A DNA stretch of 41,122 nucleotides from the NCBI GenBank assembly GCA_949287985.1, contig CASEIN010000039.1, positions 1-41,122 of the forward strand, given 5' to 3'. The DNA comes from Mucispirillum schaedleri (GTDB lineage: Bacteria > Chrysiogenota > Deferribacteres > Deferribacterales > Mucispirillaceae). The notes below the pieces were generated by a model. That model made no database searches, had not been told where the DNA came from, and worked only from the letters and a program-made list of their open reading frames with translations. How positions within the stretch are numbered: the stretch's first letter is position 1; each line of letters begins with the position of its first letter. Of this stretch, positions 1 through 41,122 are shown piece after piece. Made by a program: the position numbers and the translations under genes.

Positions 1-114
1 ATATTAAACTATATTGTTGTTAATTATTCTATTAAAAAGAAGAAGAATATCAAAAAAATACTTTCGATTGAGGATTTTTTACCAAAAGATAAGGACGATT
101 TGATATGGGTATAA
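1..114 (+). CDS. C-terminal end of an unidentified protein (partial)
   Basis: The frame that begins at base 1 is open for 37 codons and ends in TAA at 112-114. The residues are lysine-rich in the middle and end in an acidic, tryptophan-containing tail (DDLIWV). The gene starts outside the window, so the family cannot be named. The coding call rests on an open frame with protein-like composition that reaches the edge; in such AT-rich DNA a chance frame of this size is possible but not very likely. Confidence 0.45.
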   Translation: MLNYIVVNYSIKKKKNIKKILSIEDFLPKDKDDLIWV

Positions 115-145
115 AAAATGGGGTACCACCAGTTATAAAAAAAAC

Positions 146-172
146 TTGATATTTAATATTAATTTATATAAA
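146..172 (+). promoter_or_regulatory. Possible promoter of the tRNA-Arg gene
   Basis: TTGATA at 146-151 and TATAAA at 167-172 are separated by 15 bases, slightly short for a sigma-70-type promoter. Transcription would begin close to 179, a few bases before the mature tRNA at 185. A 7-base inverted repeat, AAACTTG at 142-148 and CAAGTTT at 178-184, brackets the same stretch and abuts the tRNA 5' end. This is a pattern match only. Confidence 0.3.
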
Positions 173-184
173 ATCAGCAAGTTT

Positions 185-257
185 GGGCTATTAGCTCAGT
201 GGATAGAGCACCAACCTCCGGAGTTGGGTGTCGCAGGTTCAATTCCTGCATAGCCCA
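185..257 (+). tRNA. tRNA-Arg (anticodon CCG)
   Basis: A complete 73-base cloverleaf can be folded by hand. The acceptor stem is GGGCTAT paired with ATAGCCC, the D stem is GCTC/GAGC, the anticodon stem is CCAAC/GTTGG around the loop CTCCGGA (anticodon CCG), and the T stem is GCAGG/CCTGC around TTCAATT. The discriminator base is A at 257. CCA is not encoded, because the next bases are CTA. It reads the arginine codon CGG, which must be rare in this AT-rich genome. The tRNA ends on the base before the stop codon of the convergent aroE gene. Confidence 0.97.
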
Positions 258-1061
258 CTATTTAGCATATACTAATTTTTCAAAATACTGCATATCAGGC
301 TCAATATCCTTTCCTGTCCATATATTAAATGAACCTGCAGCCTGATAAATAAGCATACTTAAGCCATTTACTAATTTAATATCTTGATTGCAGTATAATG
401 ATAAAAAAGATGTTACTTGTGGTTTATAAATCATATCCACTGCTGCTTCTTTTATATGAAAGCCATAATCTATAAAAGGTTCTCCCTTTACACCTAAAGA
501 TGTAGCATTTATTACTATATCAAATTTGTCATCTTTTAAGTCTGACAAACTGCACACTTCTGCATTATTATCATATAATGATAATAATTCTTCTGCCTTT
601 TCTACTGTTCTATTGGCAATTACAAATGATGATGGAGTATTTATTCTAAGATATGGGATAACAGCTCTAGATGCTCCACCTGCTCCCAATAATAATACTC
701 TTTTATTCTGTGTATTTATACCATTGCTTTCAAGCATCATATGAAATCCAAAAATATCAGTATTATGCCCTATAATACCATTTTCTGTAAAATGAAGAGT
801 ATTAACTGCTTCTATTTCTTTTGCAGTTATATCAAGATGAGAACAATATTTAATTACTTCCTGCTTATAAGGAACTGTTACATTAACACCTGTAAAATTA
901 TATTCCTTAAATATATTTATAATTTCATCAAGCTTATCTAAAGTAGTATCATAACAAGTATAACCACCACATAAGTTAGATGTATATAAAAAATAGTTAT
1001 GAATAAATGGTGAAAAAGTATGATTTAATGGGTTTCCTATAATACCTAAATTTATATACAT
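258..1061 (-). CDS. aroE: Shikimate dehydrogenase (NADP+)
   Basis: AroE reduces 3-dehydroshikimate to shikimate with NADPH in aromatic amino-acid synthesis. The 267-residue length is normal. The N-terminal substrate domain has the SPxIHN-type motif near residue 17 and the catalytic lysine in VTVPYKQ. NTDIFGF carries the conserved aspartate, GAGGASRAV is the dinucleotide-binding glycine loop, ANRT follows it as in NADP-specific members, and NATSLGV is also conserved. The start follows AGGT with a 6-base gap and lies 4 bases after the DUF502 gene, so it is the last gene of a four-gene operon. Its TAG stop directly touches the convergent tRNA gene. Confidence 0.95.
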   Translation of the reverse strand: MYINLGIIGNPLNHTFSPFIHNYFLYTSNLCGGYTCYDTTLDKLDEIINIFKEYNFTGVNVTVPYKQEVIKYCSHLDITAKEIEAVNTLHFTENGIIGHNTDIFGFHMMLESNGINTQNKRVLLLGAGGASRAVIPYLRINTPSSFVIANRTVEKAEELLSLYDNNAEVCSLSDLKDDKFDIVINATSLGVKGEPFIDYGFHIKEAAVDMIYKPQVTSFLSLYCNQDIKLVNGLSMLIYQAAGSFNIWTGKDIEPDMQYFEKLVYAK

Positions 1062-1065
1062 ATTA

Positions 1066-1710
1066 CTACCTAATTTTTTCTATATCACTTGGGCTGTTTA
1101 AATTTATTATGCCAACAGAAAGCACAAATTTAACCCCTTCTTCCACTGTTATATCAAGCTCCCTAACATCTTTTTTTGGAACAACTGCAATAAAACCAGA
1201 TGTTGGGTTAGGTGCTGTTGGAATAAAAACATTACAGCTTTCTTCTTTTGTAGAAGCATCTACCATAAACCCCAAAGAATCACGCACTAGAAAAGCAACC
1301 ATCCACATATCTCGTCTAGGAAATTCTACCAATACAACTTTAGAAAAAGATGTTCCTGTAGAATTTTTAAATGATTCTACAACCTGTTTTGTAGCATTAT
1401 ATATGGAGCGTGCGATAGGGATTTTTGCAATAAAACTATCTAAAAGTTTTATAATCATTTTACCAAAATAAAGCCTTGTTAAAACACCTATAAAAAAAAC
1501 AAGCAAAATGATTATAACAAATGTTATTACCTGAAAAATATATTCATTAAAATCAAAATGATACTGCCTTGCTATTTGTTTAACAATAGGCGTAGCATTT
1601 GATATTATCACATTGTATAAAAAATATAAAAAGTATACTGTTATTACAAAAGGTAATAATGCAAGTATCCCTGCTATAAATACACTTTTAAGCTTTTTAG
1701 ATACACCCAT
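1066..1710 (-). CDS. DUF502 family membrane protein
   Basis: A 214-residue protein with two predicted membrane helices, roughly residues 11-35 and 58-82, followed by a soluble domain. It matches DUF502: the GILALLPFVITVY helix, the sequence PIARSIYNATKQVVESF after the second helix, then VVLVEFPRRDMWMVAFL and a PNPTSGFIAVVPKKDV segment typical of the family. The function is unknown; members lie in the inner membrane. It begins 4 bases after the preceding gene's stop and is followed 4 bases later by aroE, so it is co-transcribed. No clear Shine-Dalgarno sequence precedes the ATG, which suggests translational coupling. Confidence 0.85.
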   Translation of the reverse strand: MGVSKKLKSVFIAGILALLPFVITVYFLYFLYNVIISNATPIVKQIARQYHFDFNEYIFQVITFVIIILLVFFIGVLTRLYFGKMIIKLLDSFIAKIPIARSIYNATKQVVESFKNSTGTSFSKVVLVEFPRRDMWMVAFLVRDSLGFMVDASTKEESCNVFIPTAPNPTSGFIAVVPKKDVRELDITVEEGVKFVLSVGIINLNSPSDIEKIR

Positions 1711-1714
1711 ATAT

Positions 1715-2275
1715 TTATTTTACATTCCAGTTTTCAACCATTTTTAAAAGTGGACTTTCTGGATATAGTAATTTGAAATTATTAATATTTGTTTCAACAC
1801 TATTATTATCTGATGATAAAACATTTCTATAATGCCAAACTTCTCTCATACTGCCATTAAGGTAATTTGATGGTACAATAGATTCACCCATATCATAAAG
1901 CATACCAGCACCAAGCTCTGCATATTTTCCACCAACATTTTTTAATTCTTGAACAGCAGCAGTTTTATTATCTAACAAATAATACATACCTGCACCACGT
2001 AAAGCTATATAATCTTTTAAAGATGGAAGTTCAGTAGATAGTTTTACAAAACTATCAATAGATGCATTATCAAACATCATTATTTCTGCAGCACCTAATC
2101 TATCTATTTTTTTATTAGTTGATACATTTTTAGCTGTATATACTAGATAAGATACTATAAAAATAACTAATAAACCTGTAATAATAAAAACTATTTTTTT
2201 AATATTATGCTGTAAAAAAAACTCAAGTTTATCTACACCAGTATTATCAATATTAATTCTATCTTTTTTAGCCAT
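1715..2275 (-). CDS. One-helix membrane protein, YfgM/TPR-like
   Basis: A 186-residue protein with a short charged N-terminus, one membrane helix at about residues 27-48 (KIVFIITGLLVIFIVSYLVY), then an extracytoplasmic alpha-helical region. This layout, and alanine/leucine-rich repeats such as the one near ALRGAGMYYLLDNKTAA, resemble YfgM/TPR_21 proteins that assist envelope protein folding, but the match is by architecture only. I place the start at 2275 rather than at the upstream in-frame ATG at 2299, because GGAGGT lies 4 bases before it. The start overlaps the last 8 bases of the PHP gene. Confidence 0.65.
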   Translation of the reverse strand: MAKKDRINIDNTGVDKLEFFLQHNIKKIVFIITGLLVIFIVSYLVYTAKNVSTNKKIDRLGAAEIMMFDNASIDSFVKLSTELPSLKDYIALRGAGMYYLLDNKTAAVQELKNVGGKYAELGAGMLYDMGESIVPSNYLNGSMREVWHYRNVLSSDNNSVETNINNFKLLYPESPLLKMVENWNVK

Positions 2276-2936
2276 GTTTACCTCCAAAGGCTTTTTCAAA
2301 TATAAACTTATTATTTTCTATTATTTTTTTTATTTCATCATCATTAAGCCCTGCTCCAAGCATAATTTTACATGCCTTTTCATATCCAACAAAATCACCT
2401 GGTTCATGGGCATCATTATCAATCACAAGATTTGCCCCAGTCTTTCTAGCCATATTAACAACATGACCATTTGTATATGCGTGGCTTTTGCGTGTAGTAA
2501 TTTCAAGATATACACCATTATCTGAAGCTAAAGAAGCATCTTCCATACTAATAAGACCAGGGTGAGCAAGAATATCTACTTTAGCTTCAATTGCAGCCCT
2601 ATTAGTACCAGTATAAACTGGTTCTGAAATAGTTTCACCATGAACTACCACAATATCAGCACCATTATCCCTTGCAATATTTGTAAGTTTCAATATATCT
2701 TTAGGATTTACATGAGTAATTTCTACACCAATAATAACTTTAAAACTATCCGATGATTTATTGAACCATTCTTTAAACTCAATATTAGATTTAATAACAT
2801 TTATAATATTAGAGCTATCTACATGGTCAGTAAGTGCAACCCCTAAATACCCTTTTACCTGAGCAGTTCTTGCCACTTCTGCAGGAATTAGCATGCCGTC
2901 AGAATGGGTAGAATGAGTGTGTAAATCATAAATCAT
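2268..2936 (-). CDS. PHP-domain phosphoesterase, histidinol-phosphatase-like
   Basis: A 222-residue PHP-fold metal hydrolase. The first metal motif is DLHTHSTHSDG at residues 4-14, a second is LTDHVD near residue 36, HGE near residue 119 and AHPG near 145 supply further ligands, and IDNDAH near 192 is the late motif. These are the expected positions for a small stand-alone PHP protein of the HisK/YcdX type, acting on phosphate esters with two or three metal ions. The substrate cannot be told; histidinol phosphate is only one option. It is the first gene of the operon that ends with aroE and has a good upstream promoter. Confidence 0.85.
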   Translation of the reverse strand: MIYDLHTHSTHSDGMLIPAEVARTAQVKGYLGVALTDHVDSSNIINVIKSNIEFKEWFNKSSDSFKVIIGVEITHVNPKDILKLTNIARDNGADIVVVHGETISEPVYTGTNRAAIEAKVDILAHPGLISMEDASLASDNGVYLEITTRKSHAYTNGHVVNMARKTGANLVIDNDAHEPGDFVGYEKACKIMLGAGLNDDEIKKIIENNKFIFEKAFGGKHG

Positions 2937-2977
2937 AAAGCACCAAAAAGTATATATTTACAAATTATAATTTTTAA

Positions 2978-3006
2978 TTTATACTTGCTTTTTAAGGAAA
3001 TAGCAA
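2978..3006 (-). promoter_or_regulatory. Promoter of the PHP-aroE operon
   Basis: On the minus strand, TTGCTA (3006-3001) is followed after exactly 17 bases by TATAAA (2983-2978). The predicted start is near 2971, about 35 bases before the PHP start codon. The whole element is overlapped by the inverted repeat CTTGCT (2984-2989) and AGCAAG (3002-3007), so a regulator bound there would block this promoter. Confidence 0.5.
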
Positions 3007-3048
3007 GAGAATTATTTAATATTAAAGAAAATATTTTAGGAAACTTGT

Positions 3049-3423
3049 ATGCAGGAAAATTTTGAAGTCAGAATTAGAGAGATTGCAAAACTAAAAAAAG
3101 GCTGGTCATTTGGTCAAGGTGAGCCTTTTAATGATGAACATGTGGAAATAGCAGCACTTTTAGCACTTAGATATTATAAAAAATATGCTATTACTGTTAG
3201 TGGAACGCCATCAGTTGATGGGTCAATTTATTTAACATTTAATATTAAAGATATTTTTCTTGATATTATTGTTCTTCCTCAAATTTCTGAAGCAACTGTT
3301 AAATATACACATGGTATTGGAAAAAATAAAATAGAAGAGTTATGGGGAACTGTTCCTTTAAATAAACTTGATAGTATTATGGAAAAATTTATAAGCCTTT
3401 CAAAAGAAGAAAATAATTCTTGA
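3049..3423 (+). CDS. Orphan 124-residue protein
   Basis: This is an isolated plus-strand gene with AGGAAA seven bases or so before its ATG and a hairpin right at its stop. The protein is soluble, without signal or membrane helix. Near the start it reads KKGWSFGQGEPFNDEHVE, followed by an alpha-helical stretch, then SVDGSIYLTFNI. That order (a GW..G.G.PF motif, helix, then a DGxIxLxF beta strand) resembles small uncharacterised proteins found in many accessory regions, some beside toxin-antitoxin genes; this resemblance is from memory and is not a family assignment. No partner toxin is visible nearby. The function is unknown. Confidence 0.75.
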   Translation: MQENFEVRIREIAKLKKGWSFGQGEPFNDEHVEIAALLALRYYKKYAITVSGTPSVDGSIYLTFNIKDIFLDIIVLPQISEATVKYTHGIGKNKIEELWGTVPLNKLDSIMEKFISLSKEENNS

Positions 3424-3449
3424 AAGGAATTATAAAAACCCCTTTCAAG
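3419..3449. terminator. Shared hairpin between convergent genes
   Basis: CTTGAAAGG at 3419-3427 pairs perfectly with CCTTTCAAG at 3441-3449 around a 13-base loop. The stop codon of the orphan gene lies in the left arm and the end of cimA is 9 bases beyond. Neither strand shows a strong T run after the stem (AATTATTTT on the minus strand is the better one), so it is probably a modest bidirectional terminator. Confidence 0.5.
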
Positions 3450-3457
3450 ACAATATC

Positions 3458-5041
3458 TTATTTACTATCTTTCGTTAATTTATAAATTATGGAATCCAGT
3501 AATGCCTGATAGCTGGCATCAATAATATTTTCAGCAACACCAACAGTGCTCCATGAAGAATTTTCATCTTTACTTAAGATTAAAACCCTTGTAGTAGCCA
3601 TAGTTCCATTATGTGATAATATACGAACTTTATAGTCAACTAATTCCATAGATTTAAGTGATGGATAAAAACGCACTAATGCTTTTCTAATAGCATTATC
3701 TAATGCATTTACAGGACCATTACCTGTTGCAGCAACATGTTCCATCTCACCTTTCACTGTTACTTTAACAGTAGCTTCTGCCATTGGTGCAACAGAAAGT
3801 GCTTTATTTTTTTCATCTATTACCCTGTAGCTAACAATATCAAAAAACTCTGGAGTTTTCTCGTCCATTGCATTTCTGATTAAAAGCTCAAAAGAAGCTT
3901 CTGCACCTTCATACTGAAAACCTCTGTTTTCAAGGTCTTTTAATTGATTTAATAAGGTTTGGACAGTTTCAGATTTACTGTCAATATCAAGCCCAAATTC
4001 TTGAGCTTTATATATAAGATTACTTTTGCCAGATAAATCTGATAATAACACACGCCTTGTATTACCAACTAATTCAGGCTCTATATGTTCATATGTTTTT
4101 GCATTTTTCAGTATGGCAGAAACATGCACCCCACCCTTATGAGCAAATGCAGAATTACCAACATATGGTCTATGTGTAAAATGCTTTAAGTTACCTATTT
4201 CATCTAAAAAGTATGATAAACTTTTTAATTTAGATAAATTTTCGCTGCTAATACAATTATACCCATATTTTAGCTGCAAGTTTGGTATAATAGAGCATAA
4301 ATTTGCATTACCACACCTTTCACCATAACCATTAATTGTTCCTTGAACATGGCTTGCCCCATTTCTAACTGCCATAACACTATTTGCAACAGCCATTTCA
4401 CAGTCATTATGAGTATGTATACCAAAAGGAAAATCGCCTAATGTATTTTTGACTACTTTTACAATTTCTGCAACTTCATCAGGCATTGCTCCACCATTGG
4501 TTTCACAAAGCACTACACAGTCAGCACCTGCATCTTTAGCAGCTAATAATGTTTTTAATGCATAATCAGGGTTTGCTTTATAACCATCAAAAAAATGCTC
4601 TGCATCATAAAATACCCTGTCCACTTTTTGTTTTAAATAACGTATAGTGTCTGAAATAATATCTATATTTTCATTAAGTGATATTTTTAATGCTTCTTTA
4701 ACATGCAAATCCCATGTTTTACCAAATATTGTAATATTTGGCACATTTGCTTCAAGTAATGCTTGTATTATTTCATCACTTTCACAAGTTTTTTTAGCAC
4801 GTCTTGTAGAACCAAATGCTGATATTTTATGTATATCGATATTTTTAACAGTCTGTATTTTAGTAAAAAATTCCATATCTCTTGGGTTTGACCCAGGCCA
4901 GCCACCTTCGATACAATCAATACCAAAATCTATTAATCTTTCTGCAATTCTTATTTTATCAATGACAGTAAAATTAACATCTTCAGACTGTGTTCCATCT
5001 CTTAAAGTTGTATCATATAAAAATATTTTTCTATTATCCAT
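3458..5041 (-). CDS. cimA: (R)-citramalate synthase
   Basis: CimA condenses pyruvate and acetyl-CoA to (R)-citramalate, the first step of threonine-independent isoleucine synthesis. The 527-residue protein has the HMGL-like barrel with [10 protein letters not shown] at residues 9-18, the [14 protein letters not shown] segment that is diagnostic of the CimA/TIGR00977 branch rather than Leu[16 protein letters not shown] with metal-binding histidines, and [14 protein letters not shown]-terminal LeuA-type regulatory domain starts near residue 390, so feedback control by isoleucine is likely. It overlaps the lysC end by 8 bases and closes the hom - apgM - lysC - cimA operon. Confidence 0.94.
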
Positions 5042-5522
5042 CTTGTTTCTCAGTTATAAATGCACTGTGAAGAACACGAACAGCAAGTTCTGTAAATTTT
5101 TCTTCAATAATACAAGAAACTTTGATTTCGCTTGTAGAAATCATTTTTATATTAATTTGGTTATCTGATAACACTTTAAACATTGTAGCAGCTACACCAG
5201 AATGACTTTTCATACCAATACCAACAATAGATACTTTTGAAATATTTTCATCAGATAAGATTTCTGTAACACCAGCTTCTTTACCTAAATGTTCACATGC
5301 TGCTTTTGCTCTAATAAGGTCAGTTTTAGGCACAGTAAATGATATATCTGTTTTGCCGTCTTCTTTTGCAACATTTTGTATAATCATATCCACATTAATA
5401 TTAGCTTCTGCTAATCCAATAAATATTTTTGCAGCTACTCCTGGCTCATCTTTAACACCTAAAAGTGTAATTTTAGCTTGATTTTTATCACTAGTAACGC
5501 CTGACACAACGATACGTTCCAT
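5034..5522 (-). CDS. Predicted internal beta subunit of aspartate kinase
   Basis: Inside lysC, an in-frame ATG at 5522 is preceded by AAGGAGG (5537-5531) with an 8-base gap, the strongest ribosome-binding site in the operon. Translation from it would give a separate 162-residue protein that contains only the two ACT domains. This is the arrangement known for the alpha2beta2 aspartokinases of Bacillus subtilis and Corynebacterium, where the beta subunit is made from the same gene by internal initiation. Here it is inferred from the sequence; no separate product has been shown. Confidence 0.6.
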
Positions 5523-6266
5523 ATTTTTTTCCTCCTTCGAAGTCACAAGTGTTCCTGGTTTATCTTCCATAGATGAAAGCACCATAATATCTACATTATA
5601 ATTCATTCCTAATTCTACACTTCTTGATTGAAGCACTTTTGCACCAAGAGATGCCAGTTCTAACATTTCTTCATGGGAAATTGTATCAAGTTTTTTTGCA
5701 TTTTTTACAATTCTTGGGTCTGCAGTGTATACACCATCAACATCTGTATATATTTCACATACATCAGCTTTTACAGCTGCAGCAATAGCTACTGCAGTGG
5801 TATCTGAACCACCTCTGCCTAAAGTTGTTGTATCACCCGTTTCTTTATTATAGCCTTGAAAACCTGCTACTACTACAATTTTACCTTCACTTAAGGCTTT
5901 CTTTATTCTTTCACCATTAATATTTAATATTCTAGCTTTAGAATGTGCATTATCTGTTTCCATACCAATCTGCAAACCTGTCATAGATATTGCATCATAG
6001 CCATCAACGAGTAATGCTTGTGTAACAAGCGGTATACAAGCAGTTTCACCAGTAGAAACAAGTTGATCATATTCTCTTAAAGAATAATCTGGCGTGATTT
6101 CTTTTAAAAGACCAATTAATCTATCTGTTTCACCAGACATAGCAGAAACTGCTACTATTACATCGTGGCCTTCGTCTTTTTTCTTTTCTACAATTTTCGC
6201 AACATTTCTAATGCGTTCTATACTGCCCACACTAGTGCCGCCAAATTTCATAACAACAAGACTCAC
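5034..6266 (-). CDS. lysC: Aspartate kinase with two ACT domains
   Basis: LysC phosphorylates aspartate, the entry step to lysine, threonine and methionine. The N-terminal kinase domain has KFGGTSVG at its start, STGE near residue 70, [11 protein letters not shown] near 153 and [13 protein letters not shown]. The C-terminal half holds paired ACT domains ([15 protein letters not shown] and [16 protein letters not shown]), the usual site of feedback by lysine or threonine. I start it at the GTG at 6266, because GGAGGA sits 5 bases upstream and the protein then begins [10 protein letters not shown]; an upstream in-frame TTG at 6278 has no such support. It is 410 residues. An internal start for a beta subunit is predicted. 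Confidence 0.94.
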
Positions 6267-6295
6267 ATATTCCTCCAAATTTTATATAATTATTA

Positions 6296-7453
6296 TTAAT
6301 TATTTATAAATAAATCTGCAATTTTATAGCCATCTTTTAAGTCAAAAGATGGTTTTAGATGCTCACTATAAGTGTTGTTTTCATCTGCTTTAATATTACT
6401 GCCATATATAATAGCAGGAATTTTTTCTATTGAATGAGTTTTTAATTCAATTGGGGTTGCATGGTCTGGTGTAAGTAATATTTTATAATCACCAAACTGT
6501 TTCATTCCATCTAATATAATTGGCATCATTTCTTTATCAATTAATTCTACTGCCTTAATTTTTTCTTCAATGCTTCCAAGATGCCCTGCTTCATCTGGTG
6601 CTTCCACATGTATAAAAACATAATCATGGTCTTTTAAAGCATTTATGCCATACTCTGCTTTACCTTTAAAATTAGTATCATTAAACCCTGTAATATTTGG
6701 AACTTTAATAATATCCATACCAGCACATACACCAATACCTCTTATTAAATCAACAGCAGAAATAACAGCCCCTTTTAATTTATATTCATCAATAAAAGCA
6801 GGCAGTGCTGGTTTCCTACCCTGCCCCCATAACCAAATATTTGTAGCTTTTCCAGTATCTATGCTGCCATTAAATACTTCTTTTGAAGCCTTTTCCATAA
6901 TTTTTATAAGTTTTTCACTTCCTTTACCTTTTGGTATATGGGAAGTAGTATCTTTATCACTTATATCATGTGGTGGAGTTGTTTCCACTTCCATATCAGC
7001 ATTACGAATAACCATTAAATTACGGTATCCAACACCTTTATAAAACTCTATACCTTCACCACTGAAAACATCATTTAATTTATTAATAATATTGGATACA
7101 TATTTTTCTTCAATATGATGTGCAGTAAAACTTTCCATAATTTTATCTTTAATGGTAACAGTGTTACATCTAAAAGCCATATCATTAGCAGATAATTCAA
7201 TACCCATACTACATGCTTCAAGTGGGCTTCTACCTGTATAATATTCTTTTGGATTATATCCAAAAATACTTAAATTACAAATATCACTGCCTGGAGCCAT
7301 TCCATCTGGAGTAGTTTGTATGTATCCACACATACCATGAGCAGCCATATAGTTAATATTGGGTATGTGTGCATGTTCTATTATTGTTTTACCATTAAGC
7401 TCTTTTATTGGTCTATCTGCAAGACCATCACATAATAAAACTAAATATTTCAT
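6296..7453 (-). CDS. ApgM-family phosphomutase, probable homoserine kinase
   Basis: A 385-residue alkaline-phosphatase-superfamily protein of the archaeal-type cofactor-independent phosphoglycerate mutase family. Metal and nucleophile motifs are present: LCDGLADRP at residues 7-15, APGSDICNLSIFGY near 53-66 with the active-site serine, HVEAPDEAGH near 281 and LLTPDHATPIELKTHS near 330. Bacterial members of this branch (TIGR02535 type) are predicted homoserine kinases because of gene context. Here it lies one base after hom and just before lysC, exactly where a kinase making phosphohomoserine would be expected, and no GHMP-type thrB is present. A glycolytic mutase role cannot be excluded. Confidence 0.8.
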   Translation of the reverse strand: MKYLVLLCDGLADRPIKELNGKTIIEHAHIPNINYMAAHGMCGYIQTTPDGMAPGSDICNLSIFGYNPKEYYTGRSPLEACSMGIELSANDMAFRCNTVTIKDKIMESFTAHHIEEKYVSNIINKLNDVFSGEGIEFYKGVGYRNLMVIRNADMEVETTPPHDISDKDTTSHIPKGKGSEKLIKIMEKASKEVFNGSIDTGKATNIWLWGQGRKPALPAFIDEYKLKGAVISAVDLIRGIGVCAGMDIIKVPNITGFNDTNFKGKAEYGINALKDHDYVFIHVEAPDEAGHLGSIEEKIKAVELIDKEMMPIILDGMKQFGDYKILLTPDHATPIELKTHSIEKIPAIIYGSNIKADENNTYSEHLKPSFDLKDGYKIADLFINN

Positions 7454-7454
7454 A

Positions 7455-8768
7455 TTAATTACCTTCTACCCTAATTATTACAGTTTTTTCTTTAATAAAT
7501 GGTTTTGAATCAATTTCTTTAACTGCATTTATTATCTGACTACCTATAACTTCATGTGTCATAAATACTAATGGAACACAACCACTGCATTCAATAGATG
7601 ATTCCCTTTGTAATGCTGAAGATACACTTATTCCATTATTTGCTAAAATAAGACCAACTTGGGCAAGAACGCCGGGAGTATCTTCCACCATTAAACGCAT
7701 ATAAAATGATGAATGAATATCTTTTATATCTATAACATTAATATTTTCTTCCTGTTCAACATAACCTAATACTGGTACACGAACATTAATATTTGATGCA
7801 ATATTTCTTGCAATATTTATAATATCACCAGCAACAGCTGCTCCTGTTGGAGTGCTTCCTGCCCCTTGACCATAATGGAGTGTTGGGCCAGTTTTATCTG
7901 ATTTTAAGTAAACTGCATTAAATACACCATTAACTTGTGCCAAAGTATTAGTAACAGGTATCATTGTTGGGTGCACTCTCACTTCAATATCATTACCATG
8001 CCTTTTTGCAATAGCTAAAAGTTTTATAACACAGCCAAATTCTTTTGCTATAGCAATATCTATTGGTTTAATATTAGATATACCTTCTACAAATACTTTA
8101 TCCATTTCCACGAGTGTAGAAAAAGCAATAGAAGATAAAATAGAAAGTTTATGTGCCGAATCAATTCCTTCTATATCAAATGTTGGGTCTGCTTCAGCAT
8201 AACCCTGTTTTTGTGCATCTTTTAATACTTCTGCAAACTCTTTACCTTCTTCTGTCATTTTTGTAAGAATATAGTTAGCAGTTCCGTTAATAATACTATA
8301 TATTTCTTGAATATTATTAACTGCTAAATCTTCTTTCATAACTCTTATAATAGGTATGCCACCACCAACAGATGCTTCAAAACCTATATCCACACCCATT
8401 TTTTTAGCCAGTGGAAATATTTCTTTACCATAAGTTGCAAGTAATGCTTTATTTGCTGTAACAACATGTTTTTTATTTTCTAAAGCTTTTATAACAAAAT
8501 CTTTAGCAAATGTATATCCACCTACAAGCTCAACAATTATATGTATATCATTATTATTAATTAATTCCATTGCATCTTTCGTAATAATTTCTATTTTTGA
8601 TAAATATTCATCATGTTTTTTATCAATAGAAATATCTGCAACGCCTTTAACAATAATATCTATACCTGTTTTTCTTTTAACTGACTGAAAATTATCTATT
8701 AAAGCGGCAACAGTTCCTTTACCAACCACTCCGTAGCCAATTATACCTACATTTACCACTTTATTCAT
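7455..8768 (-). CDS. hom: Homoserine dehydrogenase
   Basis: Hom reduces aspartate semialdehyde to homoserine. The 437-residue protein has the Rossmann loop GYGVVGKGT at residues 10-18, VVTANKALLA, the catalytic region with GFEASVGGGIPI and INGTANYILTKM, and GYAEADPTFDIEGIDSAHK. A C-terminal ACT domain begins near residue 350 (VEDTPGVLAQVGLILANNGI), implying feedback control, usually by threonine. It is the first gene of the operon; AGGAGTT precedes the ATG and a strong promoter lies 40-65 bases upstream. The next gene starts after a one-base gap. Confidence 0.96.
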   Translation of the reverse strand: MNKVVNVGIIGYGVVGKGTVAALIDNFQSVKRKTGIDIIVKGVADISIDKKHDEYLSKIEIITKDAMELINNNDIHIIVELVGGYTFAKDFVIKALENKKHVVTANKALLATYGKEIFPLAKKMGVDIGFEASVGGGIPIIRVMKEDLAVNNIQEIYSIINGTANYILTKMTEEGKEFAEVLKDAQKQGYAEADPTFDIEGIDSAHKLSILSSIAFSTLVEMDKVFVEGISNIKPIDIAIAKEFGCVIKLLAIAKRHGNDIEVRVHPTMIPVTNTLAQVNGVFNAVYLKSDKTGPTLHYGQGAGSTPTGAAVAGDIINIARNIASNINVRVPVLGYVEQEENINVIDIKDIHSSFYMRLMVEDTPGVLAQVGLILANNGISVSSALQRESSIECSGCVPLVFMTHEVIGSQIINAVKEIDSKPFIKEKTVIIRVEGN

Positions 8769-8803
8769 ATGAACTCCTAATATATTTATATTTTTAATCT
8801 GTT

Positions 8804-8832
8804 ATGATATATATTTTATTTTTTATAGTCAA
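8804..8832 (-). promoter_or_regulatory. Promoter of the hom-cimA operon
   Basis: On the minus strand TTGACT (8832-8827) and TATCAT (8809-8804) are spaced by exactly 17 bases. The predicted start is near 8797, giving a leader of about 29 bases. That is too short for a leader-peptide attenuator or riboswitch, so amino-acid control of this operon probably acts through a protein regulator or on the enzymes. Confidence 0.55.
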
Positions 8833-8889
8833 TAATTTTAATAAAAAAATATATATTATTAGCTAATTTTTAAAAAAATTTAAAACCAA

Positions 8890-8918
8890 TTGATTATTTT
8901 ATAAGAATAAGTTAATAT
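8890..8918 (+). promoter_or_regulatory. Promoter of the carbonic anhydrase gene
   Basis: TTGATT at 8890-8895 and TAATAT at 8913-8918 with a 17-base spacer lie 24 bases before the start codon. The same hexamers with the same spacing occur before tex, which supports this as the housekeeping promoter form of the organism. Confidence 0.5.
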
Positions 8919-8942
8919 ACCTTACTAAAGGAGCTATATATT

Positions 8943-9620
8943 ATGCTAAAAATATTAAAAGCTATAAGAGATTTTTTTAAAGGATATGAAATAGAAGTTA
9001 AATCGACAATTGATAGATTAAAAGAAGGCAATAGATATTTTACTTCATATATACTGCATGCTGCTCCAGTAAGTAATATTGTAAAAGTAAGAGAGATGGC
9101 AATACATGGTCAAGATCCTCATGCAGTTATTGTGACATGTTCAGATGCTAGAATTTCTCCAGAGAGAATATTTAATGCAGAAATGGGTGATTTTTTTATT
9201 ATTAGAACAGCCGGTCATGTTGTTGGACCATATGAAATGGGTAGTATAGAGTATGCAGTAACACACAGCGATGTTGATATTGTAATTGTTATGGGACATG
9301 AAAATTGTGGAGCAGTTAAAAGCTGTATTGAAGACCATGAAGGAACAGACCTGGGTTATATCCATGATATTTTAGAAGAAGTGCAGCCATCAATTGATAG
9401 AGCTAAGCAGGAAACAAATAATAAATATGATTTATTAGAAAGAGCAGAAGAGTTAAATGTATATCACACTGTTGCAAAAATAAAACAAAGCAGTATTTTA
9501 CAGCCTTATATTAATTCTGGAAAATTAATTGTTATTGGTGCAAAATATGGTATAGCAACGGGAAAAGTAACATTTTTTGATGATACTATTACATGCCCTG
9601 TAATATATAATAAAAAGTAG
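8943..9620 (+). CDS. Beta-class carbonic anhydrase
   Basis: The enzyme interconverts CO2 and bicarbonate. In the 225-residue protein the zinc ligands and the catalytic pair are in place: Cys66, Asp68 and Arg70 in VTCSDAR, and His119 and Cys122 in GHENCGAVK. The GSIEYAV segment between them is typical. The length and the absence of a signal peptide fit a cytoplasmic enzyme. AAGGAGC lies eight or so bases before the ATG. It is transcribed alone and ends one base from the convergent mutS2 gene. Likely roles are bicarbonate supply for carboxylations and pH control. Confidence 0.95.
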   Translation: MLKILKAIRDFFKGYEIEVKSTIDRLKEGNRYFTSYILHAAPVSNIVKVREMAIHGQDPHAVIVTCSDARISPERIFNAEMGDFFIIRTAGHVVGPYEMGSIEYAVTHSDVDIVIVMGHENCGAVKSCIEDHEGTDLGYIHDILEEVQPSIDRAKQETNNKYDLLERAEELNVYHTVAKIKQSSILQPYINSGKLIVIGAKYGIATGKVTFFDDTITCPVIYNKK

Positions 9621-9621
9621 A

Positions 9622-11901
9622 TTACATTTCAATAATGGTAACGGCGTTGCCACCATCGTTATTTTCAGCTAAATAATATTTTTTAACACGTGGGTGAGTT
9701 CTTAAATACTCATGGACTGCTTTTCTAAGCTGTCCAGAACCCCTGCCATGTATAATATATGCCTTATCATAATTTGTAAGAAGTAAATCATCGATGAATT
9801 TTTCAAGTAAATCTAAAGACTCCTCCACTCTTTTACCAACCAGTAAAAGTTCTCTTTTAGTGCTGCTTTTACTTGTGTTATTAGTTATTTTAACCTGTTT
9901 TTGTTTTACCTGCTCAACTTTATGGCCTACCATGTCAGATTTTTTCATTTTCATTTTCAAACCATTTAAGTCAACAGTAACATTATTCCCATTGATTTCT
10001 ATAACCTTAACTTGAGAATTATACTTTTCTAAGAAAATTATATCATTTACTTTAATATCCTCTATTTTTTCCTGTTTTGCTTTAATTTCTGCTATTTTAG
10101 ATGAAGTATTTGTAATTGCTTCTTCTATTTCTTTATTATCCAGTTTGATTTTTTGATTAGCAAGTCTTTTACCCTTCTGCAGTAAAGCATATGTTTCTTC
10201 TAAAAGTTCCATTTCTTTTGTATTTAATCTTTTATCAAGTTCTTGTTTTGAAGTATTAAGCAATTCTTCTTTTTCAAGTAATTCCTGCTCTTTAATTTGC
10301 AACAGTTTGTTTGTATGTTCTGCTTCGGCTTTCATTCTGTTTAATTCTTCTACCTGCATTTCAATGGAAGATTTATACTTTAACAGTTCGTTTTTTGCTT
10401 CTTCAATAATATCTTTAGAAAAACCAAGCCGTTCAGCAATCATAATTGGGTCAGATTTTCCCATAACACCTTTTATAAGTTTATATCGTGGAGAAAGTGT
10501 ATCGTAATCAAAATCAACTGAGTAAAACATTGAATTATCACTATTTAATGCATAATTTTTTACTTCAGAAAAGTGAGTTGTTAAAACAACTGTTGCTTGT
10601 TTTTTTGCTAAATTTTTAAGTATTGCAACAGCAAGGGATGCACCCTCCCTTGGCTCTGTTCCTGTGCCTAATTCATCAAATAAAACTAAAGTTTTATCCC
10701 CTGATTTTGTAATTATTTTATTAATATTTACCATGTGGGAAGAAAAAGTACTCAAATCCATAATAATAGACTGGTTATCGCCAATATCTGCATATATGCT
10801 GTCAAAATACATAAACTTAAAATAAGAACCAAAAACAGGAAGCCCGCAGTATGATATTAAATGATTTAACCCAATAGACTTTAATGCAGCAGTTTTACCA
10901 CCAGTATTTGGTCCAGTAATAATAATATTATCACCATAATTATTTATTGAAAAATCAATAGGTATAGAATTTTTTCCTTTTCTTAAATATAAAAGTGGGT
11001 GATGAATTTGAGTAAACTCCATATGGGAGCTGTATTCACCAAAAGTATAATCTTTAGAAGAATAAAATATACCCAGCTCAATAATCATAATTAAATAAGA
11101 ATATATTTTTACAGTTTTATTTAAATCAATTAATGATGATTTTACAGAAGAAATAAGTGAATATATTATCTTTGCTATTTCTGCTGATTCTGCAATAATC
11201 AATTCCTGCATAGCATTATTTTCTGATACACAAGAGGATACTTCAATATACAGTGTCTGCCCACTGGCTGATTTATCTTGAATAATACCTTGAATATACT
11301 GGCTAAAGTTTGTTTTACAAGGTATTGTATATCTGCCATTTCTTAACACAACGACTTTTTCTTGAATAAATTTATCAGCATTTGATGAATTAAATAGATT
11401 TGAAAGAAGTTTTCTTATACTGTTTTTATACTGGTTAATACCATATCGTATTTCCTGTAATACTGCTGTTGCATTATCTTTTATAACACCTTTATCATCA
11501 ATAGACTGCATTATTAATTCTACAAGATGTCTATAACTTGCAAAAGTTTCTACATAAGGAAATAAATGTTTAAATTTCTTTTCTTCTATTAAAAGTTTTA
11601 TTTTTTCTAGTTTTATTAGGAAATTTTTTATAACAACAAAATCTGTTGGGTCAAATGATTTTGTACTATCATTTAATGTGTAGAATAAGTTAAAAAAATC
11701 ATTATCATCATCAACTATTTCAGAGCTTTCTCTAAATTCTACAGCCTGTTTTATCTCATTTTGGCGTTTATATATATCTTCAACACTGCTTAAAATACTA
11801 ATATTCTTAAAAGAAGCTTTAGAAAATGATGAAATAAAATTATTTAGAATAAAGTCTTTAAAAGATTCAAATTCTAATGTATTTGTATCATATTTCATCA
11901 T
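9622..11901 (-). CDS. mutS2: MutS2-family ATPase with Smr nuclease domain
   Basis: MutS2 is a MutS relative without mismatch-recognition domain, linked to suppression of recombination and to rescue of collided ribosomes. The protein of about 759 residues has the core helical domain, Walker A GPNTGGKTAALKS near residue 330, Walker B LVLFDELGTGTEP near 405, a long coiled coil (about 510-620), a KOW-like segment, and a C-terminal Smr domain with HGRGSGQLR near 725. The start is uncertain between GTG at 11907 and ATGs at 11901 and 11898; I use 11901, which has a weak GAG upstream. It is the last gene of queC - yqeY - cvpA - mutS2. Confidence 0.94.
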   Translation of the reverse strand: MMKYDTNTLEFESFKDFILNNFISSFSKASFKNISILSSVEDIYKRQNEIKQAVEFRESSEIVDDDNDFFNLFYTLNDSTKSFDPTDFVVIKNFLIKLEKIKLLIEEKKFKHLFPYVETFASYRHLVELIMQSIDDKGVIKDNATAVLQEIRYGINQYKNSIRKLLSNLFNSSNADKFIQEKVVVLRNGRYTIPCKTNFSQYIQGIIQDKSASGQTLYIEVSSCVSENNAMQELIIAESAEIAKIIYSLISSVKSSLIDLNKTVKIYSYLIMIIELGIFYSSKDYTFGEYSSHMEFTQIHHPLLYLRKGKNSIPIDFSINNYGDNIIITGPNTGGKTAALKSIGLNHLISYCGLPVFGSYFKFMYFDSIYADIGDNQSIIMDLSTFSSHMVNINKIITKSGDKTLVLFDELGTGTEPREGASLAVAILKNLAKKQATVVLTTHFSEVKNYALNSDNSMFYSVDFDYDTLSPRYKLIKGVMGKSDPIMIAERLGFSKDIIEEAKNELLKYKSSIEMQVEELNRMKAEAEHTNKLLQIKEQELLEKEELLNTSKQELDKRLNTKEMELLEETYALLQKGKRLANQKIKLDNKEIEEAITNTSSKIAEIKAKQEKIEDIKVNDIIFLEKYNSQVKVIEINGNNVTVDLNGLKMKMKKSDMVGHKVEQVKQKQVKITNNTSKSSTKRELLLVGKRVEESLDLLEKFIDDLLLTNYDKAYIIHGRGSGQLRKAVHEYLRTHPRVKKYYLAENNDGGNAVTIIEM

Positions 11902-11914
11902 TTTCACTCATATA

Positions 11915-12421
11915 TTATTTAAAAGGATTATATCTTTCAATGTTTGATATAGCTGTTACTCTGTCATATAAATATGGCAGTATTTTTAATGTAACTTTTG
12001 CTGTATCTGAAGACTGTATATCTTTTACAAACTTCATATCTTTTGGAAAAACAGAAATAATTATCCATAAAATAACACTTGCAACTACAGCACCTTTTAA
12101 TACACCAAATGAAAATCCAAATACTCTATTTACCCACCCAAGATGTATTGCCTGTAATGTGTTATGGATTAAATTGCCTAATATTACAACAATAACATAA
12201 ACAATTAAAAAACCAAGAATATATGCACCAATAGAAGCACCATCTTTTCCAAATCCAACAGCCTGCATTACTTTAAATAGTGGTTCATAAAGCATATATG
12301 AACACAAAACAGCAAGGATAATACCTAATATACTAATAGCTTCTGTAATAAAGCCATTAATAGTTCCTTTAAAAGCAAATACAAGAATAAATACTATAAG
12401 AACAACGTCTACAACGCCCAT
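11915..12421 (-). CDS. cvpA: CvpA family membrane protein
   Basis: A 168-residue inner-membrane protein with four predicted helices at about residues 4-20, 27-48, 62-88 and 102-125. The N-terminus VVDVVLIVFILVFAFKGTINGFITE is the CvpA signature, and WVNRVFGFSFGVLKGAVVASV near residue 95 is the second conserved block. CvpA is required for colicin V production in E. coli and more generally for envelope homeostasis; its biochemical role is unsettled. Its ATG directly follows the TAA of yqeY, so translation is coupled. A cvpA - mutS2 pairing is common in bacteria. Confidence 0.9.
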   Translation of the reverse strand: MGVVDVVLIVFILVFAFKGTINGFITEAISILGIILAVLCSYMLYEPLFKVMQAVGFGKDGASIGAYILGFLIVYVIVVILGNLIHNTLQAIHLGWVNRVFGFSFGVLKGAVVASVILWIIISVFPKDMKFVKDIQSSDTAKVTLKILPYLYDRVTAISNIERYNPFK

Positions 12422-12862
12422 TTATATTATTCCTTTAATAAGTTCACTAACTTTTTTACCTTCAGCAGAAGCACCAACTTTTGCCATAACAGCTTTCATA
12501 ACTGCACCAAAATTTTTCTTCATACTATCATCAAGAGATGCAATTACTTCATTTATGATTTTTTTAATGGCTTCATCATCAAGCTGAGCAGGTAAATATT
12601 TTTCTAATACTTTAATTTCAGCTAACTCTTTATCTGCAAGTTCCTGCCTGCCGTTTTTAGCATAAATTTCAGCAGAATCTTTTCTTTTTTTAATGCTTGA
12701 TTGAACAACTTTAATCACTCCAGCATCATCAAGTTCTTTAATAGCTGCAATCTCTGCATTTTTAACTTCAGATTTAAGCATTCTTACAGCATTTAATGCA
12801 ACAGTATCTTTTTCTTTCATGTAATGTTTAATATCTTCTAAAATTTGTTCTTTTAATGTCAT
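12422..12862 (-). CDS. yqeY: GatB/YqeY domain protein
   Basis: A 146-residue protein that covers the whole YqeY family. It begins LKEQILEDIKHYMKEKD, followed by ALNAVRMLKSEVKNAE, then IKKRKDSAEIYAKNGRQELADKE and KVLEKYLPAQLDDE, and ends with the helical tail domain shared with the GatB subunit (KNFGAVMKAVMAKVGASAEGK). The GatB tail binds tRNA in the amidotransferase; the role of stand-alone YqeY is unknown. AAGGAGATAAAT precedes the ATG. It lies between queC, 20 bases upstream, and cvpA, with no gap. Confidence 0.93.
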   Translation of the reverse strand: MTLKEQILEDIKHYMKEKDTVALNAVRMLKSEVKNAEIAAIKELDDAGVIKVVQSSIKKRKDSAEIYAKNGRQELADKELAEIKVLEKYLPAQLDDEAIKKIINEVIASLDDSMKKNFGAVMKAVMAKVGASAEGKKVSELIKGII

Positions 12863-12882
12863 ATTTATCTCCTTATATCTAA

Positions 12883-13554
12883 TTATTTATATTTTATAGG
12901 GTCTTTAACTCCTGCTTGAGCAAAACCATTTAATCTTAATTTACAGCTTTCACAAACTCCACAGGCTTCATCTTCATTTTGATAACAGCTCCATGTTAAA
13001 TGAAGTGGTGCATTTAATTCAATACCTTTTTTAATAATATCTTTTTTAGATAAATGAATAACTGGTGTAACTATTTGTATATCACTTTCATCAGATAATG
13101 CAACAGATAAAAGGTCATTAAATTTTTCATAAAATATTTCTCTACAGTCAGGATAACCACTAGAATCTTCTTCAACAGCACCCACATATATTTTTTTAGC
13201 ACCTATAACTTCTGCCCAGCTTACAGCAATAGAAATCATATTAGCATTTCTAAAAGGCACATAAGTTGATGGAAGGCTTCCAGAAGATGATGGAGTTGTA
13301 TCTTCTTCTACTTTCATACTAATATCTGTTAAAGATGAGCCACCTATTCTTTTTAAATAATCAATATCTACAGTCATTTTATTTTTTATACCATAATATG
13401 CTGCAATATCATCAAAGGCTTTATCTTCTCTTTTTTGAGTTCTCTGCCCATAGTTAATATGTAAAAGTGATACTTCATAACCATCATTTACAGCACAGGC
13501 AATAGTAACGCAGCTGTCAAGCCCGCCACTTGCTAAAACTATAGCTTTATCCAT
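12883..13554 (-). CDS. queC: 7-cyano-7-deazaguanine synthase
   Basis: QueC converts 7-carboxy-7-deazaguanine to preQ0 with ATP and ammonia, in queuosine synthesis. The 223-residue protein has the PP-loop SGGLDSCV at residues 9-16, HINYGQRTQKRE, STYVPFRNANMI and a C-terminal zinc site formed by the cysteine of LTWSCYQ and the CGVCESC cluster. All are where the family has them. AGAGGT precedes the ATG. It is the first gene of a four-gene operon; no other queuosine genes are in the window, so queD/E/F must lie elsewhere. Confidence 0.95.
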   Translation of the reverse strand: MDKAIVLASGGLDSCVTIACAVNDGYEVSLLHINYGQRTQKREDKAFDDIAAYYGIKNKMTVDIDYLKRIGGSSLTDISMKVEEDTTPSSSGSLPSTYVPFRNANMISIAVSWAEVIGAKKIYVGAVEEDSSGYPDCREIFYEKFNDLLSVALSDESDIQIVTPVIHLSKKDIIKKGIELNAPLHLTWSCYQNEDEACGVCESCKLRLNGFAQAGVKDPIKYK

Positions 13555-13658
13555 TATATACCTCTATACACCAAATAACAAATAAGTTTTATATAATAAA
13601 AATGAAATAAAATAAAGAAATTTTTTTAAAGAATTATATATTTTCACAAGGATTTCAA

Positions 13659-13692
13659 TATAAAAAACAGGAAGTATTAAATTAATACTTCC
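13659..13692 (-). terminator. Intrinsic terminator of the DUF805 gene
   Basis: GGAAGTATTAA and TTAATACTTCC form an 11-base inverted repeat at 13670-13692 with almost no spacer; a 9-base stem with a 5-base loop is more realistic. On the minus strand it is followed by TGTTTTTTAT. The DUF805 stop is 15 bases upstream. Confidence 0.75.
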
Positions 13693-13707
13693 TTAATTAA
13701 ATATAAG

Positions 13708-14205
13708 TTATTTACTATCATTGTTATCAGTAATTGAAGAATCACTAACTTTCTCATTATCAGGTATACCTAAATCCATAGTAATTACTGGTTGATTACC
13801 ATACTTATTTGTACCATTAGTACCCGACTCCCAAAACACATATAAAAACAATGCAAATACAATAACCACTAACATACTGTTTGCAGTATCTTTATCTACA
13901 CCAGAGCCAGCAAGTATAAATATAAATAATGCACCAACAGTTATGATTACAAGTAAATAAACTATTGCAAAATAAGCGCTTTTACCAAAATCATGAAATC
14001 TTTTAATTAACAATAATACCGATATAATAAAGCCAATAATTAAAACAATTATACCTAAAACGTGACCAGCACCTTTTATTCCAAAAAATAAATGAACAAT
14101 AGCTTTAAAAACATAAATCATAACATACAATACAATATTTGCTATTATATAAGATGACCTGTTTAATCTTCCTTTAGGACTAAATAATAAAGTACCTAAA
14201 TCCAT
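13708..14205 (-). CDS. DUF805 family membrane protein
   Basis: A 165-residue protein with four predicted membrane helices and the DUF805 hallmarks: an N-terminal LFSPKGRLNRSSYI motif, and KRFHDFGKSAYFA after the second helix. The C-terminal tail (about 30 residues) is hydrophilic and rich in Asp, Ser and Asn. I start it at ATG 14205, since AGGGGGAATT lies directly upstream; an in-frame TTG at 14223 would add six residues without support. DUF805 proteins (YhaH-like) are common but of unknown role. It is a single-gene unit, divergent from pfk. Two further family members, one dead, lie at 26020-26689. Confidence 0.88.
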   Translation of the reverse strand: MDLGTLLFSPKGRLNRSSYIIANIVLYVMIYVFKAIVHLFFGIKGAGHVLGIIVLIIGFIISVLLLIKRFHDFGKSAYFAIVYLLVIITVGALFIFILAGSGVDKDTANSMLVVIVFALFLYVFWESGTNGTNKYGNQPVITMDLGIPDNEKVSDSSITDNNDSK

Positions 14206-14288
14206 AATTCCCCCTAATTGCAATAGAAATAATTATCACATAAGTTAGAACATTTCAATATTAATTTCATATTATATTAAGATAAATA

Positions 14289-14317
14289 TAGACTTTTTTA
14301 AATCTTCATATTATACT
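14289..14317 (+). promoter_or_regulatory. Promoter of the phosphofructokinase gene
   Basis: TAGACT at 14289-14294 and TATACT at 14312-14317 are spaced by 17 bases. The predicted start is about 33 bases before the ATG. A TAGACT box also appears before ahbD. This is a pattern match. Confidence 0.45.
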
Positions 14318-14356
14318 TATCTAATACTAATAAAAACTGATAAATCAGGGGGTTTT

Positions 14357-15571
14357 ATGGGTAACATTCGTAATATTGGAATTATTACAGCAGGTGGCGA
14401 CTGTGGTGGTCTTAATGCAGTTGTTAGAGGTGCTGCAAAAATGGCAGAATCTAAAGGTATAGGTGCATTTGTTATACCTAATGGTTATGCAGGTCTTTAC
14501 AATTTAGTAGATTTTGATTTGCTTACAAGTTTACATGGCTCAAGAAGTGAAGATATTAAGTCAATTAGAGCAGGTAGTGAAGCTGGTCATTCTCGTGTTA
14601 AAATTTCAAAAATTAAAGATGATAATAAATACAAAAGAATTGTTGAAGGTTTAAAAAAGTTCAATATTGATGGACTTGTTATTTCTGGTGGTGATGATAC
14701 AGGAAGCGTTGTTGTGGACCTTCATGAAAATGGCATACCTGTTGTTCATGCTCCTAAAACTATGGATTTAGACTTACAAACATACTCTGTTGGTGGTGAT
14801 TCTACAATTAATAAAATTGCTACTATTTTAGAAGACTTAAAAACTACAGGCAGAACTCATAACAGAATTATGGTTATGGAAGTTTTTGGTAGATATGCAG
14901 GTCATACTGCTTTCCGTGGTGGTATTGCAGCAGATGCTGACTGTATATTAATTCCAGAAGTTCCAGTTGATTTTAATGCAGTATATAATCATATTAAAGA
15001 AAACTATATGAGAAGGATTTTAGAAAGTGATGTTAAAGCTGGAACATATACAATTGTAGTAGCTGAAGGCGTTAAAGATGAAAACGGAAACCTTTTCTCT
15101 GAAAGTGGTGAAAAAGATGCCTTTGGACACGTAAAACTTGCAGGTGCTGGTAAGTTTGTTAAAAGTAAAATTGAAGAAATGCTTAAAGCAGACCCTGATG
15201 TGAAAAAATTTATGAAAGATTCTGGTATGTTCGTTGAAGGTTTACTTGAGATTCCTGAAGTTAGAGATGTAAATCCTGGTCATATTGTAAGATGTGGTGA
15301 AAGTTCAGCTTATGATGCTAACTTTGGTAAAGAAGTTGGTGCAGCAGCTGTTCAGCTTTTAATTGATAATATACATGGTGTTACTGTTTCCCATATTACT
15401 GGAAATGGCGAAATACGCTATATGGTTACAAAAGATGCTATTGTTCAACGTCATGTTGATTTAAATGTAGTAGCATTACATGAAAATTTAGGTATTTGTT
15501 TTGGTAGAAAACCACAGCCATCAAGTCCTAAATCTGCTAAAATAGATTCTTTACCTGATAGAATTTATTAA
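14357..15571 (+). CDS. Phosphofructokinase, PPi-type active-site signature
   Basis: A 404-residue phosphofructokinase that phosphorylates fructose 6-phosphate. The glycine-rich phosphate loop reads AGGDCGGLNAVVRG at residues 12-25, and ISGGDDTGSV near 110 and PKTMDLDL near 132 form the active site. In E. coli PfkA the two selectivity positions are Gly104 and Gly124; here they are Asp (GGDDT) and Lys (PKT), the combination known from pyrophosphate-dependent enzymes. The usual PKTIDND is changed to PKTMDLD, keeping both aspartates. VFGRYAGHTAFRGG and CILIPEVPVD complete the fold. CAGGGGGTTTT precedes the ATG. ATP use cannot be excluded from sequence alone. Confidence 0.9.
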   Translation: MGNIRNIGIITAGGDCGGLNAVVRGAAKMAESKGIGAFVIPNGYAGLYNLVDFDLLTSLHGSRSEDIKSIRAGSEAGHSRVKISKIKDDNKYKRIVEGLKKFNIDGLVISGGDDTGSVVVDLHENGIPVVHAPKTMDLDLQTYSVGGDSTINKIATILEDLKTTGRTHNRIMVMEVFGRYAGHTAFRGGIAADADCILIPEVPVDFNAVYNHIKENYMRRILESDVKAGTYTIVVAEGVKDENGNLFSESGEKDAFGHVKLAGAGKFVKSKIEEMLKADPDVKKFMKDSGMFVEGLLEIPEVRDVNPGHIVRCGESSAYDANFGKEVGAAAVQLLIDNIHGVTVSHITGNGEIRYMVTKDAIVQRHVDLNVVALHENLGICFGRKPQPSSPKSAKIDSLPDRIY

Positions 15572-15587
15572 TTTTTATATAATATAT

Positions 15588-15619
15588 ACCCTTTTGGTTT
15601 TACCAAAAGGGTTTTTTTA
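15588..15619 (+). terminator. Intrinsic terminator after phosphofructokinase
   Basis: ACCCTTTTGGT (15588-15598) and ACCAAAAGGGT (15602-15612) form a perfect 11-base stem with a TTT loop, followed by a run of seven T with the last stem base included. It separates pfk from the methyltransferase gene 12 bases downstream. Confidence 0.9.
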
Positions 15620-15630
15620 TAGGTTAAAAT

Positions 15631-16257
15631 ATGAGATATTCTTATGATACTGTGGCTTTAGCTTTTGATTTTATCGATAAAATATTTTTCAAACTTGGTA
15701 AAAATAACCCAAGAAAAGCTATTTATAATTTAATACCCAATGAAAATATTAAAGTGTTAGATGTATGCACTGGCACAGGCTCAAATATTATTAACCTTGC
15801 AAAGAAAAAAACACTTGTAAATATTACAGGTATTGATAATTCTCAAGGAATGTTAAATGTAGGCTTGAAAAAAATAGCAAAACATAAGCTTTCTAATGTG
15901 GAGTTACTACTTCAAGATGCAACAAATATGAACCTTGTAGATAAATCATTTGATTATGCAATAATATCTTTAATTCTCCATGAAATGGAAGATAATATTG
16001 CATTTAAAACATTAAAAAATACCCATAAAGCACTTAAAGATAATGGAAAATTAATTGTATTTGAATTTATTATACCAGAAAGTAGAAAATTTTTACCAAA
16101 TTTTGCTTTTAAACTGGTGAGAAAAGTTGAAAATAAAGTGCTGTTTTCTGCCTTTTTAGCAAAAGATAAAGAAGAATATTTTAAAACAAATGGTTTTAAA
16201 ATAGATAAAACCCATAAATTTCAGTATACTATAATTTATGAACTTTCAAAAATTTAG
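15631..16257 (+). CDS. Class I SAM-dependent methyltransferase
   Basis: A 208-residue methyltransferase. Motif I is VLDVCTGTGSNI near residue 43, motif II ITGIDNSQGML near 68, a motif IV-like DYAIISLILHEM near 110, and KALKDNGKLIVFEF near 138. The overall layout and the LHEME motif resemble the UbiE/methyltransferase-11 group, which contains quinone and lipid methyltransferases, but the substrate cannot be fixed. AGGTTAAAAT before the ATG is an adequate ribosome-binding site. It follows the pfk terminator so closely that its own promoter must lie inside that region, or it depends on readthrough. Confidence 0.85.
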   Translation: MRYSYDTVALAFDFIDKIFFKLGKNNPRKAIYNLIPNENIKVLDVCTGTGSNIINLAKKKTLVNITGIDNSQGMLNVGLKKIAKHKLSNVELLLQDATNMNLVDKSFDYAIISLILHEMEDNIAFKTLKNTHKALKDNGKLIVFEFIIPESRKFLPNFAFKLVRKVENKVLFSAFLAKDKEEYFKTNGFKIDKTHKFQYTIIYELSKI

Positions 16258-16271
16258 GCTAAAATTATAAT

Positions 16272-16865
16272 TTATACATGCTCATGCCACTGGCATTCTG
16301 TAATTTTTAATTCTGTAAATTTAGCTTGAAATGAAGAATTTTCTGGACTACATGCATATATTCCAAATGATATATTGTTATCTGCATTATTTAAGTGGCA
16401 TATTCTTATTTGTTTAAAATTTTCACCATCATAAGCATATTCTATTTTAAAATCATTTTCTCTGCGGCTTAATCTATACCATATTTCATTGATTGCTGCA
16501 GGTATTTCAGTAGTTGCCCAGTCTGAAAACCCATTGTTTGTTACAACACTTCCTAAATGTTGAAATTTACTATTTTCATATTCTATAGATGCTTTTAACC
16601 AGTTCTCACTATCCAGATATACGGCTATACCACACTGGTCAAACCTTTTGCTGCTGTTAAATTATGTTTTTACAATAAATGAAAAAAACTTATCATTTGT
16701 TTCTGTTTGTAAAACAGGGGCATTATCATTAATGAATTTGTAATAAGTTTTTTGCCATAAATCAGTGTGTGGTAAAGTAGTGATAATTATTTCATTTTTA
16801 TTTACAGAATATTCTTTTGGTTCTCTAATCCATTTTAATGAATTATCAGCAAAATTTTCTAACAT
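16272..16865 (-). pseudogene. DUF1349 protein gene broken by an in-frame stop
   Basis: A reading frame of 198 codons starts at ATG 16865 and ends in TAA at 16272-16274, but codon 68 is TAA (16664-16662). Both sides belong to one DUF1349 (concanavalin-A-like) protein: before the stop are LKWIREPKEYSVN, DLWQKTYYKF and FFSFIVKT, after it FDQCGIAVYLDSENWLKAS, LGSVVTNNGFSDWATT, WYRLSRRENDFKIEY and FGIYACSPENSSF. Family members usually have glutamate at the stop position (VKTEF), so one G-to-T change (GAA to TAA) explains it. The frame is otherwise intact, which points to a recent loss. It is the last gene of the 19956-16272 operon, nine bases after the flagellar-type gene. Confidence 0.85.
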
Positions 16866-16874
16866 AATATAAAA

Positions 16875-17477
16875 CTATGCCTTTAAATTAACTACTGTTC
16901 CAAGCATTTCATCGCTTGTTCTTATTGTTACTGCATTTGCTTCAAAAAAGCGCTGGTTTACCATATTATTAACCATTTCTTCAGCAAGATTTACATTTGA
17001 TGAAACCATATACCCAGAAAGAATACTAAAGCCTGTTGGTTCATAAGCAGCTCCCTGCTCTGCTGGAGTAATAGTGCCTAATAATTTATCACCACTATAT
17101 AAATTTCCATCAGTATCAAGCCTAACATTACCACCTGCACCAGTAAATAATAATTCACCAGATGGTCCTCTAAAATTGCCAAAATCATCAACAGCAAACC
17201 TGCCAGCTGCATAACTATATGTATTTAAAAGGTCTTCCTCGCTGCCTTTACCAAAAACAGCAACATCTGAAGGCACACCAGTAGGAATAAGACTGCCCAT
17301 ATTATTATTAGGTCTTATGGTACTAAGTTTTACCCCACCAGTGCTAAGTTCTGATAAAAATGCACTGTTAGATTTATAACTTGGTGTTTTCGCATTTGCA
17401 ATATTGTTTGCAGTAACAGCCGATACGGTTGCAGCAGCGTTTAATGCCGTTGCTGCACCAAACATAGCATCTATCAT
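16875..17477 (-). CDS. Short flagellar basal-body rod/hook-family protein
   Basis: A 200-residue protein with both ends typical of axial flagellar proteins. The N-terminal rod motif is TVSAVTANNIANAKTPSYKS near residues 17-36, and the C-terminal coiled coil is VNLAEEMVNNMVNQRFFEAN followed by TIRTSDEML. The central domain between them is small, so it is shorter than FlgG or FlgF (about 240-260) and longer than FlgC; I do not assign a symbol. AAGGAG precedes the ATG. It is far from other flagellar genes, sitting 13 bases after an acyl-CoA ligase, so it may be a specialised rod or hook-cap variant. Confidence 0.8.
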   Translation of the reverse strand: MIDAMFGAATALNAAATVSAVTANNIANAKTPSYKSNSAFLSELSTGGVKLSTIRPNNNMGSLIPTGVPSDVAVFGKGSEEDLLNTYSYAAGRFAVDDFGNFRGPSGELLFTGAGGNVRLDTDGNLYSGDKLLGTITPAEQGAAYEPTGFSILSGYMVSSNVNLAEEMVNNMVNQRFFEANAVTIRTSDEMLGTVVNLKA

Positions 17478-17490
17478 CTAATCTCCTTAT

Positions 17491-19080
17491 TTATTTTAAA
17501 CCTTCAATTTCCCCTTTTAATACCATCTCTTTTAATTTACGTTTTAATATTTTCCCAATAGTTGTTAGTGGTAAATCATCTGGAAAATAAACATACTTTG
17601 GTATTTTAAAGTTAGCAATATTTTTTTTCAAGTGTGCTTTTACATCTTTCTCTGTAATATTAATATTAGGATCTTTTTTAATATATGCAAGTATTATTTC
17701 ATCACCATCATCATCTGGCACACTAATAACTGCTGCAGCCTCTACTCCACGTATATTATGAATGTGTTCTTCAATCTCTCTAGGATACACATTCATACCC
17801 TTAACTAATATTAAATCTTTTTTTCTATCAACAATAGTTATATAACCATCTTTATCCATTTTCCCTAAATCACCAGTGAAAAACCAGCCATTTTTTATAG
17901 CTTCAGCAGTTTCTTTTGGCATTTTCCAGTAACCTTGCATAATATTAGGTCCTTTTGCAATAATTTCCCCTACTTCACCACGTGGAACTTCCATATCATC
18001 AGAATCTACAATTTTAACAGAAACTCCATAAAATGCCCTGCCTACTGTCCCTGCCCTTGGATCATCTAAAGTATTACCAGCCACAACAGGCGAAGCTTCT
18101 GATAAACCATAACCTTCAACCAAAGGAATACCAAATTTTTTCAGGAATTTTGTGTATATATCAACAGGAAGCCCTGAACCAGAACATAAATGTATTTTAA
18201 TAGGATATACAAACTTAATAAAAAGTTTAGGCATTTTTGCTTTAACTAATGCAGAATATACTGTTGGAACTGCTGCCATAACAGTAGGTCGTTTAAAAAT
18301 TAATATATTTCTAAAGTTTTTCGTTTTCAAATCCATTACTGATTCTAAAATAATAATAGATGCACCTAAAAACGAAGGAAACATAATAGTTACTTCAAAA
18401 GAATAAATATGAAACATTGGTAAAAATAGTAAAAATCTATCTTTATGGTCCATTTTATATGATACTGAAGCCATTTTTACCATGTTAATAAGGTTACTAT
18501 GGGAAAGCATAGCACCTTTTGGATTACCTGTAGTTCCTGATGTATAAATAATTACAGCAGTATCTTTTTCATCAATTTCAAGCTCCAAAGGAAGCTCACT
18601 CATATTTCTATCTTTTATAAGAACATTTTCTGCTCCCCAGTTTTCTGCTGTATCATCATAAGAAAATACAGATTTCAAACAAGAACAGTCTTCTTTAACC
18701 TTACTAATAATACCTTTAAATTTTTCTGAAGTAAAAATTGCTGTTGCTTCACAATTACTAATAATATAACTAACTTCTTTATCTTTTAAAAAAGTATTAA
18801 CAGGCACAACTATTCCACCTGCTTTTGCAATTGCAAATATGGAAAAAATAAAATAAGGTGAATTTTCCATCATTATTGCAACTCTATCACCTTTACGAAT
18901 ACCTGAAAAAGCAAGAACTCGCGAAATTTTATTGCATATTTTCTCTGCCTGTGAATATGTATACACAATATCTTTAAAATACAAATACTTTTTACTGCCA
19001 TTTTTTTCTGATTGATATGTTAAAATATCTGCCAGTGTAAATGGCTCTTTAATCTCATCTTTCTTTTTTCTAAAAAACAT
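17491..19080 (-). CDS. Long-chain acyl-CoA synthetase (AMP-forming)
   Basis: A 529-residue adenylate-forming enzyme that activates a fatty acid to its acyl-CoA. The ATP loop YTSGTTGNPKGAMLSH lies near residue 177, VEGYGLSEASPVV near 322, GWFFTGDLGKMDKDG near 400, the hinge DRKKDLILVKGMNVYPREIE near 420 and the catalytic lysine region TIGKILKRKL near 513. This fits FadD-type ligases with medium or long-chain substrates. The N-terminal MFFRKKKDE has no membrane helix. The ATG is 3 bases after the upstream gene, whose end supplies GGAG. It may feed lipid synthesis or degradation; no beta-oxidation genes are close. Confidence 0.92.
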   Translation of the reverse strand: MFFRKKKDEIKEPFTLADILTYQSEKNGSKKYLYFKDIVYTYSQAEKICNKISRVLAFSGIRKGDRVAIMMENSPYFIFSIFAIAKAGGIVVPVNTFLKDKEVSYIISNCEATAIFTSEKFKGIISKVKEDCSCLKSVFSYDDTAENWGAENVLIKDRNMSELPLELEIDEKDTAVIIYTSGTTGNPKGAMLSHSNLINMVKMASVSYKMDHKDRFLLFLPMFHIYSFEVTIMFPSFLGASIIILESVMDLKTKNFRNILIFKRPTVMAAVPTVYSALVKAKMPKLFIKFVYPIKIHLCSGSGLPVDIYTKFLKKFGIPLVEGYGLSEASPVVAGNTLDDPRAGTVGRAFYGVSVKIVDSDDMEVPRGEVGEIIAKGPNIMQGYWKMPKETAEAIKNGWFFTGDLGKMDKDGYITIVDRKKDLILVKGMNVYPREIEEHIHNIRGVEAAAVISVPDDDGDEIILAYIKKDPNINITEKDVKAHLKKNIANFKIPKYVYFPDDLPLTTIGKILKRKLKEMVLKGEIEGLK

Positions 19081-19083
19081 TAT

Positions 19084-19956
19084 TTACTCCGATAAATGCA
19101 TTAAATCTTGACTTCTATCATTAAAAGCACGCTTTAGTAAAGGCAACGCCTCCTCAATTGACATAAAACTACCTGCTATTTCTATGGTTTCTTTATATTT
19201 CACTTGAGCATTTTTTAAATCGAATTCTTCAATAACTTCACCATCATTATCTGAACCACATAATGAAAGTTTACTGCAAAAGTCATATGTTAGTAATGAT
19301 TTAACAACCTCTTTTACCTGTGCATTATTCAAATTCTGCTTTTGTTTTGGTGCAGTAATAGTAATATCTGCCTTTAGCCCACCAACTTCATCTATCATAC
19401 CTAAAAGTGAACCTTCTTTTGTAGTCATAAATTCAGATTGAATATCATAACTTGGAAAATTTACTGTAATTGAAAGTTTTTTATAAAAATCCCAAGATAG
19501 TGTTCTAATATCAATTTTATCTTCAAAAAGTGGTGTAAGTTTAACACTTCCATCTCTTGAAAACTCATTTAAAAGTTTTTTATATGCTCCAACAGGACCA
19601 CCACCACCAGCAGCTAAAGTTAATATAAACCTTGATTCTGGATTAATTAAGGCATAATAAAGCTCACCTAAAGAACCATCATTTATTGGAACAGCAGAAA
19701 TTCCTTCTTCCTCACTTAAATAAACAGGCCATGATGTTTTTTCTTTAAATAAAGATACTAAAAAAGTATTTGTATCTGCAATATCCACCTTACTTTCTAT
19801 TTTCCAATAGTAATGAGACTGTCCAGCATCAAATGTACCAGAACTATCTTCACTATTCAAAAGAGAATTAAATGAAAGTTTTAATTCAGTAAAATAATCA
19901 TCATTTGCAGAACTGATAAAATGATAAGCAACTACAGATTTTTTACTCCAGCTCAA
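19084..19956 (-). CDS. Unrecognised 290-residue protein, first gene of the fadD operon
   Basis: I do not recognise this family. The protein is soluble and acidic, without signal peptide or membrane helix. It starts with a beta-rich half (SVVAYHFISS, HYYWKIESKVDIADTNTFLVSLFKEKTSWPVY), then a patch of four glycines in TLAAGGGGPVGAYK near residue 118, and a second half with repeated beta strands. The motif FLVSLFKEK.SWPVY followed by GSLGELYYALINPES recalls uncharacterised proteins in phages and accessory regions, without firm assignment. The start is a TTG with GGAGGA five bases upstream. It is the first gene of the operon with the acyl-CoA ligase, the rod-like protein and the DUF1349 pseudogene. 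Confidence 0.75.
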   Translation of the reverse strand: MSWSKKSVVAYHFISSANDDYFTELKLSFNSLLNSEDSSGTFDAGQSHYYWKIESKVDIADTNTFLVSLFKEKTSWPVYLSEEEGISAVPINDGSLGELYYALINPESRFILTLAAGGGGPVGAYKKLLNEFSRDGSVKLTPLFEDKIDIRTLSWDFYKKLSITVNFPSYDIQSEFMTTKEGSLLGMIDEVGGLKADITITAPKQKQNLNNAQVKEVVKSLLTYDFCSKLSLCGSDNDGEVIEEFDLKNAQVKYKETIEIAGSFMSIEEALPLLKRAFNDRSQDLMHLSE

Positions 19957-20028
19957 ACAAATCCTCCATACAACATACTATATTTTAATATAACAAAACT
20001 TATTTATTTTGTAAACTTTAATAATACA

Positions 20029-20058
20029 TGGACAGGATTTTATATTAATGTGTATAAA
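20029..20058 (+). promoter_or_regulatory. Possible promoter of the mltG operon
   Basis: TGGACA at 20029-20034 and TATAAA at 20053-20058 have an 18-base spacer. The leader to the mltG start would be about 79 bases. No obvious structure is visible in that leader. Confidence 0.35.
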
Positions 20059-20143
20059 ATTACAAGTGATTTTATAATTTTTCTTGAAATAGTTATTAAT
20101 TACTGTTAATATCATCAAAAATAAATATTAAAAAGTGGGTTTT

Positions 20144-21160
20144 ATGAAGAAAAAAATTATTTTATCAATATTAGTAATTCTTATTTTATGTATAGCAGGT
20201 GTATCATTTTCTGGTTATTACTGGTATAATACATCAAAAAACTTTTTATTAAATAATAATATTACAACAGAAATCAATATTGAAAAAGGTCACAGCTATG
20301 GGCAGCTATATAATGAGCTTTTTTCTAATATTGAAACACCTATATATTTTGATATATACATTAATAAAGTTGAAAAATTACCACAAAATATGAAATTTGG
20401 ATATTATGTTGCCGATAATATATCTTACTATGAATTTATCCAAAATATCAAACAAGGCATACAGTCTACTGTTAAAGTAACAGTTCCTGAAGGTTATAAT
20501 TTATTTGATATAGCAAATGCTGTTGAAAAAGCAGGTGTTGCTTCTAAAGATGCATTTTTAAAATTAGCATTTGATAAAAGTATAGTAAAAGAGATTACTG
20601 GTCATGAATATGTTAGTTTAGAAGGCTTTTTATTTCCAGGCACATATCTATTTCCAAAAAACTTTGGTGCAAGAAATGTAATAGATACTATGTATGCTGA
20701 TTTTAAAAAATTTCTTCCTAAAAATTTTAAAGAAAAAGTTGCTGCTCAAGGGTTAGACGAATATCAGGCTCTTATTCTAGCATCTATAGTTCAAAAAGAA
20801 ACATATAATAGTAGAGAAGCTCCGATTGTTGCTTCAGTTTACTATAACAGGCTTAATATCGATATGATACTTCAAGCTGACCCTACAATTTTATATGGTA
20901 ATTTTTTAAGGGGAGATTTTGAAATAAAAATAGGCAGAAGTGATCTGCGTGATGAAACAAATATTTATAATACATATAAACATAAAGGACTGCCACCTAC
21001 TCCAATATGTAACCCATCACTAATAGCATTAGAAGCTGTGGCAGACCCTGCTAAAACAAAATACATATTTTTTGTAGCCAGCAGAGATGGTGAACACTTA
21101 TTTTCAGAAACTTATGAGGAACATAAAAGATACGTAGATGAGCACCAAAAAAGAAAATAA
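20144..21160 (+). CDS. mltG: Endolytic murein transglycosylase
   Basis: MltG cleaves nascent peptidoglycan strands in the periplasm and limits glycan length. The 338-residue protein has an N-terminal signal-anchor helix (about residues 3-25), a LysM-like part with VTVPEGYNLFDIANAVEKAGV, and the YceG catalytic domain. The catalytic glutamate is Glu219 in ILASIVQKETYN; YYNRLNIDMILQADPTILYG, YNTYKHKGLPPTPICNPS and KYIFFVASRDGEH are conserved blocks. I start at ATG 20144 behind AAGTGGG rather than at the GTG at 20135. It overlaps ppx/gppA by 23 bases. Confidence 0.94.
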   Translation: MKKKIILSILVILILCIAGVSFSGYYWYNTSKNFLLNNNITTEINIEKGHSYGQLYNELFSNIETPIYFDIYINKVEKLPQNMKFGYYVADNISYYEFIQNIKQGIQSTVKVTVPEGYNLFDIANAVEKAGVASKDAFLKLAFDKSIVKEITGHEYVSLEGFLFPGTYLFPKNFGARNVIDTMYADFKKFLPKNFKEKVAAQGLDEYQALILASIVQKETYNSREAPIVASVYYNRLNIDMILQADPTILYGNFLRGDFEIKIGRSDLRDETNIYNTYKHKGLPPTPICNPSLIALEAVADPAKTKYIFFVASRDGEHLFSETYEEHKRYVDEHQKRK

Positions 21161-22061
21161 TATTGCAGCAGGAATAGATATTGGAAGTAATTCCATAAGG
21201 TTGTTGATTGCTGAAGTTGAAAATAATAAAATAAAAAATATAATATATCAACAAAAAGCAACCACTCGCCTTGCTACAAATATTGATAAAACTTCAATGC
21301 TTGCAAAAGAGCCATTTGAAAACTCTATAAATGTGCTTGCTGATTTTAAAGCATTGCTTGAACGTTATGGAGTGAAAAATGTGATTACAGTTGCTACAAG
21401 CGCTGTTAGAGAAGCTAAAAATGGTAGTGAGTTTATAGATGCTGCAAAAAAAATAGGTATAGAAATATCAATAATTAGTGGTAATGAAGAAGGCTTATTA
21501 GAGTATATGGGTGTTTGCTCTGGGCTTGATTTAAACTCTAATCCATTAATATTAGATGTTGGTGGTGGTTCTTCTGAAATAATTTATAAACTGGAAAACA
21601 ATGATATACATACTGAAAGCCATAAAATAGGTGTTGTAAAAATGGCTGATATGTTTGATTTTAAGCATAATAATACTGATAATTTAGAAAAATGTCAGTT
21701 GTATATTAATGATTTTTTCAAAAATGTTACTATTCCAAATAATATAGAAAACTTTATTGCAACAGCAGGAACAGCTACAACTCTTGCTGCAATAGATATG
21801 CAGATGACAGAATATGATTATACAAAGGTAAATGGATACACTATTCATATTAATAATATAAACCATATACTTCATAGAATATATAATACTCCATACAACA
21901 AAAGAATAGATATTAAAGGTATGGATAAAGGCAGAGAAGATTTAATAATTCCAGGCATACTTATTATTCTTGAAATTTTAAATAAAACTTCGTTAGATAA
22001 TATTATGGTTTCTGATTTCGGTTTAAGAGAGGGAGCAGTTGTTAGAGCAGCCAGTTATTAA
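21138..22061 (+). CDS. Ppx/GppA exopolyphosphatase family protein
   Basis: A 307-residue member of the ASKHA ATPase fold that removes phosphate from polyphosphate or pppGpp. The two phosphate loops are GIDIGSNSIRLLIAE at residues 13-27 and ILDVGGGSSEIIY near 139, with TSAVREAKN near 89 and GTATTLAAID near 212 also conserved. The short length shows that the C-terminal HD-like domain of E. coli Ppx/GppA is missing, as in many non-enteric homologs. Whether polyphosphate or the alarmone is the substrate cannot be decided. It overlaps both mltG and the DUF445 gene. Confidence 0.92.
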   Translation: MSTKKENNIAAGIDIGSNSIRLLIAEVENNKIKNIIYQQKATTRLATNIDKTSMLAKEPFENSINVLADFKALLERYGVKNVITVATSAVREAKNGSEFIDAAKKIGIEISIISGNEEGLLEYMGVCSGLDLNSNPLILDVGGGSSEIIYKLENNDIHTESHKIGVVKMADMFDFKHNNTDNLEKCQLYINDFFKNVTIPNNIENFIATAGTATTLAAIDMQMTEYDYTKVNGYTIHINNINHILHRIYNTPYNKRIDIKGMDKGREDLIIPGILIILEILNKTSLDNIMVSDFGLREGAVVRAASY

Positions 22062-23469
22062 CCTAATAACTACCCCATTAGTTGCAGGTGTTGTTGGTTA
22101 TGTCACAAATAAAATTGCAATTAAAATGTTGTTTAGACCATATAAGCCTAAATGGTATACATTAGGCTGGCAGGGAATTGTTCCAAAAACTCGTCCTAAG
22201 CTTGCAAATAAAATTTCAGAAATAGTTGGGCAAAAACTATTAGCTCATGATGATTTTTTATATGCACTTGAACACAATGATATTAAAGCATCTATAAATA
22301 ATATTATTAACACGAAACTTTCTACACTTTCTCAGAAAGATATACATGTTCTTATTAGATTATTTAATATTGAAGACAGGCTTATTGCACATAAAGAAGC
22401 CGTTAATAATATTTTAAATAATGCAGCATACTTTTTTATACAACAGCTACTGGAAAAAAAGATTAATGTGTCATATGTATCACAACCAATATTAAATGTA
22501 ATTAAAAACATTAATATAGAACAGTTTGTGTTAGATGAAATCGAAGTATATATCACAAAAATATATGATGAAAATAAACAACTTAAAGAACTACTACCTG
22601 AATATATTTTAGAGAAAAAAGAGTATCTTATAGGTGTTTTAACTAATATTATTATGGACAATATACAATCTTTAGGTAGAAATCCAACTGTTCAAAAAGT
22701 ATTAATAGAAAAAATAATACAATTTAAAAATAAAATGTTCGCATCAGCTTCTGGTGTAGATGTTTTAAAAGCAGGCTTTATTTCATTATTTTTATCTGAT
22801 GATAAAATTATGAAAATGGTTCAAGATGAACTGCCTAATATTACTTATGACTTATCAAAAAGTAAAGAGCTATACAGCAGTTTATACAGCATGGTTGAAA
22901 ATGAATTTGATAAATTTTTAGATAAAAATATTCAAGAATTACTGCTGTTTTTTGGTTTTAATAATGTAGATGATTTTACTGATTCTGTAAACAATATTAT
23001 TGTTAGTAATGTTGATATTAATAATAAAATATTAAATATTATTTTAGATAAGCTGCATAAATATGATAATCTTACTATTAATGAAATTTTAAATATTCTT
23101 CAAATTGATATAAAATCATATATTAAAATAGATATTATGGATATACTAAACAGTGATAACTATAAAACTAATAAAAATAATTTAATTATTAAAGTTACAA
23201 ACTATATTGCTTCCAATTCATATAAAATATCATCAATAATAACAGAATTTATAATAAAATTAATAAAAGGTAATCTAAAATATGCATTAAATGCTATTAA
23301 TATAGAAAAAATAGTAAAAGATAAAATTAACGCCCTTCCACTTCCTGAAGTAGAAAATATCCTTTTTTCTTTTATGAAAGAACATTTTAAATGGATTAAT
23401 ATACTAGGCTTTTTTTTAGGGTTTTTAATAGGTCTTATACAGGCTGTATCAGTTTACTTTGTAAGATAA
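22039..23469 (+). CDS. DUF445 family membrane protein
   Basis: A 476-residue protein framed by membrane helices at about residues 8-28 and 453-475. The N-terminal block LVAGVVGYVTNKIAIKMLF, then GIVPKTRPKLANKISEIVG, is the DUF445 (YheB/YjiN-like) signature; the long middle part is mostly alpha-helical and rich in Asn, Ile and Lys. Function is unknown; some relatives are tied to envelope or spore structure. The start is a TTG at 22039 inside the end of the ppx/gppA gene, with AGAGAGGGAG directly upstream. It is the last gene of the three-gene operon and converges with the gene at 23471. Confidence 0.85.
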   Translation: MLEQPVINLITTPLVAGVVGYVTNKIAIKMLFRPYKPKWYTLGWQGIVPKTRPKLANKISEIVGQKLLAHDDFLYALEHNDIKASINNIINTKLSTLSQKDIHVLIRLFNIEDRLIAHKEAVNNILNNAAYFFIQQLLEKKINVSYVSQPILNVIKNINIEQFVLDEIEVYITKIYDENKQLKELLPEYILEKKEYLIGVLTNIIMDNIQSLGRNPTVQKVLIEKIIQFKNKMFASASGVDVLKAGFISLFLSDDKIMKMVQDELPNITYDLSKSKELYSSLYSMVENEFDKFLDKNIQELLLFFGFNNVDDFTDSVNNIIVSNVDINNKILNIILDKLHKYDNLTINEILNILQIDIKSYIKIDIMDILNSDNYKTNKNNLIIKVTNYIASNSYKISSIITEFIIKLIKGNLKYALNAINIEKIVKDKINALPLPEVENILFSFMKEHFKWINILGFFLGFLIGLIQAVSVYFVR

Positions 23470-23470
23470 C

Positions 23471-23689
23471 CTAATTGATTATATTTTTAATTTGATTTTT
23501 ATACTCTTCTTCACTTAAAACACCACTGTTATAATAGTAAGTGATTTCATCATACTTTGTAGTAAAATTATGTTCTTTTATAATAACTTCTTTTTCAACC
23601 TTATGTTCTTTTTTATGACCTTTTGCTAATAAAATTCCTGCAGCAATTAAAACAACCACTGCTGTTGAAACTAAAATTATATTTATCAT
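23471..23689 (-). CDS. Small membrane protein with SHOCT-like tail
   Basis: A 72-residue protein. Residues 3-22 form one membrane helix, followed by a charged linker rich in Lys, His and Glu, and a C-terminal segment (YYNSGVLSEEEYKNQIKNII) that matches the SHOCT pattern of a short helix, GxLSEEEY and a second helix. SHOCT domains are thought to promote oligomerisation. It is a single-gene unit, convergent with the DUF445 gene with one base between, and divergent from tex. Confidence 0.75.
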   Translation of the reverse strand: MINIILVSTAVVVLIAAGILLAKGHKKEHKVEKEVIIKEHNFTTKYDEITYYYNSGVLSEEEYKNQIKNIIN

Positions 23690-23803
23690 ATTGCATTACC
23701 CTTCTATGAATTTAATACATTTTAATCAAATTTATTAATTGTGTCAAATATAATATTAATATAGTTTATCTTTTAAAAAAAATATTATATTATTACATTA
23801 TTC

Positions 23804-23832
23804 TTGATTATATAATATAAATAAAGTAATAT
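23804..23832 (+). promoter_or_regulatory. Promoter of tex
   Basis: TTGATT at 23804-23809 and TAATAT at 23827-23832 are spaced by 17 bases, the same hexamers and spacing as before the carbonic anhydrase gene. The predicted start is about 25 bases before the ATG, which has AAGGA as ribosome-binding site. Confidence 0.5.
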
Positions 23833-23863
23833 CATAGCATATATATAAAATTAAGGACGATGT

Positions 23864-25990
23864 ATGACAGAACTTGATTCTTTAGTTAAAGAGTTTACCT
23901 TTCCTAAAAAGCATATTGAAAATTTATTATCATTATACCTTGATGGCAATACTGTTCCATTTATTGCTCGTTATAGAAAAGAGCAAACTGGAGCTATGGA
24001 TGAAATTCAAATTAGAGCTGTTCTTGAAAGATATGAATACCTTGAAAACCTTAATAAAAGACGTGAAGAAATCTTAAAAAATATTGATGAAAAAGGTAAG
24101 CTAACAGATGACTTAAAAAAATCTATTTTAAAAGCTCAAACTCTTACAGAGTTAGAAGATATTTATGCACCATATAAATCAAAGAAAAAAACAAAGGCAG
24201 ATATAGCAAGAGAAGCTGGTGTTGAACCAGTTGCAGAATATATTAAAAGTAATACAAATATAGCAAATTTGGAAGATTTTGCAAAAGATTATACTAATGA
24301 AAACACAAAAGATATTGATACTGTTTTATCTATGGCTAGAGATATAATAACAGAAGATATCGGCCATAATATTAATATAAAAAACAGACTTAGGGAAATA
24401 TATAACAAAACAGCTGTTATTTCTACTATTCAGGCTGAAGATTTTGAAGAAAGAACACCTTATGAAGCATATTATGAGTTTGAAGAAAAAGTTTCTACTC
24501 TACCACCTCATAGAATACTTGCAATATTTAGAGGGGAAAGGGAAAATATACTAAAAGTAAAATTAATAATTGATGAAGAATCATGTATTAATACTTGCCT
24601 TGCTATGCTTTATGAAGAAGGTTATAAACATAATAAGATAATAGAAAAATGTGCTTCAAGAGCATTTAAAACCATGCTTTCATCATCTATTGAGTTGGAA
24701 ATTAGAGGTGAACTTCGCCAAAATGCAGAAGAGAGAGCAATCCATGTTTTTGGTGATAACTTAAAAAGCTTGCTAATGACTCCACCTGTAAAAGGACGTT
24801 CTGTGCTTGGGTTAGACCCAGCCTATAGAACAGGCTGTAAATATGCTGCTGTTGATGAAACAGGTAAATTATTAACATATGGAGTTATATACCCTACTCC
24901 ACCACAAAATGATTATGAAGGCAGTAAAAAGAAAGTAATAGAAATAATTAATAAATTTAAAATCAATGCCATATCTATTGGTAATGGAACAGCAAGCAGA
25001 GAAACTGAAGAATTTGTTGCAAAAGTATTAAGTGAAACATCATTATCTGTAGAATATACTATAGTAAATGAAGCTGGAGCAAGTGTATACTCTGCTTCTG
25101 AAGTAGCTGCAAAAGAATTTCCTGATTTAGATGTTACTATACGTGGTGCCATATCTATTGCAAGACGAGTTATTGACCCACTGGCAGAATTAGTTAAAAT
25201 TGAACCACGTTCAATTGGCGTTGGTATGTATCAGCATGATGTTAATAAAAAGAAATTAGAAAATACTCTACAGGCAGTTGTAGAAGATGTGGTTAATAAT
25301 GTAGGTGTTAACTTAAATACTGCAAGCCCTTCTCTTTTACAGTATGTTTCAGGATTAAACTATAATATTGCTGAAAAAATAGTTAAATATAGAGAAGATA
25401 ATGGTGTTTTTAGCAATAGAAATCAACTACTAAAAATTACAGGACTTGGTGATGCTACTTTTAAACAATGTGCTGGGTTTTTAAAAATATATGGTGGAGA
25501 TGAACCACTTGACAGCATGTTTATACACCCAGAAACTTATGATGCAGTGCACATGCTTTTAAATAAACTAAACCTTACAATAGATAAATTATCTATGATA
25601 CGACTTGCTGTTAAAGGAAATAGTATAAATAAGCTATCAGAAGAAACAGGGCTTGGCACATATACATTTAATGATATTATAGAAAATTTAGAAAAACCAG
25701 ATAGAGATATTAGAGATAGTGTAGACCCTGTAATTTTTAAGAAAAGTGTTATGAACCTTGATGATTTAAAGCCAAGTATGATTATAACAGGAAAAGTAAC
25801 CAATATTGTAGATTTTGGTGCTTTTGTAGATATTGGACTTAAAAATGATGGTTTAGTACATATATCAGAGCTTTCTGAAAATTTTATTAAACATCCTAGT
25901 GAAGTTGTAAAAGTTGGGCAAAAAGTACAGGTAATGGTTGTAGATATTGATAAAGAACGTGGCAGAATAAGCCTTTCTATGAGAATTTAA
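23864..25990 (+). CDS. tex: Tex-family RNA-binding transcription accessory protein
   Basis: Tex is a bacterial relative of Spt6 that binds nucleic acid and affects transcription. The 708-residue protein carries the N-terminal helical domain (VPFIARYRKEQTGAMDE near residue 31, LEDIYAPYKSKKKTKADIARE near 98), a YqgF/RNase H-like domain (VLGLDPAYRTGCKYAAVD near 316), a helix-hairpin-helix segment (VNLNTASPSLL and ITGLGDATFKQC) and a C-terminal S1 domain (ITGKVTNIVDFGAFVDIG, then LVHISELS). It is slightly shorter than the usual 720-780 residues because the basic tail after S1 is absent. It is transcribed alone. Confidence 0.95.
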   Translation: MTELDSLVKEFTFPKKHIENLLSLYLDGNTVPFIARYRKEQTGAMDEIQIRAVLERYEYLENLNKRREEILKNIDEKGKLTDDLKKSILKAQTLTELEDIYAPYKSKKKTKADIAREAGVEPVAEYIKSNTNIANLEDFAKDYTNENTKDIDTVLSMARDIITEDIGHNINIKNRLREIYNKTAVISTIQAEDFEERTPYEAYYEFEEKVSTLPPHRILAIFRGERENILKVKLIIDEESCINTCLAMLYEEGYKHNKIIEKCASRAFKTMLSSSIELEIRGELRQNAEERAIHVFGDNLKSLLMTPPVKGRSVLGLDPAYRTGCKYAAVDETGKLLTYGVIYPTPPQNDYEGSKKKVIEIINKFKINAISIGNGTASRETEEFVAKVLSETSLSVEYTIVNEAGASVYSASEVAAKEFPDLDVTIRGAISIARRVIDPLAELVKIEPRSIGVGMYQHDVNKKKLENTLQAVVEDVVNNVGVNLNTASPSLLQYVSGLNYNIAEKIVKYREDNGVFSNRNQLLKITGLGDATFKQCAGFLKIYGGDEPLDSMFIHPETYDAVHMLLNKLNLTIDKLSMIRLAVKGNSINKLSEETGLGTYTFNDIIENLEKPDRDIRDSVDPVIFKKSVMNLDDLKPSMIITGKVTNIVDFGAFVDIGLKNDGLVHISELSENFIKHPSEVVKVGQKVQVMVVDIDKERGRISLSMRI

Positions 25991-25998
25991 TTATATGA

Positions 25999-26021
25999 AA
26001 ATATTTAAAATTTAAATATTT
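25999..26021. terminator. AT-only palindrome after tex, possible weak terminator
   Basis: AAATATTTAAA and TTTAAATATTT form an 11-base inverted repeat around a single A, 8 bases after the tex stop. It contains no G or C, so as a terminator it would be weak. It touches the stop codon of the decayed DUF805 copy on the other strand. The rest of the stretch between tex and the next intact gene is that decayed copy. Confidence 0.3.
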
Positions 26022-26301
26022 ATGTAATTGTAATACATAACATTAAATAACCACTTTTATTAAAATCATGGAACCGTTTAATGCTTAAAATAAAAAGTAA
26101 TATGAATAATATTGTTCCAAATATCTGTGATAATATGTTTGTAAAAATTTCGATAAAAAATTTAGATGTTAATGCAGGATAAATTACGTGGCATATAATA
26201 TTAACTACAGTATAAGTTTTTCTATTTATTCTGCCATGATAATTAAATAAAATATCAAATAAATCTATATTTTAAAAAAAATTAATAATATTACTGGTCA
26301 T
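26020..26301 (-). pseudogene. Decayed second DUF805 gene
   Basis: An ATG at 26301, four bases after the stop of the intact DUF805 gene, opens a frame that meets TAA at codon 10 (26274-26272), right after a run of eight T. Reading on in the same frame gives 83 more residues that are plainly DUF805: LFNYHGRINRKTYTVVN corresponds to LFSIKGRMNR.DYF of the neighbour, and FILSIKRFHDFNKSGYLM to FSIKRLHDMGYSGKLI. It then stops at 26020, lacking the last membrane helices of the family. Thus it has an early stop and a truncated end: a relic of a tandem duplication. Confidence 0.75.
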
Positions 26302-26305
26302 AAAC

Positions 26306-26689
26306 TTACTCATACTTATTTTCTTCTTTTTTTGGGGAATACAGCATCAGCACTACCCATAAAGCAATTTGTAATATAGTTGATAATATATAATTATCCC
26401 TTGCCGTATCACCCATTATTACTTGAAGTATTATTATATAAGGCAATATTATTAATTTTCCACTATAGCCCATATCATGCAGTCTTTTTATGCTAAATAC
26501 AGTGAAAAAATACAGAACAACAAAAGCAAAAATAATAAACGGTATTATTTCACCTTTCTCAATATATAAACCAGCACTGTTTACCATGTTATATTTAACT
26601 AAAAAATATATAATAACCAATACCATTGTATATATAAAATAATCGATACGGTTCATTCTACCTTTAATGCTGAATAATTTTTCAAACAA
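26306..26689 (-). CDS. DUF805 family membrane protein
   Basis: A 127-residue protein with four predicted helices and the DUF805 motifs LFSIKGRMNRIDYFIY near the N-terminus and SIKRLHDMGYSGK after the second or third helix. It ends in a short charged tail. The start codon is TTG at 26689 with GAGGT six bases upstream; that GAGGT is the end of the preceding gene, so translation is coupled to it. It is 38 residues shorter than the paralog at 13708, mainly because it lacks the acidic tail. A decayed copy follows directly. Confidence 0.85.
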   Translation of the reverse strand: MFEKLFSIKGRMNRIDYFIYTMVLVIIYFLVKYNMVNSAGLYIEKGEIIPFIIFAFVVLYFFTVFSIKRLHDMGYSGKLIILPYIIILQVIMGDTARDNYILSTILQIALWVVLMLYSPKKEENKYE

Positions 26690-26691
26690 AA

Positions 26692-27459
26692 CTATACCTC
26701 ATTTAATAAATTCAGAAATTCTACATGTACAAGACCATTTGAAGCAATTAACCCATCGCAGTCTATATCGTGGTATCTGCCATCAAGTTTTGTAACAATA
26801 CCACCAGCTTCTCTAACAATAATCAAACCACCTGCCATATCCCATGGCTGTAAACGTGTTTCATAATATAAATCATATATGCCGCGAGCAGTATAACATA
26901 AATCAAGAGAAGCAGCCCCTGCCCTTCTAATTCCTCTTGTATTTAATAAAACCTGCTCTAGTATCTGCATTAAATAAGGCAAATTATCTTTTTTATAAGG
27001 AAATCCAGTTGCAATTAATGAATTAATTAAAGATGAGGTAGCAGATACTTTTATTTGAGAACCATTACAATATGCTCCCATACCTGTTTCTGCTGAATAT
27101 AATTCATTTAGTATAGGGTTATAAACTACTCCATATTTACCTTCTGTTTCTGTAATAACACCAACAGATACTGCCACAAATGGAACACCATGCACAAAAT
27201 TTGTAGTTCCATCTATTGGGTCGATATATATAACATTTTCATGTGGGTAATCTTTTTTATCTAAATTGGATTCTTCACCAACAATAGTAAAATCAGGAAA
27301 AAGTTTTTGTAGTTTTTCTTTTAAAAACTCCTCAGTTTTCACATCATATTCAGTTACTAAATCAACTTCTCCTTTATATTCAACATTTTTATTAGAATAA
27401 AAGCCAGTTTTAACTATTTCTCCAGCTTCCAAAACTATATCACTAATTTGTTTTAACAT
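26692..27459 (-). CDS. Inositol monophosphatase family protein
   Basis: A 255-residue lithium-sensitive phosphatase-fold enzyme that hydrolyses inositol 1-phosphate or similar sugar phosphates with magnesium. The metal ligands are visible: VGEESN near residue 62, YIDPIDGTTNFVHG near 82-95 and LQPWDMAGGLIIVREAGG near 204. RRAGAASLDLCYTARG fits the SuhB/IMPase branch. The substrate could also be NADP, PAP or fructose bisphosphate, but the motif set is closest to SuhB. AGAGGT precedes the ATG. It heads a unit with the DUF805 gene and is divergent from zapE. Confidence 0.9.
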   Translation of the reverse strand: MLKQISDIVLEAGEIVKTGFYSNKNVEYKGEVDLVTEYDVKTEEFLKEKLQKLFPDFTIVGEESNLDKKDYPHENVIYIDPIDGTTNFVHGVPFVAVSVGVITETEGKYGVVYNPILNELYSAETGMGAYCNGSQIKVSATSSLINSLIATGFPYKKDNLPYLMQILEQVLLNTRGIRRAGAASLDLCYTARGIYDLYYETRLQPWDMAGGLIIVREAGGIVTKLDGRYHDIDCDGLIASNGLVHVEFLNLLNEV

Positions 27460-27469
27460 AATAAACCTC

Positions 27470-27497
27470 TTGATTATTTTTTAAAAATATATATATT
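27470..27497 (+). promoter_or_regulatory. Promoter that may give a leaderless zapE mRNA
   Basis: TTGATT at 27470-27475 and TATATT at 27492-27497 have a 16-base spacer. The normal distance from the -10 box places the first transcribed base at or very near 27504, the A of the zapE ATG. No Shine-Dalgarno sequence is present upstream of that ATG. Confidence 0.4.
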
Positions 27498-27503
27498 CGT
27501 AAT

Positions 27504-28526
27504 ATGATAAACCATAATTATAAAGATATCAACATAATTAATTTTAATGTTTCAATTGATGAATGTTTTAATGAGCTTCGTCCTCACCCTAAATTTAAGG
27601 ACTGCACATTTGAAAGCTATCATGACGATAAAGAGTATCCTTATCAAGCAGAGTTAAAAGAGATACTGCGTAATATTTCTAACTCTCAAAAGAAAAAAGC
27701 AAAACGCTCTTTTTTTTCAAAAAAACAAAAAGAAAATAAAATTGCTAAAAATATATATATCGATGGAACATACGGTATTGGAAAAACTCACCTTCTTTCA
27801 GCCTGCTTTCATAATTTTAAAGGCACAAAAGCTTTTTTAAGTTTTTTAGAACTTACATATTTTATGAATTTTCTTGGTCTTGAAAAAACAATAGAGTTTT
27901 TTAAACCAATTGATTTACTATTAATTGATGAATTTGATTTAGATGACCCTGCAACTACAAGAATGGTTGCCAGGTTTATTGAAAGCATAAATAATGAAAC
28001 TACAATTATAACAACATCAAACAGGCTGCCAAAAGAACTAGGTGGTGGTAAATTTGATACAACACAGTTTGCAAGAGAACTTGGCATTATTTCTAACACA
28101 TTTGATACTATTACTGTAGAAGGTAAAAGTTTTAGGATAAATCTTGCTTCTTGGCAGGCTGTTTATTCTAATAAATCTTTTAGTGATGTTTTAAACTCAT
28201 ATGAAGCCAAACGTGATAAACTGCTTGTAGATTTTAATGATTTAATGAAAAAACTACAGGATAACCACCCCTTTAAATTTTTTGTAATACCAAAGAATTT
28301 TGATGCAATTTTTATTGAAAATTTCAAACCATTTACACAGTTAAATGATGCATTAAGATTTACAATATTTATTGATCACTGTTATTATCATGATACAAAA
28401 CTTTTCTTTAACTGTGAAATAAATGAAGATATATTTTCAAAAGAAATTATGGAAACATCATTTGAACGTCAGTTTTTAAGGTGTAATTCTAGACTTGATG
28501 AATTAGGCTTGTTCTTTAAAGAATAA
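27504..28526 (+). CDS. zapE: ZapE/AFG1-like ATPase
   Basis: A 340-residue AAA+ ATPase of the AFG1 family; E. coli ZapE acts at the division ring and destabilises FtsZ polymers. Walker A is GTYGIGKT at residues 88-95 and Walker B LLLIDEFDLDDP at 138-149, followed by ARFIESINNETTIITTSNRLPKEL (sensor 1 region) and the family-typical ELGIISNTFDTITVEGKSFR segment. The protein is somewhat diverged from the proteobacterial form, so the division role is inferred. There is no ribosome-binding site, and the promoter position suggests a leaderless transcript. It ends three bases from the convergent yaaA gene. Confidence 0.85.
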   Translation: MINHNYKDINIINFNVSIDECFNELRPHPKFKDCTFESYHDDKEYPYQAELKEILRNISNSQKKKAKRSFFSKKQKENKIAKNIYIDGTYGIGKTHLLSACFHNFKGTKAFLSFLELTYFMNFLGLEKTIEFFKPIDLLLIDEFDLDDPATTRMVARFIESINNETTIITTSNRLPKELGGGKFDTTQFARELGIISNTFDTITVEGKSFRINLASWQAVYSNKSFSDVLNSYEAKRDKLLVDFNDLMKKLQDNHPFKFFVIPKNFDAIFIENFKPFTQLNDALRFTIFIDHCYYHDTKLFFNCEINEDIFSKEIMETSFERQFLRCNSRLDELGLFFKE

Positions 28527-28529
28527 TTA

Positions 28530-29270
28530 TTATACCATAACTTCTAAAATTATTTCTTCTTTATTATTTTTCATAATAGTATCAATAATTTTTAAAGTTT
28601 CTGGCAGGTTTTGTAAAAGTTCATTATTGGATACTGCTCTGCATTCTGCCATAGTTTTAAGCAGTATTCCCCTGTATGCTTTTGAAAAATGGCTGACAAC
28701 CTTACCACCTTTTATAAATTTATATGTAGTATATGGTTTTTTTATTTGATAAAATTTTTCATATATTCCTGCACGTAAATCTATGATTTCTTCATTTTCT
28801 AAATACTTATCTAATGCATTAGAAAAATGTTCTTTATAGTATTTTTCATATGAAAAATTATTGATTTTAACACCCTGCTTAAACTTATAATAGGGTAATT
28901 TATCGCATGCCAACACAGGACCAAACAAATTTGAAAAAATAATAAGGTTATCTAAAATATATTCTTTAGCGTTTTCATCTAAAGAATTATAAGCGAGGTA
29001 AGAATAACTTACCCCGCTGTATCTTTCAATGGCAGAACATGTTTTTTCATCAAAAATATTATGCTGGTATTGTTTTATCTCATCAATATCTTTAATACCA
29101 AAAATATCTTGAATATCTTCTGCCCTGTTTTTCATTATATAATCATTGTAAATATTAACTGCATAGATTCTTTTTTCATATAGTTCTGGAAAGAAAAAAG
29201 AGTCTTTATTTACAGCACCACAATCATATAATTTTGTTTTACCTTCACTTGGTGAAAAAAGTATTTTCAT
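28530..29270 (-). CDS. yaaA: YaaA family peroxide-stress protein
   Basis: A 246-residue protein of the YaaA/UPF0246 (DUF328) family. The N-terminal MKILFSPSEGKTK, LAYNSLDENAKEYI near residue 94, FSNLFGPVLACDKLPYYKF near 112, IIDLRAGIYEKFY near 161 and VVSHFSKAYRG near 190 are the conserved blocks. In E. coli YaaA lowers free iron and protects DNA and proteins during hydrogen peroxide stress, under OxyR control. No OxyR-type site is evident here. It follows the CoA-transferase gene by six bases, with a poor ribosome-binding site of its own. Confidence 0.9.
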   Translation of the reverse strand: MKILFSPSEGKTKLYDCGAVNKDSFFFPELYEKRIYAVNIYNDYIMKNRAEDIQDIFGIKDIDEIKQYQHNIFDEKTCSAIERYSGVSYSYLAYNSLDENAKEYILDNLIIFSNLFGPVLACDKLPYYKFKQGVKINNFSYEKYYKEHFSNALDKYLENEEIIDLRAGIYEKFYQIKKPYTTYKFIKGGKVVSHFSKAYRGILLKTMAECRAVSNNELLQNLPETLKIIDTIMKNNKEEIILEVMV

Positions 29271-29276
29271 TACTAA

Positions 29277-30839
29277 CTACTTTTTCTCCCAAAAACGCAT
29301 TGTGCCATTTTCCTGCAGGCTAATATGCATATCATAACATTCTTTTAAAAGCTGAGGTTCATGGTGGTTACCTGTTGCTTTTGTTGCTCTATCAAGATAA
29401 TCTTTTAAATAATCTTTATAAGCAGGGTGAGCACATTTTTCTATCATTACTTTTGCCCTGTCTTTTGGATCAAGTCCTCTTAAATCTGCTAAACCTTGTT
29501 CTGTAACGATAACATCTAAATCATGTTCAGTATGGTCAACGTGTGGAACTTTTGGCACAACAGCAGATATACCAAACTCATCAGTTTTACTTGCTCTGCA
29601 TGATGGAGTATGCATAATAGAAACATAAGCAGCACGAGCAAAGTCACCAGAACCACCAATCCCATTTAACATTCTTGTTCCACCAACTAATGTTGAGTTT
29701 ATATGGCCATAAAAATCCACTTCAACTGGAGTATTCATAGAAATAACTCCAAGACGGCGAACTACTTCTGGGTTATTTGAAATCTGCATTGGTCTTAAAA
29801 GCACTTTTTCACGATAATTATCGTAATTTTTCCACCAGTGTTCAAAACCTTCATTTGATAATGAAACAGAAGTGGCATTTATAAATTTACATTTACCAGA
29901 GTCTAAAAATGGTAAAAATCCATCTTGTAAAACTTCTGAATAAACTGTTAAATTTTCAAATGGAGAATTAGTCAAACCCATTACAACAGCATTAGCAATA
30001 GAACCAACACCTGATTGTAATGGAAGTAAATTTTTAGGCATACGCCCAGCTTTAACTTCAGATTGGAAGAAATCAATAATATACTGAGCTATAGTATCAG
30101 ATACTTCATCACTTCCCCTAACTGCTCTGCCATTATCTGGTTTTGTAGATTCTATAATACCAACAATTTTACTTTTATCTGTAGGCACAAATGGTGTTCC
30201 TATTCTTTGTCTTACATCAGTAATAGGTATGATTTTTTTATAAGGTGGTTTATCGCTTAAGAAAATATCATGCATACCTTCAAATGATGGATTATGTGTA
30301 TTAATTTCTACAATAATTTTATTTGCCATAGCAATAAATTCTGGTGCAGCACCAACAGAACCTGCTAATATAATATTACCATTTTCATCAATAGCTGAAG
30401 CTTCTACCACTGCAATATCAAGACAATTACCATTATCTTTTGTATAATATCCATAGAAGAAATCTTGAGAAAACATAGATAAATGTTTATCTCCCATTTT
30501 TATGGAACCATCATTAATTTTTTTATTTAATACCTTTGCAGTTTGGTATGGCCAGCGCATATTAGTGAGTTCTAATTCTGCCCATCTATCTTCCACTTCT
30601 GCACCCATAGAAGCACCAACAAAAAGATTAAAACGCCATTTCCCTTGTAAATTGTTTTTTTCCACATAGTCCGCTAATACAAGTGGCATTACTTTAGGAT
30701 AGCCAACAGGTGTAAACCCTGAAAAACCAACGTTCAATATTCTTTTTTCTGTTTCCTTAAAATGGGGAATAAGCTGCTCTGGTGTAGTAATTTTTGAAAG
30801 CAGGCTTTTATCCCTTATTCTGTTTTCTAGTTCAGACAT
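29277..30839 (-). CDS. Acetyl-CoA hydrolase / succinyl-CoA:acetate CoA-transferase
   Basis: A 520-residue class I CoA-transferase of the AcoT/Cat1 type that moves CoA between acetate, succinate or propionate. The catalytic glutamate lies in LTVYSEVLQDGFLPFLDSG near residue 300, the glycine loop GGSGDFARAAY near 395 helps bind CoA, and VTEQGLADLRGLDPKDRA near 445 is the C-terminal signature. LPLQSGVGSIANAV near 270 is also conserved. Strict hydrolase and transferase activity cannot be separated by sequence, but the length and motifs fit succinyl-CoA:acetate CoA-transferase, used in acetate metabolism with a TCA-cycle shunt. GGAGGA lies before the ATG. Confidence 0.9.
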   Translation of the reverse strand: MSELENRIRDKSLLSKITTPEQLIPHFKETEKRILNVGFSGFTPVGYPKVMPLVLADYVEKNNLQGKWRFNLFVGASMGAEVEDRWAELELTNMRWPYQTAKVLNKKINDGSIKMGDKHLSMFSQDFFYGYYTKDNGNCLDIAVVEASAIDENGNIILAGSVGAAPEFIAMANKIIVEINTHNPSFEGMHDIFLSDKPPYKKIIPITDVRQRIGTPFVPTDKSKIVGIIESTKPDNGRAVRGSDEVSDTIAQYIIDFFQSEVKAGRMPKNLLPLQSGVGSIANAVVMGLTNSPFENLTVYSEVLQDGFLPFLDSGKCKFINATSVSLSNEGFEHWWKNYDNYREKVLLRPMQISNNPEVVRRLGVISMNTPVEVDFYGHINSTLVGGTRMLNGIGGSGDFARAAYVSIMHTPSCRASKTDEFGISAVVPKVPHVDHTEHDLDVIVTEQGLADLRGLDPKDRAKVMIEKCAHPAYKDYLKDYLDRATKATGNHHEPQLLKECYDMHISLQENGTMRFWEKK

Positions 30840-30879
30840 AATTAAGTCCTCCTCTTCTACTTATTTATTATCCTTATAA

Positions 30880-31950
30880 TTATCCTTTATAGTTTACTGG
30901 TATGTAATCACAAAATGGCTCTTCTGAAAGATAAGAACCTGTTACAGCATAAGCTCTTGCACGGCAGCCACCACAAACTTTTAAATATTTACATACGCCA
31001 CATTTACCTTCATAGCGTCTAAAATCGCGTAAATCTTCAAAAAGTCCTGAATTATCCCATATTTCTTTTAATGATTTTTCAAATACATTACCAGCAGGTT
31101 CTGGGAAGTAAGAACAAGGCAGCACATCACCTTCTGAGTTAATAAAACATATTGTCTGCCCAGCAATACAGCCTTTTCCACCACCTGTAGAAAATGTAAG
31201 GCTTCTTCTTTCTGTATTCTTTCCTTCTTCCTTACTCTTATCATGCCATATTCTATAATACTGCGGCGCACAAGTTGGACGAACAAGTATTTCTTCCTCT
31301 TCACGCTCCATTTTATAGTGCCATTCTAATATTTCTTCATAATCTTCTTTTGATACAAGTTCTTTAAAAATTTCCTCACCCCTGCCTGTAGGGACAATTA
31401 AAAACATATACCAAGCATGAGCACCTAAAGATTTTGCTTTTCTAAAGGTTTCCATAATATATGGCTGATTACGTTTTGTAAAAGACGAGTTTATAATAAA
31501 CTTGATATCATGTTTATTAAATAAAGCAGCAGCTCTTTCCACACCATCAAAAGCACCTTCTATGCCGCCTCTAAAATCATCATGCACCTCTGCATTTGGA
31601 CCATCAAGACTTAAAGATACAATGCGAATACCTGCATCTTTTATTTTATCGCAAATTTCATCTGTAACAAGCACTCCATTTGTAGCCATAGCCATTTTTA
31701 AGCCAGATTGAGTGCCGTATTTAGCAATATCAAAAACATCAGGTCTTGTAAGTGGTTCTCCACCAGAAATAACAACAACTGGCGAAGCAAATGAAGATAT
31801 ATCATCTATTAAATTTTTTGCTTTTTCTAAAGTAAATTTACCAACAGGGGAACATTCTTCTGATGATGAACGACAGTGAACACATCTAAGATTACAAGCC
31901 GATGTTATTTCCCATGCCATCCATTTTAAATCCCATTTTTTTTCTTCCAT
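30880..31950 (-). CDS. ahbD: Heme b synthase, radical SAM (AhbD)
   Basis: AhbD removes two propionate carboxyls of iron-coproporphyrin III to give heme b, the last step of the siroheme-dependent pathway. The 356-residue radical SAM protein has Cys19, Cys23 and Cys26 in the CNLRCVHC cluster site, GGEPLTRPD near residue 64, [12 protein letters not shown] near 153 and [16 protein letters not shown] near 178, which set AhbD apart from the related NirJ/AhbC. A C-terminal SPASM-like domain supplies cysteines in [21 protein letters not shown] precedes the ATG. ahbA/B/C are not in the window. It is transcribed alone from a TAGACT promoter. Confidence 0.88.
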
Positions 31951-31980
31951 ATATACACCTTAAAATTTTTATGTATTACA

Positions 31981-32009
31981 ATTGTATATTATTTTTTAAA
32001 AAAAGTCTA
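31981..32009 (-). promoter_or_regulatory. Promoter of ahbD
   Basis: On the minus strand TAGACT (32009-32004) and TACAAT (31986-31981) are separated by 17 bases; the predicted start is about 24 bases before the ATG. The -35 box is the same as the one before the phosphofructokinase gene. Confidence 0.45.
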
Positions 32010-32053
32010 TGTTATAAAATTAAAACAATACTTTTTTTATATTTTTTACACAA

Positions 32054-32860
32054 TTACCTTAAATATTTATATAAATCATCACCAATAGTATATATAAAAT
32101 ATGCTTCATCAATATTTAATTGGTTAAGTTCATATGATTCAGGCAGTGGCACTTTTCCCATGTTTTTAAGAACTCTCATCACTTCCCTATCTAAATTAGG
32201 ATACCCGCTTGATTCTATCATTCTAATATTTACTATAGACCCATCTTTCAAAATTGAAAAGGTCATTTTTACAACACCTGATTCTCCACGTGCTACAGAC
32301 TGGGCAGGATAATCCCATAATTGATATACCCTTTGTTTAAATTTAAAGAAATATGATGCATATCTTTCTTCAAATTTATTATATGATGCTGTATCTTCAC
32401 CTTTTGGTTGCACTTTCTTTTCATTTAAAATATTATCTAATATTGCATTATTATCATATAGATTTATACTGTTTGCAGCTACACTGCTACTTTCATCAAC
32501 TTCTGCAATTTTTTCTTTATTTTCAGCTTTTGGAATATTTATATCTTCTTTTACTGGCACTTTTTCTTGTTTAGGTGCTGCTTCCTTACTGCCAGTTTCA
32601 ATACCTGCATTTTTTCCACCTGTCTTATTATGGTCCAAAGTAGTTTCTTCTGTTTCTATTTCAGGCTCTACAGGAATTACTTCTTCAAGCACTTCTTCAT
32701 TATCAAGACTACTTTTAGGTATAACAGATACCTCCACAGGTTCTGAACCTTTAAAGTCCTCTTTTTTTTCGATTGGAACAAATTTTACAAAAACTATTAT
32801 TAAAATATGCAGTAATAAAGATAGTAAAACTGCTATAATTATTGATTTATTTCTATTCAT
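32054..32860 (-). CDS. TonB-family energy transducer
   Basis: A 268-residue protein with the three-part TonB layout: an N-terminal membrane helix (about residues 6-27), a charged periplasmic spacer rich in Glu, Pro and Lys (about 35-130), and a C-terminal TonB domain with YPAQSVARGESGVVKMTFSI near residue 188, DGSIVNIRMIESSGYPNLD and a VPLP ending block. Such proteins couple proton-motive force, through ExbB/ExbD, to outer-membrane receptors or secretion systems. No exbB, exbD or receptor gene is adjacent, so it is a stand-alone copy. Between it and hsp20 lies a 140-base divergent control region. Confidence 0.85.
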   Translation of the reverse strand: MNRNKSIIIAVLLSLLLHILIIVFVKFVPIEKKEDFKGSEPVEVSVIPKSSLDNEEVLEEVIPVEPEIETEETTLDHNKTGGKNAGIETGSKEAAPKQEKVPVKEDINIPKAENKEKIAEVDESSSVAANSINLYDNNAILDNILNEKKVQPKGEDTASYNKFEERYASYFFKFKQRVYQLWDYPAQSVARGESGVVKMTFSILKDGSIVNIRMIESSGYPNLDREVMRVLKNMGKVPLPESYELNQLNIDEAYFIYTIGDDLYKYLR

Positions 32861-32940
32861 ATCACCATACTTATTATAAACAACACTTGTAGTATAACAC
32901 TACTTTTAAAAAAATAAAAATTATTTTTTTTATAAAATCA

Positions 32941-32961
32941 CTTGACAATATAATACTCAAG
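32941..32961 (+). promoter_or_regulatory. HAIR operator for HspR
   Basis: CTTGACA-N7-ACTCAAG at 32941-32961 matches the HspR-associated inverted repeat consensus CTTGAGT-N7-ACTCAAG, with a perfect right arm, the right spacing, and the first five bases of the left arm conserved. The left arm contains TTGACA (32942-32947), the -35 box of the operon promoter, so bound repressor would exclude RNA polymerase. The hspR gene is the third gene of this operon, making the loop autoregulatory. Confidence 0.85.
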
Positions 32962-32972
32962 TCACATATTAT
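32942..32972 (+). promoter_or_regulatory. Promoter of the heat-shock operon
   Basis: A consensus TTGACA at 32942-32947 lies inside the operator. The best -10 candidates are TATTAT at 32967-32972 (19-base spacer) or CATATT at 32965-32970 (17-base spacer). The long or poor -10 pairing is compatible with a strong promoter held down by HspR. The hsp20 GTG is about 28-30 bases downstream. Confidence 0.55.
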
Positions 32973-33000
32973 ATAAAGATTAAATTATGAGGGTGAAAAA

Positions 33001-33438
33001 GTGAGTATAATGAAATGGGATCCATTAAAAGACTTATTCTATATGGAAAAACATATAGACAAGCTTATCGCTTCATCATTTAAGCAGGCAGAAAGCAACT
33101 TTATGCCTTATGTTGATGTTATTGAAAATGAAGAATATATAATATTAATAGCTGAGCTTGCAGGTGTAAATGAAAGTGATATGGAAGTTACAATAAGTGA
33201 TGGTATTCTTACAATTAGCGGTGTTAAAACTTCATCTATGGATATATATCCAGAAGATGAATATTATTATAAGATAGAACGACCATATGGCAAATTTTTA
33301 AGAAGTTTTGCTTTACCTGCAAACGTTAATACTGAAGTAATAAAAGCTTCTTTAAAAGATGGGCTTTTAAAAATAGTGCTTACAAAAACAAATAAAAGTA
33401 AAAGTAAAACAATAAAAATAGTATCAAATGATAAATAG
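33001..33438 (+). CDS. Small heat-shock protein Hsp20
   Basis: A 145-residue alpha-crystallin-type chaperone that holds unfolding proteins for later refolding by DnaK/DnaJ/ClpB. The N-terminal part is short (about 35 residues), followed by the crystallin domain with [30 protein letters not shown] and the [10 protein letters not shown] signature near residue 119; a lysine-rich tail ends the protein. It starts at GTG 33001, five bases after GAGGGTG. It is the first gene of hsp20 - dnaJ - hspR - clpB and is controlled by the HAIR site upstream. Confidence 0.93.
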
Positions 33439-33446
33439 AGGGATAT

Positions 33447-34553
33447 ATGGCAAAAAATTATTATGATATTTTAGAAGTTAGTAAGAATGCTACTGCTGAT
33501 GAAATTAAAAAAAGTTATAGAAAGCTTGCAAGGAAATATCACCCAGATGTTAACCCAGGTGATAAAGAGGCAGAAAGCAAATTTAAAGAGCTTTCAGAAG
33601 CGTATGCTGTTCTTTCTGACGAAGAAAAACGTAAAGAGTATGATTCAATAGGTCATAATGCTTTTACAAACAGTGGGCATGGATATAACTTTAAAAATAT
33701 GAATTACGATGATATGCGTAATTTTAATTTTGGTGGAACTTCTTTTGAAGATTTGTTTGGTGATTTTTTTGGTGGATTTTCTACTGGTTCTTCAAGGGGC
33801 AGAACTCAAAAAAAAGCTGCTAAAGGCAGTGATATAGTTTATTCTATAAAAGTCCCTTTTGCTGATGCTGTTAAAGGTTCTACATATGATTTAAATATAA
33901 AACATGATGCAGAATGCCCAACATGTCATGGAACAGGTGGCAAAAAAACATCATGTAGTGCCTGTCATGGAACTGGTCTTAAAAATGATGGTGGTTTCTT
34001 TGCTTCCCCTTGTAGTGCTTGTGGTGGAACTGGCGAAAAAATTATTGATACATGTAAAGACTGCCATGGCAGAGGATATGTTAATGTATCTGAAAAAATA
34101 AAAATAAAAATTCCAGCAGGTGTTGATAATGATTCTAAAATAAGAATTGCAGGTAAAGGAAACTCAGCAGGCAGCAATTATCCTGCAGGGGATTTATATA
34201 TTAAAACAAACATAATTGATAGCCCAGTTTATGAAAGACAGGGAAATGATTTATATATTAACATGGATATAGATATTTTTGAAGCAGCACTTGGCACAAA
34301 ATTAACAGTGCCAACCCCATATGGAGCTGTTAACTTAAATATCCCTGTTGGTGTAAAAAGTGGACAAAAACTACGTATAAAAGGTAAAGGTATGCCAGTA
34401 TTAAAAAAAGATACTTATGGTGATTTATATATTGTTATAAATATTAAAGCACCTGCTAATTTAAGAGAAGAAGCAAAAGAGTTACTTATATCTGCACAAA
34501 AAATGACTACACCAATAGATAGAAGTGATATTATTGCAAAAGGCACAATATAG
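33447..34553 (+). CDS. dnaJ: Chaperone DnaJ
   Basis: A 368-residue type I J-protein that stimulates DnaK. It has the J domain ([20 protein letters not shown] with the HPD triplet in YHPDVNPG), a Gly/Phe-rich linker (about 75-115), four zinc-finger repeats ([33 protein letters not shown]) and the C-terminal substrate-binding domains ([15 protein letters not shown]). No dnaK or grpE is nearby, which suggests that the main DnaK operon lies elsewhere and that this copy serves the ClpB/Hsp20 disaggregation unit. It starts 8 bases after hsp20, with AGAGGGATAT upstream. Confidence 0.94.
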
Positions 34554-34562
34554 GTTATTTTT

Positions 34563-34925
34563 ATGGATAAAAATTTACCAAAATACATGATAAGTGTTGC
34601 TTCAGAACTTTTAGGGCTGCACCCACAAACTTTAAGACAGTATGAACGTTTAGGGCTTGTAGTGCCTACAAGGGTTGATGGTAAAAACAGGCTGTATTCT
34701 GAAAATGATATTGAAAAATTACAGCTTATAACTAACTTAACAAAGCAGCATGGGGTAAATTTAGCTGGTGTTGAAATTATTATTAATATGCAGGAACAAA
34801 TATCTGCATTAAATGATAAAATAAACCAAATAGAAACAAATATAAAAATAAAATATGGAGAGGATATTTCTATAATACCAAAAGAAAAAAATAATATAAG
34901 AATAATAAAAATAGAAAAAGAGTAA
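34563..34925 (+). CDS. hspR: MerR-family heat-shock repressor HspR
   Basis: A 120-residue repressor. The MerR winged helix-turn-helix is at residues 7-70: [28 protein letters not shown] and [15 protein letters not shown], which is close to HspR of actinobacteria and epsilonproteobacteria. The C-terminal half is a short helical segment and a lysine-rich tail without the effector domain of metal- or drug-sensing MerR proteins. HspR represses chaperone operons at HAIR sites, with DnaK as co-repressor in Streptomyces. A matching HAIR site lies before hsp20, so it controls its own operon. It starts nine bases after dnaJ. Confidence 0.92.
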
Positions 34926-34941
34926 GAGAAGGTATAAAAGT

Positions 34942-37539
34942 ATGATTAACTACAACAAAATGACAATCAAAGCTCAGGAAGCTTTACAAGAAACTGTCCA
35001 GTTAGCAGAAAAATTATCACACCAAATGCTGCAGGTAGAACATTTAACATATGCTGTTATATCTCAGCAGGACGGTCTATTACGCCCATTATTACAAAAA
35101 TTAGGTGTTAACCCTGATATTCTTTTGTCAGAGATTAAAAAAGTAATAGATGCTCTACCAAAAGTATCAGGCTCTGCTCAACCTACCCTTTCAAACGATG
35201 CACAAAGGGCTATTGATTATGCTTTTGATGAAGCTAAAAAAATGGGTGATGAATATGTTTCTACAGAACATATATTACTTGGTGCTATAGAGCATGCAGG
35301 ATATACTTTAAGAAAAATATTTGCTTCAAATGGAGTAGATAGTAAAAGTATATTAAAAGCTATAAAAGAAATACGTGGCAGCACTAAAATTACAGACCAA
35401 AACCCAGAAGAAAAAATGAATACACTGGAAAAATACACTGTAAACTTAACAGAAGCTGCTAGAAATGGTAAACTAGACCCTGTTATAGGCAGAGATGAAG
35501 AAATAAGGCGTGTAATACATGTGCTTTCAAGAAGAACAAAAAATAACCCTGTATTAATTGGTGAACCAGGTGTTGGTAAAACTGCCATAGCTGAAGGGCT
35601 TGCACAAAGAATTGTAAGTGGTGATATTCCAGAAAGCCTTAAAAATAAAGTTATTGCTGTTTTAGATATGGGAAGTTTAATAGCAGGAACAAAATACAGA
35701 GGCGAATTTGAAGACAGGCTTAAAGCAATATTAAAAGAGATTAGAGAATCAGATGGTGAAATTATTCTCTTTATTGATGAAATACATACTCTTGTTGGTG
35801 CTGGTGCTACAGAAGGTGCAATGGATGCGGCTAATATTTTAAAACCTTCTCTTGCTAGAGGGGAGCTTCACTGTATAGGTGCTACAACACTTGATGAATA
35901 TAAAAAATATATTGAAAAAGATGCAGCCCTTGAAAGAAGATTTCAACCAGTAATGGTTGGAGAACCCTCTGTGGAAGATACTGTTTCCATATTGCGTGGC
36001 TTAAAAGAAAAATATGAAATACACCATGGGGTAAGAATAAAAGATGGTGCATTAGTTGCTGCTGCTCATCTTGCTAATAAATATATATCTGATAGGTTTA
36101 TGCCAGATAAAGCCATTGATTTAATAGATGAGGCAACTGCAAGGCTTAGAATGGAAATAGATAGTATGCCTGCAGAACTTGATGAGCTTGAAAGACGTGC
36201 AAGGCAGCTTGAAATTGAAAGGCAGGCGTTAAAAAAAGAAAGCGATGATGCTTCTAAAACAAGATGTGAAAATATTGAAAAAGAACTTGGTGATTTAAAA
36301 GAAAAAATTGCTACCCTTTCAACTCAATGGAATAATGAAAAGAATGTTATCCAGCAGTCAAGGGATATTAAAGAAGAAATAGAAGCTACAAAACATCAGG
36401 CAGAAATGGCTGAACGCAGTGGTGATTTAGAAAAAGCAAGCCAGTTAAAATACGGCAAACTTGTAGAGCTTAATAAAAAACTGGAAGAAGTAACAGAAAA
36501 AATGAAAGATATTCAGCATGGTAAAGCTATGCTTAAAGAAGAAGTTGATGAAGAAGATATTGCTGAAGTAATTTCCAGATGGACTGGCGTGCCTGTTACA
36601 AAACTTTTAGAAGAAGAAGCAGATAAACTGCTTAATATGGAAGAATACCTGCATAAAAGAGTTATTGGTCAGGATACAGCTATAAAGGCAGTAAGTGAAG
36701 CTGTTAGAAGAAGCCGTGCTGGTCTTAACGACCCAAGACGCCCTATGGGTTCATTTATATTTTTAGGACCTACTGGTGTTGGTAAAACTGAACTTGCAAA
36801 AGCATTAGCAGAATTTTTATTTGATACAGAAGATGCTCTTATCCGTATAGATATGAGTGAATACATGGAAAAACATTCGGTGGCAAAATTAATTGGTGCT
36901 CCTCCGGGATATGTTGGTTATGAAGAAGGCGGCCAGTTAACTGAAAAAGTAAGAAGACGCCCTTATTCTGTTATACTGCTTGATGAAATAGAAAAAGCTC
37001 ACCCAGATGTATTTAATATACTCTTACAGCTTTTAGATGATGGCAGGCTTACAGATTCTAAAGGCAGAGTTATTAACTTTAAAAATACTGTTGTGATTAT
37101 GACATCGAATGTGGCTTCTCAAAGCATTATGGAAGAATTTGCAGGCGATGGCACTATGGAAGAAAAGTATGAGAAAATAAATAAAAAAGCTATGAGCGAG
37201 CTTTCTTTATACTTTAAGCCAGAATTTTTAAACAGGGTTGATGATATTATTGTTTTCCACCCTCTTACAAAAGAAAATATTCGCTTAATTGCAAGGCTTT
37301 TAATAAAAGGTGTTGGAAAACGCTTGGCAGATTTACCTGTTACATTAGAAGTTGATGATAGTGCAATTGACTTAATTGTGGAGCAGGGTTTTGATGTTAC
37401 TTTTGGTGCAAGACCTATGAAACGGGCTATCCAAAAAATGATAGAAAACCCAGTGGCTGAAAGCATTATTAAAGGTGAAACAAAACCAAATACCACAATA
37501 TGCTTAACAGCAGAAGATGGTAAAATAGCTATTAAATAA
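34942..37539 (+). CDS. clpB: ATP-dependent disaggregase ClpB
   Basis: ClpB extracts polypeptides from aggregates together with DnaK/DnaJ. The 865-residue protein has the N-terminal Clp repeat domain (to about 145), a first AAA+ module with Walker A GEPGVGKT near 207 and Walker [14 protein letters not shown] near 274, the coiled-coil middle domain (about 405-525) that marks ClpB rather than ClpA/C, and a second AAA+ module with GPTGVGKT near 609 and [14 protein letters not shown] near 675. No ClpP-binding loop is expected. AGAAGGT precedes the ATG, 16 bases after hspR. An intrinsic terminator follows. Confidence 0.97.
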
Positions 37540-37547
37540 TTATACTT

Positions 37548-37579
37548 GCCCCTTATACTCTATAAGGGGCTTATTTTTT
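37548..37579 (+). terminator. Intrinsic terminator of the heat-shock operon
   Basis: GCCCCTTATA (37548-37557) and TATAAGGGGC (37561-37570) form a perfect 10-base stem with a CTC loop, followed by TTATTTTTT. It lies 8 bases after the clpB stop. Confidence 0.92.
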
Positions 37580-37692
37580 CTATAATTTAAGTTATATAAA
37601 CTTACTTTATTTATGCCCTGTATTCGCATATACAAAAAAGCATTAGATAAATGGTAAACTTAAATTAATTCCATATATTTAATATATATTTA

Positions 37693-38400
37693 TTACTGTT
37701 TTTGGATATATTTTAGGTATTTTTTATTAAGCAGTATATCTTCCCAGTATTCTGGTATTTCATAATCTGTTAGTTTTAGAAATTCTTTTGTTTTTTCATA
37801 ACTTAATTTATCAAATTCAGTAAAAAACTCAAACACATATTCTTTCCACTCTTTATATTTTCTATCTAATATATTAAGATTATCAAAAACTTCTTCTATT
37901 GTCTTATATTTAACTTCATATAACTCATCACCATCTTTATCATGAATATAATTACCACCTTCATCTAAGACTGCTCTATAATAAGGTTCCCATGGCAGTG
38001 GCATTTCATATGCAAATATTGGTGAAAGTTTTAATGATTTTATTTCATGTAAAAGTTCATTGTTATTTGTTTCTATTTTATATATTTGAACATAATCATG
38101 ATGTTTTTGTGTAATTCCATAAGCAGTAGTATGCAATATACTTAAAAATACTACTGTATCTTTATTTTCAAATTTTACATTCATACTATTGTATCTTTTT
38201 TTAGGCTTTCTATCTTCTTCTGGCAGAATACCAATTTTATTCCTGTTTATAAGTTTATTATTATATTTTTTAACATATGCTAAAACATTGGATAATAATT
38301 TATTATTTGCTTCAGGTATATATTTTTTTATTATATTTACTATATCTACACTTGTATCTAAAAACTTATCTGTTATGATGATTGAGTTGTATTTAAACAA
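37693..38400 (-). CDS. C-terminal part of a frameshifted orphan protein
   Basis: This frame gives 235 residues from a TTG at 38400 that has no ribosome-binding site. The frame is open further upstream to a TAA near 38506, and those extra codons also read as protein (WYKKGRKYKPYIYDD and EYPKVHHFNISWLFKYNS), which argues that the TTG is not the true start. The protein is soluble, charged and rich in Lys, Tyr and Glu; recognisable pieces are AYEMPLPWEPYYRAVLDEGG near residue 135 and TDYEIPEYWEDILLNKKYL near the end. I know no family. It probably forms one gene with the membrane-spanning part at 38373-38744. Confidence 0.6.
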   Translation of the reverse strand: MFKYNSIIITDKFLDTSVDIVNIIKKYIPEANNKLLSNVLAYVKKYNNKLINRNKIGILPEEDRKPKKRYNSMNVKFENKDTVVFLSILHTTAYGITQKHHDYVQIYKIETNNNELLHEIKSLKLSPIFAYEMPLPWEPYYRAVLDEGGNYIHDKDGDELYEVKYKTIEEVFDNLNILDRKYKEWKEYVFEFFTEFDKLSYEKTKEFLKLTDYEIPEYWEDILLNKKYLKYIQKQ

Positions 38401-38744
38401 CCATGATATATTAAAATGATGTACTTTTGGATATTCGTTGATATCATCATATATATACGGTTTATACTTTCTACCTTTTTTATACCATATATTTTTATTT
38501 GTTTTTTAAAATATGTTATTTTATCTGGCATTTTAAAAATAATTAAAATAATAATGCATACACAGAATATGGCAATAAGTATAAACCCAATTGTAGTAAA
38601 AAGAGCATATACTCCATATTCATTTAGTTTGGAAATAAATGTAGGCAAGTTCCACAAAAAAAATATTATAACATAAAGTATAAGTATATTTTTAAAATTA
38701 ATTTTTTGGGTAACCTTACTAAATATTGAACATATTTTTTTCAT
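38373..38744 (-). CDS. N-terminal membrane part of a frameshifted orphan protein
   Basis: An ATG at 38744 behind AAGGA opens a 123-codon frame with two predicted membrane helices, about residues 19-36 and 46-70, then a basic stretch (MPDKITYFKKQIKIYG). After that the residues become unlike a protein end (YIILIYHGCLNTTQSS), while the other frame becomes protein-like. The switch falls at a run of six A (38507-38502); one extra A would join the two frames into a protein of about 350 residues, two helices followed by a cytoplasmic domain. Either this copy is broken or the run is a switch. Confidence 0.55.
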   Translation of the reverse strand: MKKICSIFSKVTQKINFKNILILYVIIFFLWNLPTFISKLNEYGVYALFTTIGFILIAIFCVCIIILIIFKMPDKITYFKKQIKIYGIKKVESINRIYMMISTNIQKYIILIYHGCLNTTQSS

Positions 38745-38830
38745 TTACATTCCTTTTTAATAATTCATATATAATTTATGATAAGCAGATTATTATACTA
38801 CAAGTTATATATGTGTTATTATGTAATATG

Positions 38831-39583
38831 CTATATTTTATTATTCACATGCCCTATCCATCTAATAACATTATAGTTATCATCTACCTCTACTTCTAAA
38901 TCTTTATATTTTTGATAAATTCGTGGGGCAAGTTCTTTTTCAAAATAGTCCATACCCTTTTTAGTTGCTACTGTAAACACATTATAAGCAGACCAAAATG
39001 TTGGGTCATCCCATGAAGTAGAGGAATAAGTTGGAGCTATTCCTAAATATTTTTTTATACCATTTTCATATACATAAGGGCATGTATCATTTGTATAAAT
39101 TTTACCATTATATAGCATTACATCATCGCCATAATAATTAAATCGTTCTTTATATAAAAAATTATCTCTAAAATGTAACCATGCTTTATATTTATCTTCC
39201 ATATAGTTTGATAGTAGAGTTTCAATTGGGGCTTCTACCATAAAATCTATATAGCCTGATAAAAATAAATGACCTACTATATGATAATAATCACTTATAT
39301 AGCTTGCATGAAAATCATTAGACATATTTGTATAGGTAAAAAGGGGTATTAGCATAGTTTCATCTGACTCGCTTTTTTCGCTTATATATGGATAATTAAA
39401 ATGTACTAAAAATACATATTCTATTATTTCCAATATATCTAACTTAGTTACTTCGGGATACATCTCAAGATACATTTCTAAAAAAGTGATTTCTTCTGGA
39501 ATCACTGATTCTGTGTCATCATCATTTATATCTCTACAAAATAAATCATATCCTTCATCATATAATAATTTTATTGTTTTCAT
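38831..39583 (-). CDS. Orphan acidic protein, paralog of the 39933 gene
   Basis: A 250-residue soluble, acidic protein rich in Tyr and Asp, with no signal or membrane helix and no family known to me. It is clearly related to the protein at 39933-40679: both contain YMEDKYKAW/YKEDKYMAW followed by a FRDN..YKE motif, YNGKIYTN/YNGKEYTN before a TCPY box, a TSWD.P..WS motif and the ending KYKDLEVEVDDNYNVIRWIGH/KYKDLSVEIDNNYNVIRW. AGGGGA precedes the ATG. Duplicated small acidic orphans in tandem are typical for immunity-gene arrays, but no toxin is seen, so this stays a suggestion. Confidence 0.75.
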   Translation of the reverse strand: MKTIKLLYDEGYDLFCRDINDDDTESVIPEEITFLEMYLEMYPEVTKLDILEIIEYVFLVHFNYPYISEKSESDETMLIPLFTYTNMSNDFHASYISDYYHIVGHLFLSGYIDFMVEAPIETLLSNYMEDKYKAWLHFRDNFLYKERFNYYGDDVMLYNGKIYTNDTCPYVYENGIKKYLGIAPTYSSTSWDDPTFWSAYNVFTVATKKGMDYFEKELAPRIYQKYKDLEVEVDDNYNVIRWIGHVNNKI

Positions 39584-39625
39584 TATTTTTCCCCTGATTT
39601 ATCATTTGATAATTCTATGTGAACT

Positions 39626-39808
39626 TTATAAAAAGAACTCATTAGGTATATCTAACTCTATATGATACTTTTTACCTATTTCAAAAAAGTTAATTTCTTC
39701 CGATACTGATGAATATTTTTTTAGTGGTGGCAGCTTTTCATATTCAAAATATTCTGCCATACATATATTTGGTAATAAAATTAATAAGCATATTACATAT
39801 TTTATCAT
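39626..39808 (-). CDS. Small secreted protein
   Basis: I start this at ATG 39808, preceded by GGAG with a 4-base gap, giving 60 residues. The first 18 form a signal peptide (MIKYVICLLILLPNICMA, with cleavage likely after CMA or directly at the cysteine if it is a lipoprotein; no strict lipobox is seen). The mature part is short and charged (EYFEYEKLPPLKKYSSV and onward). An in-frame ATG at 39871 would hide the signal and has no support. It lies between the two paralogous orphan genes. It could be the remaining front end of a longer secreted protein. Confidence 0.55.
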   Translation of the reverse strand: MIKYVICLLILLPNICMAEYFEYEKLPPLKKYSSVSEEINFFEIGKKYHIELDIPNEFFL

Positions 39809-39932
39809 AAAACTCCACACCCTAACCCAATTGTGATTATAATATTCTAATTCTATTGCTATGCATAACATGTGATTAGTTTTTGGGTTATATGTTATCT
39901 AATAATAGCCCTGTGCATATATATCTTTTTCA

Positions 39933-40679
39933 CTAACTATTTATATGACCTATCCATCTTATAACATTATAGTTATTATCTATCTCAACAGATAAATCTT
40001 TATATTTATTATAAAGCCGTGGTTGTAAATCTTTTTTATAATACTCTCTTCCTTTTTCTGTAATACCTATTCCTATATTAATATGCGACCAATGACGTGG
40101 TTTATCCCAGCTTGTATCACTTACCAATGCACTATACCCTAATAGACGCTTTTTACCATCTACTATTTCATAAGGGCATGTTTTATTAGTATATTCTTTA
40201 CCATTATATATTTGCATATCATCTTTATCAAAATCTCTATCATATGCTTTTTCTTTATAAAAATAATTATCCCTAAAATATATCCATGCCATATATTTAT
40301 CTTCCTTATAGTAAGATAAATTTGTCGGCAAGTCTACTTTATTATAATCTTCTCTATCATAAAGTGTTAGAAAATCAATATATCCTGCTAAAAAAAATTG
40401 ACCTATTACTTCTATATATTCACTTTGGTATGTTGCTTTTGCACTAGCTATGTCATCTTTACTTTGATAAAAAAATTCTGGTATTATATCGTTACTATCT
40501 ATCAGTGTTGAATGAAATGAATAACCAAGAATTAGATATTCAAAATACTCTAAAATATCTACTTTTGTAATATTTGGGATTTTTAAAAATAAGTTTGAAA
40601 ATTCATCATATTCATATATATCTGTATCTAGCATAAAATAAAAAAAATTACATTTTTTATCAATAACTTTACAAACCAT
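39933..40679 (-). CDS. Orphan acidic protein, paralog of the 38831 gene
   Basis: A 248-residue soluble protein, similar over most of its length to the one at 38831-39583. Shared features are the ITKVDILEYFEYLILG helix near residue 37 (TKLDILEIIEYVFLV in the paralog), VIGQFFLAGYIDF, YKEDKYMAWIYFRDN, the TCPY box, SWDKPRHWS and the C-terminal YNVIRWIGHINS. The last 35 residues are the most conserved, which suggests a functional end. AGGA lies seven bases before the ATG. No family is known to me; it is co-directional with its neighbours and may belong to one transcript with them. Confidence 0.75.
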   Translation of the reverse strand: MVCKVIDKKCNFFYFMLDTDIYEYDEFSNLFLKIPNITKVDILEYFEYLILGYSFHSTLIDSNDIIPEFFYQSKDDIASAKATYQSEYIEVIGQFFLAGYIDFLTLYDREDYNKVDLPTNLSYYKEDKYMAWIYFRDNYFYKEKAYDRDFDKDDMQIYNGKEYTNKTCPYEIVDGKKRLLGYSALVSDTSWDKPRHWSHINIGIGITEKGREYYKKDLQPRLYNKYKDLSVEIDNNYNVIRWIGHINS

Positions 40680-40710
40680 ATAGTTTTCCTGCTCAATTAT
40701 ACATTACAGT

Positions 40711-40905
40711 TTATCTTAATGAAAATAAATTTAATTGCATTGCTAATAATACATCATACATATTATCATGTTTGCTTAATATATCTTTAATTGTAATCTG
40801 ATTATTATTATGTCCCATACCCTTTCCTTGAGAGAAATTAATAAGTTTATTTATTCCAAGCCTGCCTGCTTTTACAGGCTTGGAAAGGAAATATTACCAT
40901 ACATA
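40711..40905 (-). pseudogene. Orphan C-terminal fragment, perhaps a gene relic
   Basis: A frame open from about 40905 to a TAA at 40711-40713 reads like the end of a real protein: KPVKAGRLGINKLINFS, QGKGMGHNNNQITIKDIL and MYDVLLAMQLNLFSLR. An ATG at 40818 with AAGGAAAGGGT before it could start a 35-residue peptide, but the protein-like sequence begins earlier than that ATG, directly after a stop codon. It is therefore more likely the remnant of a longer gene, such as a displaced toxin or immunity tail. The family is unknown. Confidence 0.35.
40856..40883. repeat. Inverted repeat CCAAGCCTG / CAGGCTTGG
   Basis: A perfect 9-base inverted repeat (40856-40864 and 40875-40883) with a 10-base loop lies downstream of the partial gene at 40926. 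It is GC-rich for this region. No T run follows on either strand (AATAAATAAA on the minus strand), so it is at best a weak terminator; it may also be just part of the coding relic it overlaps. Confidence 0.4.
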
Positions 40906-40925
40906 CTTAAATACAATATCAGTAA

Positions 40926-41122
40926 TTAACATGGAAAATACCATCTAGTAACTTTTATTTTATTGTTGATTTTTTCAAATTTATATTCGTCTTGAGTTCC
41001 TTCAAAGCATGCTGAAGTATAACTAAGGTCAAAACTATCTTTGCTACTATATTTAAAAGTAACATAACAAATACCACCTTCGTTATCAGTGCAGTAATCA
41101 GCAAATTTTATTCTTTTATCAC
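40926..41122 (-). CDS. C-terminal end of an orphan protein (partial)
   Basis: A frame on the minus strand enters at the window edge and runs 64 codons to TAA at 40926-40928. It contains three widely spaced cysteines before the end and a C-terminal one (ADYCTDNEGGICYVTF, SYTSACFEG and TRWYFPC), which suggests an exported, disulfide-bonded beta-strand protein. The start is outside the window. I do not recognise it. It lies in the orphan array and on the same strand as all the genes from 37693 onward. Confidence 0.55.
   Translation of the reverse strand, partial: DKRIKFADYCTDNEGGICYVTFKYSSKDSFDLSYTSACFEGTQDEYKFEKINNKIKVTRWYFPC

Follow-up and report, generated by a model that had tools for sequence, protein, structure and literature searches.

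An ApgM-family protein encoded between hom and lysC in Mucispirillum as a proposed homoserine phosphotransferase (ThrB2)

In many prokaryotes capable of threonine synthesis, no homoserine kinase has been recognised. A locus of the gut bacterium Mucispirillum raises the question of whether a protein resembling a phosphoglycerate mutase may fill this step. The locus lies in the window, by which we mean the whole stretch of DNA analysed (41,122 nucleotides, in contig C39), and belongs to a genome of 2.44 Mb in 79 contigs with a completeness of 97.15%. A preliminary description had read the gene order as hom, ApgM-like gene, lysC and cimA, with one base between the first two. ORF calls and profile matches bear out both points: on the minus strand hom (8768-7455) is followed by the ApgM-like gene (7453-6296), lysC and cimA, and a single base (7454) separates hom from the ApgM-like gene. 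The features are as follows.

7455..8768, minus strand: hom, homoserine dehydrogenase with ACT domain, operon gene 1 (NF004976, 495 bits; PF00742, PF03447, PF01842)
6296..7453, minus strand: ApgM-family protein, proposed homoserine phosphotransferase, ThrB2 (TIGR02535, 453.9 bits against a cut-off of 446.3; PF10143, PF01676; tree; residue signature; AlphaFold model)
5034..6266, minus strand: lysC, monofunctional aspartate kinase (NF005155, 584.7 bits; TIGR00656, 431.1 bits; GGAGG at 6276-6272)
3458..5041, minus strand: cimA, citramalate synthase (TIGR00977, 775 bits)
3418..3450, minus strand: terminator-like hairpin just 3' of cimA (terminator scan; weak by itself)

The hom product has 437 amino acids, with AGGAG preceding the ATG of its gene, and the ApgM-like protein has 385. 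The longest lysC ORF (5034-6278) opens with TTG at 6278; inspection by eye found an alternative GTG at 6266, which is the likelier start since GGAGG is better placed for it, 5 bases ahead, and which leaves a gap of 29 bases after the stop of the ApgM-like gene. The genes lysC and cimA overlap by 8 bases. Because the four genes are flanked by a divergent carbonic anhydrase gene beginning at 8943 and a convergent ORF ending at 3423, they look like one transcription unit. The terminator scan of the region found one hairpin against 2.1 expected in shuffles, and this hairpin is well placed after cimA. The promoter scan found 30 candidates against 35.6 in shuffles, which is no excess over shuffled sequence, and within 3000-9500 no Rfam family matched above gathering score, so that a threonine leader or riboswitch was rejected. 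The presence of cimA in the operon suggests that isoleucine is made from pyruvate via citramalate rather than from threonine.

The arrangement is conserved. We compared the loci of the 30 best among 46 TIGR02535 matches in the phylum (near-full-length or partial). The ApgM-like gene is directly preceded by hom in 27 and by hom-thrC in three; lysC lies downstream in 29 of the same best 30, and in the remaining locus the contig ends. All 17 Deferribacterota loci among 80 named loci have hom nearby, and the closest named homologue of the window protein (96% identical) comes from an uncultured Mucispirillum (L046). In one Deferribacterales locus (L060:7001-8149) the interval from the ApgM gene to cimA contains no match to lysC. 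The 63 loci outside the phylum were sorted by hand, from record titles, into bacterial and archaeal; hom, thrC or lysC was found on the same strand within 1.6 kb in 25 of the 40 bacterial loci and, by this criterion, near none of the 23 archaeal ThrB2 genes, which counts against the ThrB2 reading. In three archaeal loci examined (L194:2631-3362, L202:3058-3819 and L087:9232-10071) cofE (F420-0:L-glutamate ligase) is found near ThrB2, and this proximity may hint at a different ThrB2 function in archaea.

The other genes of the pathway were searched for in the genome and in the phylum. The preliminary description had held that the assignment would become strong if the genome lacked a GHMP-type thrB and had a separate glycolytic mutase, and this is what the searches found. 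The best match to TIGR00191 (GHMP thrB) in the window's genome reaches 26 bits (cut-off 168) and comes from IspE, the only GHMP kinase that a PF00288 search detects there. A separate GpmI is encoded at G000:C1:134605-136107 (658.8 bits), and the gene for threonine synthase (thrC), for which the preliminary description had proposed a search, is present on contig C62, apart from the operon. APH-type thrB is above cut-off in 0/50 phylum genomes, the window's own included; on these profile searches we reject the idea that a thrB of the GHMP or APH type lies in another part of the window's genome. None of the 50 genomes has TIGR00191 over cut-off either; weak matches occur in 40/50, and their identity (IspE) was established for the one in the window's genome. 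TIGR02535 is above cut-off in 43/50 genomes and just under it or partial in three further (G019, G049, G032), and no match was found in G035, G045, G004 and G005. The thrC gene was found in 47/50 (all except G004, G005 and G031) and gpmI in 50/50. Two genomes of 1.3 Mb from the same class, G004 and G005, are missing thrC, thrB and TIGR02535 and keep gpmI; thus thrC and the ApgM-like gene are missing together while gpmI remains. The genome G035 (96% complete) has thrC and no TIGR02535 match, which counts against the ThrB2 reading. Three other genomes of the genus of G035 have TIGR02535, and the case may be an assembly gap or a real loss.

Profile scores give the protein two names. The cut-off of TIGR02535, 'proposed homoserine kinase', is passed narrowly, by 7.6 bits, whereas the protein reaches 494.2 bits (cut-off 426) with the equivalog NF003242, 'cofactor-independent phosphoglycerate mutase', and 459 bits (cut-off 320) with TIGR00306. 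The only Pfam domains matched are PF10143 and PF01676, and there is no GHMP kinase domain. A change of reaction has a precedent among ApgM homologues in PhpG, a phosphonoformyl transferase (NF038358) to which NCBIfam assigns a non-mutase transfer; the window protein reaches 180 bits with this profile, far under the cut-off of 545, and the substrates differ. The AlphaFold2 model of the window protein (29 sequences) has a pLDDT of 94 and a pTM of 0.90. Its nearest PDB structure is 2zkt, the archaeal mutase PH0037 (Z 44.4, rmsd 2.1, 356 residues aligned), followed by 3kd8 and 3idd of T. acidophilum and then by GpmI, phosphopentomutase and alkaline phosphatases. The archaeal mutases have in common with the window protein the whole-length fold, the Ser nucleophile and the metal ligands at about 30% identity. 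The fold that the model shares with mutases says nothing firm on the function of the window protein.

The residue alignment comprised 189 sequences: 37 mutases, 142 ThrB2 proteins (ten thrB-adjacent ones included), seven of a basal sister group and three CobD-adjacent. Thinning at 75% identity left 104 rows for the tree. The mutase group was fixed by hand, from locus numbers, before residues were counted, and it later proved to be one side of a tree branch, together with two CobD-adjacent rows. This branch (SH-aLRT 99) splits 25 mutase-side rows, including 2zkt, 3kd8 and the two CobD-adjacent ones, from 79 ThrB2 rows. The preliminary description had proposed a tree of TIGR02535 versus TIGR00306; in ours the window protein groups with the TIGR02535 sequences, apart from the archaeal mutases, within a Deferribacterales clade of 15 (support 100). 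The window protein keeps the nucleophilic Ser and the two-metal site (D9, S56, D287, H291, D330, H331 and H340); in ThrB2 as a whole S56 is found in 141/142 and the six metal-site residues in 142/142. Eight changes from mutase to ThrB2 are fixed or nearly so: H60N, G82S, R113H, H143Y, D160P, L207W, R209W and K284E. ThrB2 mostly has Phe or Tyr at position 109 and Ser or Thr at position 110, where Arg is found in 37/37 mutases. In the window protein R109, R110, R113, R209 and K284, each in 37/37 mutases, are replaced by F, T, H, W and E. Three codons can be located in the window.

7286..7288, minus strand: codon of Ser56, predicted phosphorylated nucleophile, GSDICN motif (S in 37/37 mutases and 141/142 ThrB2)
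6827..6829, minus strand: codon of Trp209 (R in 37/37 mutases, W in 142/142 ThrB2)
6602..6604, minus strand: codon of Glu284 (K in 37/37 mutases, E in 142/142 ThrB2)

The loss of basic residues and the charge reversal K284E would fit the replacement of a doubly acidic substrate by an amino acid. Arg209 of ApgM presumably corresponds to the substrate arginines of GpmI, and from motif likeness to GpmI we infer that the changed residues contact the substrate; the profile alignment between GpmI and the ApgM groups was confined to the C-terminal part with the metal site. The only stretch of the AlphaFold model under a pLDDT of 50, residues 110-112, is inside the changed loop. Homology to iPGM predicts Ser56 as the phosphorylated nucleophile; one paper (PMC5382265) gives the metal ligands and the phosphoserine route for iPGM, and the literature search found no paper on its substrate residues.

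The window gene is probably the homoserine O-phosphorylating enzyme of the cell (ThrB2) and not a glycolytic mutase, because GHMP and APH-type thrB are missing, thrC and gpmI are present, the operon is conserved, the protein falls in its own clade, the nucleophile and metal ligands are intact and the mutase arginines are replaced. The view of the preliminary description that the locus serves threonine synthesis and not glycolysis is supported by the missing thrB, the presence of thrC and GpmI, the conserved operon and the separate clade. In the proposed mechanism Ser56 would take a phosphoryl group from a donor and form phosphoserine, as in phosphoglycerate mutase. Homoserine would then accept the group on its hydroxyl while bound in a pocket reshaped by Trp207, Trp209, His113, Tyr143 and Glu284, of which Glu284 may hold the alpha-amino group, and the product, O-phosphohomoserine, would go to threonine synthase. 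By the chemistry of the family, PEP or a phosphoglycerate would be a likelier donor than ATP; PEP is the example of the TIGRFAM curators as reported with GapMind (PMC7311316).

Reports also exist on this family in other organisms. The preliminary description had stated that the branch was predicted earlier to be a non-orthologous homoserine kinase, and this is right: TIGR02535 is called 'proposed homoserine kinase' in NCBIfam, and the prediction is in print. A gut-genome reconstruction has named the family ThrB2 and described the occurrence of ThrB and ThrB2 as complementary (PMC9026213). In the GapMind paper, mutants of BT2402 of Bacteroides thetaiotaomicron are reported to need threonine for growth, but a personal communication given there speaks against the ThrB2 reading: an E. 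coli thrB mutant was not complemented by BT2402 (PMC7311316). The window protein shares with BT2402, as described, a TIGR02535 score above cut-off, pairing with threonine genes, a missing thrB and the presence of thrC. The operons differ: in Bacteroidetes thrB2 is reported with thrC and asd-hom (PMC9026213), whereas the window has hom-thrB2-lysC-cimA with thrC elsewhere. In the literature searched, mostly non-subscription papers, we found no purified-enzyme proof for any TIGR02535 member and no earlier report on ThrB2 in this lineage. The ThrB2 prediction is thus not new; new here are the residue signature, the comparison across 196 archaeal genomes and the CobD-adjacent paralogues with W209 and E284.

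The association of TIGR02535 with a missing thrB extends beyond the phylum. TIGR00191 is over cut-off in 0/50 ThrB2-carrying genomes from outside the phylum, these being 50 of the 63 available; 13 loci were left out (L068, L070, L075, L089, L093, L095, L097, L102, L107, L110, L111, L115 and L125). The archaeal test set was drawn from the phylum to which Methanolobus vulcani belongs (196 genomes), with the 2x2 counts tallied by eye. TIGR02535 is over cut-off in 145, TIGR00191 in 45 and thrC in 189; 135 genomes have TIGR02535 only, 35 thrB only, 10 both and 16 neither. The two genes avoid each other with an odds ratio of 0.034 (Fisher p 1.2e-17), a p-value that overstates the case because kinship is uncorrected. 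The 16 genomes with neither gene include three with full-length TIGR02535 matches just below cut-off (G168, G258 and G277), three without a thrC match (G139, G207 and G272) and six with a CobD-adjacent ApgM paralogue. Four (G116, G170, G182 and G245) have thrC and none of the candidate kinases, and they count against the ThrB2 reading.

In all ten archaeal genomes that hold both genes, thrB and ThrB2 are adjacent (L188-L197); nine genomes have the order ThrB2-thrB and one (G248) has the reverse. GHMP ThrB has the same predicted product as ThrB2, with an unrelated fold and ATP chemistry, and in archaea too the side-by-side placement ties ThrB2 to the phosphorylation of homoserine. The ten thrB-adjacent ThrB2 proteins fall in three places of the 104-row tree and keep the catalytic residues (10/10), five of them ending about 30 residues early at the C-terminus, and every one of these genomes carries at least one further ApgM protein. 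Such side-by-side pairs, both members looking intact, are not predicted by plain displacement and need explanation: the two may be redundant while one replaces the other, use different donors or have different roles. The pairs, in their two opposite orders, also lend something to a rival view, in which the window protein is an accessory or regulatory protein or partner of the threonine branch and an unrecognised kinase phosphorylates homoserine. The failed complementation by BT2402 would agree with that view, and a suitable kinase is known in Desulfovibrio, where a shikimate-kinase-like homoserine kinase (DvMF_0971 type) is reported to have rescued an E. coli thrB mutant (PMC5764234). It would however require an unseen kinase in all ThrB2-only lineages, the ThrB2 protein has the full set of catalytic residues, and BT2402 itself is needed for threonine synthesis; we consider an accessory role improbable.

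A further reading makes the protein a broad hydroxy-amino-acid phosphotransferase acting on homoserine and threonine. Each of six archaeal genomes (G100, G110, G120, G130, G146 and G153) has a divergent extra ApgM paralogue adjoining a CobD-like gene (loci L248-L253; for example L248:5683-6924 and 6942-8042), and all six have thrC and lack thrB and TIGR02535. TIGR01140 (CobD) is the best NCBIfam match of the neighbour gene in 6/6, over cut-off in L253 only (293.1 against 290.55 bits), at 267-276 bits in four loci and at 194 in L252, where the ORF is shorter (313 aa). The paralogues have W209 and E284 as in ThrB2 and retain H60, R110 and R113 (6/6). CobD requires threonine phosphate. This requirement is one of two reasons for which W209 and E284, as read from the alignment, may mark amino-acid acceptors. 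The other is a proposal in print, that the TIGR02535-like Dehre_1608 of a Dehalobacter corrinoid operon is an L-threonine kinase, cbiU (PMC4285132). The CobD-adjacent paralogues may likewise be candidate threonine kinases for B12. CbiU, as described, resembles the window protein in its ApgM family, its similarity to TIGR02535 and its proposed action on a hydroxy amino acid (PMC4285132), and both CbiU and the W209/E284 paralogues speak for broad specificity. However, CbiU sits in a corrinoid operon, whereas the neighbours of the window gene are hom, lysC, cimA, carbonic anhydrase and mutS2, with no corrinoid gene adjoining, and the CobD-adjacent group, unlike ThrB2, retains His60, Arg110 and Arg113; a double substrate range for the window protein is very unlikely.

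That the gene encodes a phosphoglycerate mutase merely located in the operon, as the NF003242 name implies and as the NF003242 and TIGR00306 scores and the nearest solved structures would favour, is equally hard to credit and was rejected, since a separate GpmI is present in this genome, so that the protein is not the only phosphoglycerate mutase of the cell, and in every phylum genome, all five basic residues of the mutases are replaced, the protein lies on the opposite side of the supported branch, and G004 and G005 lack the gene along with thrC and keep gpmI. The NF003242 name, which outscores TIGR02535, is likely a misannotation throughout the TIGR02535 family.

Beyond the assignment of the window gene as ThrB2, a wider scheme can be put forward as a speculation that we think doubtful as a whole. 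A class of phosphotransferases that work through phosphoserine, need no ATP and act on hydroxy amino acids may have arisen from a mutase on the ApgM fold, with Trp209 and Glu284 as its mark where mutases have Arg and Lys. The ThrB2 branch, with the window gene, would make O-phosphohomoserine and the CobD-adjacent branch threonine phosphate for vitamin B12. The donor would be a glycolytic phosphate compound, so that amino-acid synthesis would be tied to lower glycolysis, and archaea with both ThrB and ThrB2 would use different donors.

Automatic annotation by NF003242 can score an organism as a threonine auxotroph and add a false second mutase to it. If confirmed, ThrB2 would fill the missing step of the threonine pathway in Mucispirillum, in nearly all sampled Deferribacterota and throughout most of one archaeal phylum. 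It would also extend the homoserine kinases by one whose fold and chemistry are unrelated. With the residue signature, which reaches down to single sites, and with the archaeal genomes that carry both genes side by side, the homoserine-kinase question becomes more testable.
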